A DNA stretch of 64,000 nt from positions 124,001-188,000 of the forward strand of contig JAFLVG010000003.1 of the NCBI GenBank assembly GCA_022508445.1, written 5' to 3'. The notes below the pieces were generated by a model, which was not told where the DNA came from, did not search any database, and was given only the letters and a program-made list of their open reading frames with translations. A program made the translations under genes and the position numbers. This document shows, piece by piece, positions 1 to 64,000 of this stretch; position 1 is the stretch's first letter; the number at the start of each line of letters is the position of its first letter. Source of the stretch: Clostridiales bacterium (GTDB taxonomy: Bacteria; Bacillota; Clostridia; Christensenellales; Pumilibacteraceae).

Positions 1-2014
1 GCTTTTTGGCGGCTGCGGGCTTGTCCTCTGCTTTTGCTTTTGCAGGCGCCGGCTTTTTCGCCGCAGGCGCTTTTTCGGCTTTCACCGCAGGTTTCTTCGC
101 CGCAGGCTTTTTAGCCACCGGCTTATCTTCGACCGCGGGCTTTGCCGCCGGCTTGGGCGTTTCGACTTTCTTGCCGCTCGGGCAATACAGCAATATGCCG
201 CCCATGGGAGGAACGTCGATGGAAAGCGAGTCTTCCTTGCCGTGGCTCGCGATTTTTTCGGTCTTGTATTTTGCGCCCGATTGATTCCACTTGAAGATTT
301 CGGTACGAAGAAGCTCGGTGTACTCGCCCTCGTGCGCGCCGAAGCGGTATCCGTTGTGCGCTACGGGCGCGAAGTTGATTATGGCGAGCATGCGGTTTTC
401 CGCGCTGTCGCGACGCTCGTAAACGAGAATGTTCTGTTGGTAATCGTCCGCGACGAGCCACTCGAAGCCGCGCCAATCGTAATCGATTTCGTGCATTGCG
501 GGGTAGTTCTTGTATATGCCGTTAAGCACGGAGACGAATTTTTTGAGGTCGGAATGCGCAGGGTATTCGAGAATGTTCCAATCGAGCTCTTTGGAGAAGT
601 TCCACTCGTTGAACTGTCCGAGCTCCGCGCCCATGAACAAAAGTTTTTTGCCGGGGTGCGAGAACATATACGTTAAGAAGTTGCGTACGCCTGCGAATTT
701 CATGTCGTAGTCGCCGGGCATTTTATTGATGAGCGAGCCCTTGCCGTAAACGACCTCGTCGTGTGAAATGGGAAGTACGAAATTCTCGGTAAACGCGTAG
801 ATCATCGAGAACGTAATCGTGTTGTGGTGGTATTTGCGGAATACGGGATCGACCTTTATGTACGACAGCGTGTCGTTCATCCAGCCCATGTTCCACTTGA
901 AGTTGAAGCCGAGACCGCCCATGTCTACGGGGCGCGAAACGCCGCCCCACGCCGTCGATTCCTCGGCGATCATGAGCGCTTTGGGGTACTTGGCGAAAAT
1001 CGCCGTGTTCAAGCGGCGGAGGAAGTCAACAGCTTCCAAGTTCTCGTTGCCGCCGTAGATATTGGGACGCCACTCGTATCTGCCGTAGTCGAGATACAGC
1101 ATGCTCGCGACTGCGTCTACGCGCAGGCCGTCGATGTGATACATGTCCATCCAATAAAACGCATTTGAAATGAGGAAGTTTCTAACCTCGTTCCTGCCGT
1201 AGTCGAAGCAGCGAGTCCCCCACTCCTTATGCTCCATGCGAAGCGGATCGCTATGCTCGTACAGAGGGCCGCCGTCGAACTCATAGAGTCCGTCGCCGTT
1301 CTTAGGGAAGTGCCCGGGCACCCAGTCGAGAATGACGCCTATTCCGCAGGAGTGCATTTTGTCCACGAGATACATAAAGTCCTCGGGTGTGCCGTAGCGC
1401 GACGTGGGCGCGTAATATCCCGTTACTTGATATCCCCACGATCCGTCAAACGGATATTCGGCAACGCCCAAAAGTTCGAGGTGGGTATATCCCGTTTCTT
1501 TGAGGTATTCGCTCATTTCGTCGGCGAACTTGCGGTAGTCGAACGTGTTGCCGTCCGCATATCTGCGCCACGACGCGATGTGAGCTTCGTAAATGCTCAT
1601 GGGCGAGGAATACTGATCGGGCTTGTTTTTGATGTATTCGGCGTCCGTCCACTTGTAATGCTCGATATCCACGACCTTTGCATTCGTGCCCTCGAACGTT
1701 TCGCGGTGGAACGCAAACGGATCGCATTTGTAGATAGGATAAGAGAAGCCGTTTTCGATATAGAACTTATAGTTGTCGTACAGCTTTACGCCTTTGACTG
1801 TCGCTTCCCAAATGCCGGCTTCGGTGATCTTTTTCATGCGGTTGGCATTGACATCCCAACCGTTGAAGTCGCCGATGACCGCAATCGAGGTCGCGCGCGT
1901 CGACCATACGCGAAAAACGGCAGTGCCGCTCGCCTTGTCGTAATGACAGCCCAAGTACTTGTAGGCGTCAAACATGTCGCCGTGATGGTAAGCGTCAAGT
2001 AGCTTAATATCCAT
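1..2014 (-). CDS. glgB: 1,4-alpha-glucan branching enzyme (partial, C-terminus beyond left edge)
   Basis: Glycogen branching enzyme, which cuts alpha-1,4 glucan chains and rejoins them through alpha-1,6 links in the cytoplasm. A CBM48-like domain (about residues 20-105, with the GDFNGW motif) precedes a GH13 barrel. The catalytic triad is visible as Asp300 (GLRVDAVAS), Glu351 (IAEEST) and Asp419 (ISHDEVV). The ATG at 2014 follows an AGGGAGG-type ribosome site and a good promoter. After the usual end of the family (near CPSGKK) the frame continues for some 60 residues of Lys/Ala/Pro-rich low-complexity sequence (repeats such as AAKKPA) and runs off the window at about residue 671. That tail is unusual for GlgB. 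The function is certain; the role of the tail is not known. Confidence 0.96.
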   Translation of the reverse strand, partial: MDIKLLDAYHHGDMFDAYKYLGCHYDKASGTAVFRVWSTRATSIAVIGDFNGWDVNANRMKKITEAGIWEATVKGVKLYDNYKFYIENGFSYPIYKCDPFAFHRETFEGTNAKVVDIEHYKWTDAEYIKNKPDQYSSPMSIYEAHIASWRRYADGNTFDYRKFADEMSEYLKETGYTHLELLGVAEYPFDGSWGYQVTGYYAPTSRYGTPEDFMYLVDKMHSCGIGVILDWVPGHFPKNGDGLYEFDGGPLYEHSDPLRMEHKEWGTRCFDYGRNEVRNFLISNAFYWMDMYHIDGLRVDAVASMLYLDYGRYEWRPNIYGGNENLEAVDFLRRLNTAIFAKYPKALMIAEESTAWGGVSRPVDMGGLGFNFKWNMGWMNDTLSYIKVDPVFRKYHHNTITFSMIYAFTENFVLPISHDEVVYGKGSLINKMPGDYDMKFAGVRNFLTYMFSHPGKKLLFMGAELGQFNEWNFSKELDWNILEYPAHSDLKKFVSVLNGIYKNYPAMHEIDYDWRGFEWLVADDYQQNILVYERRDSAENRMLAIINFAPVAHNGYRFGAHEGEYTELLRTEIFKWNQSGAKYKTEKIASHGKEDSLSIDVPPMGGILLYCPSGKKVETPKPAAKPAVEDKPVAKKPAAKKPAVKAEKAPAAKKPAPAKAKAEDKPAAAKK

Positions 2015-2095
2015 AATAAAAGCCTCCCTTGTTCCTTTTATTTCGGGTATTTAGATATTCCATACCGCGTCGGCATCGAATATTCGTACCCGTAC

Positions 2096-2124
2096 ATTAT
2101 ACATCATTGACGGTAAAATATCAA
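2096..2124 (-). promoter_or_regulatory. Sigma-A promoter for glgB
   Basis: On the minus strand a TTGATA -35 box (2119-2124) is separated by 17 bp from a TATAAT -10 box (2096-2101). It lies about 80 bp upstream of the glgB ATG. Confidence 0.75.
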
Positions 2125-2145
2125 GCCTTTTCCTTATTTCTTTTG

Positions 2146-2189
2146 AAAAAGAAGCCTACTTCTTTTCTAAAAGAAATAGGCTCCTTTTT
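2146..2189 (-). terminator. Long inverted repeat, probable terminator
   Basis: Two 21-bp arms (2146-2166 and 2169-2189) separated by two bases form a nearly complete hairpin, A-rich on one side and T-rich on the other. It lies downstream of thiT on the same strand and just before the glgB promoter, so it probably ends thiT transcription. The symmetry would let it work in both directions. The rest of 2125-2358 holds no gene; a weak copy of the dispersed CATTtCGA-type repeat lies near 2299-2350. Confidence 0.6.
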
Positions 2190-2358
2190 AACAGTCGTGT
2201 GTTTGCTTCGGTGAATTATTTTACGTTGCACACGAGCAAAGTCGTAACATTAAAAATTGCTTTTACGCTATCCTGTTTTTGAGGGATGATAGCCGCGTCC
2301 CGTCATTTCGAATGAAGCGCGAAGTGCGTTTCCTGTCATCCGCGCAATCTCATCCTTT

Positions 2359-3588
2359 TTATTCTATACTAGTTTGCTCCCCGACTTCTTCGGTTTTTGC
2401 CGATTCCGTTATCTCTTCGCTTTTCACTTCCTTTCTATCCGAGTATATCTCTATCTGTCTGCGGAAGCTCTTTGACGACAGCACAAGCACGCTCACGACA
2501 AGCACTATCAAAAGCTCGGGAATCAAGTACATGCACTGATACACGAAAGAGTAGAAATACTCGTTGGCGAGCGCGGGCATGTTGTACACGCCGGCATAAT
2601 ACCCGCTCCACACGCCGAAAGCGAACACGCCGGCAAAATAGTGGCTTATGAATCTAAATAAGCACGCAATCGCCGCACCCAATGCAAACTGCGCGCGCAT
2701 GTTGTTCTTATAAAGCCCCAAATCCCTAATGCAGCCGGTAAGCCCGATTGCGGCAAACGCGACGGCGTAGTCGAGCGCGAACTGCGCGGGGTGAATTATC
2801 ATCGGATCTTGCACCGCTTGGAGTATGCCGTAGATAAGCCCGACAAACACGCCCTTGCGGCTTCCGAACATGAACGCGAACAGCATGAGCGGCAACATGG
2901 ACGCGAACGTTATGCTTCCGCCCATAGGCATTTTGAAAATTCTTACATACGAAAGCGCAAACGACAGCGCAACGCAAATCGCGGCAAACGTTATCGTCCG
3001 CGTGTCGAACGGGCGTTTCGTCCTATCGACGAAAAACGCAAGCACCACTATCGCCGCCGCAACAAACACCGCGCTCAAATACAGTCCGAGGTTGCTGAAT
3101 ACGTCCGTTCCGTTGTTTTCGATGGCGTCTCCGCTCGTGTAGTAAACTATAAGGCAAACCAGTGCCGCTATGAACGCTCCGCCTATCGCCGCCGCGCTCA
3201 CGATTTTGGTAAGCTTGACGGGCTTAACGAAAATCGCTATTGCGCTCGCTACAATCGCTATTGCAAGCACAAGCAACGGATAGAACAGTATGGGGACAAG
3301 CACGTCCTCATCGTGCGCCACGTCTACAAAATAACATGTGGAAAACGTTATTATGTAGCACACCGCCGCCGTTAATGCGACGGTAATCCACGCGCCGTTG
3401 AACAGCTTGTTGAATTTAGCGAGCTCGCCGCCGTCGTACTTGCCCGTGGCTTTCACGTATATCGCCACATACAGCTTGGACGCGATAAACGCAACAACGA
3501 GCGCGACGGTTATCCACAGCGCGATCGTGCGGCACGCGTTGGTCGCGTCGTCGAAGTTGGCGAAGTAGTACTTGATGTCTTCTAACAT
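2359..3588 (-). CDS. thiT: Thiamine ECF transporter S component ThiT with extra N-terminal membrane domain
   Basis: Substrate-binding membrane subunit for thiamine uptake by a group II ECF transporter; the shared energising subunits are not in this window. The C-terminal half, from about residue 200, is ThiT-like, with the family pattern of loop, pore helices and a P-x-Q-x4-DY segment (HPAQFALDY). The first 200 residues add about five hydrophobic helices that ordinary ThiT (about 180-200 residues) lacks. A charged tail rich in Glu and Lys follows the last helix. The start at 3588 has a GGGAGGA ribosome site; a longer upstream reading would overlap the riboswitch terminator. The upstream TPP riboswitch independently supports thiamine as the ligand. 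Confidence 0.9.
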   Translation of the reverse strand: MLEDIKYYFANFDDATNACRTIALWITVALVVAFIASKLYVAIYVKATGKYDGGELAKFNKLFNGAWITVALTAAVCYIITFSTCYFVDVAHDEDVLVPILFYPLLVLAIAIVASAIAIFVKPVKLTKIVSAAAIGGAFIAALVCLIVYYTSGDAIENNGTDVFSNLGLYLSAVFVAAAIVVLAFFVDRTKRPFDTRTITFAAICVALSFALSYVRIFKMPMGGSITFASMLPLMLFAFMFGSRKGVFVGLIYGILQAVQDPMIIHPAQFALDYAVAFAAIGLTGCIRDLGLYKNNMRAQFALGAAIACLFRFISHYFAGVFAFGVWSGYYAGVYNMPALANEYFYSFVYQCMYLIPELLIVLVVSVLVLSSKSFRRQIEIYSDRKEVKSEEITESAKTEEVGEQTSIE

Positions 3589-3623
3589 TTTATTATTCCT
3601 CCCGAAAAGGTTTTTCTGTGGAT

Positions 3624-3659
3624 AAAAAAATGCGTCCCTGCTTTTTAGCATGAACGCAT
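3624..3659 (-). terminator. Riboswitch-controlled intrinsic terminator
   Basis: The minus strand carries an imperfect hairpin (outer arms ATGCGT and ACGCAT) followed by seven T residues. It lies between the TPP aptamer and the thiT start codon, so it is the likely off-state expression platform: TPP binding would permit the hairpin and stop transcription. Confidence 0.8.
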
Positions 3660-3661
3660 GA

Positions 3662-3773
3662 AAACCCGAACTATACGACGGCTCCCTACGCGAGTGCTAA
3701 CTCAACAGGTTCAAAGGGACCGTGCAGTACTATGCAACATCTCAGCGGACTTTTCTCGTCCGCGCCCCTGCAT
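3662..3773 (-). promoter_or_regulatory. TPP (THI-box) riboswitch
   Basis: The minus strand shows the conserved THI-box blocks in order: AGGGGC, GCTGAGA, CCCTTTGAACCTG, GTTAGCAC and GCGTAGGGA. It senses thiamine pyrophosphate and here controls thiT through the terminator directly downstream. Confidence 0.96.
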
Positions 3774-3784
3774 CTTATAACCAT

Positions 3785-3813
3785 ACTATACTATATTATC
3801 TTGCGTTTGTCAA
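3785..3813 (-). promoter_or_regulatory. Sigma-A promoter for the thiT riboswitch transcript
   Basis: Minus-strand TTGACA (3808-3813), 17-bp spacer, TATAGT (3785-3790), placed just upstream of the TPP aptamer. Confidence 0.8.
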
Positions 3814-3898
3814 CCAAAGCGGAGCCGTATGCCTAAAAGAAGTTGAGATTATCCGATTCGTTCAGGCTGACAAAACCGTTTTTTCGAGTAAATTATAT

Positions 3899-3925
3899 CA
3901 TTCCGAGCGTAGTGAGAAATCTTAA
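3899..3925. repeat. REP-like dispersed repeat copy
   Basis: Contains CATTCCGAGCGTAGTGAG followed by AAATC. Related short intergenic copies occur near 2299-2350, 12912-12940, 41185-41250 and 44159-44240. Confidence 0.5.
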
Positions 3926-3961
3926 TCCTAATGGCGCGTAAGCGCCGCCGTCTTTGCACAC

Positions 3962-3993
3962 AAAAAGCCCCGTTCTTTCGAACAGGACTTTTT
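3962..3993 (-). terminator. Terminator of the InlB-repeat lipoprotein gene
   Basis: Arms 3962-3975 and 3980-3993 pair on the minus-strand RNA over 14 bp with G-U wobbles and end in a U-rich run. It begins 26 bp after the stop codon. Confidence 0.8.
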
Positions 3994-4018
3994 ACGTTGT
4001 TGTTTTAATACGTTAGGG

Positions 4019-7000
4019 TTATTTCTTTGAGAAAGCCAAATTGAAATTACTGCCGCTCCAACCGCCAATTGAAAGCATATAAATATCTCCGTTCTCAAAC
4101 GACTGCGTCGATACTGTACTGGCTTTGGTGCCTTGCGTCAGCTGGACGAACTCGACTTTGATTGACACATCATTTGCGCTAACAGAGCTTAAATCAGCGT
4201 CAACCGAACCCGTAGATTGGAGAGAAAATACTTTGCCGGCTATTGTTATTTTTCCGCTTGAAGTGTCAGGCTTCGGATTCCAATCCAAAGGCATATTGAA
4301 TATAAGCGTAACTTTTACGTTATTGGCAAAGGTTACATTAACCGAATATGCGAAATCATAAACAGGGTCAACATCGGTGCTTGTTATATCAATCGTTCCC
4401 TCAGATGCATTAAACGTGATTGTATAAGTGCCTTTTTTGTTGATTTTAATATTTTCGCCGCTACTGCTTACAAAACCAAGACCTCTGCCGGTTACAGCAT
4501 TATAACCGTAATTAGGTACACCGCTAGTCCAATTCGGCGTGCCCGTTGTATCTTTGCATTTTGCAATCTTGAATTCGATATTGGCCGACAATTCTTTTGT
4601 TACGGATCCGCCGGTTGCACCGAGATGATAAGCCGGCGCGCAGGTCCAACTATTCATACCGCCTACAATATACCATTCGCCTACTTGAAGCAAGTCGGCG
4701 TCTGTCTTTCCGTCGGTCATCTCGACTTCCCACCAGCTGTTATCGGTGTAGAAGCGCAGATAGAATGTGAATGTTCCGTCGGCTAAAACAGTTACCTTAT
4801 TTTCCTGTATTTCCACGCCGTGATTGGTGTTTCTGCCGCCGAAGTTGGGCGCAGGAGAAACGCCGTCGATGAGGAAGGTCAAAACGTCGTCTTTATGAAG
4901 ATCGATTGTCGTGCCGCTCGCCAAAGTAAACTGATATTTAGCGGTGTCGCCGGAAGGAACTTTCACGATTTCAAGCCCCGCGCCGTTGAGCGTAACTGAA
5001 ACGACGGGGATTATCTCCTCGTAGTGCGCGTAGATAGAGCCGTCCGCAGTGAACTCGGTGTCTTCCGTGACCTTATCGCCGCCGCCGTCGGGCAATGTGT
5101 ACCAGCCCTTAAACTCGTAATCCTCGGGCGAAGTGGGCGTGGGAAGCGAAGTGAGCTTGCCGTTGAGCGTAAGAATAGACGTCTCGGCATCAGTAAGCGT
5201 TCCTATGCCCACTTCGAGCGTAATCATATATTCCTGTTGGTACCGCGCATAAATCGTCACTTCATCCGGCGTGCCGGTGAACACATACTCGGCCGTTACC
5301 TCTTCGCCGCCCTCTTCCTCGGTGGCGGTGGTGTACCATCCCAAGAATCTGCAATTCGTGGGCGGTGTGGGCGTGGGAAGCGAAGTGAGCTTGCCGTCTA
5401 CGGTCATCGCAGTATCGGTGCTTTCAAGCGTGCCCTCGCCTGCGTCGAACGTGACGATGAATTCAATCAGCTCGTATTGCGCGTAAATCGTATCGTCCGA
5501 ATCGAATACGGTTTCAGCCGTAATCTGCGTGCCGCCCTCTGCCGCGGTGTACCAACCCTTGAATCTGTATCCGGTGGGTGCCGTAGGCGTGGGAAGCTCG
5601 TCTACGAGCTTGCCGTTCTCTGTAAGACGCGGGGCTTCGGTAAGAGTGCCCATGCCTTCGTCAAACGTAATCATATATTCTTGTTGATAGTGGGCATACA
5701 CCGTAATCTCGGTTTGCGAGCCGGTGAATGTGTAGTCTGTCGTTACGTGCTTGCCGCCCTCTTGTTCGGTATACCAGCCCAAGAATCTACAATTGGTGGG
5801 CGGAGTGGGAGCGTCGGGAAGCGACGTAAGCTTGCCGTTCTCGGTGGTCAAAGCCACTGTACCGTCCGCAAGCGTGCCGCCGTTTGCGTCAAACGCTACC
5901 GTGTATTCCACGTCGTTTTGCTCGTAGTGAGCATAAATAGTGCCGTCCGCGGTAAACACATAATCGGCGTCTACAAGCTCGCCCGCGTCGTCCGCTTGTT
6001 CGGTGTACCAGCCGATAAACCTCTTGCCGTCGGGCGCTTCTGTGGGCTCGGGAAGCGTACCCACTAGTTTACCGTCAACGGTTATGCGCGAGGTTTCGGA
6101 AACTGTACCGCCGTTTGCGTCAAACGAAATTCTGAATTCCTCTTGATAATGCGCATACACGGTTATGTTTTCGTCTTCGCCGCCGAACACATAAGATGTC
6201 GTAACTTTTTCGCCGCCCTCTTGTTCTGTGTACCAACCGATGAATCTGTGTTTTTCGTCGGGAGGAGTGGGATCGCTCGGGAGCGCCGTGAGAGATCCGT
6301 TCTCGGTAGTCATCGGGCTTGTTCCGTCTGCGAGCGTTCCACCGTTTGCGTTAAACGTTACTCTGTATTCGGTAGACGCGTAATATGCGTAGATAGGTCC
6401 GTCCGATTCAAAAACGGTGGTTGCGGTAACTTTTTTGCCGCCGCCGTTCTGCTCCGTGTACCAGCCCGCAAACCTCGTACCTTGCGGTATGTTCGTAGGT
6501 GTGGGAAGCGTTCCGAGCACGCCGTCAAAAGTCATGCGCGACGCTTCGGAAACAGTGCCCTCGCCTGCGATAAACTCGATTAAAAATTCGCGTTGATAGT
6601 GAGCGTACACAGTTATGTTTTGCTCTTTGCCACTGAACACGTAATCGACAGTTACCCTATCGCCGCCATCTTGCTGTGTGTACCATCCGATGAATCTGTG
6701 ATAGGTATCGGTCGGATATGGATCGTCGGGAAGCGTGGCGAGCTTGCCGTTCTCGGTAGTCATCGGCGCCGTGCCGGACGCGAGCGTTCCGCCGTTCGCG
6801 TTAAACGTGATCGTGTATTCCATGTCCGGCGAGGTCGGATCCCATTTCGCATAAATGGTACGACTCTTATCGTAGACGTGTTGCACGGTAAGCGCATTGC
6901 CCGAATACGACGCTTCGAGATACCAACCGGCGAATTCAAAATCGCCGTCGATCGTCGGATCGGGAAGCGACGACAGTTTGCCGTTCCTCGTCTTTGCGTA

Positions 7001-7165
7001 GGTCGGAGTTACCGTGCCGCCGACCGCGTCGAACGTGATTGTGTACACGCCCTTCTCGCCCGACTGCTCCGGCGTCTTTTCTCCGCACGCGATAAGCGAG
7101 CCGCAACATGTAGTTGCAAACATCGCTGCGGCCAAGGTGGCCGCTGCTATCCTTTTTGCTTTCAT
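4019..7165 (-). CDS. Surface lipoprotein with nine InlB B-type repeats and C-terminal carbohydrate-binding-like domains
   Basis: A lipoprotein signal peptide with lipobox LIAC (Cys at about residue 27) predicts attachment to the outer face of the membrane. Residues about 38-725 hold nine repeats of about 70 residues of the Listeria-Bacteroides (InlB B/Flg_new) type, each with an ITFDANGGT-like start, a FxGWYT core and a YAHY end. Two repeat types alternate, so the higher period is about 140 residues. The C-terminal 300 residues are different: a segment with YIVGGMNSW resembles starch-binding modules of SusE/SusF or CBM26 type, and a second beta-rich domain follows. Nearby pullulanase and GlgB genes make starch binding plausible, but this is inference. 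It is monocistronic, with its own promoter and terminator. Confidence 0.85.
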   Translation of the reverse strand: MKAKRIAAATLAAAMFATTCCGSLIACGEKTPEQSGEKGVYTITFDAVGGTVTPTYAKTRNGKLSSLPDPTIDGDFEFAGWYLEASYSGNALTVQHVYDKSRTIYAKWDPTSPDMEYTITFNANGGTLASGTAPMTTENGKLATLPDDPYPTDTYHRFIGWYTQQDGGDRVTVDYVFSGKEQNITVYAHYQREFLIEFIAGEGTVSEASRMTFDGVLGTLPTPTNIPQGTRFAGWYTEQNGGGKKVTATTVFESDGPIYAYYASTEYRVTFNANGGTLADGTSPMTTENGSLTALPSDPTPPDEKHRFIGWYTEQEGGEKVTTSYVFGGEDENITVYAHYQEEFRISFDANGGTVSETSRITVDGKLVGTLPEPTEAPDGKRFIGWYTEQADDAGELVDADYVFTADGTIYAHYEQNDVEYTVAFDANGGTLADGTVALTTENGKLTSLPDAPTPPTNCRFLGWYTEQEGGKHVTTDYTFTGSQTEITVYAHYQQEYMITFDEGMGTLTEAPRLTENGKLVDELPTPTAPTGYRFKGWYTAAEGGTQITAETVFDSDDTIYAQYELIEFIVTFDAGEGTLESTDTAMTVDGKLTSLPTPTPPTNCRFLGWYTTATEEEGGEEVTAEYVFTGTPDEVTIYARYQQEYMITLEVGIGTLTDAETSILTLNGKLTSLPTPTSPEDYEFKGWYTLPDGGGDKVTEDTEFTADGSIYAHYEEIIPVVSVTLNGAGLEIVKVPSGDTAKYQFTLASGTTIDLHKDDVLTFLIDGVSPAPNFGGRNTNHGVEIQENKVTVLADGTFTFYLRFYTDNSWWEVEMTDGKTDADLLQVGEWYIVGGMNSWTCAPAYHLGATGGSVTKELSANIEFKIAKCKDTTGTPNWTSGVPNYGYNAVTGRGLGFVSSSGENIKINKKGTYTITFNASEGTIDITSTDVDPVYDFAYSVNVTFANNVKVTLIFNMPLDWNPKPDTSSGKITIAGKVFSLQSTGSVDADLSSVSANDVSIKVEFVQLTQGTKASTVSTQSFENGDIYMLSIGGWSGSNFNLAFSKK

Positions 7166-7219
7166 CTTTTCCCCTCTATATTAAAATTTTTGTCAGAGTT
7201 TCCCCTAACTTATGTGTAC

Positions 7220-7248
7220 ATTGTAACACGAACACAAAGCGCTGTCAA
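7220..7248 (-). promoter_or_regulatory. Sigma-A promoter for the InlB-repeat lipoprotein
   Basis: Minus-strand TTGACA (7243-7248), 17-bp spacer, TACAAT (7220-7225), about 55 bp before the ATG. Confidence 0.8.
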
Positions 7249-7344
7249 TACGTTATATGAAAACCGCATGGGATTTTTGCACGCTTTTTAAAACTTTTTA
7301 TTTTACCGCAATAAAAAGTCGAGGTTTCTCGCTTGCTTTTTAGC

Positions 7345-7375
7345 AAAAAAGAAGTGCGGCGAAAACCGCACTTTT
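7345..7375 (-). terminator. Terminator after parA
   Basis: The 8-bp stem AAGTGCGG/CCGCACTT (7352-7359 with 7366-7373) is followed on the minus strand by a T-rich run. It closes the four-gene operon that ends with parA. Confidence 0.8.
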
Positions 7376-7388
7376 AATTGTATGATTA

Positions 7389-8201
7389 CTATATTTTCTT
7401 TTTAAGCGCAGACAGGTTTTTAATCTGGGTAAAGCTGTCGCGATTGCGGTTAAGCACTTCTTCGGCGAGGTTCTTGTACGCAATTCCGCCTGCCGATGTC
7501 GGATCGAACTGGCTTATGGGCATGCCGAAAGACGGGGCTTCGGCGAGCCGAACGCTTCTCGGTATGCGCGTAGAAAACGCTTTCTTGCCAAAATAATGCG
7601 TTATTTCTTCGGCGACCGAGTTGACGAGATTGGTGCGCGAGCTGAACATCGTCACCACAACCCCCTCTATTTCGAGCGACGGATTGAGTATCTTTTTTGC
7701 GAGCTTGATTGTGTTCATGAGCTGGCTCAAACCTTCGAGTGCGAAATACTCGCCCTGCATGGGAATGAGTATGCTGTCTGCCGCAGTGAGCGCGTTGAGA
7801 GTAAGCAGCCCGATAAACGGCGGACAGTCGATAAATATGTAGTCGTAATTGTTCTTTATCGGCGCGATTGCGCGTTTGAGCGAGCTTTCTCGGCGTTCAA
7901 GACTGACCAGCTCGGCCTCCGCGCCTGCAAGGTCGATATTTGACGGGATTATATCGAGCCCGTCCACGCCCGTAGGAAGTATGGCCTCCTCCGCCGTGCA
8001 GTCGCCGATGATGAGGCTGTACACCGACTGCTTGACCTTGTGTTTTTCTATCCCCAGTCCGCTCGACGCATTGCCCTGCGGATCGTTGTCGATTATGAGT
8101 ACGTGCTTGCCGAACGCGGCAAAGTACGCCGCAAGATTGACGCAGGTCGTGGTCTTGCCCACGCCGCCTTTCTGGTTTGCTATCGCTATTGTCTTCGCCA
8201 T
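7389..8201 (-). CDS. parA: ParA/Soj-family partitioning ATPase
   Basis: ParA-type ATPase, which binds DNA cooperatively as an ATP dimer and is released by ParB to segregate chromosomes. The deviant Walker A motif KGGVGKTT with its signature lysine (Lys11) is at the N-terminus. Asp-containing switch motifs follow (IIDNDPQGN, FIDCPPFIG). The length (270 residues) is usual for chromosomal Soj. Only 3 bp separate it from the acyltransferase upstream, so it is the last gene of a glycolipid-type operon. parB lies about 39 kb away at 47288-48166, whereas the two genes are adjacent in most relatives. It could therefore serve the chromosome with the distant ParB, or act as an orphan ParA that positions another cargo. 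Confidence 0.9.
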   Translation of the reverse strand: MAKTIAIANQKGGVGKTTTCVNLAAYFAAFGKHVLIIDNDPQGNASSGLGIEKHKVKQSVYSLIIGDCTAEEAILPTGVDGLDIIPSNIDLAGAEAELVSLERRESSLKRAIAPIKNNYDYIFIDCPPFIGLLTLNALTAADSILIPMQGEYFALEGLSQLMNTIKLAKKILNPSLEIEGVVVTMFSSRTNLVNSVAEEITHYFGKKAFSTRIPRSVRLAEAPSFGMPISQFDPTSAGGIAYKNLAEEVLNRNRDSFTQIKNLSALKKKI

Positions 8202-8204
8202 ATC

Positions 8205-9182
8205 TTATCTTTCGTCCTTTTGTTGGTTATTTTCGTGGTTGATTTGCTCCGACGTTTCGATTGTTTCGCGCTCGGCTTCCGCGCTCTCGTATTCGAGCGG
8301 AATGCCGTAAAACTTTTCGTACATCTCCGTCGCCGCCGCGTACGCCCGACGCGCAACATCCCCTTTTCTTTCAAACGGTTTGAGCGTTTTGTCAACATAT
8401 ATGGGGTCGGCTATTTTAATCACCGCTTTGGGCAGGTGGAAAAGCTTGCGCAGGCCTGTCGGCTTTTTAAAGCAGTACAGCATGGGTACTACGGGGATGT
8501 CGAGCTTTTCCGCGTAATAGAACGCTCCGTCCTTGTACGGGCGCGGCTTTTTATACCCTATCCACATGCTCTTTTCCGGGTAGAAATGTATCGTCGCTTT
8601 GCGCTCCTTCACGTATTCAAGCATGTCGTTGAATGGGCGTGCGCCCTTTATGCTTATCGGAAGCGGTATCACCCCTGCGCTTTTGAGTATTCTGCCGCCG
8701 ACTGTCGATTTGCAGTTGTGCGGCGCTACCACTATGTAACGCGATTTCATGCCCGTTGCGCGAAGGGTGAGAACGCCGTCGAGATACCCGACGTGGTTTG
8801 CGGTCGTGATGTACGCGCCTAACTTTTTCAGTTTTTTCCTATCCTTTACGCGCCAAACGCCGAAAACCACCGCGCCGCCGAAATATCCTATCAGCTTGAA
8901 TATCGTGTTCCATATCGCGTGAGCAATGTGCCAAAACGGATTTTTGGGGTGCTTATAAACAAAAGTGCCGTCCGTCCTTGCGCTTTTTTTTGTGTCGAAC
9001 GGCGCTCCGTCCACGTCGAACAGCCTGCGTTTTTCAAGCTCGGTCAGATAGATGTTATACACGCGCTTTGTCATCTTGCCGTCCGCGGCTATCTCTTTCA
9101 TGACAATATCGTATATGTCGCGCGGCAGCTCGCCTTTTTCCGCGAGCTCGCCGAAAAAGCTCATGTACTTTTTCGTGTTCAT
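8205..9182 (-). CDS. PlsC-type 1-acylglycerol-3-phosphate acyltransferase family protein
   Basis: Membrane-associated acyltransferase likely to add an acyl chain to a lysophospholipid or related glycolipid precursor. The H-x4-D catalytic motif is NHVGYLD, and FYPEKSMW occupies the position of the usual substrate-binding EGTR block. An N-terminal region of about 90 residues with no recognised function precedes the PlsC domain, and a charged Glu-rich tail follows. The start codon overlaps the end of the glycosyltransferase gene by 4 bp (ATGA), which points to coupled translation. The acceptor cannot be decided from the sequence. Confidence 0.85.
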   Translation of the reverse strand: MNTKKYMSFFGELAEKGELPRDIYDIVMKEIAADGKMTKRVYNIYLTELEKRRLFDVDGAPFDTKKSARTDGTFVYKHPKNPFWHIAHAIWNTIFKLIGYFGGAVVFGVWRVKDRKKLKKLGAYITTANHVGYLDGVLTLRATGMKSRYIVVAPHNCKSTVGGRILKSAGVIPLPISIKGARPFNDMLEYVKERKATIHFYPEKSMWIGYKKPRPYKDGAFYYAEKLDIPVVPMLYCFKKPTGLRKLFHLPKAVIKIADPIYVDKTLKPFERKGDVARRAYAAATEMYEKFYGIPLEYESAEAERETIETSEQINHENNQQKDER

Positions 9183-10543
9183 CTTGTAGTTTCGCTTTGC
9201 TCGCTCGTCGCGGCGACTCCCACCGTGGCGTCGGTGTCATCGGCGAGTATGCTTTCTGCTTGCGCCTCCGCGATGATTTCTTGCGCTTCGTCGCTCGTTG
9301 CTTTATCTTGCTCTGCCGATTGCGGCTCGCAATCGTTTTCGCACAACACTCCTTTCGCCTCGTACATGAACCGTTGCTTTGCCGCTTCCTGCTCGATTAT
9401 GTCGGCAACCGCCGTCGCGCCGTTGCCCTCGGCGATAAGGCTCTCTATATTGCGCTCGTACTCGTCGAGCGGTGTTTTATCTTTCATGAGCGCGCGTATT
9501 CTTTTTATCGTCTTGCGCTTGGAATACGCCGTTTCGCCGCAGCCGTGCTTATTGATAAACACCTTGACTGTGCCCGCTTCCATAACGTGCGGACAGTAGT
9601 TGATAATGACCGGCGTGTGCATGTAAATGCTGTCAAGCACGGCATTCGGCCCGCCCTTCGTCAAGAACACGTCGGCCGCGCCGTACAGCTCGTATGCGTT
9701 TTCCAAAAACTCATACACTTTAAGCGTCATGCCCTCCGACAGTTTGAGCTTGCTTTTGCCTTCCGCGATTGCGCAAAATTCGTCGTACCGCTTTTTGTTC
9801 TTGCCGGCGATAACGCAAAGCGTAATGGGAAGCCCGCTCTTTATGAGCGCTTTTGCAAACCTAGGGCCTCTGCCCAGCATATAACCGCCGTCCGCAACAA
9901 CTACGGTGAACTTGTCCTGCGGCAGTCCGTGCTTTTCGCGGAGCTTTTCGCGCGACAGCTCGTTTTGCTCTACGCATGAGCGCACGCACGGCGTCACAAG
10001 CCGAAGGTTTTCCTGCTTGAATTTGTACTTTTGCGCTTTCTTATACGCGAGCGGATTGTTCACGACAAACACGCCGTCGCGCCTGTCCCAGAATGTATGC
10101 AGAGTGGGATCGGGATTATAATTGATGACCACGACGTCGGGATCAAACCGCCTTTTATACTCGACCGCCAACAGGTCGGTGAAATAATGATTTGTAACTA
10201 TAATGTCGGGCTTGCGCCGTCTTATAGCCTCCAAGCCTTGCCTAAACGATTTATGCGCAACCTGTCTGTGCACAAAGCGCATGACCTTGTGTCCGCCGAG
10301 CAAAGAGATAACGGGAAAAACAATTCTGCCGAAGTACGGGATTTTGTTGGTGTACTGCGTTTCTTTGATCAAAAATCGATTCATGTGTTCGAGATTGGTA
10401 AAACCGTCGTCAGTTAGAATATAGCTTTTTTCTATATCGTAACTGTCGCCGTATTTTTCTTCGAACGCAACCGATATGCTATCCATCGAGGATATGTGAC
10501 CAAACCCCGATTCAATATATGTGATCAGTACTTTTTGCTTCAT
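9179..10543 (-). CDS. GT28/MGDG-synthase-like glycolipid glycosyltransferase
   Basis: Resembles processive diacylglycerol glucosyltransferases (UgtP) and MurG-fold enzymes, which transfer a sugar from a nucleotide sugar to diacylglycerol at the inner membrane face. The N-terminal acceptor loop SGFGHISS is a variant of the GxGH motif. The C-terminal half carries the nucleotide-sugar site (LTKGGPNAVLDS, then PVIINYCPHVMEAG). The last 70 residues are an acidic low-complexity tail. It sits between a GH78-like gene (25-bp gap) and a PlsC gene (4-bp overlap), consistent with membrane glycolipid or lipoteichoic-acid anchor synthesis. The sugar specificity is unknown. Confidence 0.83.
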   Translation of the reverse strand: MKQKVLITYIESGFGHISSMDSISVAFEEKYGDSYDIEKSYILTDDGFTNLEHMNRFLIKETQYTNKIPYFGRIVFPVISLLGGHKVMRFVHRQVAHKSFRQGLEAIRRRKPDIIVTNHYFTDLLAVEYKRRFDPDVVVINYNPDPTLHTFWDRRDGVFVVNNPLAYKKAQKYKFKQENLRLVTPCVRSCVEQNELSREKLREKHGLPQDKFTVVVADGGYMLGRGPRFAKALIKSGLPITLCVIAGKNKKRYDEFCAIAEGKSKLKLSEGMTLKVYEFLENAYELYGAADVFLTKGGPNAVLDSIYMHTPVIINYCPHVMEAGTVKVFINKHGCGETAYSKRKTIKRIRALMKDKTPLDEYERNIESLIAEGNGATAVADIIEQEAAKQRFMYEAKGVLCENDCEPQSAEQDKATSDEAQEIIAEAQAESILADDTDATVGVAATSEQSETTR

Positions 10544-10568
10544 TTAGGTTTTATTATTTCCGATGCCG

Positions 10569-12740
10569 TTATATGGTAAACTTATTTTTACCCACATTCA
10601 GCGCGATAGTGCGCCCCTCGACATTTCGCCCTACGCGCTCGGGCATAATTTCAAGCTCGACTTTGCCTTTCAAGTGATTTTCTATAACAATGTCGATGCG
10701 CGTCGGCGAATATTTGTAACGCACGTCAAGCTCGCCGCTGACAAGGCGGAGCTTCGCGCGAAAATCTTGAATCGCTCTGAAATCGGGAGTGATTTTAACT
10801 TTGCTCGCGCCAGAGCTTATTCTTATGCCGCCGAAAAGCTGTATTGCCTCGAATATTACCGCCGATTGATAGCTCTGGCAACCCGTGCCGAACCCGTTGA
10901 AGTCCTCGCCGAGCGTGGAGCTTTCGTCCGCCGCCGCAAGCGCATACCGCGAATCGAAGCGTTTTCTCGCAAGATCGCGTCTGCCGAGCTTATCGAGCGC
11001 TTCAAGCACCGCCCATTCGGTGTACGGCGACGCGCCGTGTACTGCGGAAAGAATGCGCGCTACCGCCGCCTCGCGCTCGGGCGGAACAAGACCGGTGAGT
11101 GCCACGAACGCATTTGCGCGGTCGTCGTAGAATCCGCCGCAAGCGGTATATCCGAGTCCGTCCCACGTGCTTTCTATAAAGTCCGCGATGTTCGCCATGC
11201 GGTCGCCGAACGTCTCTTCATAGTCGTATTCTCCGAAGCTCGTTCCCAATTCCTTTATGAACTTACACGCCGAATAGTACAGGGCGTTTTCGACGAGCGC
11301 TTCGTCGATGTTGTAAAGATTATCGTACCAACGCCTAGTACCCTCTCGCAGGCTTACGCCGTGTTCGGTCATGTCCCACTTCAATAAATAATCGCAAAGC
11401 TTTTCGTATTCTGCGCGGACAAGCGCAACGTCGGTCGTAAAATTGAGATATTGAGCAAACAATCCGTACTCGCCGAGCGCAAGAAGTCCGTGCGACGGGA
11501 TGTCTACGGGAATATTGCCGGGAACGCACGAATACAAAACGCCGTCGTCCTGCGAGTACTCGATAATGTTGTCAATCACCTTTTTTACGAGCGGTGCGGC
11601 GTCCGCATACGAAAGATACAGCGCACGCGCCGCGAGCGACGCGTCGCCAAGCCACATCGTGCGGTCGCGCTCTGGCGAATCGGTGAGCGTCGAGCCCATG
11701 TTGCAGTACAGTGTGTTGAGCGCTTTTTCGAAAAGCGCGTCAAGCTTGTCGTCGTTCGTTTGGAACTCGCACGACGGCGATATGGGATATCCTATTTCAC
11801 GGTATCCGAGCTTCAACACCTTGACGGTGCGCGGCATTGTGAACACAAGCGCATTGCCCGTCATGGGCAACATGCCCTCGTAAATATTGAGCGTGGGTTT
11901 TGTCGTGTAAGTCACCGAGTGCGCGCTGTAAATGCTGTTCTCGTCGCCGAAGCAACCCATGCAATCGGTGCGGTCGGTGGTTATCGTTATTTTTTCTTGA
12001 CCGTTGCCAGCTACTTCCATGTACGGAGTAACGCACATCTCGCGCGGAAAATTGACAATATACGTATCGCCGTCGAATTGATCGGTCGACTTTTTGGGCT
12101 TTACGATAACCGGTTGCGGAGAAAATCTTTCGAGCGGCATCGGACGGGGCGAAAGATTGCCTATCACGGTGTCGGGATATTCGGACAGCTCGATCGAAGG
12201 CGAAAACTGCGAAAAGTTGAAGGTCGGATTGAGCATGTTTTGAATGGGCCCTTCAAGCGACGCGTCGTAATTAACACCATAGCCTGCATAACAGCAGTTT
12301 GTCGTGCGCGGCGTCTTGAACGCGATATTCTCGTACACCGTAAAACTCTTGTCGCTGAATATATTAAGATCGTTGCATTCGAAAATGAAGCCTGCGCGGT
12401 CTGCGCAAACGAGGTCGCGTCCGCTGTTGCCGTAATATTGGCAGTGAACGGTGATGACGTTGTCGCCCTTGACGAGATATTTGGCTATATCGAATTCGTC
12501 ATAATACGCGGTTTTGCCGCTGCGATTCATGCCGCCGTTCCACACAACGGCATGTCCGTTTACGAACAAATAGTAGTGCGTTTCGCACGCGGCGCGGCAA
12601 ATCGCGCGCGCAGGCGGACGCTCCTGTCCGAAGCTAAACGTGCGCCGCATAATGATATTGCTGTTCTTTTTCTCGGCGTCCGCCGCCCAGATCCACTTGG
12701 ACTTGCCGAACAAAACGGTGGGTTCTTCGTTTTCTTTCAT
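10569..12740 (-). CDS. GH78-like (alpha-L-rhamnosidase family) glycoside hydrolase
   Basis: An N-terminal beta-sandwich domain (KWIWA, then YLFVNG and YYDEFDI) of the rhamnosidase N-domain type is followed by an (alpha/alpha)6 barrel. The GH78 signature is present as DSPERDRTMWLGDAS, which contains the acidic residues of the active site. A C-terminal beta domain ends the 723 residues. There is no signal peptide, so the enzyme should act in the cytoplasm on imported glycosides. It leads the operon with the glycosyltransferase, acyltransferase and parA. Alternative specificities within the six-hairpin superfamily are possible. Confidence 0.82.
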   Translation of the reverse strand: MKENEEPTVLFGKSKWIWAADAEKKNSNIIMRRTFSFGQERPPARAICRAACETHYYLFVNGHAVVWNGGMNRSGKTAYYDEFDIAKYLVKGDNVITVHCQYYGNSGRDLVCADRAGFIFECNDLNIFSDKSFTVYENIAFKTPRTTNCCYAGYGVNYDASLEGPIQNMLNPTFNFSQFSPSIELSEYPDTVIGNLSPRPMPLERFSPQPVIVKPKKSTDQFDGDTYIVNFPREMCVTPYMEVAGNGQEKITITTDRTDCMGCFGDENSIYSAHSVTYTTKPTLNIYEGMLPMTGNALVFTMPRTVKVLKLGYREIGYPISPSCEFQTNDDKLDALFEKALNTLYCNMGSTLTDSPERDRTMWLGDASLAARALYLSYADAAPLVKKVIDNIIEYSQDDGVLYSCVPGNIPVDIPSHGLLALGEYGLFAQYLNFTTDVALVRAEYEKLCDYLLKWDMTEHGVSLREGTRRWYDNLYNIDEALVENALYYSACKFIKELGTSFGEYDYEETFGDRMANIADFIESTWDGLGYTACGGFYDDRANAFVALTGLVPPEREAAVARILSAVHGASPYTEWAVLEALDKLGRRDLARKRFDSRYALAAADESSTLGEDFNGFGTGCQSYQSAVIFEAIQLFGGIRISSGASKVKITPDFRAIQDFRAKLRLVSGELDVRYKYSPTRIDIVIENHLKGKVELEIMPERVGRNVEGRTIALNVGKNKFTI

Positions 12741-12809
12741 AAGCTCCTTCTTTGCGAAAACTTCGTCTCATAGGCGAAAATGTGCGGCAATGCCGTTTTC
12801 AGCTTATTT

Positions 12810-12838
12810 AGTTTAACATACCGCACCGCTTTTTGCAA
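12810..12838 (-). promoter_or_regulatory. Promoter of the GH78-GT28-plsC-parA operon
   Basis: Minus-strand TTGCAA (12833-12838), 17-bp spacer, TAAACT (12810-12815), about 70 bp before the first gene. Between here and the terminator at 13005 there is no gene, only a short dispersed repeat. Confidence 0.6.
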
Positions 12839-12911
12839 CCCTTTAAGCCAAAAAATCGAATTTTAGAGCAAAAAGGAAGCGAAAAGCGTTAAAAAATGAA
12901 AATGCGGTTGA

Positions 12912-12940
12912 GCTTCATCGCTCGCGCTCGGAATGACAAA
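12912..12940. repeat. REP-like dispersed repeat copy
   Basis: Contains CATCGCTCGCGCTCGGAATG followed by ACAAA, the inverted form of the copy at 3899-3925. Confidence 0.45.
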
Positions 12941-13004
12941 AAAACACCGTTTGCCGCAGATTGTTTTTCGTCATTTTGGACACAAACGATCTCCGCATTA
13001 TATA

Positions 13005-13034
13005 CAAAAAGCGACGAGTTTGTCTCGTCGCTTT
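13005..13034 (-). terminator. Terminator after the pullulanase gene
   Basis: A perfect stem of about 12 bp (AAAAGCGACGAG with CTCGTCGCTTTT) and a short loop, with A- and T-runs on the two sides. It is active for the minus-strand gene ending at 13068 and may be bidirectional. Confidence 0.85.
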
Positions 13035-13067
13035 TAATTGTTTTGTTCCTCTTCACTATTGTTGTGC

Positions 13068-15863
13068 TTAAATGGAGTATGAGGTTGAGCCGATCCTAAC
13101 CGAGCCGGTGAGCGTCGTCGGATTGAGCGTCATTGTGAGAGTCGCGCTGTTTTTCGTACGCGTAAACGTAAACGCCCCGTCGTCGCCGTAATGATTGCTG
13201 AAACTGCCGTAACAGAAATTCGAGCTTGTTCCGGTGTCCGTGCATTTGGTGTACGAGAACAACTGCGTCGAATATTGTTTACGCAAGGCTATCAAATTCT
13301 TATAGTACGTGCGTAAGCTGTTGAATTCCGCTTGCCGCGACCAGGTTATCTGGTTAATCTTGACCGGCGAGTTGTATGAGTTTTCGTTGCCGTACTTCGT
13401 TCTGCCCATTTCGTCGCCGGCGAGCATAAAGCTTATGCCCGGACTCATTAAGTACACAGATGCGACGAGCTTCGCGCGCTTGACCGTTTCGGCATGGGCG
13501 ACGTCGTAAGAGAGCGCCGATTCGTTGCCGAACCTTGCGCCGATGAGCTGATCCCACAGCGTGTAGTTGTCGTGAGCGGCGGCATACGCCACGTTGCGCG
13601 ATCCGGCGCCCGTATACATACCCGTTCCGGAATCGCCGATTCCGCCTTCGAGCATACGCAAAATGCCTTTGCGCCCCTCTGTTACACTGCCGCCGTTTGC
13701 CCAGCCTTTACCCGGGCTGTTGTCGCCGCGAAGTCCTTCTCTACCCGAGTCGTTGAACACGGCCACACGAGCGGGAAGATCGCTCATATTGCGCGGATAG
13801 TCGTTGTTATATCCTGCAAACATGTTTTTAATGAGCTTGTTGTTAGTGGTATTGCGCGCGTATGTTCCGCTCGCCGAGCTCGTGGCTTTTACGCGGTTTG
13901 TATATGACGGGGGAACGTAGCTGCCGTCCGCAGACCACGGCTCGCCGTACATCAAAAGGCTCGCGCCCGTGTTGTTATTGAGCTTGTCGAGCGCCGAGCG
14001 AACAGCCGCGATTGTTTCGAGATCGTGAACGCCCATAAGGTCGAAGCGGAAACCGTCAATGTGATATTCCTCCGCCCAATACTTGACCGACTCGACGATG
14101 TATTTGCGCATCATTGTGCGCTCGGACGCCGTTTCGTTTCCGCAACCCGACGCGTTGGTGTAATACCCCTCGTTGTTGGTGCGGTGGTAGTAATACGGCA
14201 CCGTATCGTGCAAAGCCTGACCGCTCGTCGAATAGGTGTGGTTGTACACGACGTCCATGATGACGCCTATTCCGGCTTTGTGAAGAGCCATGACCATGCG
14301 CTTGAATTCGGTGATGCGCACCGCGCCGTTAGCGGGATCCGTGGAGTACGAACCTTCGGGAATATTGTAGTTTTGCGGATCGTAGCCCCAGTTATAGCTG
14401 TCCTTTGTGTTGTCGGCTTTGCTCATCTCGGCTTCGTCAACCGTCGCAAAATCGTAAACGGGATTGAGATGAACGTAGGTAATGCCGAGGTCTTTAAGAT
14501 AGTTGACGCCCGTTTTGAGCGAGGCCTTGCCGGGAACGGTGGTGTTCTCTTCGGTAAACGCAAGGTACTTGCCTTTGTACTTCATTCCCGAGTCGGGCGA
14601 CGAGGAAAAGTCGTTTACCGATACCTCCCAAACAATGGGGGTATCCGCATTCGTATAGTTGTTTACGTACAAATGCTTGTCGTTTGTCCAGCCGTCGGGA
14701 TCGGTGGCTTTAAGATCGACTATCATGGCGCGGTTGCCGTTTGCGCCGCACGCCTTGGCATAGGGGTCCATCGCTTCAATCGCCGCGCCTTTGTTGTCTA
14801 TTAAGTATGTGTAATACTCACCGCAGTGATCGCCGGAAAGCACAAGCTCCCACAATCCGCTCGTTTTCTTTTGCATGGGGTGAGTGGCAAGCGCACTGCC
14901 GTATCCGCCTTCGGCATAGAGCTTGACGGAAACGGAAGCCGCAAGCGGCGCCCAAAGCCTGAACGTCGTGCTTTGCTTGGTGTAGGTTGCGCCGAGAACC
15001 GCGTCTTGGGCGGCTGACGTTTCGTAATTGCTGATAAAATACGAGCTATCCAAAAGCGGCGTCGCGGCTATCGCCTTTTCAATCTGCTTGCCGTTAATCG
15101 ACAATTTCACGGAATATGTCGCGCCGAAGTCGAAGTTACTACCGTTGAGCGCGGAAAGCGTAACGGTGCAAGAAGAGCCGCCACTCTGTTGCACGGTGCC
15201 GGTCGTGAACTGCGAACCGTTTTTCAAAACGGAAACACTTGTGCCCGATAACGACACATATGCGTCAAACCCGATTGTAACGGAAGAGCTCGTCAAAGCC
15301 GTAAACCGCACTCCTGATATGTTGTTCAAAGCGTTTATTGCCTCCTGTAAGTTTGTGTAAGCCGTTCCCTCTTTGCGGATATAGTAAACGTCGGCACCGC
15401 TCGTTGTAAACTTGCCCGAAAGATTGACCATGACGTCGCCCGTTTCGGAGCTGTGCGAATCCCAGAAGCCGCCGCTTCCGCCGTTTGAGGGACATACGAG
15501 AAGTCCGAGCCTCTTCGATCCGTTGTTTAGCGCCGTTCTCTGCGCGTCCGTCACCGTAATCGTGACTATGCGCGCGGTGTTTGAACCGGCTTTGAACTGC
15601 TCGCCCGACGAAGTCGTGGGTGAATATGCGGAGCCGTCGCTACCTTCCACCCATGCCCAAACGCCCCAACTGCTGTACTGCGAATTCGGATCGTAGATGT
15701 GTACGGTGACGCTGTTTGCCGACGCCGCCTGCGGCGCTGTGCGCTCGCGGTGAATGAACGTGCCGAACGCAGTCGCAAGAAGCGCAATCATGACCGCGAC
15801 CGCGACCGCAAACCATTTCCTGTTCTTTTTGTTTATAGGTTTAACGTGATCTATTCTCATCAT
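13068..15863 (-). CDS. pulA: Secreted type I pullulanase
   Basis: Debranching enzyme that hydrolyses alpha-1,6 links in pullulan, starch and glycogen outside the cell. A hydrophobic N-terminal segment (about residues 17-35) acts as a signal peptide or membrane anchor. A CBM41/PUD-like starch-binding region (about 50-155), an Ig-like linker and a CBM48-type domain (about 285-380) precede the GH13 barrel. The type I signature YNWGYDP is present. The catalytic residues are Asp608 (FRFDLMG), Glu641 (MYGEPW) and Asp765 (AHDNYT). It begins 27 bp after the lipoprotein gene at 15891-17708, so the two form an operon. No LPxTG anchor is seen. Confidence 0.94.
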   Translation of the reverse strand: MMRIDHVKPINKKNRKWFAVAVAVMIALLATAFGTFIHRERTAPQAASANSVTVHIYDPNSQYSSWGVWAWVEGSDGSAYSPTTSSGEQFKAGSNTARIVTITVTDAQRTALNNGSKRLGLLVCPSNGGSGGFWDSHSSETGDVMVNLSGKFTTSGADVYYIRKEGTAYTNLQEAINALNNISGVRFTALTSSSVTIGFDAYVSLSGTSVSVLKNGSQFTTGTVQQSGGSSCTVTLSALNGSNFDFGATYSVKLSINGKQIEKAIAATPLLDSSYFISNYETSAAQDAVLGATYTKQSTTFRLWAPLAASVSVKLYAEGGYGSALATHPMQKKTSGLWELVLSGDHCGEYYTYLIDNKGAAIEAMDPYAKACGANGNRAMIVDLKATDPDGWTNDKHLYVNNYTNADTPIVWEVSVNDFSSSPDSGMKYKGKYLAFTEENTTVPGKASLKTGVNYLKDLGITYVHLNPVYDFATVDEAEMSKADNTKDSYNWGYDPQNYNIPEGSYSTDPANGAVRITEFKRMVMALHKAGIGVIMDVVYNHTYSTSGQALHDTVPYYYHRTNNEGYYTNASGCGNETASERTMMRKYIVESVKYWAEEYHIDGFRFDLMGVHDLETIAAVRSALDKLNNNTGASLLMYGEPWSADGSYVPPSYTNRVKATSSASGTYARNTTNNKLIKNMFAGYNNDYPRNMSDLPARVAVFNDSGREGLRGDNSPGKGWANGGSVTEGRKGILRMLEGGIGDSGTGMYTGAGSRNVAYAAAHDNYTLWDQLIGARFGNESALSYDVAHAETVKRAKLVASVYLMSPGISFMLAGDEMGRTKYGNENSYNSPVKINQITWSRQAEFNSLRTYYKNLIALRKQYSTQLFSYTKCTDTGTSSNFCYGSFSNHYGDDGAFTFTRTKNSATLTMTLNPTTLTGSVRIGSTSYSI

Positions 15864-15890
15864 CTATGCCTCTCTTATTATTTGCGTTCG

Positions 15891-17708
15891 TTAGCTGTAA
15901 TTGCCGACGAGCTTGCCGCGGCGGTAAGTAGATGTTGTTCCGTTCTCGACGGACACCTGTGAGCCGCCGCACGTAAACGTGCCGAGCGTTCCCGTACCTT
16001 TTGTGACCGTGCCGCTTTTATGGCTGTAAGCGACGACGCCGCCGTACTCGGAAGATGCCACCATGCCGGTGATTGCAACGTTTTCAAAGCTGTTGTTTTT
16101 CACAACGCCGCCGCTGCGGTTGATAGAAACAACGCCCGCACACGAGCGGATGTTTGTGGCCGTGCCGGCTATTTCGAGCTTTTTAACGGTGTTGCCGTCC
16201 ACAACGCCGCCCGAAAGGTTTTCAAGCACTACGCCGGCTATCTCGTATGTGGCGGTACCGGTACTCGAAGTGCTCGCTTCTCTGAACGTGCCCGACACAG
16301 TGCAGGAAGATACGGTGCCGTAGTTGTGCGCGACTATGCCGCCTATCTCGCCTGCCGTCGCGGTGAACTTCGCGCTGTTAAGCGTTATGCCCGTCACCGT
16401 GCCGTAATTGAAATAAGCTATCATGGCAATCGTAGCGTTGAGCGGATGGCTGTTGCTTTGAAGTCCGTTCTTTATTTCGGGGCTTTCGAACACCATGTTC
16501 TTGACGGTCGCGCCCGTCGCAACAAAGTCGAAAAGCGCCCAATAGCCGCCGTCGTAATTGACGCGAACGTCGGTCAATTTTTTGTTGTTGCCGTCGAGAA
16601 CGCCGAAGAACGGTTTGCGAAGAGTGTATATGTTCGAATCATTGTCAAGCGCGCTGACCGCGTTGTAGTTGAGATCTTTTTCTATGCGGTAATAGTTGAT
16701 TTGCGATTTGTTGAGTTCGGCGCGGTACACTTCGTAATAATCAATCGTGCGGAGGTCAAAGGGCGACGAAATAAGGTACGGGCTTGCCGCCGTGCCGTTT
16801 CCTTTAAGATAATTTATTTCGACAGGCGCAATCTCCGCACTGCCGAGAATGCCCGAACCGTCGAGATCGGGGTATACGCCGTACACTATGTTTCTGCCCG
16901 TCATGTCGTAATAGCATTCGGTCACGTGCGTCACGTTGAAGTCGAGATCGACCACGCGGTAGCCCGTCGCGCCTTCGACTTCGCCCCAGCTCAAAACCCC
17001 GTCGTTGATTGTGTAATCTTGAATAGGAAGGCAGGTTAGCGCCTTTTTAGAGTAAGTGTACATAAACGACGTTGCGTCGCTATCCATAACATTGCTTTCG
17101 GACGAAACCGCTACGATATCGAAACGCGTGTCCGCCTTTAAAGTGCTCGTGTTGTATGTGTTGCCGTGATATAAATTATCGGACGAATCGGAAACCGGCA
17201 CTCCGTTGACGCGCAGGATAAACGCCGAAACGCCGCTGTCTTTTCTCCATTCGATCACGCCGTTGTTAAATGAGATAATTTCGGGATTGAGCAACTGTGT
17301 GACCTCCGTGTTGTAAGTTAGTGTGACCGTCGTGGGTTTAGAGTCTTTATATTCGCTCGCTTTCGCAATCAGCGTTATCGTCATCTTTCCGTTGTCTGGA
17401 ATGACAAATCCGCTCACGCCGCGAAGCGACACCGAGGTCGTAGCGGTGGTCGTGACCGCGCTGCCGCTCTTAACCTCGTAGCTTTGCGCATGCGGAACCG
17501 CCGACCATGAAACCGTGAATTTTGTCGCGACATTCGTCAGCTTGACGCTCGACGCGACAACGCTTGCAAGCTGGCCTTCCTCCGGCAGCTCTTCTTCTCC
17601 CGGCGTGGAACGTTTTAAAACATCTTTACCGCATGCCGCCAGCGCCGCCATAACAACGCACAGCATGGCGATACAGGCAAGAACGCCGAGTCTTCTCATC
17701 TTTCCCAT
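15891..17708 (-). CDS. Lipoprotein with fibronectin-like domains and a C-terminal beta-helix-like region
   Basis: The signal peptide ends in lipobox LAAC, so the protein is probably anchored to the outer face of the membrane. Two or three Ig/FN3-like segments (WSAVPHAQSYEV; ISWGEVEGATGYRV-type motifs) cover about residues 45-290. A repeat-bearing region follows, with GVLDGNNKKL, GGIVAHNYGTV and GVVSINRSGGVV, typical of GLUG or right-handed beta-helix surface proteins. No catalytic residues can be assigned. It is co-transcribed with the pullulanase, which suggests a polysaccharide-binding or substrate-presenting role. This is inference from context. Confidence 0.75.
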   Translation of the reverse strand: MGKMRRLGVLACIAMLCVVMAALAACGKDVLKRSTPGEEELPEEGQLASVVASSVKLTNVATKFTVSWSAVPHAQSYEVKSGSAVTTTATTSVSLRGVSGFVIPDNGKMTITLIAKASEYKDSKPTTVTLTYNTEVTQLLNPEIISFNNGVIEWRKDSGVSAFILRVNGVPVSDSSDNLYHGNTYNTSTLKADTRFDIVAVSSESNVMDSDATSFMYTYSKKALTCLPIQDYTINDGVLSWGEVEGATGYRVVDLDFNVTHVTECYYDMTGRNIVYGVYPDLDGSGILGSAEIAPVEINYLKGNGTAASPYLISSPFDLRTIDYYEVYRAELNKSQINYYRIEKDLNYNAVSALDNDSNIYTLRKPFFGVLDGNNKKLTDVRVNYDGGYWALFDFVATGATVKNMVFESPEIKNGLQSNSHPLNATIAMIAYFNYGTVTGITLNSAKFTATAGEIGGIVAHNYGTVSSCTVSGTFREASTSSTGTATYEIAGVVLENLSGGVVDGNTVKKLEIAGTATNIRSCAGVVSINRSGGVVKNNSFENVAITGMVASSEYGGVVAYSHKSGTVTKGTGTLGTFTCGGSQVSVENGTTSTYRRGKLVGNYS

Positions 17709-17745
17709 ATCTCTTATCTCTCACCCCCATATTATGGTATTTTAT

Positions 17746-17774
17746 ATTTTAACACAACTGCCATGGGCTGTCAA
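17746..17774 (-). promoter_or_regulatory. Promoter of the lipoprotein-pullulanase operon
   Basis: Minus-strand TTGACA (17769-17774), 17-bp spacer, TAAAAT (17746-17751). It is divergent from the promoter at 17829-17857. Confidence 0.75.
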
Positions 17775-17828
17775 TAGTTTTCGGCGAATTCACGCTCATG
17801 CCCGAGTCAACAAAAATCTGTAAAAGTA

Positions 17829-17857
17829 TTGACAAAACGCGCCGAATATTGTATTAT
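17829..17857 (+). promoter_or_regulatory. Promoter of the repetitive Gln/Ala-rich protein gene
   Basis: TTGACA (17829-17834), 17-bp spacer, TATTAT (17852-17857). An overlapping TATAAT at 17857-17862 is too far from the -35 box (22 bp). Confidence 0.75.
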
Positions 17858-17893
17858 ATAATGTACTAAAATAACATATATGCGGGAATAACT

Positions 17894-19909
17894 ATGGCAA
17901 ATCACAAAAACAACAATGCCGATCTCGGCAATCAGACAATAGAGGGGACTCTTCCGCCTATCGATTTAGACGCGGTGCTTGTCATGCCCTCGGAGCCGGA
18001 TAACCCCGTTCCCGCCGATCCCGTTATTGTCGAGTCCGCGCCGTCGGCCGCAGAGCTTGACGCACAGCTCGACGCTATTCTGTTCGGAGAGCCTGTCGAG
18101 CAAGAGCCTATTATGCAAGAACCTGTCATATTGGGCGGCGAAGGCGACGATCTCGACGATCAGATTGCCGCATTCATGGCGGAAGTACAGCCCGATGTTT
18201 CTTCGCAAGACGAACAAAACCTGACGAATATAGACGACCTCACAGCTCAATTGGATGAGCTGTTAAGCGATCCCGCGCCAGACACGACGGATGAGTCCGA
18301 GGATCAACCGATTGATTCCGAGCCGACGCAAGAGCCGACCATCATAATTGCGTCGCGTGCGGAAGATCGACCTATCGTAACCGAGCCGGTTGCTGATGAG
18401 CAACCTATTATAACCGAGCCGGCTGAGGAAGATCAGCCTGCCGCGGCGGACGATTTTACGAATGAACAGCCCATCGTGACCGAACCGCCGGCGCAAGAGC
18501 AACCGATTATTACGGACGCTTTCGCGCAAGAGCAACCCGTCGTCACAGAACCTTTCGCGCAAGAGCAACCGATTATTACGGACGCTTTCGCGCAAGAGCA
18601 ACCCGTCGTCACAGAGCCGATTGCACAAGAGCAGCCGATAATAACGGAGCCTGTCGTGCAACAGCAACCTGTCGTGCAGCAACAGCCTGTTGCGCAGCAG
18701 CAACCTGTCGTGCAACAACAGCCTGTCGTGCAGCAACAGCCTGTTGCGCAACAGCAGCCGCAAGTGGCGCAAGCGCAGACCGCAACGGAAGACGCGGCGC
18801 AACGCATGATGGAGCAGGCCCAACGCATAATGGAACAAGCGCAACAAGCGCAAATGCAGGCGGCGGCGCAAATGCAAGCGGCACAGATTCAAGCGCAAGT
18901 AGCGCAAGCACAGCAAGCGCAAATGCAGGCGGCTCCGCCCGTTCAACCCCAAGCGCCGACGTCGCAACCTGCCGACAACGCCACGACCGAAGCGGCAAAG
19001 ATGATGATGCAACAGGCGCAAATGATGATGCAACAGGCACAGCAGGCGCAACTGCAAGCCGAAAAGGCCGCACAGCAAGCGCAGTTCCACGCATCGCAAC
19101 CCGTTCAGCTCCAAGCGCCGACGCCGCAACCTGCCGACAACGCCACGACCGAAGCGGCAAAGATGATGATGCAACAGGCGCAAATGATGATGCAACAGGC
19201 ACAGCAGGCGCAACTGCAAGCCGAAAAGGCCGCACAGCAAGCGCAACTCCAAGCGCAAGCGTTCCAAGCGGCAAGGACTGCGCCGTCCTCCGTACAGACC
19301 ACCGATCCTTATGCCATAAAGGAAGTTGACAGACTCAAAAACGAGCTTGACGGCATGCGCGATATCGTTAATAAATTGACGTTCTCTCTCGCGCAAACGC
19401 CCAACTCGGCACAGCAAAACGTTCAGCAAGTTCCGCCGCCCGGCTACGGCTATGGCGCCGATCACGAGCAGTACCGCAAGCTCGAAGGCGAGCTTGACCG
19501 CATGCGCCGTGAAATCCTCGAAAAGGATTTGCGCGACCGCGAGAAAGAGCTTGACCGCCGCCAGAAAGAGGCCGAGAGCGTCAAGGACGTTCGCCCCGAA
19601 TATGTGCAAATGTCCGAACAGCGCGACGTCGCTCCCGTATACAACCAGAACATGAACTTCGGCAGCGAGTACATTCAGCTTGCAAACGGCGTCTTTTATT
19701 CGATAAAAGACAAACAAATATACGTCATGACTCCTGCGTCGAGCGCCGCCACCGCGTCGCCTACCATCGAGCCCAAAAAGCTCGCACCGGCGCCCAAAAA
19801 GAAGCCTGTTCGCCGCGCTCGGCCGGCGGCAAGAAGACGCCCGAGCGGCAGACGTCGTCCCATCGGCCGCAGAGCTCCTTCGCGGCGAGGCGGCAGACCG
19901 CGCAGATAA
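17894..19909 (+). CDS. Repetitive acidic/Gln-Ala-rich protein with coiled coil and Arg-rich tail, function unknown
   Basis: Not recognised as a known family. The 671 residues divide into clear zones. An acidic, Pro-rich head (1-190) is followed by tandem repeats of the form AQEQPIITEP or AQEQPVVTEP (about 165-255). Runs of VVQQQPVAQQQP come next, then an Ala/Gln/Met stretch (about 295-460) with two near-identical 54-residue units containing EAAKMMMQQAQMMMQQ. A charged coiled-coil segment (about 470-570) follows, then a conserved-looking hydrophobic patch (YIQLANGVFYSIKD). The final 35 residues are strongly basic (RRARPAARRR-like). There is no signal peptide or transmembrane segment. The basic tail could bind nucleic acid or membrane, and the middle could form a rod or condensate scaffold; both are speculation. 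It is a monocistronic gene with a strong promoter, oriented against its neighbours. Confidence 0.8.
   Translation: MANHKNNNADLGNQTIEGTLPPIDLDAVLVMPSEPDNPVPADPVIVESAPSAAELDAQLDAILFGEPVEQEPIMQEPVILGGEGDDLDDQIAAFMAEVQPDVSSQDEQNLTNIDDLTAQLDELLSDPAPDTTDESEDQPIDSEPTQEPTIIIASRAEDRPIVTEPVADEQPIITEPAEEDQPAAADDFTNEQPIVTEPPAQEQPIITDAFAQEQPVVTEPFAQEQPIITDAFAQEQPVVTEPIAQEQPIITEPVVQQQPVVQQQPVAQQQPVVQQQPVVQQQPVAQQQPQVAQAQTATEDAAQRMMEQAQRIMEQAQQAQMQAAAQMQAAQIQAQVAQAQQAQMQAAPPVQPQAPTSQPADNATTEAAKMMMQQAQMMMQQAQQAQLQAEKAAQQAQFHASQPVQLQAPTPQPADNATTEAAKMMMQQAQMMMQQAQQAQLQAEKAAQQAQLQAQAFQAARTAPSSVQTTDPYAIKEVDRLKNELDGMRDIVNKLTFSLAQTPNSAQQNVQQVPPPGYGYGADHEQYRKLEGELDRMRREILEKDLRDREKELDRRQKEAESVKDVRPEYVQMSEQRDVAPVYNQNMNFGSEYIQLANGVFYSIKDKQIYVMTPASSAATASPTIEPKKLAPAPKKKPVRRARPAARRRPSGRRRPIGRRAPSRRGGRPRR
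18949..19245 (+). repeat. Internal tandem DNA duplication, 162-bp period
   Basis: A 135-bp block at 18949-19083 recurs at 19111-19245 with only one difference noted by eye. The 162-bp offset is 54 codons, so the frame is kept. The near identity at DNA level points to a recent duplication or ongoing gene conversion. Confidence 0.9.
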
Positions 19910-19923
19910 TAATTCGCAATAAT

Positions 19924-19959
19924 AAACCCCGAACGAAAAAGCCTTTCAATCGGGGTTTT
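19924..19959. terminator. Bidirectional terminator between convergent genes
   Basis: AAACCCCGA (19924-19932) pairs with TCGGGGTTT (19950-19958), followed by a T-run on the plus strand and, reversed, a T-rich run on the minus strand. It serves the gene ending at 19909 and the one ending at 19986. Confidence 0.7.
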
Positions 19960-19985
19960 AAATTTCTTTAATTGTCTTGCCGCTT

Positions 19986-20690
19986 CTATTCTCCGCGGAT
20001 TCGCGCAGACGGAACATATTCGCGAACGACGTCGAGATAGCGCGACATCACTATGCTTTGCGGCGGCGTGAGTCGTTTTGACGGAACGGTGTCGCGCATT
20101 ACAAAGCTTTGCAGGAAATAGCGTTTTGCGCCGCGTATCATCTTCGCCGCGCCGATTATGCTCGATTCGTCGAACAGCTCGGTAGACACCGTCGTGCGGA
20201 ACTCATAGTCCACGCCGGAGTTCATGATTATTTCTATGGACTGCTCTATCGGCGTTATGTCAAATCTTTCTATCGGAAGCCCTGCCGTTTCGGCGTACCG
20301 CTCGGGCGAGTTTTTTATATCCATTGCTATATAGTCGAGCAACCCCTCGCCTATCAGCGTTTGAAGTCTTTCGGGCAAAAACCCATTGCTGTCAAGCTTA
20401 ACGAGATATCCCAGTTCTTTTATGGCTCGGATGAGTCTGTCGAGGTCGGTATATATAGTCGGCTCGCCGCCCGTTATGCACACGCCCTCCAACACGCCTA
20501 CGCGCTTTTTCAAAAACGCAAAGATCTCGCCCTCGTCATAAAACTCCACATCTCCGCCGAGAAGCTCGCTATTATGGCAAAACGGGCATCTGAAATTACA
20601 TCCCGGCACGAACAATGTGCATGCGGTATGCTCGGGATAGTCGAGAAGTGTCAGCTTTTGTATTCCGCTTATCTTTATGTATCTGTCCAA
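19986..20690 (-). CDS. nrdG: Anaerobic ribonucleotide reductase activating protein, radical SAM
   Basis: Radical SAM protein of the NrdG type, which makes the glycyl radical on anaerobic ribonucleotide reductase and is oxygen-sensitive. The cluster motif CNFRCPFC is a C-x3-C-x2-C site at about residues 30-37, followed by the SAM-binding ITGGEPT motif. The length of 234 residues fits the longer NrdG class of Clostridia. No nrdD gene is in the window, so another glycyl-radical enzyme as partner cannot be excluded. Confidence 0.83.
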   Translation of the reverse strand: MDRYIKISGIQKLTLLDYPEHTACTLFVPGCNFRCPFCHNSELLGGDVEFYDEGEIFAFLKKRVGVLEGVCITGGEPTIYTDLDRLIRAIKELGYLVKLDSNGFLPERLQTLIGEGLLDYIAMDIKNSPERYAETAGLPIERFDITPIEQSIEIIMNSGVDYEFRTTVSTELFDESSIIGAAKMIRGAKRYFLQSFVMRDTVPSKRLTPPQSIVMSRYLDVVREYVPSARIRGE

Positions 20691-20719
20691 TTTACGCCTC
20701 GATTGATATTGTTCACTTC

Positions 20720-20749
20720 ATTATACAGCAGTGCTCGGGCATTTGTCAA
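20720..20749 (-). promoter_or_regulatory. Promoter for nrdG
   Basis: Minus-strand TTGACA (20744-20749), 18-bp spacer, TATAAT (20720-20725), in the 94-bp gap downstream of the DegT-type gene. Confidence 0.75.
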
Positions 20750-20784
20750 TTGTGTCGATTGCGGCTACGTTTAATCTGCACGAC

Positions 20785-21786
20785 TCACGCGCCGCTGTTG
20801 AGAAAGCGAATAAGCCGCGAGCGAGCGAATATCGATATGTCCATTCCTATCAAACAGTAATCGTCAAACGTACGGCACACCGAATATCCTTGCTCATGCT
20901 CGAAATAAAAACAGTCGCGGTACTGCGGAAGAGAATGCACCGGCGGTGGGGTTTTTACGTCATATCCGTTCGCGATAAGCGTCGCCGTCAGCCTTGCGGC
21001 TTTAACGAGCGCGTAAATTCCGGCGTCGCCGTCGGTCGGTTGCGCAACGCAGTCGGTAGACGAGCAAAGCGCGGCGAGGTTTTTCCGCGCACGTGCGGTT
21101 ATCTTTTCGGACGCGTCCCTTTGTGCGAGGTCGAGCGCGGCAACGCAGTTGTTAATTCTGTAATCGTGATTTTCCCCGTCCGAATAAACAAATCTCGTAA
21201 ACTTCTGCGCCGCCCCTTTTTCGTCGCCGCACACAAGCGCACCGCCACCGCCCATAAGCCTCTTATCAAAGCCTATTACTCCGTAGTCGCCGTTCGCGCC
21301 GCACGGCTTGCCCTTGTACCGACCGCCTTGCGCGTCGCAGCAAAGCTCGATGAGCGGAACGCCGTGCGCTTTGCAAAGCGGGACAAGCACGTCGTAGTCC
21401 GCAATCGATCCGAACGCATTATCCACAACCACAGCTTTGGGCGGCTTGCGTTGAAGCTCCGACCACAACAGCGCCGTTTCGAGCGCCGCCGCGGATACAC
21501 AGCGCGTATTGGGATCGCAATCCAAAAACACCGGCACGCCGCCGCTGTGCGTAACCGTTGCAATGTACGAATAGAACGTGAACGTCGGCACAAAAACATA
21601 ATCCCCGTCACTCACGCCGCAAAGGTGCAAAGCCGTATGTAACGCCGCGTCTGTCGAACAGACCGCGACGGCTTCTTTTCCGAGCGCGGACGCAAGCTCG
21701 CCCTCTAACCGCGCGACCATATTTTCGCCCGAAAGAGCCTCGGAGAGCGCGAACGCCGCCTCGCCGTGTCTATCTATAAATAACAT
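20785..21786 (-). CDS. DegT/DnrJ/EryC1/StrS-family PLP-dependent protein
   Basis: Related to sugar aminotransferases that use pyridoxal phosphate to aminate nucleotide-linked keto sugars. The N-terminal block (AVAVCSTDAALHTALHL) and the Schiff-base lysine segment GFDKRLMGGGG (Lys175) fit the family. The usual Asp-x-x-His/Gln motif appears as CCDAQGG, where the Asp seems shifted by one position, so the chemistry may differ. At 333 residues it is shorter than most members (about 370-400), with loss at the C-terminus. No sugar-nucleotide genes lie next to it, and no ribosome site is visible before the ATG. Substrate unknown. Confidence 0.75.
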   Translation of the reverse strand: MLFIDRHGEAAFALSEALSGENMVARLEGELASALGKEAVAVCSTDAALHTALHLCGVSDGDYVFVPTFTFYSYIATVTHSGGVPVFLDCDPNTRCVSAAALETALLWSELQRKPPKAVVVDNAFGSIADYDVLVPLCKAHGVPLIELCCDAQGGRYKGKPCGANGDYGVIGFDKRLMGGGGALVCGDEKGAAQKFTRFVYSDGENHDYRINNCVAALDLAQRDASEKITARARKNLAALCSSTDCVAQPTDGDAGIYALVKAARLTATLIANGYDVKTPPPVHSLPQYRDCFYFEHEQGYSVCRTFDDYCLIGMDISIFARSRLIRFLNSGA

Positions 21787-21871
21787 AATTATAGTATGTC
21801 ACTTAATTTATCTGTCATACGCGTAGAGTTTTTTCATTGCGGCTTTTTCCCTTTCACCGACCTTTTTTCGC

Positions 21872-21900
21872 TTGACAAATACCGTCGCGCGGTTTATACT
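21872..21900 (+). promoter_or_regulatory. Promoter of the FMN riboswitch-ribU transcript
   Basis: TTGACA (21872-21877), 17-bp spacer, TATACT (21895-21900), about 20 bp before the aptamer. Confidence 0.8.
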
Positions 21901-21919
21901 ACAATTACAATTTAAAGTC

Positions 21920-22064
21920 TTTCTTTGGGGCGGGGTGCAAATCCCCACCGGCAGTAAAGTCTGCGAAGGTCGCGAAGAGCGCGAAATTACGGCACAAAGC
22001 TCTCGCCTCCCCGAACGGGTGAAATTCCCGTACCGACGGTTAAAGTCCGGATGTTAAAAGAAAT
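21920..22064 (+). promoter_or_regulatory. FMN (RFN-element) riboswitch
   Basis: The conserved RFN blocks are in order: GGGGCGGGGTGCAAATCCCC, ACCGGCAGTAAAGTCTGCGA, then CGGGTGAAATTCCCG and ACCGACGGTTAAAGTCCGGA. It binds flavin mononucleotide and represses riboflavin uptake when flavin is plentiful. Confidence 0.97.
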
Positions 22065-22081
22065 GCGTCTATCGTTATTTT

Positions 22082-22111
22082 CGCCCCGATATTGTCGGGG
22101 CGTTTTATTTA
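22082..22111 (+). terminator. Expression-platform terminator of the FMN riboswitch
   Basis: An 8-bp stem CGCCCCGA/TCGGGGCG (22082-22102) with a T-rich tail lies between the RFN element and ribU. Confidence 0.85.
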
Positions 22112-22158
22112 TAAAGAACGACTTTAATACTTGTAAATCCAATTAAAGGAGTTCTGTT

Positions 22159-22941
22159 ATGGAAGAACAAACAACCGAATCGCAAAGCACAAAGCAAAGT
22201 TACTTTTCGTCTACGAAAATAGCGTTTATCGCGATGTTCGCAACAATCGCGGCGGTGCTTTATATCCTCAACTTCTCCATACCCTTCGCGTTCCCGGGAT
22301 TTTTGGAATTTAAATTTTCCGACGTTCCCATTCTTATCGGCGCGTTCACGCTCGGGCCCGTTCCTGCTGCGGCTATCGTCGTTGTGGAAATACTCATCAA
22401 GCTGGTTATAAAAGGTAGTACTACTTTTTTCGTAGGCGAGCTTTCCGACCTTATCACCTCCTGCACGTTTGCCGTGACCGCAGGAATCATTTACAAAAAG
22501 CACCGTACTTTCAAGGGCGCGCTCGTCGCAATGGCCGTCGGCACGGTCGCGGAGGTGGCGGTCGCGATACTGTTCAATTGGCTTGTGCTTGTTCCTTTCT
22601 ACGTTCAGGTGTTTTTTGGCGGCAATTGGCAGCCGCTTGTCGGCATGATGAAGCCGCTTTTCCCGAGCTGCACAAAAGAGACGTTTTACGCCTTCTATCT
22701 TTGGGTGTCGGTGCTTCCGTTCAATCTCTTGCGGTGCATTGTCGCTTCGCTTATAACAACGCTCGTTTATAAACACATATCGCGGCTTATAAACAGCGTA
22801 AACCACAAAATTTACGGCAAGCAACAAGCGAACGGCGGTGAAGCTACGGTCGCCAAAATAAACGTCGCCGCAATAATAGTAGGCGCAGTGGTCGTTGCTT
22901 TGCTTGTTATGTTTGCGCTGTTAAGATATTTCGTGTTTTGA
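22159..22941 (+). CDS. ribU: Riboflavin ECF transporter S component RibU
   Basis: Membrane S component that captures riboflavin for a group II ECF transporter. About six hydrophobic helices are seen, with the family core LEFKFSDVPILIGAFTLGP near residues 50-70. The N-terminus is a polar extension of about 20 residues, and the C-terminus has a further hydrophobic helix after a polar linker, giving 260 residues against about 190-210 in most RibU. The FMN riboswitch directly upstream fixes the ligand with high confidence. A GGAG ribosome site precedes the ATG. The energising EcfA/EcfT genes are not here. Confidence 0.95.
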   Translation: MEEQTTESQSTKQSYFSSTKIAFIAMFATIAAVLYILNFSIPFAFPGFLEFKFSDVPILIGAFTLGPVPAAAIVVVEILIKLVIKGSTTFFVGELSDLITSCTFAVTAGIIYKKHRTFKGALVAMAVGTVAEVAVAILFNWLVLVPFYVQVFFGGNWQPLVGMMKPLFPSCTKETFYAFYLWVSVLPFNLLRCIVASLITTLVYKHISRLINSVNHKIYGKQQANGGEATVAKINVAAIIVGAVVVALLVMFALLRYFVF

Positions 22942-23010
22942 TTTCGAACGAATTACGGTTTAGGCGATTACAACAAACAAGCTTTTTTGTAATTTTTATT
23001 TTCATTCTCC

Positions 23011-23039
23011 TTGACAAATGCGCAGGACATATGTATAAT
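23011..23039 (+). promoter_or_regulatory. Promoter of the zinc-ribbon protein gene
   Basis: TTGACA (23011-23016), 17-bp spacer, TATAAT (23034-23039); both boxes match the consensus fully. Confidence 0.88.
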
Positions 23040-23104
23040 TTAGAGCGTAAGTACAAGACCACTGCGTCGTGTAACATTTACAAAAAATTAAAGGAGAAGT
23101 TAAG

Positions 23105-23809
23105 ATGAACACGTGCAAAAAATGCGGTGCCGAATTCGAAGGAAAATTCTGCCCGGAATGCGGTACATCCCTCGTCCCGCGCTGCCCGGCCTGTGGCGCC
23201 GAAGCGAAGGAAGGCGAAAAATTCTGCTCCAATTGCGGAGCGGCGATGGACGGCAGCCAGCCTGCGGCTTCCGCTACCACGGCGGCCACGCCCGCTCAAT
23301 CGAGCATATTGAGCAAATTCAAAAAATACTACATTCCCGGCATTCTTGTTTTGAGCCTTCTGTTTACCGCGTTGGCGTTCGCGTTTTTTGCGGCACCGGT
23401 CGCAAAAATCCCGTTTATCGGGTTGAGCATAGGAAACGGATATGATGTATTCCAAAATATGAGTGACATGATGAGCGGACCCGGCGGCCCTAACTACCTC
23501 ATCATAACGACCATGATGATTGCGTTCTTCTCTGTTTTCTCGCTTTTGACAAGCCTCGGCAACCTCACCAGTGACGGCAGGAACCGCTTGGCACAAACGG
23601 TTATCGCGTCGGTTGTTTTCAAGCTTGGGGCGGCAATAACCGCTATCGTGCTTGCGGCAAAGCTCGGCGCTGACGGCTTAGACGTAGGCGCAATGCCCAT
23701 CTTGTTTATAGTGTTCGGATTTATATTCGCTTTTGCGCAAATAGCTCTTCTTGTGATGTATCTTCTGGAAAAGAAACTGAATCCCGCGCCGAAAGACGCA
23801 AACAAATAA
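23105..23809 (+). CDS. Double zinc-ribbon membrane protein, function unknown
   Basis: Two zinc ribbons open the protein: CKKCGAEF-CPECG and CPACGAEA-CSNCG, eight cysteines in the first 45 residues. A Ala/Thr/Pro linker leads to four predicted transmembrane helices (about residues 75-215) and a short basic C-terminus. Such zinc-ribbon/TM proteins are common in Clostridia without an assigned role. A full-consensus promoter and a ribosome site AAAGGAG suggest strong expression. It is monocistronic. Confidence 0.85.
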   Translation: MNTCKKCGAEFEGKFCPECGTSLVPRCPACGAEAKEGEKFCSNCGAAMDGSQPAASATTAATPAQSSILSKFKKYYIPGILVLSLLFTALAFAFFAAPVAKIPFIGLSIGNGYDVFQNMSDMMSGPGGPNYLIITTMMIAFFSVFSLLTSLGNLTSDGRNRLAQTVIASVVFKLGAAITAIVLAAKLGADGLDVGAMPILFIVFGFIFAFAQIALLVMYLLEKKLNPAPKDANK

Positions 23810-23825
23810 AAACTTACATAACAAA

Positions 23826-23854
23826 ACACCCCGAGCAAACCTCGGGGTGTTTTT
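23826..23854. terminator. Bidirectional terminator
   Basis: A 10-bp perfect stem ACACCCCGAG/CTCGGGGTGT, with TTTTT on the plus side and an A-run on the other, between two convergent genes. Confidence 0.9.
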
Positions 23855-23863
23855 GATTGTTTA

Positions 23864-24409
23864 TCAAAGTTTGTCTGCGAGTGCGGCGGCTTCTTGACAG
23901 CCGTCTGTGTTTTCGATGTCGCCCTCGCTCAAAACGCCGGGGACAAGCACCTCGCCGACAGATTTCCATTTTAACAGCGTGATTGTTCTCTCATACGGTA
24001 TGCGCACGCCGTCCATAACCGACACGTCGTTTTCTTCGCAACACGTAATAAGCGCGCACTCTTTGCCTGCAATGTTTTTGCCGCCTACACAGAACGAATA
24101 AAGTCTGTCGATAACGCTCTTTATTTGCGCAGGGAAAGAATACCAATATACCGGCGTTGTGAACACCACGACGTCGGCCTCTAATATTGCCGGCGCAAAC
24201 TTATTAAAGTCGTCGTCAAAGCTACACGGCTTGCCCGTTTGGAAGCACGTTTCGCACGCATGGCAACCGCCTAATTTATGCATTGCCGCATCAAACCTTG
24301 CTACGACATGACCTTTTGCTTGCGCGGCCTTAATGAATGCATCCGTCATGGCAAAGCTGTTGCCGTTTTTTCTCGGACTTCCCGTAATTACCACTATCTT
24401 CTTGCCCAT
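23864..24409 (-). CDS. NADPH-dependent FMN reductase/flavodoxin-fold protein
   Basis: Flavodoxin-like fold with the FMN phosphate loop GSPRKNGNS at residues 10-18 and a second flavin contact TTPVYWYSFPAQIK. A Cys-rich segment (CHACETC then GKPCSFDDDF) is typical of iron-sulfur flavoproteins and related NAD(P)H:quinone or multimeric flavodoxin reductases. It probably reduces small molecules or quinones using FMN. The natural substrate is unknown. No obvious operon partner. Confidence 0.85.
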   Translation of the reverse strand: MGKKIVVITGSPRKNGNSFAMTDAFIKAAQAKGHVVARFDAAMHKLGGCHACETCFQTGKPCSFDDDFNKFAPAILEADVVVFTTPVYWYSFPAQIKSVIDRLYSFCVGGKNIAGKECALITCCEENDVSVMDGVRIPYERTITLLKWKSVGEVLVPGVLSEGDIENTDGCQEAAALADKL

Positions 24410-24520
24410 TTCTTTCTCCTAAAATCTCGTTTTTTAGACTGTTTATTCCTCGCCTGCTTACTAAACAATCTCGATATTGCTATTATAATACGTATAGATA
24501 ATTCTGTCAATACCATAAAC

Positions 24521-24552
24521 AAAAAACCCATTCATAAATGAACGGGCTTTTT
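24521..24552 (-). terminator. Terminator of the S10-spc-alpha superoperon
   Basis: The minus-strand RNA forms a stem of about 15 bp (including G-U pairs) with a U-run. It lies about 25 bp after the rplQ stop codon. Confidence 0.88.
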
Positions 24553-24577
24553 ATTGCTTTTAATTATAATTCGGTTG

Positions 24578-25087
24578 TTACACCAATTCGATGAGCGCTT
24601 CTTCCGCGCCGTCGCCTCTTCTGGCGCCGAGTTTGAGCACGCGCGTATATCCGCCGGCCGAATTGTTGTCACGGTTGCGCTGGGAATAGCGAATGGCATA
24701 CACGTTGAAGATTTTTTCGATCAACGGGTGACGAATGTCCTTCGTGCGTTCGCGGAACGCGACAGCCGTTTCGTCGGCTTTACGCGTTTCGGGCGGATCG
24801 TATACCATAGCCATAATCTTGCGGCGCGCGGCAAGGCGTTTTTCGCCGTCGAGTATGGTCTCGACTTCTACCTTCTTGCCCTTTTTGTCGACAGTCGTTT
24901 TGATCTCTTTCTTTACGTCGAGAACGGTGTCTACGGCAAGCTGAATGATATTATCGGCAAGGCGCGAAACTTCTTTGGCGCGTGCGAGCGTGGTCGTTAT
25001 CTTTTCGTTCCACAACAGCGCGGTCACTTGGTTGCGCAAAAGCGCGGCGCGCTGATCGGTCGGAAGGGAAAGTTTTCTCTGTTCCAT
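24578..25087 (-). CDS. rplQ: Large ribosomal subunit protein bL17
   Basis: bL17 begins with RKLSLPTDQRAALLRNQVTAL and ends in GGYTRVLKLGARRGDGAEEA, both family signatures. The protein has 169 residues against about 115-130 usually. The excess is an insertion near residues 55-100, rich in Lys and Glu, between the two conserved halves. It is the last gene of the cluster, 18 bp after rpoA. Confidence 0.97.
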   Translation of the reverse strand: MEQRKLSLPTDQRAALLRNQVTALLWNEKITTTLARAKEVSRLADNIIQLAVDTVLDVKKEIKTTVDKKGKKVEVETILDGEKRLAARRKIMAMVYDPPETRKADETAVAFRERTKDIRHPLIEKIFNVYAIRYSQRNRDNNSAGGYTRVLKLGARRGDGAEEALIELV

Positions 25088-25105
25088 AGTCGTTTATATC
25101 TCCTT

Positions 25106-26059
25106 TTAATCCTCTGAGGCTTTAAGGTCGAGCCCAAACCCACGCAGCTTCGCAATAACTTCGTCGAGCGATTTTCTGCCGAGGTTTCTGACTTTGAGCA
25201 TGTCCTCTTCGGTTTTGCATGTGAGGTCGGCAACGGTGTGGATGCCTGCGCGCTTCAAGCAGTTGTAGCTGCGAACGGACAAGTCCATCTCCTCGATATT
25301 CATTTCGAGGACTTTCGCTTGACGGTCTTCCGAGCGCGAAACAAGAATGTCCATGCCGGAAATCGTGTCGGAAAGCGCGACAAACAGTTTGACGTGGTCT
25401 TCGAGCGCTTTCGCCGCCAAGCTCAAAACGTCTCTTGCGGAAAGCGATCCGTCGGTCTTGACGTTGAGCGTGAGCTTGTCGAAGTCCATCGACTGCCCGA
25501 CGCGCGTCGGCTCTACCGAATACGACGCGAACTTGACGGGTGTGAATATTGCGTCGATCGGAATATACCCAATCGGTCTGGACGGATCTTTAAGCTCATC
25601 CGCTACGACATAGCCTCTGCCCTTGCCTACGTACAACGTCATATCGAGCTTTGCGCCCTCGTCGAGCGTGCAAAGATAGAGGTCGGGGTTGAGAATGTCG
25701 ATTTCGGGATCGGCGTCGATGTCCGCCGCCGTGACAACACCGGGGGTGCTTTTCTGAATATGCAATTCTTTGACGAGCGCCTTGTCGGTGTAGTTCGCTT
25801 TGAGGTTGAGCGCTTTGAGGTTGAGAACTATCTCGGTGACGTCCTCTTTAACGCCCTTAACGGTCGAGAACTCATGGTCGACGCCTTCGATCATAATACC
25901 TATGACCGCCGCACCGGGGAGATTGGACAACAACACTCTCCGAAGCGCGTTACCGAGGGTGTGGCCGTAGCCGCGGTCGAGCGGCTCGACAACGAACTTA
26001 CCCGTGCGGTAGCTGTCGGTTTCCTCCATAGTTATTCTCGGCATTTCGATTTCCATCAT
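25106..26059 (-). CDS. rpoA: RNA polymerase alpha subunit
   Basis: The N-terminal assembly domain is clear (PLDRGYGHTLGNALRRVLLS). The C-terminal DNA-binding domain carries the helix-hairpin-helix segment LSVRSYNCLKRAGIHTVADL. The length of 317 residues is standard. Its site between rpsD and rplQ is the usual one. Confidence 0.98.
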   Translation of the reverse strand: MMEIEMPRITMEETDSYRTGKFVVEPLDRGYGHTLGNALRRVLLSNLPGAAVIGIMIEGVDHEFSTVKGVKEDVTEIVLNLKALNLKANYTDKALVKELHIQKSTPGVVTAADIDADPEIDILNPDLYLCTLDEGAKLDMTLYVGKGRGYVVADELKDPSRPIGYIPIDAIFTPVKFASYSVEPTRVGQSMDFDKLTLNVKTDGSLSARDVLSLAAKALEDHVKLFVALSDTISGMDILVSRSEDRQAKVLEMNIEEMDLSVRSYNCLKRAGIHTVADLTCKTEEDMLKVRNLGRKSLDEVIAKLRGFGLDLKASED

Positions 26060-26075
26060 AGTTCGCTACTCCTTA

Positions 26076-26696
26076 TTACTTGGAATACAACTCGACGATG
26101 AGCTGCTCGTTGATATTGAGATCGATATCGTCGCGCTTGGGGTTGTCTACGATTTTACCGACAAAGTTCTCGGTGTCGAACATAACCCACTTGGGCATGA
26201 CGATTTTTGCGCCGCGAAGCTCTTTGAACATAGCGTTGTCGCGGCTTGTTTCTTTGATAGAGATCTCGTCGCCAAGCTTTACTTGGTACGACGGAATGTC
26301 TACGCGCTTGCCGTTGACGAGAATGTGTCCGTGGTTGACTATCTGGCGCGACATCTTACGCGACGCACCGATGCCCATGCGGAACACTACGTTGTCCAAG
26401 CGCTTTTCGAGCATGGCGAGCATGTTCTCGCCGGTAACGCCCTTTTGCGTTACCGCTTTCTCGTAGTAAGCTCTGAACTGCTTTTCGAGTACGCCGTAAG
26501 CGCGCTTGACCTTTTGTTTCTCGCGGAGCTGGGTGTTGTACTCGCTGTTCTTGCGGCGAGTAACCGCATGCGCTCCGGGCGGAACGGGACGGCGCTCCAT
26601 CGCGCACTTCTTGGAAACACAGCGCTCGCCCTTCAAAAACAGCTTCTGACCTTCTCTGCGGCACTGTCTGCAATCTGCACAAATATTTCTTGCCAT
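26076..26696 (-). CDS. rpsD: Small ribosomal subunit protein uS4
   Basis: An N-terminal zinc-type cluster of cysteines (ICADCRQC and CVSKKC) and the S4 RNA-binding domain (LDNVVFRMGIGASRKMSRQI) identify uS4. At 206 residues it has the normal length. In many bacteria S4 also acts as translational repressor of its operon; no such site is evident here. Confidence 0.98.
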   Translation of the reverse strand: MARNICADCRQCRREGQKLFLKGERCVSKKCAMERRPVPPGAHAVTRRKNSEYNTQLREKQKVKRAYGVLEKQFRAYYEKAVTQKGVTGENMLAMLEKRLDNVVFRMGIGASRKMSRQIVNHGHILVNGKRVDIPSYQVKLGDEISIKETSRDNAMFKELRGAKIVMPKWVMFDTENFVGKIVDNPKRDDIDLNINEQLIVELYSK

Positions 26697-26711
26697 GATG
26701 TTCTACTCTCC

Positions 26712-27101
26712 TTATACGCGTCTACGCTTGGGCGGACGGCAGCCGTTGTGCGGTATGGGCGACACGTCGTTGATCTCCGTGACCTGCAAGCCGACGACTT
26801 CCATTGCGCGAATGGCAGATTCTCTGCCCGAGCCGGGGCCCTTGACGAAAACCTTGACCGAGCGCAAACCGTGCTCCATCGCTCTTCTTGCGGCTTCTTC
26901 CGCCGCCATCTGCGCGGCATACGGCGTGGATTTGCGCGAGCCGCGGAATTTAAGCGCGCCCGCCGAGCAAGCGGCGATCGCATTGCCTTGCTCGTCCGTA
27001 ACAGTCACGATCGTGTTATTGAACGACGCGTGGATGTGGACACAGCCTTTATCGATGTTCTTTGTTATCTTCCTTTTTGTAGAAGTTTTCTTGACTGCCA
27101 T
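26712..27101 (-). CDS. rpsK: Small ribosomal subunit protein uS11
   Basis: Family motifs [18 protein letters not shown] and the C-terminal [11 protein letters not shown] are present. It lies 3 bp after rpsM, which indicates coupled translation. Confidence 0.98.
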
Positions 27102-27104
27102 GGA

Positions 27105-27482
27105 TTAACGCTCCTTCTTCTTGCTACGCGAAACGGTGCGCTTCGGTCCCTTGCGGGTGCGCGCGTTCTGCTTGGTGTTTTGACCGCGAACGGGCAAGTT
27201 TTTACGATGCCTAACGCCGCGGTAGCAGCCTATATCTTTAAGGCGTTTGATGTTGAGTTCTACTTCGCGGTGAAGGTCGCCTTCCGTCTTGATGTTTTTG
27301 TCGATATAAGTACGGAGTGCGTTTTCTTGATCGCTTGTCAAGTCCTTAACGCGAATGTCGGGATCGATACCCGTCTCTTTCAGAATTTTGTTCGCCGTGG
27401 GGCGTCCGATACCGAAAATGTAGGTCAAGCCGATTTCGATTCGTTTTTCCTTGGGCAAATCAATACCTGCAATTCTTGCCAC
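27105..27482 (-). CDS. rpsM: Small ribosomal subunit protein uS13
   Basis: [20 protein letters not shown] and the C-terminal [15 protein letters not shown] are diagnostic. The start appears to be GTG or ATG preceded by AAGGAG. The 293-bp gap before it, up to rpmJ, is unusual in this cluster and contains a structured element. Confidence 0.97.
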
Positions 27483-27601
27483 TTTTTTGACTCCTTAATG
27501 TTTGTTAATAAATTGAATTTTTATTTTTTCGCGAACGCACATTCGTGTGGAATGTCGCGAAAGTGCATACGCGGTTGTTTTTGAAATTGTTTGTCTTATC
27601 C

Positions 27602-27775
27602 TAATACGACAATAGCGTCACAGAGCAAATCCTCGTGTAATTTCTACTGTAAGCCGCCGCACAGATTAGCCGATAAGCAAGTGACGAGTACACATCTGCG
27701 ACTTCGTCAAACTGGCTTGCGCCTGCTCGGATTTATCGCACAAGCTATCGCGACGACAACACTGCCGTCGTATTA
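27602..27775. other. Element with 9-bp terminal inverted repeats between rpmJ and rpsM
   Basis: TAATACGAC (27602-27610) and GTCGTATTA (27767-27775) are perfect inverted ends of a 174-bp noncoding block that starts right at the rpmJ stop codon. On the minus strand it contains a stem capped by a GCAA tetraloop (GGCGCAAGCC). It may be a structured RNA segment inside the operon transcript or a small MITE-like insertion. The remaining sequence to the rpsM start is AT-rich with no gene. Confidence 0.45.
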
Positions 27776-27892
27776 TCAACCCTGGCGCTGCTTGTGGCTG
27801 GGGTTTTTGCTGCAAATGACCATTACCTTGCCGTGACGGCGAATGACCTTGCATTTATCACACATGGGTTTTACGGAAGATCTTACTTTCAT
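27776..27892 (-). CDS. rpmJ: Large ribosomal subunit protein bL36 (38 residues)
   Basis: Too short for many gene callers. The ATG at 27892 follows an AAAGGAG ribosome site and encodes [16 protein letters not shown]... ending in HKQRQG. Three cysteines and a histidine (CDKC, C, H) form the zinc site of the Cys-type bL36. It has one extra residue (SKNPSHK) against the usual 37. Its place between infA and rpsM is canonical, but flanked by unusually long gaps. Confidence 0.95.
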
Positions 27893-28007
27893 GATGTACT
27901 CCTTTGAAGGATTGTTGACTTAAAGTTTTGAGTGAGTGGTTGTGACGGTTTAGACGCATAACGACGCCTTTTCGCCACTGTGATTTTGTTGTATAGAGTT
28001 GTTCCGA

Positions 28008-28126
28008 GAATGCGGAGATGCGAGTTAGGCAAGGAAGCCAAGCACCGAACGAGGGAGTGTAGAACCACCTACATGACCGAGTGCGGGGCGACGGCTGACG
28101 CCGCATAACGACGCATATACGCATTC
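28008..28126. ncRNA. Candidate cloverleaf-like structured RNA between infA and rpmJ
   Basis: A 15-bp closing helix with two mismatches joins 28008-28022 and 28112-28126. Inside are three hairpins: GGC/GCC (28028-28030, 28037-28039); GCAC/GTGC (28042-28045, 28081-28084) enclosing TGTAG/CTACA (28058-28062, 28069-28073); and GGCG/CGCC (28087-28090, 28099-28102). This gives a four-way-junction layout. It is not a tRNA. The strand is uncertain; the purine-rich loops favour the plus strand, opposite to the operon. The flanks 27893-28007 hold nothing recognisable except a 12-bp direct repeat (GCATAACGACGC at 27956 and 28103). Confidence 0.4.
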
Positions 28127-28130
28127 GAGG

Positions 28131-28352
28131 TCAGTTTTTAGAGCGGAATGTTATAATGCCTTTTGTAATATCATACGGTGAAATCGCCACTTTGACGCGG
28201 TCGCCCAACAACACCTTGATGTAGTTGACGCGCATTTTGCCCGCGATCGTGCACAGCACCATTGCGCCGTTATCGAGCTTGACCTTGAATTTTGTTCCGG
28301 GCAAGCACTCTTCTACGGTGCCTTCGGTTTCGATATTGTCACTTCTCGGCAT
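28131..28352 (-). CDS. infA: Translation initiation factor IF-1
   Basis: A single S1/OB-fold protein of 73 residues with the family pattern [19 protein letters not shown] and the core [13 protein letters not shown] strong AGGAGG site precedes the ATG, which overlaps the KOW protein gene by 14 bp. Confidence 0.97.
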
Positions 28353-28593
28353 ACAACCTCCTATCCGAATTGAATTGTTTTATGCGCTTTTTTAGCGCCG
28401 CGTTTGTCGGGTTTTTAATGCCGCTTTGGTCGGCTACCCGTAAATGCCTTTTTCTTTTGAGCTTTGGATTGTCCATGCCGCGGCTCATTCCGTCGGCTAT
28501 CAGCACGAACTGCTCGCCTGCCTCGGCGACCACAACGAACGGCTTGCCCATGTCGTGGCCGGCAAGACTTATTACTATGTCACCGATTTCCAT
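28339..28593 (-). CDS. KOW-domain RNA-binding protein
   Basis: A small basic protein (84 residues) with an N-terminal KOW-like barrel ([20 protein letters not shown]) and a Lys/Arg-rich tail. Proteins of this kind occupy the map-infA gap in many Firmicutes ribosomal clusters and are thought to be ribosome-associated. The precise role is not established. Confidence 0.88.
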
Positions 28594-28650
28594 TTGTCCA
28601 CGCTCTCCTTTGGGAAATGTTCGTTCCTTGCATATCGTTTCTCGCTTCGG

Positions 28651-29391
28651 CTACACGGTCAAGATCTCGGGCTCGCCGCCCGTTATTATCACCGTGTTCT
28701 CGTAGTGCGCCGCGTTGCTCTTGTCGGCCGTGCGCACCGTCCAGCCGTCGCGGTCGATAACCACTCGCCAATCGCCTGCCGTTATCATCGGCTCGATACA
28801 AATGCACATTCCGTTTTTGAGCGGTGCGCCCGTGTTCCTCTTTCCGAAATTGGGAACTTCGGGCGGCTCGTGCATTTTATGCCCGATGCCGTGACCGGTG
28901 AGCGCGCGCACGACGCCGTAACCTCGAAGCTCGGTGTAGAGCTGAACGGCGCTTGATATGTCGCCCACTTTTCCGCCGGCCTTCGCATATTCTATGCCGG
29001 CCTCGAACGCGGCTTTTGCCGCGGCGATAAGCGCGAGGTTTTGCGGACTGACGTTCCCGACGGGGAACGTGCGCGCCGCGTCGCCTTGATATCCGTTTAA
29101 AAGTGCGGTAATGTCAACAGACACTATGTCTCCGTCCTTGACCGTCATTAGCGACGGTATTCCGTGGACGACTACGTCGTTTACCGATATGCACGACGCG
29201 TTGGGGTATCCTTGATAACCTTTGCTCGACGGTGTTGCGCCAAAGCTCCGTATCGTTTCTTCGACGACCGCGTCGATCTCCAACGTCGTTACTCCCGGCT
29301 TGATAAACCGTTCCGCCGCGTCGAGCGCCGCTTTGACCACGCGGCTCGCCGCGCGCATGCCGTTGCGCTCTTGGTCGGTTTTGACTATCAT
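28651..29391 (-). CDS. map: Type I methionine aminopeptidase
   Basis: Removes N-terminal methionine from new proteins. The metal ligands are visible: two Asp in SVDITALLNGYQGDAART, His in GHGIGHKMHEPP, Glu in CICIEPMI and Glu in AHYENTVIIT. Its 246 residues are the minimal type Ia length. The start overlaps the adk stop by 4 bp. Confidence 0.97.
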   Translation of the reverse strand: MIVKTDQERNGMRAASRVVKAALDAAERFIKPGVTTLEIDAVVEETIRSFGATPSSKGYQGYPNASCISVNDVVVHGIPSLMTVKDGDIVSVDITALLNGYQGDAARTFPVGNVSPQNLALIAAAKAAFEAGIEYAKAGGKVGDISSAVQLYTELRGYGVVRALTGHGIGHKMHEPPEVPNFGKRNTGAPLKNGMCICIEPMITAGDWRVVIDRDGWTVRTADKSNAAHYENTVIITGGEPEILTV

Positions 29392-30005
29392 TTAAGCGCC
29401 GCCTCGATCGCATTGTTGACTTGTTCTATCGTCTGCATGCCGTCGATGTTTTTGAGTACGCCCTTCTCTTTGTAGTACTGAACGAGCGGGGCGGTGTTTT
29501 CGGCGTACACCTTCAATCTGTTTTCCACGACTTCGCGCTTGTCGTCGTCGCGAATTACGAGCGTGTCGCCGCACACTTTGCACTTGCCGTCGGGCGCGTC
29601 CTGCGCGCTTGTGGTATATCCGCATTTGAGACACACTCTGCGGCTTGCCATGCGGTCGGCGAGCTTGTTCAAATCTGTTTCAAGGTTCAATGCCGTATCG
29701 ATAGTAACTATCTTGCCGAGCGCGTCCGCTTGCGCCTTATTGCGAGGGAAGCCGTCGAGAAGAAATCCGTTCTTGCAGTCCGCCTGCTCGATTCTATCTT
29801 TGAGAAGCGCCAGAACGAGTTCGTCGGGTACGAGCTTACCTGCGTCCATAAACGACTTGGCTTGCTTGCCCAGCTCGGTGCCGTCCGCTATGTTCTTGCG
29901 AAGAAGATCGCCTGTCGATATGTGCGGAAGGCTGTGCGCCTTGCAGATGAGCGCCGCTTGCGTGCCTTTGCCGCTTCCCGGCGCGCCCATTATGATTAAA
30001 TTCAT
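29388..30005 (-). CDS. adk: Adenylate kinase, zinc-LID type
   Basis: Interconverts ATP plus AMP and 2 ADP. The P-loop is GAPGSGKGT (residues 7-15). The LID domain carries four cysteines (CLKCG and CKVCG), the structural zinc version common in Gram-positive bacteria. The usual partner position after secY is kept. Confidence 0.97.
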   Translation of the reverse strand: MNLIIMGAPGSGKGTQAALICKAHSLPHISTGDLLRKNIADGTELGKQAKSFMDAGKLVPDELVLALLKDRIEQADCKNGFLLDGFPRNKAQADALGKIVTIDTALNLETDLNKLADRMASRRVCLKCGYTTSAQDAPDGKCKVCGDTLVIRDDDKREVVENRLKVYAENTAPLVQYYKEKGVLKNIDGMQTIEQVNNAIEAALK

Positions 30006-30048
30006 GTTCGACTCCTAATATAAAGAGAACGTATATGGTTGCTTGCCT

Positions 30049-30070
30049 CGGATGCGTAGCCGCGCATCCG
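30049..30070 (-). other. Intercistronic hairpin after secY
   Basis: CGGATGCG (30049-30056) pairs with CGCATCCG (30063-30070) between the secY stop codon and adk. There is no T-run, so it is more likely an RNA processing or stability element than a terminator. Confidence 0.4.
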
Positions 30071-30075
30071 GTTGT

Positions 30076-31377
30076 TTACTTCAAAAATCCCTTATACTGC
30101 TTCATCATAAGCTGACTCTGCAACTGCTTATTAAATTCAAGCGCAACCGAAACAACGATTAGCATACCTGTCGCAGAGAACGCGCCGACGAGCGTGGGGT
30201 TATCCAGCACCGCCGAGAACACGACCGACGGCACAAGCGCTATGAACGCGAGGAATATCGCACCGAACAACGTCAACCGTTTGGAAATTCTCGACAGATA
30301 TTCCGTCGTCGGTTTGCCCGGACGTATGCCGTTGATGAATCCGCCGTACTGCTGAATGTTGCGCGAGATGTCCTCGGGATTGAATTCGATCTGCGCGTAG
30401 AAGTACGAGAAGAACAGAATGAGTAGCGCGACAAAAATCGCATAAATCCAGCTACCTGCGCCCAGCCAATACGACCACCATGCGTAGAAACCGCTTTCGG
30501 GTGCGACGAGCTGTGCTATCATTTGCGGGAACGTGATGAGCGCCGTAGCAAAGATGATGGGCATAACGCCGCTGGCATTGAGTTTGATGGGAATAAACGT
30601 GCTTTGACCGCCGTACTGCTTTCTGCCCTTTATCTGCTTTGCGTACTGCACAGGCACTCTGCGCTCCGCAAGGTCCACGAAAACTATGAGCGTGAACACC
30701 GCTACAACCATGATAACAAAGCCGATAAGCTCCCAGATCGCCATTTCGTTGCCGTCAATCGCACTCTGGAAAGACTCGACTATCGCAAGGCCTGCCGAGG
30801 CGATGATACCGACAAAGATCAAAAGGCTTATGCCGTTGCCGATGCCGTAATCGGTGATGCGCTCGCCCAACCACATGGTTAGAAGTGAGCCCATGACCAT
30901 CAGCACGCACACAAACATCGCAATGAGCCAGGTCTGATTCATGGGTCCGAATACGTCGTTGGACAGGGCGTCCATACGCGCATACGACACCGTTACGCCG
31001 ATTGCCTGCGCAAGCGCAAGCGCAATCGTTATATACCGCGTGATTTGCGTAATCTTCCGCTTTCCGTCATCGCCCTGCTTCTGATACTCTTGAAGCCGAG
31101 GTATAGCAACGGTCAAAAGCTGCAAAATAATGGACGCGTTGATGTACGGCGTGATACCGATAGCGAACAGAGCGCCGTTTTGGAGCGCGCTACCCGTAAT
31201 GCCGTTCAAAAGTCCCAAAAGTCCGTCACCGGATGCGGAATTTTTGTACACAACCGGATTTATGCCCGGAATGGGTATCCAGCAACCGATGCGATAAATA
31301 AAGAGGAGCGCGAGAGTTATGAGCAACTTTCTGCGCACGTCCTTATTCTTGAAAGCGTTTTTAAGCGTTTCAAACAT
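30076..31377 (-). CDS. secY: Preprotein translocase subunit SecY
   Basis: Ten transmembrane helices form the protein-conducting channel. SecY signatures include GINPVVYKN near the first helix and GMPIIFATAL-like sequence (SGVMPIIFATALITFP). The plug-type first loop and the conserved Arg-containing cytosolic loop (RPGKPTTEYLSRI) are present. Its 433 residues are typical. It overlaps rplO by 1 bp. Confidence 0.98.
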   Translation of the reverse strand: MFETLKNAFKNKDVRRKLLITLALLFIYRIGCWIPIPGINPVVYKNSASGDGLLGLLNGITGSALQNGALFAIGITPYINASIILQLLTVAIPRLQEYQKQGDDGKRKITQITRYITIALALAQAIGVTVSYARMDALSNDVFGPMNQTWLIAMFVCVLMVMGSLLTMWLGERITDYGIGNGISLLIFVGIIASAGLAIVESFQSAIDGNEMAIWELIGFVIMVVAVFTLIVFVDLAERRVPVQYAKQIKGRKQYGGQSTFIPIKLNASGVMPIIFATALITFPQMIAQLVAPESGFYAWWSYWLGAGSWIYAIFVALLILFFSYFYAQIEFNPEDISRNIQQYGGFINGIRPGKPTTEYLSRISKRLTLFGAIFLAFIALVPSVVFSAVLDNPTLVGAFSATGMLIVVSVALEFNKQLQSQLMMKQYKGFLK

Positions 31378-31820
31378 TAGATGACCTCTACCGTGCCGCC
31401 CGCTTTTTCGATCTTCTCTTTTGCGGATGCGGTGAACTTCGCCGCTTTGACGGTCAGCTTTTTGGTGAGCTCGCCGTCGCCGAGAACTTTGAGTCCGTAT
31501 GCTTCGACCTTTTTGACAATGCCGGTTTCAACCAACAATTTGAGATCGACAACCGTCCCGTCGTCAAACGTGTTGAGCTTGTCGATGTTGATGACCGTAA
31601 ATTCCTTTTGGAACTTGTTGTTGAATCCGCGCTTGGGAAGTCTACGCATAAGCGTAATCTGCCCGCCCTCGAATCCGGGACGAACGCCGCCGCCGCTACG
31701 CGCCCATTGTCCTTTATGTCCCTTGCCAGACGTTTTGCCCAGCCCCGAGCCTATACCGCGTCCCAAACGCTTTGCTTTGGTGCGCGAGCCGTCAGCCGGC
31801 ATAAGTGCATGCATTTTCAT
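31377..31820 (-). CDS. rplO: Large ribosomal subunit protein uL15
   Basis: The glycine-rich N-terminal extension ([20 protein letters not shown]) and GFEGGQ(I/M)[11 protein letters not shown] are family hallmarks. 147 residues. It sits 1 bp from rpmD. Confidence 0.98.
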
Positions 31821-31821
31821 A

Positions 31822-32034
31822 TTAAGCCTCCGCTTCGGTAACCGTCACGAGATGACATACCGTTCTTATCATGCCGCGCATAGCGGGGTTGTCCTCGACC
31901 GTCACCGTTTGGTGAAGTTTTTTGAGCCCCAACGCTTCCACAGTGCGCTGCTGTTTTACCAAACGTCCCGCCGTGCTTTTGACAAGCGTCACGTTGAGTT
32001 TTTTATTTTCGGTTTTTTCAGTTTTCTTCGCCAT
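31822..32034 (-). CDS. rpmD: Large ribosomal subunit protein uL30
   Basis: The short uL30 fold is clear from [25 protein letters not shown]-type sequence, here preceded by a Lys-rich start of about 12 residues. 70 residues in total, slightly longer than the usual 58-60. Confidence 0.95.
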
Positions 32035-32112
32035 TTTTCAAATGACCTCCGATAGTAAATTCGGATTCCCGAATTGTTTGTTGTTTTTACGCAAGACCTT
32101 GCGCAACGTTTC

Positions 32113-32634
32113 CTACATCAACTCTTCGACAGTCTTGCCGCGCATGGCCGCCACTTCATCGGCGGTACGAAGGCTTTCGAGCGCTCTCATCGTTGCTTTG
32201 ACAACGTTGATAGGGTTGCGCGAGCCGTAGCACTTTGTCGTGATGTTGTTTACGCCGCAAAGCTCCAACACCGCACGAACGCTACCGCCGGCGATAACGC
32301 CCTTACCTTCGGGAGCGGGACGAAGCAACACCTTGCTGCACGAGAACTCGCCCACTGTTTCGTGAGGAATGGCCGTGCCGTTGAGCGAAATCTTCTTCAT
32401 ATCGCGACGCGCGGCTTGTTCGGCTTTTTTGATCGCCTCGGGAACCTCGGTGGCTTTGCCCATGCCGATACCCACTCTGCCCTTGCCGTCGCCGGCAACA
32501 ACGAGCGCCGCAAAGCTGCTGTTTCTGCCGCCCTTAACGACCTTGCTGACTCTTCTCGTGGTGACGAGCTTGGTCTTGATGCCGTCGTCAACGACTTCTC
32601 TTTCTCTTTTCTTTCTGAATTCTTCGCGTGCCAT
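32113..32634 (-). CDS. rpsE: Small ribosomal subunit protein uS5
   Basis: The S5 double-stranded RNA-binding region (VVKGGRNSSFAALVVAGDGK) and C-terminal half (LRPAPEGKGVIAGGSVRAVLE) are present. 173 residues. A 78-bp gap without a gene separates it from rpmD. Confidence 0.98.
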   Translation of the reverse strand: MAREEFRKKREREVVDDGIKTKLVTTRRVSKVVKGGRNSSFAALVVAGDGKGRVGIGMGKATEVPEAIKKAEQAARRDMKKISLNGTAIPHETVGEFSCSKVLLRPAPEGKGVIAGGSVRAVLELCGVNNITTKCYGSRNPINVVKATMRALESLRTADEVAAMRGKTVEELM

Positions 32635-32643
32635 GATCCACTC

Positions 32644-33006
32644 CTAAAATTTAAGCCCCGCAGCTCTTGCCGCGTCGGCGAGCGCTTTGACTCTGCCCGT
32701 GTAAAGATATCCGCCGCGGTCGAAAACCACTTCGGTAATGCCGTTCTTTTGCGCTTTCTTGGCAACGTCGCCGCCAACAAACTCAGCCTGCTGGGTTTTG
32801 GTCTTGCCGTCGAGGTTTGCGCCCTTGACGAGAGTGCTGCTGCTGCAAAGCGTAACGCCCTTTTCGTCGTCGATGACTTGGGCATAGATATGACTTGTAG
32901 AACGGTAAACCGCAAGCCTGGGACGTGCGGCCGTGCCTTTCACGCTGTAACGCAAGCGCGCATGACGCTTGGCGCGAACTTTGTTTTTGTCTATCTTCTT
33001 AATCAT
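32644..33006 (-). CDS. rplR: Large ribosomal subunit protein uL18
   Basis: [21 protein letters not shown] and [20 protein letters not shown] are typical uL18 segments for binding 5S rRNA. 120 residues. Confidence 0.98.
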
Positions 33007-33017
33007 TAGCCACTCTC

Positions 33018-33563
33018 CTATTTCTTGCCTGCGGTCTTAGCCTCTTTGCGGAGGACGACCTCGGTGCTGTAATGCAAACCGTATCCGTGGTACGGCTCGA
33101 CCGGACGTTTAGCTTTGATCTGCGCCGCGACCTGTCCGACGTATTCCTTATTGATACCGCTGACAACAATCTGCAACGGATCGGGGCATGTAATCGTTAT
33201 GCCTTGGGGAATAGTGTACTCTACGGGCTTGCTGTAACCGATGTTCATGACGAGCTTGTTGCCCGTGACCGCGCACTTGTAACCGACGCCGGCTACGATA
33301 AGCGTTTTGGTAAACGCGTTCTGAACGCCGTGCACCATGTTCGCGATGAGCTGACGGTACAATCCGTGATACGCACGGGTTTGCTTTTCGTCGTTTGCGC
33401 GTTCGACGTTGACCACGCCCGCGCCGATAACGACGTTGATGTCCTTGCACTCGATACTTTGTTTGAGCTCGCCCAGCTTGCCTTTGACCGTGACAACGCC
33501 GTTCTCGAACTCAACGGTTACTCCTGCCGGAACGTCGATATGTTTTCTGCCTATACGTGACAT
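33018..33563 (-). CDS. rplF: Large ribosomal subunit protein uL6
   Basis: Starts [15 protein letters not shown], as uL6 proteins do; the ATG at 33563 has a TAGGAGG site, so a longer upstream start is rejected. The C-terminal signature [11 protein letters not shown] (here [11 protein letters not shown]) is present. 181 residues. Confidence 0.97.
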
Positions 33564-33573
33564 TTTCGACCTC

Positions 33574-33969
33574 CTACCATACATAGGCGAGCACTTCGCC
33601 GCCTACTTTGAGCTCGCGCGCCTTCTTGTCGGTCATGACGCCGCGCGAAGTGGAAATTATAGCAATTCCGTATCCGCCGAGCACCTTGGGAAGGTCCTCG
33701 CATCCGCAGTAAACGCGAAGTCCGGGTTTGGAAATACGCTTCAAATTGGTGATGGCGTTCTTGTTGCCGCTGTATTTGAGCGCAACCTTGATGTTGCTGT
33801 GGCCTTTCTCCTCAACAACCTCGCTCGACACCACAAAGCCCTCTTCGACGAGAATATCGACAATGGATTTCTTCATTTTGGACGCCGGTATCGATACGGT
33901 TTCATGCCGCGCCGTAATAGCGTTTCGGATTCTTGTGAGCAAATCCGCGATAGGATCTGTTGTAACCAT
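33574..33969 (-). CDS. rpsH: Small ribosomal subunit protein uS8
   Basis: Begins [20 protein letters not shown] and ends with [20 protein letters not shown], both diagnostic. 131 residues. Confidence 0.98.
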
Positions 33970-33985
33970 AACTTATACCTCCTCC

Positions 33986-34171
33986 TTACCAGCTCGACTT
34001 CTTTACGCCGGGGATTTCGCCCTTGTACGCAAGTTCGCGAAAGCAAATTCTGCAAATGCCGTACTTGCGAAGCACAGCGTGCGGACGGCCGCAGATACTG
34101 CAACGCGTGTAAGCGCGAGTGCTGTATTTGGGCGTTTTTTGCTGTTTGTTTATCATCGCTTTTTTAGCCAT
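33986..34171 (-). CDS. rpsN: Small ribosomal subunit protein uS14, zinc type
   Basis: A 61-residue short form with CSICGRP and CRICF, the two CxxC pairs of the zinc-binding uS14 found in Gram-positive bacteria. Confidence 0.98.
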
Positions 34172-34181
34172 AATTTTCTCC

Positions 34182-34805
34182 TTAATTCTTGAACGGCATG
34201 CCGAGCTTTGTCAAAAGCAATTTAGCTTCTTCGTCGGTTTCGGCAGTTGTGACCACGTCTACGTCAAATCCTCTGATTTTCTCGATGAGCTCGTAAGAAA
34301 TCTCGGGGAAAATTGTCTGGTCCTTGATTCCGAGTGCGTAATTGCCTCGGCCGTCGAACGACTTGCCCGAAATACCGCGGAAGTCACGAACGCGCGGAAG
34401 CGCGATCGAAACAAGCCTGTCGAAGAACTCATACGCCATCTCGCCGCGAAGCGTGACCTTAATCGCTATCGATTGTCCTTCGCGAAGCTTGAAGTTACTT
34501 ACCGACTTCTTCGCTTTGACAAGCACGCTTCTTTGTCCGGCTATCGCGTCAAGCTCCGCTTGCGCGAGCTGAATGCTTTTGGAATTGTCTTTTATATCGC
34601 CCAAGCGCATGTTGAGAACGATTTTTACAAGCTTGGGAACTTGGTTTACGTTCTTATATCCGCGCTCTTTCATCAGTTGCGGTACGATTTCCGTCTTGTA
34701 TCTGTTGCGAAGACGGTACCGCTCCGGATTGGTCGATTTCACGGGAGCGCCGTTTTTCGCCGCTGCCGGTGCCTTTTCTTTGGCTTTGGTCGCTTTTTCT
34801 GCCAT
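34182..34805 (-). CDS. rplE: Large ribosomal subunit protein uL5 with N-terminal extension
   Basis: The uL5 body starts near residue 29 ([18 protein letters not shown]) and includes [10 protein letters not shown] and the closing GMPFKN. The first 28 residues are a Lys/Ala/Pro-rich extension ([10 protein letters not shown]) that most uL5 proteins (about 180 residues) lack. 207 residues overall. Confidence 0.97.
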
Positions 34806-34818
34806 TACCGTTTACTCC

Positions 34819-35301
34819 TTACTCTGTTTTACCGTCCGAACTGTTTTCGACGGGAACGTTGTTTTCTTCCGCTTTCTTTGCCGCGGTCTTTTTATCCGCC
34901 GCTTTTTTGGTGGAAGTCTTTGCCTTTTCGGCTTTCTTATCCGCTTTGTCGGCTTTCTTCTTGGTCTTTTCGGCTTTGAGCGCAGCGTCGAGACTTGCGC
35001 CGCACTTTGCGCAGATTCGCGCATTCTTGCCGTCTATTTCCTGATGGCGAACGCGAACGCTTTGGCCGCACGACGGGCAAATTATTTGCACGTTGCTGCA
35101 ATCGATGGGGGCTTCAACCTTCTTCTTGCCGCCCTGCTCGGTCGCCGAGCGCGCCTTCAAGTGGTGCGTTGCGATGTTGACGCCTTCGACAAGCACTTTG
35201 TTCGTTTTGGGGTCGGTGGCGAGGACTTTGCCCGTTTTGCCTTTGTCTTTGCCGGTCAAAACCTTTACGTTATCGCCTTTTCTGACATTGAGATTGTTCA
35301 T
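34819..35301 (-). CDS. rplX: Large ribosomal subunit protein uL24 with zinc ribbon and Lys-rich tail
   Basis: A KOW domain (VRKGDNVKVLTGKDKGKTGKV) is followed by two CxxC pairs (CPSCG, CAKCG) seen in Clostridial uL24. From about residue 110 a Lys/Ala-rich tail (KKADKADKKAEKAK and so on) brings the length to 160 against about 103-115. Its composition resembles the tail of GlgB in this window. Confidence 0.97.
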   Translation of the reverse strand: MNNLNVRKGDNVKVLTGKDKGKTGKVLATDPKTNKVLVEGVNIATHHLKARSATEQGGKKKVEAPIDCSNVQIICPSCGQSVRVRHQEIDGKNARICAKCGASLDAALKAEKTKKKADKADKKAEKAKTSTKKAADKKTAAKKAEENNVPVENSSDGKTE

Positions 35302-35315
35302 CCGTCATTCCTCCG

Positions 35316-35684
35316 TTAAAGCACTTCGGGCGCCAAAGATATGATCTTTGTGAAGTCGCGGTCGCGCAGTTCGCGCGCAATCGGTCCGAAAATACGGGTG
35401 CCGCGCGGCTGCTTTTGATTGTCTATAATAACGGCGGCGTTGTCGTCGAAACGAATGTGCGAGCCGTCGGGACGGTTTACGCCCTGATGCGTGCGCACGA
35501 TGACCGCTTTTACGACGTCGCCTTTTTTAACCGTGCCGCCGGGCTGAGCGGACTTGACCGACGCCGTGATGATGTCGCCGATGTTGCCGCTGCGACGGAA
35601 CGATCCACCCATTACTTGTATACACATTATTTCTTTCGCGCCGGTGTTGTCGGCGACTTTGAGATACGATTGAGGTTGTATCAT
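35316..35684 (-). CDS. rplN: Large ribosomal subunit protein uL14
   Basis: [22 protein letters not shown], [21 protein letters not shown] core and [13 protein letters not shown] identify uL14. 122 residues, the standard length. Confidence 0.98.
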
Positions 35685-35730
35685 GATTTACTCCTTGTGC
35701 TCTTCCACGCGGAATTCCGCGTCTGCCCTC

Positions 35731-35991
35731 TTATTTAGCTTTCTCGACGATCGCGTTTACGCGCCAGCACTTGTCCTTGGAAATCGGTCTTGTTTCTACG
35801 ATCTCCACTCTGTCGCCTATTCCGCACTCGTTGTTCTCGTCGTGCGCTTTGTAACGCTTGGTGCGCGTAACCGTCTTTTTGTAAAGCGGATGCTTGTACT
35901 TCTCGACGACGGAAACAACGACCGTCTTATCCATCTTGTCGGAAACGACTACGCCTTCGCGCGTCTTTCTTTCGTTGCGTTCGGTAGCCAT
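35731..35991 (-). CDS. rpsQ: Small ribosomal subunit protein uS17
   Basis: An OB-fold protein of 86 residues with [18 protein letters not shown] and [20 protein letters not shown]. It meets rpmC with a 1-bp overlap. Confidence 0.98.
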
Positions 35992-36197
35992 TACTTCGCC
36001 TCCTTGTTCGCGCGTAACTCACGCTCTCTGATGACCGTCTTTACGCGCGCTATGTCGCGGCGCACGTTCTGTATTTGCAGGGGATTGGCAAGCTGACCGG
36101 TCGCATGCGAGAACCGAAGGTTGAAAAGCTCGGTTTTAAGCGACTCTAATTTTTGCTGCAATTCGTCATCCCTTAATTCGTGTACTTTCTCTTTCAT
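35991..36197 (-). CDS. rpmC: Large ribosomal subunit protein uL29
   Basis: A two-helix hairpin protein of 68 residues containing [20 protein letters not shown] and [14 protein letters not shown]. Overlaps rplP and rpsQ by one base each. Confidence 0.98.
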
Positions 36198-36682
36198 TAT
36201 TCAACCTCCTTGACTTCGGTTGCCGCCTCGGTAGCCGCCTCTACTGCGGTTTCCTCGTCATCGGTATACCCGGGCTCGCCCTTCTTGGCGATTTTGCAGC
36301 GCACGGGAAGTTTGTACGACGCAAGGCGAAGCGCCTCTCTCGCGATCGGCTCTGCCACGCCGGCCATTTCGAACATGACCGTGCCGGGCTTGACCACCGC
36401 CGCCCAGTATTCGGGCGCGCCTTTACCGCTACCCATACGGGTGTCGGCAGGCTTTTTGGAGTACGGCTTGTGCGGGAATATGCAAATCCACACTTTACCG
36501 CCACGCTTGGTGTAACGCGTCATTGCGACACGCGCGGCCTCTATTTGGTTGGAAGTTATTCTGCCGGGATCCTCGCTGACGAGGGCGAACTCGCCGTAGG
36601 CAATTTTGTTGCCGCGAGTAGCCTTACCCTTCATTCTGCCGCGTTGGACTCTGCGGTGCTTTACTTTGTTGGGACTTAACAT
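36197..36682 (-). CDS. rplP: Large ribosomal subunit protein uL16
   Basis: The start at 36682 gives [19 protein letters not shown], the uL16 N-terminus, and overlaps the rpsC stop codon as TAATG. The core includes [17 protein letters not shown]. The last 20 residues are acidic and Ala/Thr-rich ([13 protein letters not shown]-like), beyond the usual end near residue 137-140. 161 residues. Confidence 0.97.
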
Positions 36683-37359
36683 TATTCGCCCTCCTTGAAT
36701 TCGGCGGCAGGAGCGGCTTTTTGCGTTGCGCTCAAAACGTCGCCTTTGTAAATCCACACCTTAACGCCGAGGACGCCGAACGTGGTACGCGCAACCGTGT
36801 ATCCGTAGTCGATGTCCGCTCTGAGCGTTTGCAGGGGGATGGAGCCTTCTTGGTAATGCTCGGCGCGCGCAATTTCCGCGCCGTCAAGTCGGCCGCCGAC
36901 CATGACCTTGACGCCCTTCGCGCCTGCGTGCATGGCTTTGCTCATCGCCTGCTTCATCGTGCGGCGGAAGAATGCGCGCTTTTCGAGCTGAGCGGCAATG
37001 CTCTCCGCGAGGAGCTTGGCGTTGAGATCGGGGTGCTTGACTTCGATGATGTTGACGTAAATCTTTTTATCGCCGACGAGCTTTTCCAGGTTCTTTTTAA
37101 GTTCGTCGATGCCGACATGCTTTTGACCGATTATCTTGCCGGGGAACTGTGCGTGGATGTACACCTGCACCTTGCCCTGCGGACGCTCGATAACGACCTT
37201 GGAAATGCCGCAAGACTTGTACTTATTCTCGATATGCTCGCGTATCTTGTGGTCCTCAATGAGATAAGAAGCAAACTCTTGCTTGCTCGCATACCATTGG
37301 GAATTCCATTTTTCGATGACGCCGACGCGCAAACCGTGGGGATTGACTTTCTGACCCAT
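36682..37359 (-). CDS. rpsC: Small ribosomal subunit protein uS3
   Basis: Starts [15 protein letters not shown] and holds a KH domain ([20 protein letters not shown]). The C-terminal domain shows [21 protein letters not shown] and [11 protein letters not shown]. 225 residues. Confidence 0.98.
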
Positions 37360-37361
37360 GA

Positions 37362-37754
37362 TTATTTGTCCTCCTTCGTGTCGAGAATGACGGTGATGTG
37401 GCTGGTGCGCTTCAAGATGTGATGCGCTCTGCCCTTGCTGACAGGCTGATAGCGTTTGAGCGTGGGACCTGCGTCCGCATACGCTTCCGCCACAATCAAA
37501 TCGTCAACCGACAAGCCTTTGTTATGCTCGGCGTTCGCCGCGGCGGAATTGAGAACCTTGAAAACCTGTTCGCATGCCGCTTTGGGCGTGGCTTGGAGTA
37601 TAGCCATGGCTTCGGTAACCGAACGACCGCGGATAAGCGCAAGCACGATTCTCACCTTGTCGGGAGAAATCCGAACGTGCTTTGCCGTCGCAAACGGACG
37701 TTTTTCGCGCCGCTCTTCCACTCTTGCGGCTTTTTCTTTCATTCTTGTCGCCAT
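37362..37754 (-). CDS. rplV: Large ribosomal subunit protein uL22
   Basis: AKHVRISPDKVRIVLALIRG and the C-terminal GRAHHILKRTSHITVIL are family signatures. The tip loop lies near the exit tunnel in known ribosomes. A basic N-terminal extension of about 18 residues is present. 130 residues. Confidence 0.98.
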   Translation of the reverse strand: MATRMKEKAARVEERREKRPFATAKHVRISPDKVRIVLALIRGRSVTEAMAILQATPKAACEQVFKVLNSAAANAEHNKGLSVDDLIVAEAYADAGPTLKRYQPVSKGRAHHILKRTSHITVILDTKEDK

Positions 37755-37765
37755 ACTCTAACTCC

Positions 37766-38044
37766 TTATCTGCCCTTGGTCGTCTTTTCTCCGGCGTGGC
37801 CGAGGAAGGTGCGCGTGGGCGCGAACTCGCCCAGCTTGTGTCCGACCATATCGGTCGTTACGTAAACCGGCACAAACTTCTTTCCGTTGTGTACGGCAAA
37901 CGTGAGTCCTACAAACTGCGGAAATATAGTGGAAGCGCGCGACCACGTTTTGATGGGACGCTTGTCTGCGACTTCCGCCATCGCCTCGGCTTTTTTCATA
38001 AGCTTGGCGTCAACATAGTAACCTTTTTTTGTCGATCTTGACAT
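37766..38044 (-). CDS. rpsS: Small ribosomal subunit protein uS19
   Basis: [32 protein letters not shown] and [16 protein letters not shown] are diagnostic. 92 residues. Confidence 0.98.
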
Positions 38045-38057
38045 ATCTTAAAGCTCC

Positions 38058-38885
38058 TTAATTTATGCGCTTGACAATGAACTTGTCGGACGCCTTGTGC
38101 TTGGATCTCGTCTTCTTACCGAGCGTCGGCTTGCCCCACGGCGATACCGGACTCGGTCTGCCTATCGGGCTCTTGCCTTCGCCGCCGCCGTGCGGGTGGT
38201 CGCAAGGGTTCATGACTACGCCGCGGACTGTCGGCTTGACGCCCATGTGGCGCTTTCTTCCGGCCTTGCCCAAGGATACAAGCTCGTGATCGAGGTTGCC
38301 CACTTGACCGACGGTCGCTTTGCAGCGTTGAAGCACCATTCTCATTTCGCCGGACGGAAGCCGCAGCGTCGCGTACTTACCTTCTTTTGCCATGAGCTGT
38401 GCCGCCGCACCTGCCGTTCTCGCCATCTGGCCGCCTCTGCCCGGAAGCATCTCGATATTGTGAACAAGCGTACCTACGGGGATGTTCGCAAGCGGCAAGC
38501 AGTTGCCCGCTTTGATGTCCGCGCTTTCGCCCGAAATAACGGTGTCGCCCTTTTGCAGGCCGAGCGGTGCAAGGATGTACCGTTTTTCGCCGTCCGCATA
38601 GTTGAGGAGGGCTATGAACGCCGTGCGGTTGGGATCGTACTCGACTGTCGCGACCTTAGCGGGAATGTTGTCCTTATTGCGCTTAAAGTCGATGACGCGA
38701 TACTTCTGACGGTTGCCGCCGCCGATGTGACGAACGGTTATCTTGCCGGTGAAGTTGCGTCCGCCCTTGCGGTTTTGCTCTTTCAGTAACGGTTTATACG
38801 GCTTGTCGCCCGTAAGCTCCGGAGCGGCGATGACTGTTTTGAACCGCGTACCCGGCGTAATAGGTTTATATCTCTTAATAGCCAT
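38058..38885 (-). CDS. rplB: Large ribosomal subunit protein uL2
   Basis: [18 protein letters not shown], the central [20 protein letters not shown] and the peptidyl-transferase-near [14 protein letters not shown] are all intact. 275 residues, the standard length. Confidence 0.99.
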
Positions 38886-38900
38886 TTTGTTTCTCCTTAA

Positions 38901-39191
38901 TTAGGACAACGTTTCAAAGAACGGAATCGCTTTGGATCCGGCGTCCAGCGTGACATACGCTTTCTTGCCCTTGGACGTGTAACCGCCCGTTCTGCCTTGA
39001 CGTTTGTATTTGCCGCGAACGTTTACGATATTGACCGATTCGACCTTGACGTCGAACACGTTCTCGACCGCCGCCTTGATCTGTCCCTTGTCTGCTCTCG
39101 GATCGACCATGAACGCGTAACGCTTGGCGTTGACTCCGTCGTTTGATTTTTCCGTCAGTACCGGACGAATGATGATGTCGTGTGCTGTCAT
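38901..39191 (-). CDS. rplW: Large ribosomal subunit protein uL23
   Basis: DIIIRPVLTEKSNDGVN and the VENVFDVKVESVNIVNVRGK core fit uL23, a docking site for SRP and trigger factor at the tunnel exit. 96 residues; 1-bp overlap with rplD. Confidence 0.98.
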   Translation of the reverse strand: MTAHDIIIRPVLTEKSNDGVNAKRYAFMVDPRADKGQIKAAVENVFDVKVESVNIVNVRGKYKRQGRTGGYTSKGKKAYVTLDAGSKAIPFFETLS

Positions 39192-39832
39192 TATTCCGCC
39201 GCGACCTCCTTAGCCGTGTATTTGCTCTCTATCGCCTTGATAGCGTCAACGGTCGTGAGCATGACCGCATTTGCAACAATGTCGTAAACTCCGAGCTGTT
39301 CGCTTGCCGCAGTGCGCACCGTTTGGATATTGCGCGAAGCGCGAAGCGCATTCTCGCTGCCGTCGGGAAGAACGACAAGAACGCGGCTTTCTATTTTAAG
39401 CGCTTTGAGCACCGCCGCCATGTTCTTGGTCTTGGGCTCGATGTCGAGCTTGTCGAGAACGATGAGATTTCCGTCCGAAAGTTTGGCGGAAAGCGCGCTC
39501 GTGATCGCGTTTATACGAACGAGCTTGTTGACTTTTTTGCGGAACGAACGGGGCTTAGGCGCAAAAACCACACCGCCGCCCTTCCATTGCGGCGCGCGGA
39601 TAGAGCCTTGACGCGCATTGCCCGTGCCCTTTTGGCGCCACGGTTTTCTGCCGCCGCCCGTCACTTCCGTGCGGGTAAGAGTGCTTTTCGTGCCTTGACG
39701 CGCGTTCGCCATTTGCGCAACGACCGCTTGATGTATAACGGCCTCGTTGTACTCGACGCCGAATACGCTGTCGTCAAGCTCCATAGTTCCGGCAGAACTG
39801 CCGTCTTGTTTATATATCTTAATGGTAGGCAT
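39191..39832 (-). CDS. rplD: Large ribosomal subunit protein uL4
   Basis: The uL4 signature RQGTKSTLTRTEVTGGGRKPW-like region with GTGNARQGSIRAPQWKGGG is intact. 213 residues. In gamma-proteobacteria uL4 represses the S10 operon; a hairpin directly upstream of this gene (39861-39896) is therefore of note, though regulation here is unproven. Confidence 0.98.
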   Translation of the reverse strand: MPTIKIYKQDGSSAGTMELDDSVFGVEYNEAVIHQAVVAQMANARQGTKSTLTRTEVTGGGRKPWRQKGTGNARQGSIRAPQWKGGGVVFAPKPRSFRKKVNKLVRINAITSALSAKLSDGNLIVLDKLDIEPKTKNMAAVLKALKIESRVLVVLPDGSENALRASRNIQTVRTAASEQLGVYDIVANAVMLTTVDAIKAIESKYTAKEVAAE

Positions 39833-39860
39833 GTTATCTCCTTGAAATCGGTTTTAAGTC

Positions 39861-39896
39861 GTTCGGCCGCGGTGGGTTTACCGCTCCGCCCCGAAC
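39861..39896 (-). promoter_or_regulatory. Two-part hairpin in the rplC-rplD gap
   Basis: Outer arms GTTCGG/CCGAAC (39861-39866, 39891-39896) enclose inner arms GCGGT/ACCGC (39869-39873, 39880-39884). It fills most of the 79-bp gap, the longest between neighbours in the S10 half of the cluster, and ends about 30 bp before the rplD start. Confidence 0.4.
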
Positions 39897-39911
39897 AAGC
39901 TGTTTCCCGTC

Positions 39912-40541
39912 TTATTTGACCGTTTCTCTTACGGTAACCAAACCGCCCTTCGGGCCGGGGACTGCGCCGCGTATCAAAAGCACGTTGCGGGACTTGTCCA
40001 CCTTTACAACTTTGAGGTTCTGAATGGTGACGTTCTCGTGACCGTACTGACCGGGCATCTTCAAATTCTTGATACGACGCGACGGGTTGGAGTTAGCACC
40101 CGTAGAGCCGACGCTGCGGTGCACGGGACCGGTACCGTGCGTCATTTTGAGGCGGTGGTGGTTCCAACGCTTGATAACGCCGGTGAAACCGCGGCCTTTC
40201 GTGACGCCCGAAACGTCGACCATGTCGCCGTCGCCGAAAATCGTGCAATCGATAACCTTGCCGACCTCATACGATTCCGCGTCGTCGAAGCGGAACTCGC
40301 GAAGGTAGCGCGCAGGCTTTACTTTCGCTTTCTTGAACAATCCGGCTTCGGGCTTGTTGAGCTTGCCCTCTTTGATTTCTTCGTAAGCGCAAACGACAGC
40401 GCTGTATCCGTTGCGTTCAACGGTGCGCGTGTCTACTACGGTCATAGGACCGCATTGGACGACCGTTACCGGTACGGCAACGTCGTTCTCTCCGAAAATT
40501 TGCGTCATGCCGAGCTTTTTGCCTAATATAGCTTTCTTCAT
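39912..40541 (-). CDS. rplC: Large ribosomal subunit protein uL3
   Basis: Starts MKKAILGKKLGMTQIFGE and contains VTKGRGFTGVIKRWNHHR and HGTGPVHRSVGSTGAN, all conserved in uL3. 209 residues. Confidence 0.98.
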   Translation of the reverse strand: MKKAILGKKLGMTQIFGENDVAVPVTVVQCGPMTVVDTRTVERNGYSAVVCAYEEIKEGKLNKPEAGLFKKAKVKPARYLREFRFDDAESYEVGKVIDCTIFGDGDMVDVSGVTKGRGFTGVIKRWNHHRLKMTHGTGPVHRSVGSTGANSNPSRRIKNLKMPGQYGHENVTIQNLKVVKVDKSRNVLLIRGAVPGPKGGLVTVRETVK

Positions 40542-40556
40542 GATAGGCTCCTTTTC

Positions 40557-40865
40557 TTACAGCTTGATCTTGATGTCGACGCCGGCGGGCAGATCGAGCC
40601 GCATGAGCGAGTCGACCGTCTTGCCGGACGGACTGTAAATATCGATAAGACGCGAATAGGTGCGAAGCTCGAACTGTTCGCGCGAATCCTTATGCTTGTG
40701 AACCGAGCGCAGTATCGTGACAACCTCTTTCTGCGTGGGAAGAGGAATGGGACCGCACACCTTCGAGCCCGTCTGCTTGGCGGCGTCTACGATGCGTTGT
40801 GCGGAACTGTCCACGAGTTCGTGGTCATACGCTCTCAACTTGATTCTGATCTTTTGGCTAGACAT
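40557..40865 (-). CDS. rpsJ: Small ribosomal subunit protein uS10
   Basis: [20 protein letters not shown] and [20 protein letters not shown] identify uS10 (NusE), which also serves in transcription antitermination. 102 residues. First gene of the superoperon, with an AAGGAG site. Confidence 0.98.
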
Positions 40866-41010
40866 ATGTTTCTCCTTGTGTCCACCCGCCGCTCCAACCC
40901 CAACATATTGGGGCTTTCACGCGCTCGGGCGTGCCATTTTGTGCGAATTTTTTTCGGGGCGTTTCGGCCCCGTTTTTTCGTCACAAAAATCACCACGCTT
41001 TTAGCGCAGC
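40866..41010 (-). promoter_or_regulatory. Structured 5' leader of the S10 superoperon
   Basis: The leader of about 145 nt holds three hairpins on the minus-strand RNA: CGGGGC/GCCCCG near 40957-40974, CACGC/GCGTG near 40920-40935 and CCCCAA/TTGGGG near 40900-40915. None is followed by a U-run in the direction of transcription, so simple attenuation is not obvious. An autogenous ribosomal-protein site is possible. Confidence 0.45.
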
Positions 41011-41016
41011 CTAAAC

Positions 41017-41045
41017 ATTATAACCTATACCTTTACCGTTGTCAA
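41017..41045 (-). promoter_or_regulatory. Promoter of the S10-spc-alpha superoperon
   Basis: Minus-strand TTGACA (41040-41045), 17-bp spacer, TATAAT (41017-41022), a full-consensus promoter as expected for ribosomal genes. Confidence 0.93.
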
Positions 41046-41184
41046 CTGTTTTTCGGTATCTTTTCAAAATTTTTATAAGGAAATTTTCGCCGTGCGCTAT
41101 ATCGTGCGCTATATATAATATAAGGATAAAATATTACGGTGCGCGAGCTTGGCGGTGTGCGAGCTTGTCGCTTCGACAAATCGA

Positions 41185-41250
41185 TCGAACGCGTTGCTCG
41201 GAATGACAAATAAAAAATGCCTTGATTTCTCCGCTTCGCTCGGAATAACC
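41185..41250. repeat. Pair of REP-like repeats in a gene-free stretch
   Basis: Two inverted-type copies, GTTGCTCGGAATGACAAA and GATTTCTCCGCTTCGCTCGG, lie side by side. The rest of 41046-41411 has no gene. It contains a small duplication (CGTGCGCTATAT twice near 41091-41114) and a near-repeat around 41140-41172 (TGCGCGAGCTTG and TGTGCGAGCTTG). Confidence 0.5.
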
Positions 41251-41411
41251 GAAAGATAATCCGTATCCCATTATCCCGAGCGCGATTGGGAGATGAGGAA
41301 AAAGGCACAACGCGCCGCTTTTTACTTCCTTCGTTAAATTTCCTACTTTCTTACACTCATTTTTAAATGCAGTAAAATAACAATAAAATATATTCGGTAA
41401 AAGCGATTGAT

Positions 41412-41900
41412 TTAATTAAACGGTTTAACTTCTGCTCCGTCACACAATATTTCAAACAAACACCGGTTTTCTTGTGTGCCTGTAAAGTAAACAAGCTCCA
41501 TGCGAACAACCAATTTTTGCGAATTTTGCGTGCAATCCAGACTGATAATATGCAAATCTTTACATTTTTTGGGAATTTCTGTATTTTTTGCATTTATGAA
41601 ATATATGTTGAATTTTCTATATCCGGCTTTAAATTCGGTTGTAGTGCCGTTAAAATCAATTTGCATAATTATACAGTTTTTACCGTATTTTTCATTACAA
41701 ACAGCTTGTACGATTTTAGCGTCATGAAACCGAGCTATCAGCAAAAATCGTATTCCGGCACTATTTATACAATAAGACGGCAAACAGACGTTTTCGTCTG
41801 ATTCAAGTTTGATTCTGTCCGATATATACGTCTTATTAAAAAAGCTGTCTTTTGATAATTCCGATTCCAGAATATTTTTCATTGATAGGTTTGATGTCAT
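41412..41900 (-). CDS. Hypothetical protein (162 residues)
   Basis: Not recognised. It is an AT-rich gene unlike its ribosomal neighbours, with mixed alpha/beta composition, several Cys and no signal peptide or membrane helix. A start 18 bp inside (MKNILESEL) is also possible. It is the last of three same-strand genes separated by about 50-65 bp (41412-42854), probably one transcript from the promoter at 42886-42915. The size and context are those of accessory-cargo genes; no function can be given. Confidence 0.6.
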   Translation of the reverse strand: MTSNLSMKNILESELSKDSFFNKTYISDRIKLESDENVCLPSYCINSAGIRFLLIARFHDAKIVQAVCNEKYGKNCIIMQIDFNGTTTEFKAGYRKFNIYFINAKNTEIPKKCKDLHIISLDCTQNSQKLVVRMELVYFTGTQENRCLFEILCDGAEVKPFN

Positions 41901-41963
41901 ATTGTTTCCTTTCGATCTAAAAACGCGTTAACAGACGTTTTTAAATTGAATTTTTATTTTACA

Positions 41964-42473
41964 TTATGCCAATTCAAAATCTGCTATTTTACGGTTTTTC
42001 TTTAAGAATTTGATTGTTATCCAATCGAAACCTATTGATTTTGCTTTTTCAAAATCGAGATATGTTCCGTCGATCAGTTTAATTTCGTTTTTATCATTAA
42101 ACTCGTACTCTTCTTTTTCTTCATCATAATCAATGCCATAGCCAAATGTAACGGCAATCTTTCCTTTCCGATAATCATATAGTTCTAAATCACGTTTGCA
42201 ATCCGCAACTGATTCATTACAGAACATTGCATTATATCCGTGCTTTAATCCGTCAAAAACTACAAACTTCTCTTGCGTTAAATGGTCTTTTGCAACAATC
42301 AAGCAAGGCAATTCACCGTCGCAAATATACGGCGCTCTTCCGACAGATACCAATCCACCGTAATAATATATTTCTAATTCTGTGTTCCCCGCAGATGAAA
42401 TCAACACGCCCTTTGTTTTGTCTTTTTTTTCCTTGATATCGGTAAGATGATTTTTCAAGTAAAAAGGTATCAT
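41964..42473 (-). CDS. Hypothetical protein (169 residues)
   Basis: Not recognised. The sequence is soluble and acidic, with a repeated GYG/YDYRKGK region and a C-terminal acidic segment (YDEEKEEYEF) followed by a Lys-rich end. Composition is AT-rich. It lies between two other small genes on the same strand. Such proteins sometimes serve as immunity partners, but nothing here proves it. Confidence 0.62.
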   Translation of the reverse strand: MIPFYLKNHLTDIKEKKDKTKGVLISSAGNTELEIYYYGGLVSVGRAPYICDGELPCLIVAKDHLTQEKFVVFDGLKHGYNAMFCNESVADCKRDLELYDYRKGKIAVTFGYGIDYDEEKEEYEFNDKNEIKLIDGTYLDFEKAKSIGFDWITIKFLKKNRKIADFELA

Positions 42474-42521
42474 GACATTTCTCCCGAAATTGAAATATAT
42501 AAGTAAATCATCAAAATTTAG

Positions 42522-42854
42522 CTATGCTTTCGCTTCTTCTGTCGTTGCTTCTACCTTAAAAATGACCGGGCGCAAGCCGTCGTTGCAACAGCAAATTGCT
42601 ACACCTTTTTCCTTTATCCAATCTCCGTAATAAAACAGTCCGTTTTGCGCTCCGTGCGCCAAAGCAAAAGCGTACTGATAGATTGCTTTCCATGCTTCGT
42701 CGCATAATCCGTCGGGTTTCGCATAATCGGCATAGAACACCTGTCCCTCTTTATGGAAAGGGCAGGTTGTCAATCCCTCAACTCCGTATTGTTCCGCCAA
42801 TTCTTTATTTAGTGTTGTTTTTAAAACGGTTATTTTTACTTTGTTCATTTTCAA
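42522..42854 (-). CDS. TIGR04076-like small protein
   Basis: The order of a KVKITVLK start, a CPFHKEGQVF block and a DEAWKAIYQY segment fits the TIGR04076 family of about 100 residues, which is found in many anaerobes and has no assigned biochemical role. Four cysteines (CPF, LCDEAW, CCC) may bind metal. It is first in the three-gene group and has an AGGAGG-like site (GCGGAGG) upstream of the ATG. Confidence 0.75.
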   Translation of the reverse strand: MKMNKVKITVLKTTLNKELAEQYGVEGLTTCPFHKEGQVFYADYAKPDGLCDEAWKAIYQYAFALAHGAQNGLFYYGDWIKEKGVAICCCNDGLRPVIFKVEATTEEAKA

Positions 42855-42885
42855 AACCTCCGCTTATTTACTGTTTCACATAATC

Positions 42886-42915
42886 ATTATAGCATATTTC
42901 GGGGCTAAATTACAA
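42886..42915 (-). promoter_or_regulatory. Promoter of the small accessory gene group
   Basis: Minus-strand TTGTAA (42910-42915), 18-bp spacer, extended -10 TGcTATAAT (core 42886-42891). Between 42916 and 43140 there is only a short hairpin (CGTGGC/GCCACG at 42990-43006) and no gene. Confidence 0.6.
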
Positions 42916-43140
42916 GCGAGTGCAGTATAGCCTTATCTCGCTATGCTATAAGTAATTTTGTTTTTCCGCATGACGAGGGTAAAATTAAAAACGTGGCTCT
43001 ATGCCACGGCTAATTATCTTAACATGCTCTTTTTAATTTCTATTATGACAAAACACTTTTGTCATTCCGTACAAGCAAAGTGCTGTGAAGCATCCTAATA
43101 TCTTTTAGTCGAGCCGCGCACAAATATTTTTCCGAAAATC

Positions 43141-43172
43141 AAAAAACCGAGTGTTTAGAATTTTCTCGGTTT
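43141..43172 (-). terminator. Terminator after the 57-residue protein gene
   Basis: AAACCGAG/CTCGGTTT (43144-43151, 43165-43172) is followed on the minus strand by a run of six T. It lies 45 bp after the stop codon. Confidence 0.7.
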
Positions 43173-43216
43173 CTTGATTGCGTAAAAATTAAGATTGAAA
43201 TGTAGTTCTGAGCTTA

Positions 43217-43390
43217 TTATTTGACCGAAGTCGTTTTCTTGCTCTGCGTGCGTGTGGACTTATTCGAAGTAGTTTTGCTCGAAGTGGTCTTGCTAGAAGC
43301 GTTCGCTTGCGTAGACGTACCCGACTTCTTCGATCCGCAGCAACGTGCGCCGCTCTTCTTGGGCGTAGCAGTGTTTTTCGTGTTAGCCAT
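43217..43390 (-). CDS. Small Ser/Thr/Lys-rich protein (57 residues)
   Basis: An unlisted short gene with ATG at 43390, a GGGGGAG ribosome site 5 bp before it, and a terminator just after it. The product starts MANTKNTATPKKSGARCCGS and continues with Ser-Lys-Thr-Thr repeats (SSKTTSSKTTSNK). It is very basic with one Cys-Cys pair. The signals on both sides argue that it is real. Function unknown; the composition resembles small nucleic-acid-binding or histone-H1-like tails. Confidence 0.6.
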   Translation of the reverse strand: MANTKNTATPKKSGARCCGSKKSGTSTQANASSKTTSSKTTSNKSTRTQSKKTTSVK

Positions 43391-43499
43391 TTTTCTCCCC
43401 CTTTAAATTTATCTTACGCAAGTATAGTGTGTGATGTTGTTGCGGCGTTTATACACCTTCAACCGCATTTTTGTTTTTTTACAGCGCTTATATGTTGCG

Positions 43500-43616
43500 T
43501 GCGCCGAAATTTCGGTTTTATTCTCCATGTTAAAAATCTTGATTTACTAAACCGTCGGTTTAGTAATACGGTAGGGTATACGAAAATTACCCTTCCCCAT
43601 GAAAAATTCCGAGAGA
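43500..43616 (+). repeat. Dispersed hairpin repeat, copy 1
   Basis: Contains AATCTTGATTTACTAAACCG, the perfect palindrome ACTAAACCGtCGGTTTAGT (43546-43564) and GGTAGGGTATaCGAAAA, ending near TTCCGAGAG. Copy 2 at 43805-43925 runs in the same direction; copy 3 at 54806-54880 is inverted. Apparent short reading frames here merely reflect the repeat. No gene lies in 43391-43971. Confidence 0.85.
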
Positions 43617-43804
43617 TTGTGCGGCTTATTTGCGGAATAAGCAAGAACGAAGTCTTTGGAGAGCAAGCCAACGTTCGGATCGTCGAAGTATTTGTTTACA
43701 AAACTTTTTCTTTATGTACCGCGAAAGAGATTTCGTTCTTTTTGCTCACGATTAGCAACTCATGACATATAGCCGCGGACGGCTTACTTTCAGCGCGTTT
43801 TTGT

Positions 43805-43925
43805 CGCCGACGAAAATTCAGCCGCAATAAAGAATTTTTGCAAAATCTTGATTTACTAAACCGTCGGTTTAGTGCAGCGGTAGGGTATGCGAAAACTTCC
43901 CTCCTACATGTAAAATTCCGAGAGA
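43805..43925 (+). repeat. Dispersed hairpin repeat, copy 2
   Basis: Matches copy 1 over about 120 bp with scattered differences. The palindrome at 43855-43873 is unchanged while the spacer around it varies (GTAATACGG against GTGCAGCGG), which suggests the stem is under constraint. Confidence 0.85.
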
Positions 43926-43971
43926 AACCGCCTAAATGACGCGCAAAACAAAGCCATTTTTCGGTGCGCAC

Positions 43972-44117
43972 AAAAAAAGCGGTGCTTTTGTGTCGCACCG
44001 CTACCGATTGCATGACTGCCATGCTCCGTTCTTTTTTGTTACACTCCCTTTCTGCGGCGGTTAACCCGGATCCCTCGACTGCTCTCGTGAAGATGGAAAA
44101 ATAGCTTTTCTTGACTA
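43972..44117 (-). ncRNA. Candidate small RNA with intrinsic terminator
   Basis: A possible minus-strand promoter (TTGGGG 44148-44153, 18-bp spacer, GATAAT 44124-44129) precedes about 145 nt without a convincing reading frame. These end in a strong terminator: AGCGGTGC/GCACCGCT (43978-43985, 43995-44002) followed by seven U. Internal pairing such as GCATG/CATGC and GGTTAACC is visible. It does not match a known RNA that I recognise (not 6S, SRP or tmRNA by eye). It could instead be the distal end of an unseen transcript from the PLD gene upstream. Confidence 0.35.
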
Positions 44118-44158
44118 CTATGCATTATCAACAATTATTCGGCATAACCCCAACCGCC

Positions 44159-44240
44159 CGTCATTTCGGCCGAAGTGCGCGGCTTTACCCTCTCCCATCA
44201 TTTCGACCGCAGCGAGCGTTACGGAGAAATCCGTGCGCAG
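44159..44240. repeat. REP-like repeats in the gap before the PLD gene
   Basis: Two CATTTCG-type copies, GTCATTTCGGCCGAAGTGCG and CATTTCGACCGCAGCGAGCG, the second followed by GAGAAATCC. The remainder of 44241-44345 has no gene. Confidence 0.5.
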
Positions 44241-44345
44241 GCCGCTCATAGGCGCCCCTAATAAGACCTACGCGTTGAGGTGGGGGCTGATATAATCGCA
44301 TTACTGTTTTTGCGGCTGAACCGCGACGCCCTGATCTTATCTCTT

Positions 44346-45746
44346 TTACAGCAAACAGCGTATAACGCCGAGCGCCCCGTATATAGTATACAGAAACTTC
44401 TTTTTTGCCGGAACATCACCTTTTTTTACCGTATCGGACGGCAAATACTCGTTATTGCTACCGACCTTTAAGCTATTATCGATAAATTGCGTGCGAATGT
44501 AATCGTTTAATTGCGCTGTCAAATCCTCCGAATCAATCACTATCATGCTTTCGGTATCTATATGCGCGCTTCGTTCGTCGAGGTTAAACGAGCCGATCAC
44601 GCTATATCTTCCGTCAAACGAGTACAATTTTGCATGCAGTTGGTTTTTTGCTTGATATTCCCAAATAGCGATATTTTTGCTTAAATAGTCTTCTCGCGTA
44701 TTATAGTAATCGGCATAGCCGACGTTTCGCGAATTGTACAGCGAATTTGTAATAATCAGCACCTCGTCGTTTTTCGCCGCAATGCGTTTTAGCCTCGCTT
44801 TTTTATCGTTTTCGAGCATAATATACGGCGTTACCGCAATCGAGTTTTTTGAGCTTTCCATTAAATTAAATACCGCCTGCAATAAAATAGGCGATTTCTT
44901 TGTCGTCGAAATAGGATTAGATAAAAATGTTGCTTTATTTATTGCGACGCCTTGCGTGCCGTAATCTATTGTTTTGTCTGCAAATTCGCTTTTTGCATAA
45001 TATTTATTAAATTCGGCTTCGTATTTGTTTTTAGCCGAAATATCGCTTTTTTTCGATTTTATCCGCTTTACAAGCCCACTTTTCAGCATGTTTCGGAAAT
45101 ATTCGGCGGCCTGTCCAACACTCCCGTTTTCGCCGCTGTTCGTTATCATGACCTCCATGTCGTAATTGGATAAATATGCCGCCGTACCCATATTAACGCC
45201 GCCGACAATCAAAATATGACCGTCTACAATAGTAACTTTGTCGTGCATAAGCACCATTAAACCGGCAGGATCGAAAATATTTACTTTATTAAAATAATAT
45301 AATTCAATATTATTATGATTTGATAATATTTTTCCCATAGCGTCGAGCTTGCCGCTTAGGCTACCCATTTTGCCGTCGACGATTATCCGCACCTTGGCGC
45401 CGCGGTCGGCGGCGCGAAAGAGCGCGGTATAATATAGATAAGAAAAGCTTTGCTCATAGGCGGTGAATATCATGCAGTCTATCGTCGACTTTGCATCCTC
45501 GATGAGTTTAAGCCGTCTTTGGAACGAACTTTCGCTTGTCGGCATCAACAGCGCACGTTCTTTTTCGCTATCGTCGCGATTTATTTCCGCTTCGGACGCG
45601 CTAAACGCTTCTCGCGTTAGCCTCGCATTGTCGGCCGCACTGACCGTTACGGTTGCCGTGTACGGCAACAGCACTGCGAGCATATACCACAAAATTGTCG
45701 CAAGCATATAGAACACGACCGTTTTTACCACATAACCGGCGCGCAT
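44346..45746 (-). CDS. Membrane-anchored phospholipase D/cardiolipin synthase-family protein
   Basis: One N-terminal transmembrane helix (about residues 8-30) leads to an extracellular or peripheral PLD fold with two HKD motifs: MHDKVTIVD and LHAKLYSFD followed by GSFNLDERS. Both active-site histidines and lysines are present, so the enzyme should be active as a phosphodiesterase or transphosphatidylase. It is close in size to cardiolipin synthases (about 480 residues), but the long region after the helix and the lack of a second helix differ from classic Cls. The start at 45746 is chosen because a TACAAT -10-like box overlaps the longer frame (to 45821); the ribosome site is weak in either case. 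Confidence 0.8.
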   Translation of the reverse strand: MRAGYVVKTVVFYMLATILWYMLAVLLPYTATVTVSAADNARLTREAFSASEAEINRDDSEKERALLMPTSESSFQRRLKLIEDAKSTIDCMIFTAYEQSFSYLYYTALFRAADRGAKVRIIVDGKMGSLSGKLDAMGKILSNHNNIELYYFNKVNIFDPAGLMVLMHDKVTIVDGHILIVGGVNMGTAAYLSNYDMEVMITNSGENGSVGQAAEYFRNMLKSGLVKRIKSKKSDISAKNKYEAEFNKYYAKSEFADKTIDYGTQGVAINKATFLSNPISTTKKSPILLQAVFNLMESSKNSIAVTPYIMLENDKKARLKRIAAKNDEVLIITNSLYNSRNVGYADYYNTREDYLSKNIAIWEYQAKNQLHAKLYSFDGRYSVIGSFNLDERSAHIDTESMIVIDSEDLTAQLNDYIRTQFIDNSLKVGSNNEYLPSDTVKKGDVPAKKKFLYTIYGALGVIRCLL

Positions 45747-45893
45747 TCTCGTTTCGTATAGCGTTATCGCTTTTTTTCTGTGAAGCGGTTTCACAAAGAT
45801 ATTGTAGCACAGCAATTGCAAAAATGCTATCGTTTTTACGAATCAGTTTAAATAGTTCATGTTTTGCCTATAATTGCGGTACGGAGGTTAAAC

Positions 45894-47153
45894 ATGAATC
45901 CATTTAACGAAAAGGCATGCAAAATCGAAAAATGCGTAGGCGATTGGCGCAAGCTTTACCCCACGGCATACGACAAAAACAGTGCCGACGCCTATACCAA
46001 AGTGCGCACGATTTTGCTCAACGGTGCGGAGTTCGAGGAAGCCTGGTTTATGCATCAGCTCGCTCGACATACGGCAGACAACAACCTGCGACGCGACGTC
46101 GCGTTTTTACGCAAGCTCGAACAACAACAGCAAAAGCGCATCTCTTTCTTTAAACCCAAAGACGAGACCATGCTCGAAACGACCATTTCTTATGAGCAGC
46201 TTGCCGTCGACCTTACCGCGACGCTTGCGCAAACAGAAAAGAACAAATACGTCAAAGCCGCACTCGACTTCGCTTTGCTCGAAGACTTCGATCACCTTTA
46301 CCGTTTCAGCGATCTTTTGGAAATGGAACAGGGTATCAGCGGTGAGCGTTTGGTCGGAAGCTACACCGAAATCATGCCCGGGCGCCCGACCATTGCAGAA
46401 CACCGCCACCCGTTTGACGACGTCAGGCGTTGCATCACGCCCGACGCGCCTGTTTCCACAAAGCTTCACACCATGATCATCACCGCCGCCGAACAGCAAA
46501 CTATGAACTTCTATATGAATCTCGGCACCTTCTATCCGACGTCCGACCTCGGCAGAAAGCTGTTCCTCGAAATCGGCATGGTGGAGGAGCAACACGTCAC
46601 GCAGTACGAATCGCTCATGGATCCCACAACCACTTGGCTCGAATGCCTTTTGATGCACGAATATTGCGAATGCTACCTTTACTATTCCGCGATGAGCGAA
46701 GAAACGGACGAAATCGCCAAAAAGATTTGGACGGCGCACTTCGAGCAAGAGCTTTCGCACCTGCACTATGCCGCAGAGCTTCTCAAAAAATACGAGGGCA
46801 AGGAGTGGGCGCAAGTCATTCCCAACGCCGAGTTCCCCACACTTTTGACATTCAACAATAATTGCGAAAGGAACAAGCACTATATTCGCAACATCTTGAA
46901 GAACACCGTCGGCAACACCTCGGTACTCGAAGAGTATACCGACCTAAGCAACGTCCCCGACGATTACGAGTACTTCAAATACAATAATGCCGTCAACAAA
47001 ACCCCTTCGGCGGTCGCAAGCCACAAGGTCATAGATAATTATATCAACGAGTTCGGCGAGGATTACCGCTTTACCGTAGCAGAACACCCCGTAAAATCGC
47101 TTCGCAATAGAAAAGAGGATAACATCGACGTAGGGCGCAAAAAGAACAGCTAA
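45894..47153 (+). CDS. Ferritin-like-domain protein, function unknown
   Basis: A soluble, mostly helical protein of 419 residues. Two E-x(n)-E-x2-H patterns, seen in EIGMVEEQHVTQYES and HFEQELSHLHYAAEL together with EQQTMNFYM and MHEYCECYLYY, match a ferritin/rubrerythrin-like four-helix diiron site in the second half. The first half (about 1-170) is helical with no family I can name. The ATG at 45894 has a perfect GGAGG site and a TATAAT box at 45869-45874, so the longer frame from 45864 is not used. Iron-dependent oxidase, peroxidase or storage roles are possible but unproven. Confidence 0.72.
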   Translation: MNPFNEKACKIEKCVGDWRKLYPTAYDKNSADAYTKVRTILLNGAEFEEAWFMHQLARHTADNNLRRDVAFLRKLEQQQQKRISFFKPKDETMLETTISYEQLAVDLTATLAQTEKNKYVKAALDFALLEDFDHLYRFSDLLEMEQGISGERLVGSYTEIMPGRPTIAEHRHPFDDVRRCITPDAPVSTKLHTMIITAAEQQTMNFYMNLGTFYPTSDLGRKLFLEIGMVEEQHVTQYESLMDPTTTWLECLLMHEYCECYLYYSAMSEETDEIAKKIWTAHFEQELSHLHYAAELLKKYEGKEWAQVIPNAEFPTLLTFNNNCERNKHYIRNILKNTVGNTSVLEEYTDLSNVPDDYEYFKYNNAVNKTPSAVASHKVIDNYINEFGEDYRFTVAEHPVKSLRNRKEDNIDVGRKKNS

Positions 47154-47157
47154 CACA

Positions 47158-47181
47158 AAAACCGCCGTTTTCGGCGGTTTT
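47158..47181 (+). terminator. Terminator after the ferritin-like gene
   Basis: A perfect 10-bp stem AAAACCGCCG/CGGCGGTTTT with a four-base loop, directly after the stop codon. Confidence 0.85.
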
Positions 47182-47195
47182 ACATAATGCATGAA

Positions 47196-47211
47196 TGTTT
47201 CACGTGGAACA
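47196..47211. promoter_or_regulatory. parS site 1
   Basis: TGTTTCACGTGGAACA matches the ParB/Spo0J target TGTTNCACGTGAAACA at all but one position. Confidence 0.92.
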
Positions 47212-47234
47212 ATTGGCTTGCTTATTTATCGGAT

Positions 47235-47250
47235 TGTTTCACGTGAAACA
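47235..47250. promoter_or_regulatory. parS site 2 (perfect palindrome)
   Basis: TGTTTCACGTGAAACA is an exact 16-bp palindromic parS. It lies 39 bp after the start of site 1. Confidence 0.96.
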
Positions 47251-47270
47251 TATTTTGGCTACTTCGAATT

Positions 47271-47286
47271 TGTTTCACGTGGAACA
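47271..47286. promoter_or_regulatory. parS site 3
   Basis: TGTTTCACGTGGAACA, identical to site 1 and 36 bp after the start of site 2. It ends one base before the parB stop codon. Confidence 0.92.
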
Positions 47287-47287
47287 A

Positions 47288-48166
47288 TTAGCTGTGGTAG
47301 TTTTGCTCTAAATACGACAACATGCTCTCTAAACGGCTCAAATCGTCGGGCGTATAGTAATCTATAAATATGCGCCCCTTGTTGTCGTTTCCGAGCAAAG
47401 ACACTTTGGTGCCGAAAGTTCTCTGCATACGCACTATCATGTCTTTGAGTTCGAGGCTTTGCTTGACGGGCTCTGCCTTCTTTTTAGGGTTAATGGTATT
47501 CTTGACGAGCTTTTCAAACTCGCGGACGCTCAATTTATCGTCGCGACCTTTTTCGGCGAGCTCCCATTGAAGGGCGGGATCGGACACGACCACGAGGCAT
47601 CGCGCATGGCCGGCGGACAGTTTGCCGTCTTCTACTAACTTTTGCACGGGTTCGCTCAATTCGATAAGGCGCAAAAGGTTGGCGACCGTGGGGCGGGCCT
47701 TGCCGATGCGCTCCGCGGCCTCTTCCTGCGTATAGCCGTAGTCGTCCATGAGTTTTTTGATTGCTCGCGCGACTTCCATCGGATTGAGGTCTTCACGCTG
47801 AATATTTTCGATAAGAGACAGCTCGTCAATCTGCACAGGTGTGCATTCGCGAACGCAGACGGGGACAGATACAAGACCTGCCGCTGTGGCCGCGCGATAT
47901 CGACGTTCGCCGGCAATTATCATATATCTGCCATCGTCTTTGGGCGTAACAATCAGCGGTGTGATGACGCCGTGCTTTTTAATGCTTTCGATGAGGGCGG
48001 CAAGCGCGTCGTCATCGAACTTTTTACGCGGCTGATCTAAATTCGGATCGATATTTGACAAGAGCATTTCGGAGGTGTCGGTAGAACTGATTACAGATTC
48101 TTCCTCGATATCGCTGAGTAGCGCGCCAAGACCTCTTCCCAAACCGCCTTTTCTGATTGGTGACAT
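47288..48166 (-). CDS. parB: ParB/Spo0J chromosome-partitioning protein
   Basis: CTP-dependent DNA clamp that loads at parS, spreads and recruits SMC. The N-terminal Soj-contacting segment is GLGRGLGALLSD. The ParB/CTPase block shows GERRYRAA and ENIQREDLNPMEVA. A helix-turn-helix (YTQEEAAERIGKARPTVANL, about residues 140-165) reads parS. The C-terminal dimer domain ends the 292 residues. Three parS sites lie directly downstream. Its usual partner parA is not adjacent. Confidence 0.97.
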   Translation of the reverse strand: MSPIRKGGLGRGLGALLSDIEEESVISSTDTSEMLLSNIDPNLDQPRKKFDDDALAALIESIKKHGVITPLIVTPKDDGRYMIIAGERRYRAATAAGLVSVPVCVRECTPVQIDELSLIENIQREDLNPMEVARAIKKLMDDYGYTQEEAAERIGKARPTVANLLRLIELSEPVQKLVEDGKLSAGHARCLVVVSDPALQWELAEKGRDDKLSVREFEKLVKNTINPKKKAEPVKQSLELKDMIVRMQRTFGTKVSLLGNDNKGRIFIDYYTPDDLSRLESMLSYLEQNYHS

Positions 48167-48191
48167 AGTATTCTCCGTTTTGTTTTTTCAT

Positions 48192-48220
48192 ATTATAATC
48201 GGCGCGGCGCGAAAAGTCAA
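48192..48220 (-). promoter_or_regulatory. Promoter of parB
   Basis: Minus-strand TTGACT (48215-48220), 17-bp spacer, TATAAT (48192-48197), 25 bp before the ATG. Confidence 0.85.
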
Positions 48221-48350
48221 GCAAAAGTACGCGGCGCACGCCGAAAGAAGCCCGGGATCCCGACAATGTTCGGATTTGCGGAATTTTGTCTGATTAGAGA
48301 TTTTTGTGGCGAATCGGGAGATTAACGAAAAGCGCGGCTAATGCGAATGC

Positions 48351-48379
48351 TTGACAAAAATGGAAAATGGATATATAAT
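48351..48379 (+). promoter_or_regulatory. Promoter of the hydrolase-like/lepB/degV/rsmG cluster
   Basis: TTGACA (48351-48356), 17-bp spacer, TATAAT (48374-48379). Transcription should start near 48386, after the first in-frame ATG at 48382, which decides for a later start codon of the next gene. Confidence 0.88.
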
Positions 48380-48408
48380 AGATGAAATTCGATTTTCGGA
48401 GTTTTAAA

Positions 48409-49986
48409 GTGGATATCACTAGTCCAGTCAATTTATGGAAAGACTACAATGCTTCGGCGTTGCCGCTGAACATCTCGTTTCTTTCGCCCAAAGACGAAAA
48501 CGGAGCAACCGTAAAAGAAATGTACTTCGACGGGTACACAACGGTTGACGGAAGGGTGCGCGCCTTTATTAAACTACTCGAAAATCCAAACGCAAAAGGT
48601 ATGATATTATACCTGCCTGACACGAACGGCGGCGGTGACGATCCGATAATACGCACGCTGTACGATTACGGCTATTCGGTTGCCGTTCTCGATTATCTCG
48701 GAAAATCCGAAAAATTAAGCAATTACACGCTCTTTCCGCGCTCGCTTTCTTACTGCAACAGCCGTGGGCTTACGCAGTTTATGCTTGTTCACGACACTTC
48801 TTCTTCTTCTCGGTGGTACGTGTGGACGTGCATGGCGCGGCGTGCAATTAGGTTATTGAAAGAAAACTATACCGGCAATATTTTTGCTCTCGGTATGGGG
48901 CTAGGCGGAAGTACCGTTTATAAACTCGCCGCATTCAACGACGGGCTATGCGCTTGTGCGACGCTTCTGAACATCATTCCAAAGGTCGACGGCGAGGGCA
49001 ATTCGATTATAAATTACCGTGCGTCGCTCGAAAACAGTGCTTATGCCTCCATCTGCAAGGTGCCTGTTTTCATGGCGGTTGCGTCCAACGACGAGAACGG
49101 ATCGTATGACAAAATGTCGGAGCTTGCCTCAGAAACCGCTTCGCTTTCGCTTTTCCGCACAGTCGAACGAGCATTTTCGAGCGGAATAAAGAAAATATAC
49201 CCCGATTTGGATAAGTTCTTCGACGATTGCGCCAAAGCCGAAAATAAATACCCTCAACCCAAAATCACCGCGTCCAACTCCGACGGAAGTTTATATTTAA
49301 ATATAACTACTAAGAACTACGAAATGCTTACAGACGAAAAGAAACCTCAACTTTTCGTTTCGTTTTGCATAGACGATCCGCGATACAGAAATTGGATGAG
49401 CTTGCCGTTAATTGGATTGGGCGAAGGAAAATTCATGGCAAAAATCAATGTTTGTCATGATACGAAGCCAATTCATGCATTCGTGAATATGGAAAGCAGC
49501 GGCGGAATCGTTAGGTCTTCTCCTCTGTTTGTCATCGTACCGAAAACGATCGGCATTGCTCCGCGAGCCGGAGTCGGGCATAGAAAGATATATGACGGAA
49601 GTATGGGTGAGGACTGCTGGACGTCGCGCGACGGCGGTACAATCAGGCTCGTACAAGGGCCTTTCGACATAAACGGCGTAACGACCGACGGAAAATCGCT
49701 TGTGACGTTTAAGCCGGGCGATCCGCTTTTCAGTGTTCCGCCCGATACGTTGCTTCAATTGATGCTTTGTGGCAAACAGCAGACTGTGACAGTTACTTGC
49801 AGAGATAAATCTAATTCGTACAGTAGCCAGGTTAACCTTTCCGATTCGGAAAATTGGCAAAAATTCTCGCTTTCACACATGAATTTCAAGGGCGCTAACG
49901 GTCCTTTGGCGGAGTGGTCGCAAATATTGACTATCGAATTTTATTCCGAAGAAGAATTTATCATAGGCTCGGTGCTTTGGATATAG
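48409..49986 (+). CDS. Alpha/beta-hydrolase-fold protein lacking the nucleophile, with C-terminal beta domain
   Basis: The GTG start at 48409 (CGGAG site 8 bp before) is preferred because the promoter's start point lies beyond the upstream ATG. The first 280 residues look like an acyl-esterase/hydrolase fold: a GMILYLPDTNG strand-turn, a GYSVAVLDYLG strand and an elbow at GMGLGGS. In active enzymes the elbow is G-x-Ser-x-G; here Gly takes the Ser position. The C-terminal 200 residues are beta-rich and resemble a carbohydrate-binding or jelly-roll domain (GDPLFSVPPDTLLQL, EWSQILTIEFYS). It has no signal peptide. It is probably a binding or scaffold protein; function unknown. First gene of a group with lepB, degV and rsmG. 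Confidence 0.65.
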   Translation: MDITSPVNLWKDYNASALPLNISFLSPKDENGATVKEMYFDGYTTVDGRVRAFIKLLENPNAKGMILYLPDTNGGGDDPIIRTLYDYGYSVAVLDYLGKSEKLSNYTLFPRSLSYCNSRGLTQFMLVHDTSSSSRWYVWTCMARRAIRLLKENYTGNIFALGMGLGGSTVYKLAAFNDGLCACATLLNIIPKVDGEGNSIINYRASLENSAYASICKVPVFMAVASNDENGSYDKMSELASETASLSLFRTVERAFSSGIKKIYPDLDKFFDDCAKAENKYPQPKITASNSDGSLYLNITTKNYEMLTDEKKPQLFVSFCIDDPRYRNWMSLPLIGLGEGKFMAKINVCHDTKPIHAFVNMESSGGIVRSSPLFVIVPKTIGIAPRAGVGHRKIYDGSMGEDCWTSRDGGTIRLVQGPFDINGVTTDGKSLVTFKPGDPLFSVPPDTLLQLMLCGKQQTVTVTCRDKSNSYSSQVNLSDSENWQKFSLSHMNFKGANGPLAEWSQILTIEFYSEEEFIIGSVLWI

Positions 49987-49987
49987 T

Positions 49988-50629
49988 ATGAAAAAGAGGC
50001 ATTCCACCGGAAAAACTCTTTTCAACGAGAAAGAGTCGTTTATCCCGCCCGCGTCTATTTACTTCGTTATTTTTCTTTTGGTCGGTTTTTTGATCTTTTT
50101 TTATTTTCTGTCATTCATTCCGATCAGCGGCAACAGCATGGAAAATACGATGTTCAACCATCAGTATTGTCTTGTTCAGAGAAAATGTTTCGATGTCAAA
50201 CGCGGAGATATAGTAACGATAAATACAGCCGCAAAAGGCGAAAAAGATAATTTGATTATAAAACGCGTAATCGGAATGGAAGGCGATCAGATAATATTCA
50301 TGTTGTCTGACGACAAATATTACGTCGACTTGTACATCAGAAAAGCGGGCGAATCGCATTTTAAATTAAAGCACGAGCCGTACATCAAGGAACGTATGGA
50401 AAGAAACTCGGCAAACTATTACAACGTTAATTTATTAAAATATAATCCGCAATTGACGGAAATCGACTTTTCGACTTCATACGACTCGTCTTTTGATGAT
50501 TACATTATTACAGTACCAAAGAGTCACGTTTATTTTCTGGGCGACAACAGAAACATTTCACGCGACAGCAGATATTACAAAACGCGCAATTTATCTTGCG
50601 TAACGTCAAAAGTTCTACTGATATTCTAA
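49988..50629 (+). CDS. lepB: Signal peptidase I
   Basis: Type I signal peptidase that cleaves secreted proteins at the outer membrane face. One N-terminal transmembrane helix (about residues 23-45) is followed by the catalytic Ser50 in SGNSMENT and the general-base Lys92 in IIKRVIGMEGD. Box E is present as GDNRNISRDSR. Its 213 residues fit the Gram-positive SipS class. It starts 1 bp after the preceding gene's stop codon, with no clear ribosome site, so it is probably translationally coupled. Confidence 0.94.
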   Translation: MKKRHSTGKTLFNEKESFIPPASIYFVIFLLVGFLIFFYFLSFIPISGNSMENTMFNHQYCLVQRKCFDVKRGDIVTINTAAKGEKDNLIIKRVIGMEGDQIIFMLSDDKYYVDLYIRKAGESHFKLKHEPYIKERMERNSANYYNVNLLKYNPQLTEIDFSTSYDSSFDDYIITVPKSHVYFLGDNRNISRDSRYYKTRNLSCVTSKVLLIF

Positions 50630-50657
50630 TATAATTTGATAATTAACGGTGAGTGAA

Positions 50658-51515
50658 ATGGCAATGAAAGTGAAAATCACGACAGACAGCGCTTCCGATT
50701 TGAACGAATTATTCAACAGTCGTGAAATCGGCGCGTTTCCGCTGTACGTAATGCTCGGCGATAAGCAGTTTTCCGACAGCGTCGATTTGGAATCGAGCAA
50801 AATATTCGAATTTTATAACCAAACAGGAAAACTCCCGACAACGGCGGCTCGTTCTATCGAGGACTTTTACGAATATTTTAAAAGTTTCACGGACGACGGG
50901 TTTGCGGTAATTCATATTGCGATTTCGTCTTGCATTTCTTCCACATTCGAATATGCGCACACCGCCGCCGAGCGGCTTGAAAAAGTATACGTTGTAGACG
51001 GGCGATCTCTTTCTTCGGGTACGGGGCTGCTTGCTCTTGCCGCGGCGGATCTTCGCGACAGCGGAATGGACGCGCCGCAAATCGTGAAAATAATAGAAGA
51101 ACGCAAAAAATACGTGCAGGCGTCGTTCATGATAAACACCCTCGATTTCCTATATAAAGGCGGCAGATGCAGTGGACTTTCCGCGTTTTTCGGCAAGGCT
51201 TTCTCGATAAAGCCGACATTACAGCTCATCGACGGCAAAATAACCGTTGTGCGCAAGTTTTTGGGGAATTTCAATAAAAACATCATTAAGTACGTAGATT
51301 ATACTCTCGAAAAATACAACACTCCCGACATGACGCGCGTATTTATCACTCACACATACGCGGATAAGTCAGCAGTCGAAGCCGTCCGCAATCGTCTGAT
51401 TGATTTTGGCTTTTCGCCCGACAATATTATCGAAACAATCGCCGGATCGACAATAACAAGCCACTGCGGAAAGAGTACTCTCGGCATTCTTTACATAAAC
51501 GACGGAAATAAATAA
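50658..51515 (+). CDS. DegV-family fatty-acid-binding protein
   Basis: DegV/FakB-like protein, which holds an acyl chain for kinase FakA in many Gram-positive bacteria. The N-terminal KITTDSASDL, the TTAARSIEDF motif at the ligand pocket and the C-terminal ITSHCGKSTLGILY segment are all seen. The start codon at 50658 is preferred (GGTGAG site 5 bp before) over a GTG 9 bp upstream. It overlaps rsmG by 1 bp (TAATG). Confidence 0.92.
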   Translation: MAMKVKITTDSASDLNELFNSREIGAFPLYVMLGDKQFSDSVDLESSKIFEFYNQTGKLPTTAARSIEDFYEYFKSFTDDGFAVIHIAISSCISSTFEYAHTAAERLEKVYVVDGRSLSSGTGLLALAAADLRDSGMDAPQIVKIIEERKKYVQASFMINTLDFLYKGGRCSGLSAFFGKAFSIKPTLQLIDGKITVVRKFLGNFNKNIIKYVDYTLEKYNTPDMTRVFITHTYADKSAVEAVRNRLIDFGFSPDNIIETIAGSTITSHCGKSTLGILYINDGNK

Positions 51516-52171
51516 TGGAAAATTTACAGCCAAACTCGCTTAAACAATCGCTTGGTCGGAAAATATTTCGCAATTTTCTTGAAGCAAACGGCTTCGACCG
51601 TTCGGTACAAGATAAATTCGATACTCTAACCGAGCTGTACATGCGCGTTAACAATGTGATAAACATTTCCGCACTCCGTACTTTTGACGATATTTATATA
51701 AAACACTATCTTGACAGCATCTACCCATACAAATATTTCGACGGGAGTTGCTGTGACGTCGGTTGCGGCGGCGGCTTTCCGTGTCTTCCACTCTCGATTG
51801 TCACCGACTTACCATTTACCGGCATTGACGGAGTAGGAAAAAAACTCATTCTTATAAAAAACTGCAAGCAAGAACTTGCTCTGAATAACATTGAGTGCGA
51901 GCACATCCGCGCGGAGGAGCTTTCAAAACGCGGTAAAAAATTCGATACGGTTTGCTCGCGCGCGCTCGCTTGCACCGACAAAGCATTGGCGTTCTGCGCT
52001 CCGCTTGCCGAAAAGAACGGGAAAATAATTTTATACAAAACACAAAACGACGAGCCGGCAAGCATTACAGTTGCAAATAGATATAACGTAAAACTTATCG
52101 AAACTGTGGATTATACTTTACCAGAAACAAACATAAACCGAAGGTTATTCATCTACTCGAAGTTGTTGTAG
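51515..52171 (+). CDS. rsmG: 16S rRNA (guanine-527-N7)-methyltransferase
   Basis: SAM-dependent methyltransferase of the GidB family. The SAM-binding motif CCDVGCGGGFPCLPLSI is at residues 80-96, and CEHIRAEEL and SRALACTDKALAF follow in the expected order. 218 residues. Often linked to mnmE and the par genes near the origin, as here. Confidence 0.95.
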   Translation: MENLQPNSLKQSLGRKIFRNFLEANGFDRSVQDKFDTLTELYMRVNNVINISALRTFDDIYIKHYLDSIYPYKYFDGSCCDVGCGGGFPCLPLSIVTDLPFTGIDGVGKKLILIKNCKQELALNNIECEHIRAEELSKRGKKFDTVCSRALACTDKALAFCAPLAEKNGKIILYKTQNDEPASITVANRYNVKLIETVDYTLPETNINRRLFIYSKLL

Positions 52172-52453
52172 TGTTATATATTATATATTTGATAAAGGAT
52201 AGGATAATAATGTCTGTTCAAATGTGTACAACAAAAATAATACACAACATTAGGTGTTTTAGGAGAAAACAGTATACTATTTGATTGAATAATTATGAAA
52301 CAAAACATGTACACAACCGACCGAGAAGTGAACGAACGGATGTTTATAAAGATAAAGTTGTGAACTTGCATATTTTGCTCATTCGAGAAAGAGCGAAAAA
52401 GAAAAAATAATTTAAACGAAAAAAACCGGTTATACACACAAAGTAGAAAAATT
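52172..52453. other. Candidate replication origin (AT-rich gap with DnaA-box-like 9-mers)
   Basis: The 282-bp gap is strongly AT-rich and has no gene. It contains 9-mers close to the DnaA box TTATNCACA: TTATACACA exact (52429-52437), TAATACACA one mismatch (52237-52245), TTGTACACA on the minus strand one mismatch (52222-52230) and ATGTACACA two mismatches (52306-52314). G-over-C bias is near zero or negative before it and clearly positive in mnmE after it. Weak promoter-like sequence for mnmE may also lie here. Confidence 0.5.
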
Positions 52454-53794
52454 ATGAACAATATAAACAGAAATGCGGATATTATAGTCGCGCTCGCAAC
52501 GCCGTACGGAAAGTCGGCGGTTGCAATAATAAGAGTTAGCGGCAACGGTTGCGAAGAACTTGTAAACAAGTTTCTTGCGCGGCGTCTTTCCGTCGGAAAA
52601 ATAAAGGTTAACAATTTCAGAACGGAAAAATTTACGGAAAATTTAATGGCCGTGCTGTATAAATCGCCTCATTCGTATACAGGCGAGGACGTTGTTGAAC
52701 TTTTTCCGCACGGTAACATGACAATTTGCGACGGAATAATCAAGACCTTGGTGGAATCGGGAGCGAGAATTGCCGAGCGCGGAGAGTTTACAAAGCGAGC
52801 GTTTTTGAACGGAAAAGTTGATTTGATGCAGAGCGAGGCGCTTGCGGACATAATAGACGCACAAACGGCGGAGCAGCTCGATTACGGCAACAAGAGATTT
52901 GACGGAGGGTTTAAATCTCTCGAAAATGTGGAAAAATTACTACTCGCCGCACTCAGCTCGATAGAGGCGGTGTTGCATTACAGCGACGAACTTGAAGAAA
53001 ACGAGATTGACGACGTGCTCTTAAACGACGTGAACGGCGCAATCGAAAGCTCCATGAGCGAGATAAAAAAGGAAATCGACGGGTTTGTCGGTGGCAAAAT
53101 ACTAAAAGACGGGTTTAAGATTGCGCTAATCGGCGCGCCGAACGTGGGAAAATCCACTCTTTTAAATGCTTTGTTAGGCAATGAACGTGCAATCGTGACA
53201 CCGATTGCCGGAACGACGCGCGACACGGTGGACGGGGATTTTATTTATAATGACAGGAAGTTCACGGTTACCGACACTGCGGGATTGAACGAAAAAACGT
53301 CGGACGTTGTGGAAAAGATAGGGATTGACCGCGCAATCAAAGCGGCAAGCGAGGCGAACGTTGTCGTTTGTGTGACCGAATTCGGTAAAAAAGAGAAAAT
53401 CTCGCTGCCAGAAGATATAGAAAACGCTATCTTTATCGAGAACAAGTGTGACAGTGTCTTTGATGTGGGGACTGATTACGAAAAGGCAAAAAAAGACGGA
53501 AAACTTCAAATCAGCGCAAAGAACGGAATTAACATAACGGCGTTGAAGCAATTACTGTACGATTTGTGTCCCAAAGACCACGGAGCGATTTGCAATCACA
53601 GACAATATGACTGTGCCGTTCGGTGCTTTGACAGTTTGGTTGCCGCAAAGGTCGAGAGCAAAAGGGCAGAAGGCTTTGAAATCGTCGCGGCGCTACTGTA
53701 CGAAGCGTATTCGGCAATTACCGATTTGCACGGCGAAGCGGCCGACGAAAAGGTAATATCCGCCGTATTCGAACGCTTCTGTGTGGGTAAATAA
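52454..53794 (+). CDS. mnmE: tRNA modification GTPase MnmE
   Basis: Works with MnmG to make 5-carboxymethylaminomethyluridine at the tRNA wobble position. The N-terminal formyl-tetrahydrofolate-binding domain starts [22 protein letters not shown]. The GTPase insert has P-loop [12 protein letters not shown], switch motif TTRDTVD and DTAGLNE. The C-terminal Cys motif FCVGK (consensus FCIGK) ends the protein. 446 residues. mnmG is not in the window. Confidence 0.97.
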
Positions 53795-53795
53795 T

Positions 53796-54305
53796 ATGAA
53801 AAGCAAAATAGAACGTAAAAATCAGAAGGCGGCGAGCGCAAAGGCAAAGCAAACCGACAAGACCGTCGCCGTAAATAAAAAGGCCATTTTCGATTATTTC
53901 TTTGTTGAATCGATCGAAGCGGGTATCGCGCTCGAAGGCTCGGAGGTCAAATCGGTCAAAAAGGGTGACGTATCGTTGCGCGACAGCTTCTGCCATTTGG
54001 AAAACGGCAATTTGGAGCTAAAAAACTGTCAAATCACGCCGTACTCAAAAGTCGGAGCGTTCGCGCCCGATCCGCGACGGTCCAGACGGCTGTTACTGCA
54101 CAAATCCCAAATAGACAAGCTCGCTTCAAAGGCGGCGGAAAAGGGTTTTACAATCGTGCCGGTCAAAATGTACTTTAAAGGCAGGTTTGTCAAGGTCGAA
54201 ATCGCACTCGCCAAGGGTAAAAAGAACTACGAAAAGAAGCAGGTTATAAAAGAACGCGATATTTCGCGCACGGCTGAGCGGGAAATAAGAGGGCTTAACG
54301 GTTAG
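53796..54305 (+). CDS. smpB: SsrA-binding protein SmpB
   Basis: tmRNA-binding protein for rescue of stalled ribosomes. The core NKKAIFDYFFVESIEAGIAL then LEGSEVKSVKKGDVSLRDSF and the C-terminal basic helix (KNYEKKQVIKERDISRTAER) are family signatures. The ATG at 53796, just after the mnmE stop, gives 169 residues with a Lys-rich N-terminal extension of about 15. No tmRNA gene was recognised in the window. Confidence 0.95.
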   Translation: MKSKIERKNQKAASAKAKQTDKTVAVNKKAIFDYFFVESIEAGIALEGSEVKSVKKGDVSLRDSFCHLENGNLELKNCQITPYSKVGAFAPDPRRSRRLLLHKSQIDKLASKAAEKGFTIVPVKMYFKGRFVKVEIALAKGKKNYEKKQVIKERDISRTAEREIRGLNG

Positions 54306-54373
54306 TTTCTCGCGCCCGCGCAGTCGGAAAAGCAGGCGCGGAGAAGGTAATCGCCGGCGAGACGAAAGTGCGC

Positions 54374-54402
54374 TTGACACCGAGCGCGAAATTTAGTATA
54401 AT
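54374..54402 (+). promoter_or_regulatory. Promoter of the small single-helix protein gene
   Basis: TTGACA (54374-54379), 17-bp spacer, TATAAT (54397-54402), then an AAAGGAG site before the ATG at 54421. Confidence 0.88.
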
Positions 54403-54420
54403 TCGGTAAAAGGAGAAAAT

Positions 54421-54708
54421 ATGACAGCGTTTTTGTCGAATGTGTTTAACGATCCGAGCGATCCTTGGTACTATGTTTTGGGGGTGCTGTTTCTTGTTTT
54501 GATATTCGGAGCGCTCGCCGTATATATAATTTGGTCGAATAACAGAAAGAAAAAGTCGGGTGGCGAACAAGAAACGCCGACCGCCGCGGAAACCGATATC
54601 GTGACAGAAAAGCCCGAATCGGACGAGGCCGCCGAACAGACCGAGTACACGGCAGAAAACGCCGAGGACGAACAAAAGCAAACGAACGAGAAAAGCGAAG
54701 ATAAATAA
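54421..54708 (+). CDS. Small single-pass membrane protein with acidic tail
   Basis: Not recognised. A short N-terminal segment leads to one hydrophobic helix (about residues 17-38, then a NNRKKK stop-transfer cluster). The remaining 50 residues are acidic, rich in Glu, Thr and Ala, and predicted cytoplasmic by the positive-inside rule. It is monocistronic with a full-consensus promoter and its own terminator, which suggests it is a real and well-expressed gene. Confidence 0.75.
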   Translation: MTAFLSNVFNDPSDPWYYVLGVLFLVLIFGALAVYIIWSNNRKKKSGGEQETPTAAETDIVTEKPESDEAAEQTEYTAENAEDEQKQTNEKSEDK

Positions 54709-54722
54709 CAGAACAACAAAGG

Positions 54723-54743
54723 CCGCTCGAAAGAGCGGTTTTT
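54723..54743 (+). terminator. Terminator of the small membrane protein gene
   Basis: CCGCTC-GAAA-GAGCGG followed by TTTTT, 14 bp after the stop codon. The loop is a stable GAAA tetraloop. Confidence 0.88.
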
Positions 54744-54805
54744 GCGTGCGAAAAAAATTCAGCAAAACAAACGGCGTTGTCAGACAGAATTTTACACAGA
54801 GAAAA

Positions 54806-54880
54806 AAAGAAATCGTATACCCTACCGTTTAACTAAACCGGCGGTTTAGCAAATCAAGATTTTTTAACATGAGAATAAAA
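54806..54880 (-). repeat. Dispersed hairpin repeat, copy 3 (inverted)
   Basis: The reverse complement matches copy 1 from TTTTATTCTC through the palindrome (54832-54849, with one central change) to GGTAGGGTATACGA. It lies just before the methyltransferase gene promoter. Confidence 0.85.
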
Positions 54881-54911
54881 CTCATATGCGGTCGCGAGCA
54901 GTCCAAAAGGA

Positions 54912-54940
54912 TTGATAAACAAGAGAAATTGTGTTATAAT
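54912..54940 (+). promoter_or_regulatory. Promoter of the double methyltransferase, predicted leaderless
   Basis: TTGATA (54912-54917), 17-bp spacer, TATAAT (54935-54940). The expected start point, about 7 bp downstream, coincides with the ATG at 54947. Confidence 0.7.
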
Positions 54941-54946
54941 GCACTT

Positions 54947-56788
54947 ATGCGGTATATCGGGAACAAAACGGCTGTACTCAATGAAATAGACAAGTTGATT
55001 GACGAAAGCGGACTCAACAAAGAGGGGCTTTCGTTTTTTGACGCGTTCACGGGAACGGCGTCGGTCGCACAGCACTATAAAGACAGATATAGAATAATCG
55101 CAAACGACAATCTGTATTTTTCTTATGTAATTGCCGAAGCACGATTAAACGCGCCGACTGCGATGTTCGATAAACTCGGCTTCGATCCGTTTGAATATTT
55201 TAACGAGGCGGACGCTTCAAGCCATGCCGGATTTGTTGCCGAAAACTTCGCGCCCGAATTATCGGAGAGAATGTATTTCAGCCACGAGAACGCACAGCTT
55301 ATCGATTACATAAGATCGACGGTCGACGAGTGGTTTGCACAAAATAAGATAACCGAAAACGAAAGATTCTACTTGATAGCTTCGCTGTTGGAATCGGTTT
55401 CAAAAGTGGCAAACGTCGCAGGAGTATACGGGGCTTACCTGAAAACTTGGGATCCTCGCGCAATTAAAAAAATGAAGTTCATTCCGATTGACGACAATCC
55501 ATACGTTGTGCGACCTGCCGACGTCTATAATGACGACGTGTTGGAAGTAATAGAGAAAACGCACGGCGACATCTTGTATTTGGATCCGCCGTACACCAAA
55601 AATCAATATTCCGTTCAGTATCACCTATTGGAAACGATTGCGCGTTACGATAATCCAAAGCTAAACGGCAAAACGGGCGCACGCGATATGGGCAAGTTCT
55701 CTTCGATGTTTTCAAAGTCGGGATATGCCGAAGTCGCGTTCGAACAGCTTATCGCTAATGCAAAATACAAATACATAATTTTGAGTTACAGCTCGGACGG
55801 CATCATGTCCAAGGAATATATCGAAAGTGTACTCAAAAGATACGGCAAGAAAGAAACATTTAAATTCAAGAAATTCGGATACAAACGGTACAACAACAGA
55901 AAAAGCACCAACGACGAAAATCATCTCGAATATCTGTTCTTTATCGAAAAGAAAGAGGATGTCGTTTACTCGTCGCCGCTTAATTTTATAGGCGGAAAAG
56001 GCGATTTGGTGCCGTTCTTAAAAGCGCACATGCCCGAAAATATAAATACGTTTTACGATCTTTTTGCCGGCGGCTTCAATGTGGGAATAAACGTAACTGC
56101 GAATAAAATCGTATATAACGACATCAATTACAAGGTCAAAGAGCTACTGCAATTCATTGCAAACACGGACATTGCCGAATTTTATAAATATGTGGAAAAA
56201 ACAATAAAGGCGCTCGGGCTTAGCAAGGAAAACAAGGACGCGTATATAAATTTACGAAATAAGTACAATCGAAAAAATAAAGAAGATCGGGACTGCCGCG
56301 ATTTGTTTTTGCTGATAATGTTCGGCTTTCAGCAACAAATAAGATTCAACGGAAATTTGGACTACAACAATCCTGTCGGTCAAGCCGGCTTTAACGATAA
56401 GGTTTTGGAAAAGCTGATTTCGTTTTCAAGAGCCGCAAAGAGCAAAAACGTTGAATTTTATGCGGAGGATTATGAGAGCTTTTTCGACAGCGTTACCCCA
56501 GATGATTTTGTGTACATCGATCCGCCGTACCTGATAACGCTCGGCAGCTACAACGACGGTAAACGCGGCTTCAACGGTTGGTCGAAGAACGAAGAAATCC
56601 GCATGCTGGCTTTCTTAAAAGACTTGGACAAAAAGAACGTCAAGTTCATGCTTTCAAACGTATTGACGCACAAAAATAAGAAAAACGAAATTTTGCAAGC
56701 CTGGATTCAAGAAAACGATTTTAACGTGATTGCATACGACGGAAAAGCGCGTGGAAGTCGCGCGGAAGTAATTATTACAAATTATTAA
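54947..56788 (+). CDS. Fused double D12-class DNA adenine methyltransferase (M.FokI-like)
   Basis: Two complete Dam-type (D12) N6-adenine methyltransferase domains are joined in one chain of 613 residues. Domain 1 starts MRYIGNKTAVLNEID with motif I FDAFTGTASV and catalytic DPPY at 213-216. Domain 2 (from about residue 345) has NFIGGKGDLVPFL, motif I YDLFAGGFN and DPPY at 525-528. This architecture is known from M.FokI, where each half methylates one strand of an asymmetric site. The 5'-extended frame from 54869 is rejected because a promoter places the start at 54947. No endonuclease or specificity gene flanks it, so it looks like an orphan modification enzyme. The recognition site cannot be read from the sequence. 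Confidence 0.9.
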   Translation: MRYIGNKTAVLNEIDKLIDESGLNKEGLSFFDAFTGTASVAQHYKDRYRIIANDNLYFSYVIAEARLNAPTAMFDKLGFDPFEYFNEADASSHAGFVAENFAPELSERMYFSHENAQLIDYIRSTVDEWFAQNKITENERFYLIASLLESVSKVANVAGVYGAYLKTWDPRAIKKMKFIPIDDNPYVVRPADVYNDDVLEVIEKTHGDILYLDPPYTKNQYSVQYHLLETIARYDNPKLNGKTGARDMGKFSSMFSKSGYAEVAFEQLIANAKYKYIILSYSSDGIMSKEYIESVLKRYGKKETFKFKKFGYKRYNNRKSTNDENHLEYLFFIEKKEDVVYSSPLNFIGGKGDLVPFLKAHMPENINTFYDLFAGGFNVGINVTANKIVYNDINYKVKELLQFIANTDIAEFYKYVEKTIKALGLSKENKDAYINLRNKYNRKNKEDRDCRDLFLLIMFGFQQQIRFNGNLDYNNPVGQAGFNDKVLEKLISFSRAAKSKNVEFYAEDYESFFDSVTPDDFVYIDPPYLITLGSYNDGKRGFNGWSKNEEIRMLAFLKDLDKKNVKFMLSNVLTHKNKKNEILQAWIQENDFNVIAYDGKARGSRAEVIITNY

Positions 56789-56817
56789 AAACTTTAAATT
56801 GACACAATACCACAAAT

Positions 56818-56850
56818 AAAAAATCTGTTTAATATTAAACAGATTTTTTG
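56818..56850. terminator. Bidirectional terminator
   Basis: An inverted repeat (AAAATCTGTTTAAT with ATTAAACAGATTTT) with flanking A- and T-runs, between the convergent methyltransferase and helicase-loader genes. Confidence 0.8.
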
Positions 56851-56893
56851 TTAAATTGAATATCGAAATAGAAGAAAATGATAAATTTAAATT

Positions 56894-57787
56894 TCACGCT
56901 TGTGTTTTTATTCTTGCATTTTGAGCTTTTATCATAAAATTGTTTGCAAGTGATTTATCGCAAAGGCGGGAGAAAATCGCTTCGCCGTAGCGTTCGAGCA
57001 TTGTTTCGGGTTTGAGGTTTGTCGTAACGATAGTATTCTTTTTGCGCAACCAACGCTCGTTTATCACTGTATATAGATATTCACGCGTAATATTTTTGAG
57101 CATTGTTTCGGTGCCGAGATCGTCGATGACGAGCAAATTGCAGTCGAGCATGGGCGTAAATAAATCAACGTAATCTTCGACGGCAAACTGCGTGTGATAT
57201 TCCTTTGCGCGTTTTACGAAATCGAACGCGCTGACTGTCACGGTCGCCGCGCCGCGTTTCATCATTTCGGTAGCCATTGCCGAAGCGAGCATTGTTTTGC
57301 CCGTACCCGACGAACCGACAATTATAAAGAACGGTTTATCGCCATTCGGGAATTTTTCTATGTACTGCTTCGCTTCCGTATAAACTTTGGATATTGCTTT
57401 GGGCGCGGTTTTTTGCGCTTCATTGAAATCGATGAGCGGAAGAACGAGGTTTTCGCTTTCCGAATTTATCACGCGCTTAATTACGCAACGGCAATATTTC
57501 CCGTTAACGTACCCGGTATCGTTGCACTCCTTACAGCGGCAGGGCGGTTCGAGTACGTTTTTGTCGAGCTTTAAGCGCTCGATCTCCGCTTTGAGCTTTT
57601 GCCGCGCGGACTCGATGTCGTTTTCTAACTTTTGCGCTTTTTTAATCGCTTCCGTTTGATACGCCGAATAAGCCGTTTTTAGCTCGGCATGCTCGCGTAA
57701 AGCGTTTTGCCACACTTCATATCCGCTGTCGAGGTTGGCGCGCCTCTCGTCTACGATTTCTTTAACCGCGCGTTGATATGCGTTCAT
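56894..57787 (-). CDS. DnaI/DnaC-like replicative helicase loader
   Basis: AAA+ ATPase with Walker A GSSGTGKT, Walker B LLVIDDLGTE and a sensor region (NTIVTTNLKPETM), of the type that loads the DNA helicase at origins or restart sites. The N-terminal half has a helical segment and a Cys cluster (CRCKECNDTGYVNGKYCRC, about residues 83-103), a zinc-binding site as in Bacillus DnaI. 297 residues. The start codon overlaps the DnaD-like gene's stop by 1 bp (TGATG), so the two are coupled. Confidence 0.9.
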   Translation of the reverse strand: MNAYQRAVKEIVDERRANLDSGYEVWQNALREHAELKTAYSAYQTEAIKKAQKLENDIESARQKLKAEIERLKLDKNVLEPPCRCKECNDTGYVNGKYCRCVIKRVINSESENLVLPLIDFNEAQKTAPKAISKVYTEAKQYIEKFPNGDKPFFIIVGSSGTGKTMLASAMATEMMKRGAATVTVSAFDFVKRAKEYHTQFAVEDYVDLFTPMLDCNLLVIDDLGTETMLKNITREYLYTVINERWLRKKNTIVTTNLKPETMLERYGEAIFSRLCDKSLANNFMIKAQNARIKTQA

Positions 57788-59214
57788 CAGTCATCCTCCG
57801 AAACTTGCGTAAACAGCGAGTTAAGCTCTTCCGCCGAGCGGTTTTCCACCACTATACCCGTCGGCGCAGCAGGATTGACGTCTGCCTGTGCCGTAACGCT
57901 CGGGACGGCGGCCTTTGCATTTTCGATATCGGTAATGCCTTTTTCTTTCCAGGAAAGAAGGATTGCGTTCATGTACGCGTAAGGGTTTGTCTTGCCCACG
58001 GCGAGCGTTGCGGCGTAATCGATAATTTCTTTCGAAAAAGCGAGCTTTTCCGCCCAGTCCGCATAGTGCGTGCGCTGTGTGTCCTTGACCGCGCCCTTTA
58101 TATTGAACAGCTTGTTCAGTTCTTTTATTTCGCCGTCGAATTTGTTTTCGCTGTCGATATTTTCTTTTACTTGTTTTTCGCTCGTAAGGTTTCGTTCCGA
58201 TAGGTCGCGAACAACGGCGTCGAGGTCGGAAAGGCGTTTCATATCCTTTTTCATGCAGTACTCGGCGGCGGCGAGGATTGCTCTTTGCTCGAAGCCGAGG
58301 CCAAGCCACGGCTTGATGTACATCGCAATTTCCGGATCGACGTTTTCGTAATAAACGCCGAGCGCTTTATTTACCGATTTTGCGAATTTGTAAAGATCTT
58401 TGCGGTCGGCCTCGTATTTTTCTATGATATCGACGGTAAAAAAGGCGAGCGAATGGTACTGCGAAAGCTTTTCGTCGAGCGTCGCTATTCCGCCGTGCTT
58501 GATATTTTTTGCGACGTGCAAAATAATGTCGAAATCGAATTTATATTCGTGCCGCCATTTTTTGTATAGCTGTACCGCCTCGTGATCGGGGTGCTTTTTG
58601 CCCATAGCGCCGAGTACGGCACAAAGATCGTTATAATAAACGCCGAATTCTTCTAGTCTTTCGCCGACCTCGTCGGCTGAACGGTATCCGTCCTGCGCGA
58701 GATTGCGCGCAACCGCGAGAATATACGGACACGAAACGTTTCCGCCCTTTAAATCGGCGCAGTATTTAATAATAAAAACCATTGCCTGCCATTCTACGTG
58801 CAGTTTTTCCATCAACGAGTAATACTCGTTGTATTCGTTTGACGAAATTTGGCGTTCGGTTATGTAGAGCTGTGCGTTGCGGTTGAATTCCCGATATTCG
58901 TCCACATTGATATTTTTTATTTTCGGCCTTGCCGTGCGCGGCGACAAATAGCAGATATCGTCGCCGAGCTTCGACATGAGTCCGAGTTCCGACCAATAAT
59001 CGACAGCCGCCTCGACGGTAACGGGATCGAGGTTGAGCCGCCTTGCGAGCATATTTACGCTGTCGTCCTTGTCGTCTTTTCTCGCGGCGAGCGAAAGCCC
59101 GTAAAGATAGACCTTTACGTAATCGCCGTCGGCATACGGCATGTATTCGACAATAAATTTATTTTCGACGGTAACAGCGCCGTCGAAACTCGCTTCCGGC
59201 GACAGTTTGAACAT
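57787..59214 (-). CDS. DnaD/DnaB-like primosome protein
   Basis: Helical protein of 475 residues with DnaD-domain features: an N-terminal winged-helix part (about 1-130) and at least two C-terminal DnaD-type repeats, of which YADWAEKLAFSKEIIDYA and NPYAYMNAILLSWKEKGI near residues 385-435 are the clearest. In Bacillus such proteins remodel DNA for helicase loading, matching the helicase-loader gene directly downstream. The individual Bacillus equivalent (DnaB or DnaD) cannot be decided. Confidence 0.82.
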   Translation of the reverse strand: MFKLSPEASFDGAVTVENKFIVEYMPYADGDYVKVYLYGLSLAARKDDKDDSVNMLARRLNLDPVTVEAAVDYWSELGLMSKLGDDICYLSPRTARPKIKNINVDEYREFNRNAQLYITERQISSNEYNEYYSLMEKLHVEWQAMVFIIKYCADLKGGNVSCPYILAVARNLAQDGYRSADEVGERLEEFGVYYNDLCAVLGAMGKKHPDHEAVQLYKKWRHEYKFDFDIILHVAKNIKHGGIATLDEKLSQYHSLAFFTVDIIEKYEADRKDLYKFAKSVNKALGVYYENVDPEIAMYIKPWLGLGFEQRAILAAAEYCMKKDMKRLSDLDAVVRDLSERNLTSEKQVKENIDSENKFDGEIKELNKLFNIKGAVKDTQRTHYADWAEKLAFSKEIIDYAATLAVGKTNPYAYMNAILLSWKEKGITDIENAKAAVPSVTAQADVNPAAPTGIVVENRSAEELNSLFTQVSEDD

Positions 59215-59250
59215 CTTAAAGCCTCATTTGCTTGAAATATTGTATTAAAT

Positions 59251-59279
59251 ATGATACCATTAAAACGATAAATAATCAA
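59251..59279 (-). promoter_or_regulatory. Promoter of the DnaD-DnaI operon
   Basis: Minus-strand TTGATT (59274-59279), 17-bp spacer, TATCAT (59251-59256). A weaker plus-strand site (TTGAAA 59232-59237, TACCAT 59255-59260) for sbcD overlaps it, so the two operons probably share a divergent control region. Confidence 0.55.
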
Positions 59280-59313
59280 CCGTTTTTGTCAAAAACTCAC
59301 GGAGAAAAGTTTA

Positions 59314-60525
59314 ATGAAGATTTTGCACACCGCCGATCTGCATTTGGGCAAAAAGTTGAATAAAGCGTCGCGGCTCGAAGAGCAATGCGCAGTAGTAAAA
59401 GAACTGTCGGAGCTTGCGGATAGCGAGAATATCGACGTAATTCTCATTGCCGGCGATATTTTCGACGCGTCCGTGCCTCCGGCAGAAGCGGAACGCGTTT
59501 TTTACCGCAGCATCCTGACGCTTTCGAAGCGCGGCAGAGCGGTGATTGCGCTTGCCGGAAACCACGACGACGAACGGCGCATGTGCGCGGCAAAGCCGCT
59601 TGCCGATCTTCAAGGCATAGTGCTGGCAGGAGAACTCGACTATTCCGCACTCGGCTCGGAAACGCTGTCCGATCCGACTCCGCCGCCGTCGCTTTACGGA
59701 CTTTTCGACGCGGCGGACTATTTGCAAAAGCAACGTATTAAGATCACGGGGCATTACGGCGGCGTGACAGTCACAAAGGGCAATGAAAATGTCAATATCG
59801 CGCTCGTTCCGTATCCGTCGGAAGGACGGCTTTCGCGCTGGTACGAGCAGGATTACAATATTTTGTATCCGGAAAGAGTTAAGCTGACGCTCGAAAAGGC
59901 GTGCGCGTTTTTTAATCCCGAGCAATACAACATTCTTTGTACGCATTTGTTCTTGACAAAATCGGAGGAAGCGGAGGCGCTCGGCGGTCTTACCGCGTTG
60001 CCCGTATCGGTTTTGCCGAATACTGCCGATTATATTGCGCTCGGGCATATACACAAGCATTTGAGAATAAGCAAATCTCCGCTTGCCGAATACAGCGGCT
60101 CACCCTTGCAGTACGCTTACGACGAGAGCCGCACGAAATCGGTCAATATTATAGATACCGAAAAACGCACCGTTACGCAAGCTGTTTTGAGCTCGGGCAA
60201 GAAACTTACCGAAACGGACGCGTATAACTTCGACGAGTGCATGGCAAAGCTCGATTCTTTTGCGAACGACTATGTGCGGTTAAAGTACAGCGGCGATCCG
60301 CTCGGCAAGGAAGAAACGAGCAAGATTAAGTCGCACCCCGCATACAACGATCTCGTGGTGACGGCGAACGTTGGCGCGAATAAAACGTTCGAGCGAAGAG
60401 CGCACTTATCTGACGGCGAAATATTCGATATGTATTATAAATCGCGAAGCGGCGCGCTTCCGTCCGCCGAGCTAAAAGCGGCGTTTATCGAGCTAATGGG
60501 GGAATTGAACAATGAAACCCGTTAA
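59314..60525 (+). CDS. sbcD: SbcD nuclease subunit
   Basis: Mre11-type Mn-dependent nuclease subunit that trims hairpins and double-strand ends with SbcC. Phosphoesterase motifs are all present: HTADLHLGK, AGDIFD, GNHD and (further on) CTHLFL and GHIHKH. 403 residues. It overlaps sbcC by 14 bp and has an ACGGAG ribosome site. Confidence 0.97.
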   Translation: MKILHTADLHLGKKLNKASRLEEQCAVVKELSELADSENIDVILIAGDIFDASVPPAEAERVFYRSILTLSKRGRAVIALAGNHDDERRMCAAKPLADLQGIVLAGELDYSALGSETLSDPTPPPSLYGLFDAADYLQKQRIKITGHYGGVTVTKGNENVNIALVPYPSEGRLSRWYEQDYNILYPERVKLTLEKACAFFNPEQYNILCTHLFLTKSEEAEALGGLTALPVSVLPNTADYIALGHIHKHLRISKSPLAEYSGSPLQYAYDESRTKSVNIIDTEKRTVTQAVLSSGKKLTETDAYNFDECMAKLDSFANDYVRLKYSGDPLGKEETSKIKSHPAYNDLVVTANVGANKTFERRAHLSDGEIFDMYYKSRSGALPSAELKAAFIELMGELNNETR

Positions 60526-63256
60526 ACTTATCATAGAGGGAATAAACTCGTTCGACGCGCCGCAAACGCTCGATTTTGAAGCGGTTGGGCGCAATAACCT
60601 GTTTTGCATAAGCGGCAAGACAGGCGCGGGAAAAACCACGATTTTCGACAGTCTTATGCTCGCGTTATACGGCAAAAGCGGCAAAGGCAATCTCGCCGAC
60701 GTGGTCAATCTTTCGCGCACGCAGGCAAAAGTCACCCTCGATTTTACCGAGGGCGGAGAAATGTACACCGTCGAGCGCACGATCAAGTGCAAGGCCGAAA
60801 GAGGAAGCGCGGAAAAACGTTCGGCAACGACCGACTGTATGCTTTATAAAAACGGCGCGCCCATCGCCAAGGGCGGTGAAGAAGTCACGGCGTACATAAA
60901 GGAAATAATCGGGCTTGAAGCAGGCGAGTTCAAAAACGTGTACCTTCTCGAACAGGGCGAGTACGCCGACTTTTTGAAAAAAACCCCGTCAGAACAAAAC
61001 ATAGCGGTGGGCAAGATATTCTCGCTCATGCGGTTCGGCGATGTGAATAAGCTGGCAGGCGAACGTCGGCGCGAGCAGGAGAGCGAGGCGGAAACCCAAA
61101 CAAAGATAATCGAAAGCCTCGGCGATGTTTCGCCCGATAAGTTACACGATGAAAAAACCGCGCTTTCCTCGCTCAAAGCAAAGACGACATCGCTTAATAA
61201 GGAAGCGGAAATTAAGCGTGCCGAGCTCAAAGAGCTCGAAAAGGCACGAGAAAAGTATATTGCGGTGCGCGAAAAGCAAAACGCGGTCAAAAACCTTATG
61301 TTGCAGTCCGACGATGCGAAAAAGACCTTGTATCAAGCGAATGCGCGGTATGAAGAGTTTGAAAGAACAGTAGATAACTCAATAACCGACAAATTGGGCG
61401 AATTGCACGAACAGTTAAACGGTTTGAGCGCGCTCAACGCAATAGACAAAGAATATGCGGCGGCAGTCGGCGCCGTAGAGCTTAAAACGGCAGTGAGCGA
61501 GCAAAAACGCAAGCAGGCGGAAATCGAAGAGGAGCGGTATAAAAAGCTCGCGACGCAATGCGAGGACGATAAGCGCGCTTTTTATGCCGAATGTAAAACT
61601 TTTGCGGATGTTGTACATCAAATACAAGACCGTTCGGCAGTCTTGCAAGCCGCAGAAGAAAAAATGTCGGCGCAGGCCGTGCGGCTTTCCGAAGTGGCGG
61701 ACGTAGCGTTTTCACTCGAAAAAGAAAAAACGGCATACGACGCATTGACAAGCGAACTGAAAAACAAACAAGAGCAGTACGCGCAAAAGGCGGAAGCGTG
61801 CGAGCGTATTTTAAAGGTAATCGAAAAGTATTCGACGGAGCTTCGACAAATAGACGAAGAAAAGAAAAAAGCGGAGAAAGCAGAACAGTCCGCTTTAAGC
61901 GCGCTGTCCGCCGCACAACTGTGTTCACATGCGGCGGCGGTCAGAGCGGAGCTTCACGACGGGGATGCCTGCCCTGTTTGCGGCGGCACTTACAGAAGCG
62001 GCGGAGATGCGGAAGACAGCGACGTTGAAAAACGCAAAGCGGAACACGAACAAGCGGAAAAGGCGTTGAAGGAAATAACCGAAAAGCAAGCGGAATGTTC
62101 AAAACTGCTCGACAGGAATAAAAACGATTTTTCACACGAAGATTCGGAGAAAAACCGCATCGAACGGGAAATTACGCTGACGAAAGAAAAAATCGAACAA
62201 ACGCACGTCGTGCCGAACGTTTATGAAATATTGCTCGAAATCATCGAAAACGCGAAGAAAGTGGCGAAAAAAGCCAACGAATCGGCAGAAAAATCGATAA
62301 GTTTGCAACCCACTATTGCCAAACTGAAAGCGGAAGAAGAAGCGGCGAAAAGCGCCGTCGAAGAAGCGAAAAATGCCGTAGAGAATTACAAAGCCGAGCT
62401 TGGCGAAAATTGCGGCAAAACCGACGAAAAAATAAAGGAAGTAAAAGTCGAAATAGAGTCGCTCGAAAAAGCAATCTCGGAAACCGAGCAAAAAAGAAAA
62501 CAGCTAATCGGCGAGCTTGATAAGGCAAAGGCCGCGGCGGCGGCGGTTGAGATATCGCTTGCGGCGGCGCGCGAGGACTGCCCGGTGGATATACCGCAGT
62601 TTGACGAAGAGAAGTTCACCGAAACGCAAGAGGCGGTCGAACGGCTCACAAAGCACATAACCGAAAACGAAAAAGACATAGCGGTCAAGGAAACGGAAAT
62701 TAACACGCTTGCCGAAAACTGCAAAAAGCTCGCAAACTGCGAAGCGGAGCGAAGCGTGTATTATAAGCGCGCCAAGCTGTACGAAACGATAGCCGAGCTT
62801 ACCAAAGGCAAGGCTATGCTAAATTACGTCGCCGCCGAATATATCGCGGAATTCACGGCGATTGCGAGCGAGATATTGAGCGAACTGTCGGGCGGAAAAT
62901 ACACGATGAGCTATCACGAAAAGGACGGCTTTGTCGTTTCGGACTTTCTTAACGGAGGAAAATCGAGAAAAACCGACACGTTGTCCGGCGGCGAGCTGTT
63001 TTTGGCGTCGCTGTCGGTCGCGATTGCGATTGCACGCACGCAGAGCAACGGGAACAACGCGTTCTTCTTCCTCGACGAGGGCTTCGGTACGCTCGACGAG
63101 GATCTTATCGATACGGTGTACGGTGCGCTCGAATCGCTGTCCTCGGATTGCCTCGTCGGCGTTATCACTCACGCCGAAGCGCTGATATCGCGCATGCCGT
63201 CGTGCGTCGAGGTGATAGAAGCGACAGACACGACGGGCAGTATTATCAAATATTGA
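60512..63256 (+). CDS. sbcC: SbcC ATPase subunit
   Basis: Rad50-type SMC-like ATPase, 914 residues. Walker A is GKTGAGKTTIFDSLMLALYG near the N-terminus. Two long coiled-coil arms flank the zinc hook CPVC at Cys487 and Cys490. The ABC signature TLSGGELFLASLS and Walker B FFFLDEGFGTLDE complete the C-terminal half. The Q-loop region LEQGEYADFLKK is also visible. Partner of SbcD in the same operon. Confidence 0.98.
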   Translation: MKPVKLIIEGINSFDAPQTLDFEAVGRNNLFCISGKTGAGKTTIFDSLMLALYGKSGKGNLADVVNLSRTQAKVTLDFTEGGEMYTVERTIKCKAERGSAEKRSATTDCMLYKNGAPIAKGGEEVTAYIKEIIGLEAGEFKNVYLLEQGEYADFLKKTPSEQNIAVGKIFSLMRFGDVNKLAGERRREQESEAETQTKIIESLGDVSPDKLHDEKTALSSLKAKTTSLNKEAEIKRAELKELEKAREKYIAVREKQNAVKNLMLQSDDAKKTLYQANARYEEFERTVDNSITDKLGELHEQLNGLSALNAIDKEYAAAVGAVELKTAVSEQKRKQAEIEEERYKKLATQCEDDKRAFYAECKTFADVVHQIQDRSAVLQAAEEKMSAQAVRLSEVADVAFSLEKEKTAYDALTSELKNKQEQYAQKAEACERILKVIEKYSTELRQIDEEKKKAEKAEQSALSALSAAQLCSHAAAVRAELHDGDACPVCGGTYRSGGDAEDSDVEKRKAEHEQAEKALKEITEKQAECSKLLDRNKNDFSHEDSEKNRIEREITLTKEKIEQTHVVPNVYEILLEIIENAKKVAKKANESAEKSISLQPTIAKLKAEEEAAKSAVEEAKNAVENYKAELGENCGKTDEKIKEVKVEIESLEKAISETEQKRKQLIGELDKAKAAAAAVEISLAAAREDCPVDIPQFDEEKFTETQEAVERLTKHITENEKDIAVKETEINTLAENCKKLANCEAERSVYYKRAKLYETIAELTKGKAMLNYVAAEYIAEFTAIASEILSELSGGKYTMSYHEKDGFVVSDFLNGGKSRKTDTLSGGELFLASLSVAIAIARTQSNGNNAFFFLDEGFGTLDEDLIDTVYGALESLSSDCLVGVITHAEALISRMPSCVEVIEATDTTGSIIKY

Positions 63257-63275
63257 TTGAGAAAAGCGAGAATAA

Positions 63276-63731
63276 TTAAAAAGAATTCAGTTCTTTTAAT
63301 AATGAAGAGCGCATGCTTTCCAATTGCTCGTTCGACGGACGAGCGGAGTCGCTGTAAAACTTATCTTTCGGATACCACCACACGGGACCGTTGCCGTTTA
63401 CACCGTATTTGCCCAAATCGCCGAATTTACGCGGAAACAAATGCCAATGCAAATGACTGTCACCCATGCCGAGAAGCTCATAGTTCATTTTTTGGGCGCC
63501 GAAAGCTCGGCTTACCGCTTCTGCCACAGCCGTCATTTCTTGCATAAATAACGTGCGCTCTTGCATATCCAAACGGAAAAGCTCGGTTACGTGATTCTTA
63601 TACAAGAACAAAGTGTAGCCTTTAAAGTGTTGGTGATCGCCTATAACCACATAGCCCGTAGATAATTCCTTGACAAAGTACGGATTTGTTCCGTTTTTTA
63701 TCATTTCTATTCTTTCGCAAATTAAACACAT
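63276..63731 (-). CDS. HIT-family nucleotide-binding protein
   Basis: Small nucleotide hydrolase or transferase of the histidine-triad superfamily. The triad motif is HLHWHLFPR, close to the family H-x-H-x-H, and an N-terminal CxxC (CLIC) suggests a metal site. The start at 63731 is preferred by its GAGG site over ATG and TTG codons 6 and 9 bp upstream. The longer inserted loop (FGDLGKYGVNGNGPVWW) sets it apart from Hint proteins. Convergent with sbcC, only 19 bp apart. Confidence 0.9.
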   Translation of the reverse strand: MCLICERIEMIKNGTNPYFVKELSTGYVVIGDHQHFKGYTLFLYKNHVTELFRLDMQERTLFMQEMTAVAEAVSRAFGAQKMNYELLGMGDSHLHWHLFPRKFGDLGKYGVNGNGPVWWYPKDKFYSDSARPSNEQLESMRSSLLKELNSF

Positions 63732-63758
63732 AAGCATCAACCTCGATTGGTTTTTAAT

Positions 63759-64000
63759 TTATATTAGTGACTTCAAAAATATATAAACATCGACGCCCTT
63801 TTGATTTTTATAGCAATATTCGTCCGTTTCAAAGCCCAAACTTTTGTGCAAAGCTATGCTTGCGGAATTGGCAGCTAAAACTTGCTGGCAAACGATTTTA
63901 TATCCTTTGCTTTTGCATGTTTCCAAAGCAAGAGCCACCGATTGTTTTCCGAAGCCTTGCCTTTGAAATTTTAAAAACACTTCCGGTCCGATAGAAATAA
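63759..64000 (-). CDS. GNAT-family N-acetyltransferase (C-terminal part only)
   Basis: The last 80 residues of a GNAT acetyltransferase, open at the right edge of the window. The acetyl-CoA pyrophosphate loop is QRQGFGKQ, followed by the typical ANSASIALHKSLGFETD segment. The frame continues upstream past a GTG at 63980, which is an internal codon, not the start. The substrate is unknown. Confidence 0.82.
   Translation of the reverse strand, partial: ISIGPEVFLKFQRQGFGKQSVALALETCKSKGYKIVCQQVLAANSASIALHKSLGFETDEYCYKNQKGVDVYIFLKSLI

Follow-up and report, generated by a model that had tools for sequence, protein, structure and literature searches.

The rsmG-mnmE intergenic gap as a probable chromosomal replication origin unlinked from dnaA

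The gap between rsmG and mnmE is, with a probability of roughly 0.92, the chromosomal origin of replication (oriC) of the bacterium analysed here, a compact origin contained in a single gap and unlinked from dnaA. The window, by which we mean the whole 64-kb stretch of DNA that was analysed, lies on contig C23 (190,730 bp). An excess of DnaA boxes in the gap, its conservation, a nearby switch in GC skew, adjacent parS sites and the displacement of dnaA and dnaN, all read from the sequence, led us to an origin uncoupled from dnaA. A preliminary description of this DNA had named the gap as a possible oriC, and the same features support that proposal, together with a DnaA-trio-like motif and the lack of an origin signal at dnaA. 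The anatomy of the gap is ordinary for an oriC; its location is unusual for Bacillota. The gap and its elements, in window coordinates, are as follows.

51515..52171, plus strand: rsmG (TIGR00138, PF02527)
52172..52453: oriC candidate, the rsmG-mnmE intergenic gap (AT content, box excess, top box window, conservation in congeners)
52173..52222: candidate DNA unwinding element, AT-rich and of low stability (nearest-neighbour energy)
52205..52210, minus strand: DnaA-trio-like hexamer YTAYTA, 12 nt 3' of box A (offset kept in 14/19 genomes)
52213..52221, minus strand: possible weak second DnaA box beside box A (column 64; three mismatches here, at most two in 7/19)
52223..52231, minus strand: conserved DnaA box A, TTGTACACA (column 74; 17/19 with at most two mismatches, 14/19 with at most one)
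52238..52246, plus strand: DnaA box-like, TAATACACA, one mismatch, outside the conserved columns
52341..52349, minus strand: conserved DnaA box B, TTATAAACA (column 213; 18/19 with at most two mismatches, 15/19 with at most one)
52430..52438, plus strand: conserved DnaA box C, TTATACACA, exact to TTATNCACA (column 321; 19/19 with at most two mismatches, 10/19 with at most one)
52452..52460, plus strand: DnaA box-like, TTATGAACA, a match to TTATNCACA over the mnmE start codon
52454..53794, plus strand: mnmE (TIGR00450, PF12631)

The gap is 282 bp long, has an AT content of 72.3% compared with 50.3% in the window and lacks GATC sites. It contains one exact match to TTATNCACA (52430, plus strand) and three matches with one mismatch (52223, minus; 52238, plus; 52341, minus), a recount that agrees with the AT-rich gap and the one exact and three near-exact boxes previously described. 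A fifth match overlaps the start of mnmE and may be coding sequence only. The four boxes with at most one mismatch compare with a mean of 0.67 in dinucleotide shuffles, none of 500 of which reached four. The box cluster above chance that characterizes a bacterial oriC is thus present, both here and over the gaps of 19 congeners taken together (81 boxes versus 14.0 in shuffles, maximum 25 in 500). Among all 340-bp windows of C23 the gap ranks best with a weighted score of 6 and five boxes, followed by C23:127337 with a score of 5 and three boxes.

The arrangement is conserved in the genus. Our sample of the family comprised 74 genomes, 20 of them in the genus of the window, and 19 of these 20 contained the mnmE locus. 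The gap is present in all 19; in 18 of them it measures 277–308 bp, and in the remaining one, whose tabulated 342-bp entry includes about 27 bp of mnmE, about 315 bp. Boxes occupy three fixed columns in 19, 18 and 17 of the 19 gaps at up to two mismatches (permuted columns: mean 5.9, maximum 11/19 in 200 permutations), although the 19 gaps are not 19 independent trials because the species are related. We further compared eight long stretches, six from this genus including C23 and two from another genus; those of G001, G006, G007, G011, G019 and G049 are parts of contigs. The order signal peptidase, (degV), rsmG, gap, mnmE and smpB is kept in all seven related stretches, degV being missed in two. 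In all eight, no window outranks the gap for boxes; in G019 a second place ties on score but has fewer boxes.

The best surviving alternative, albeit an unlikely one, is that the gap serves only as a DnaA-regulated promoter or DnaA-titration site for mnmE and that the true origin lies elsewhere in the origin region or in the genome. In its favour, other gaps also hold box clusters, one of which (C2:19252-19315) is as dense or denser, and G102, a one-contig member of the order from another family, has a box cluster upstream of mnmE besides one at dnaA. However, a strand switch occurs at or near the gap in seven of the eight long stretches, parS sites lie beside it, and in each stretch it ranks first for boxes, with no other window on C23 or on the dnaA contig C5 equalling its score.

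The cluster at C2:19252-19315 (locus L326) contains five boxes, two of them exact, within 64 bp, and its weighted count exceeds that of the gap. It lies within an 82-bp spacer whose two flanking genes are on one strand, and the skew is negative in 8/8 bins over C2:10001-30000. Since the skew does not change over these 20 kb and the intergenic gap is short and flanked by genes of one strand, we rejected this site as an origin; it is possibly a DnaA-regulated promoter or a titration site. The gene downstream of it is presumably cell-wall amidase-like. Exact DnaA boxes number 52 in the whole genome versus 36 for the reversed pattern. Scans for clusters of inexact boxes in this genome covered C23, C5 and single loci elsewhere, including 3-kb loci on C1.

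An oriC is further expected to hold an AT-rich, easily melted element beside its boxes. By computed stability the segment 52173-52222, next to box A, ranks fourth from the bottom among the 50-bp segments of C23, and only 0.02% of the 50-bp windows are as unstable. In the basal unwinding system boxes are followed within 16 bp by DnaA-trios. The hexamer YTAYTA is found at an offset of 12 nt from box A in 14 of the 19 congener gaps (shuffle mean 1.16, maximum 6 in 2000), in a fixed-offset test that was picked after viewing the alignment, guided by the Clostridioides difficile trio printed in the accessible part of PMC7561715. This offset falls within the peak of 10–13 bp given for the box-to-trio spacer in the excerpted text of PMC8287927. 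Runs of NTN triplets, the published trio rule, show no excess over shuffles in the congener gaps (3.00 versus 3.03). Three gaps of another genus all carry CTACTT at offset 12, and two of them carry CTACTACTA at offset 21.

The flanks of the gap contain segregation and replication genes.

47196..47286: three parS sites at 47196, 47235 and 47271, the only parS found in the genome at up to two mismatches
47288..48166, minus strand: parB (PF17762, PF02195, TIGR00180)
56894..57787, minus strand: DnaC/DnaI-like helicase loader ATPase (PF01695; under the curated DnaC and DnaI cut-offs)
57787..59214, minus strand: DnaD-domain protein (PF07261, TIGR01446)

Both the family matches and the parS positions bear out the earlier statement that parB and three parS sites lie about 5 kb from the gap. 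The presence of parB and parS close to the origin is what defines a ParABS origin domain. In the genus of the window parS (TGTTYCACGTGRAACA) occurs in 17 of 20 genomes, in each of the 17 at 4.3–6.0 kb upstream of mnmE. In other genera, among the genomes listed with both parS and mnmE, parS is on the mnmE contig 1.2–34 kb upstream in five and on a different contig in ten. The DnaD-type and DnaC/DnaI-type genes lie 4–7 kb to the right of the gap, the loader gene at 4.4 kb; in G001 both are sited elsewhere, as is the loader gene in G019. From the DnaD-domain protein, the helicase loader and the gene order we take the genome to belong to a Clostridia-like lineage.

These elements could act together as follows. 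DnaA supplied from a distant locus would bind the conserved boxes A, B and C, spread from box A along the trio-like strand beside it and melt the AT-rich DNA at the left of the gap (52173-52222). A loading step of the DnaD and DnaC/DnaI type may then precede the start of two forks, and ParB on the parS sites 5 kb away would handle the new origins. DnaA binding, melting, helicase loading, bidirectional forks and ParB action are all inferred here from Bacillus and E. coli models.

A switch in strand composition, as expected at an oriC, is seen near the gap, offset by 5 kb in this genome. The cumulative GC skew of C23 reaches its minimum at window position 47103, about 5 kb to the left of the gap. 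Up to 170 kb, 29 of the 34 five-kb bins have a negative skew and five a weakly positive one. The skew is positive in the three full bins past 175 kb and negative in the terminal 730 bp; on this contig the arm to the right of the gap is only 14 kb long. Raw skew in this genome largely tracks gene direction, and we therefore turned to fourfold-degenerate sites. For plus-strand genes the skew at these sites changes from -0.147 left to +0.124 right of the gap, and intergenic skew changes from -0.038 to +0.083 (the right side comprising 999 bp only). Minus-strand genes show no change of sign (+0.075 left, +0.115 right, on the contig strand), so that the flip is only partial in this genome. The preliminary description had placed a flip near 52 kb, regardless of gene direction. 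Its six hand counts of G and C were all exact on recount, and the flip holds for plus-strand genes and intergenic DNA; for minus-strand genes it does not, and the minimum is at 47103.

The flip is clean in G050, a member of another genus of the family, in which the skew minimum of contig G050:C14 lies 0.2 kb from a ten-box cluster in the rsmG-mnmE gap. Its intergenic skew changes from -0.141 left to +0.240 right of the gap, and fourfold sites on the contig strand give -0.133 (plus genes) and -0.179 (minus genes) left of it and +0.160 right of it, where only plus genes are found. In the congener G001 the corresponding values are -0.117 and -0.115 on the left; on the right they are +0.140 for minus genes, -0.005 for plus genes and +0.002 for intergenic DNA. 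Overall, the minimum is found within 5.1 kb of the gap in seven of the eight long stretches and at 18 kb in G049.

The offset of the minimum bears on a further alternative, which puts the origin at about 47.1 kb, in the parS cluster or in parB, rather than at the gap. The cumulative minimum at 47103 would fit this placement, as would G006, G007 and G011, whose minima lie 4–5 kb off the gap. We regard it as very unlikely, given that C23 has its best box window in the gap and that the minima of G001, G019 and G050 lie within 0–0.2 kb of the gap.

The genome encodes DnaA, as an oriC of this type demands, from a single dnaA (C5:5053-6402), and its single dnaN is on contig C8. The classical Bacillota layout, with boxes flanking dnaA and dnaN next door, is thus absent. 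On C5 (50.7 kb) ten of eleven skew bins are negative and one is +0.001, with no flip, and no window on this contig holds more than two boxes. The outcomes named beforehand as speaking against an origin in the gap, a skew minimum elsewhere or a dense box cluster at dnaA, were looked for on C23 and C5 and not found. The weakest alternative is an origin that has remained beside dnaA, like that of other Bacillota, with a recent inversion or change in gene orientation behind the skew change at the gap. It could draw on the raw skew that follows gene strand and on the rnpA-rpmH-dnaA-dnaN context, which the available text of PMC7561715 states to be conserved in Firmicutes, but it is largely refuted by C5, by the flip at intergenic and fourfold sites and by G050, where dnaA is on the same contig as the gap, 171 kb away, and 17/17 ten-kb bins are negative from the dnaA end to 170 kb with the sign turning at the gap.

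The displacement extends over the family. In none of the 67 genomes (of 74) with entries for both genes does dnaN directly follow dnaA. The two genes are on different contigs in 63 of the 67, a figure in which draft assembly could hide some nearness. They share a contig in four: in three they are 73–199 kb apart, and in the fourth (G026) they are 2.9 kb apart on opposite strands, dnaN being cut by the contig edge. Elsewhere in the order 235 genomes were sampled, and both genes appear among the matches listed, up to a score limit, for 92 of them; 59 of these show the classical arrangement, six a near but non-classical one and 27 a split. Splits occur in several families of the order (e.g. in 11/14 genomes of family f4, among the matches listed), which suggests that the linkage of dnaA and dnaN was lost repeatedly in the order.

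G102 retains the classical arrangement and carries parB, rsmG, mnmE, dnaA and dnaN within about 15 kb. It also served as a check of the method: among 16 sampled 12-kb stretches, the skew is negative in eight (100 to 1180 kb), -0.008 at 1300 kb and positive in seven (1400 to 2350 kb), the sampled values being negative on one side of the dnaA/box cluster and positive on the other. Its box clusters upstream of dnaA and of mnmE (loci L306/L307) are at G102:C1:1249582 and 1253532, and the mnmE-upstream cluster could be a precursor of the oriC proposed for the window's family. Most simply, the origin would have kept its old place and dnaA and dnaN would have moved away. We lean slightly towards a broader scenario, in which dnaA left the origin several times in this order and oriC in the window's family remained in the ancestral parB-rsmG-mnmE neighbourhood, working from a single gap with no dnaA beside it; the usual coupling of firing to dnaA gene dosage and autoregulation would then have to have been replaced.

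Outside the genus of the window the picture is more varied. Seven of 19 mnmE stretches from other genera (G032, G033, G050, G057, G058, G065, G067) have a window of at least six boxes 0.1–1.4 kb upstream of mnmE, and G022 (seven boxes) and G024 (four boxes) have one about 6.9 kb upstream; for the remaining ten no window of more than three boxes is listed, and some of these contigs end near mnmE. Around dnaA, 17 of 21 stretches of relatives run from one skew extreme to the other. An interior skew turn 1–7 kb from dnaA is seen in the other four (the congeners G006 and G019, as well as G031 and G032), with no window of more than three boxes. Clusters are located about at the dnaA start in G063 (six boxes) and G072 (four boxes) and some kilobases upstream of dnaA in G034 (three boxes) and G065 (eight boxes). 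Since box clusters and skew turns differ in this way among genera, the position of oriC may vary within the family.

We compared the gap with characterized origins, as described in the accessible portions of the papers cited. Bacillus subtilis and C. difficile have a bipartite oriC at rnpA-rpmH-dnaA-dnaN (PMC7561715), with which the gap shares DnaA boxes, an AT-rich melting region and a possible CTACTA-type trio beside a box; in contrast, neither dnaA nor dnaN is nearby, and a single 282-bp gap, instead of two gaps flanking dnaA, holds all the boxes. The basal unwinding system of box, box, spacer and DnaA-trios (PMC8287927) may be mirrored by box A, its weak neighbour, the 12-nt offset and YTAYTA, and by CTACTACTA 21 nt from the box in two of the three gaps of the other genus, but the trio run in the window's genus is short and degenerate. 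Like the gammaproteobacterial oriC by gidA/mnmG (PMC6323995, PMC4285127), the gap neighbours a tRNA-modification gene outside the dnaA-dnaN context; here, however, the neighbour is mnmE, GATC is absent and the lineage is, by inference, Clostridia-like. Cyanobacterial oriC lies near dnaN, and that of Synechococcus lividus far from both dnaA and dnaN (PMC6323995); uncoupling from dnaA is common to both cases, and phylum, box sequence and neighbours differ. An oriC outside the dnaA context is therefore known from Gammaproteobacteria and cyanobacteria, and dnaA is not always beside the origin (PMC6323995, PMC4285127, PMC9584773). A Clostridia endosymbiont without dnaA (PMC10579323) is a separate case. 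In the literature searched, mostly titles and opening lines of abstracts with few subscription papers, no report was found of an oriC adjoining mnmE or of one separated from dnaA in Bacillota. As dnaA serves as a stand-in for the origin (e.g. in the available text of PMC9584773), this proxy would misplace the origin in the window's family, by 171 kb in G050. The family also provides a natural experiment on whether control of initiation in Bacillota requires dnaA to adjoin oriC, because other families of the same order retain the classical arrangement.

Several further elements were noted in the genome. At 54869-56788, 2.4 kb from the gap, the window encodes a 639-aa protein in which two stretches match D12 adenine DNA methyltransferase. 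We rejected it as an origin regulator, as it has no match at 1e-8 in the seven related stretches (five congener, two other-genus) and the gap is devoid of GATC. The 4.7-kb contig C16 carries at positions 10-194 (locus L327) about eight 23-bp tandem repeats, which can also be read as 46-bp pairs, with cores TTATGTACA/TTATGCACA; the array holds seven box-like units and looks like plasmid iterons. Elsewhere in the window, a TPP riboswitch just over the cut-off is found at 3665-3779 on the minus strand and an FMN riboswitch at 21917-22066 on the plus strand.
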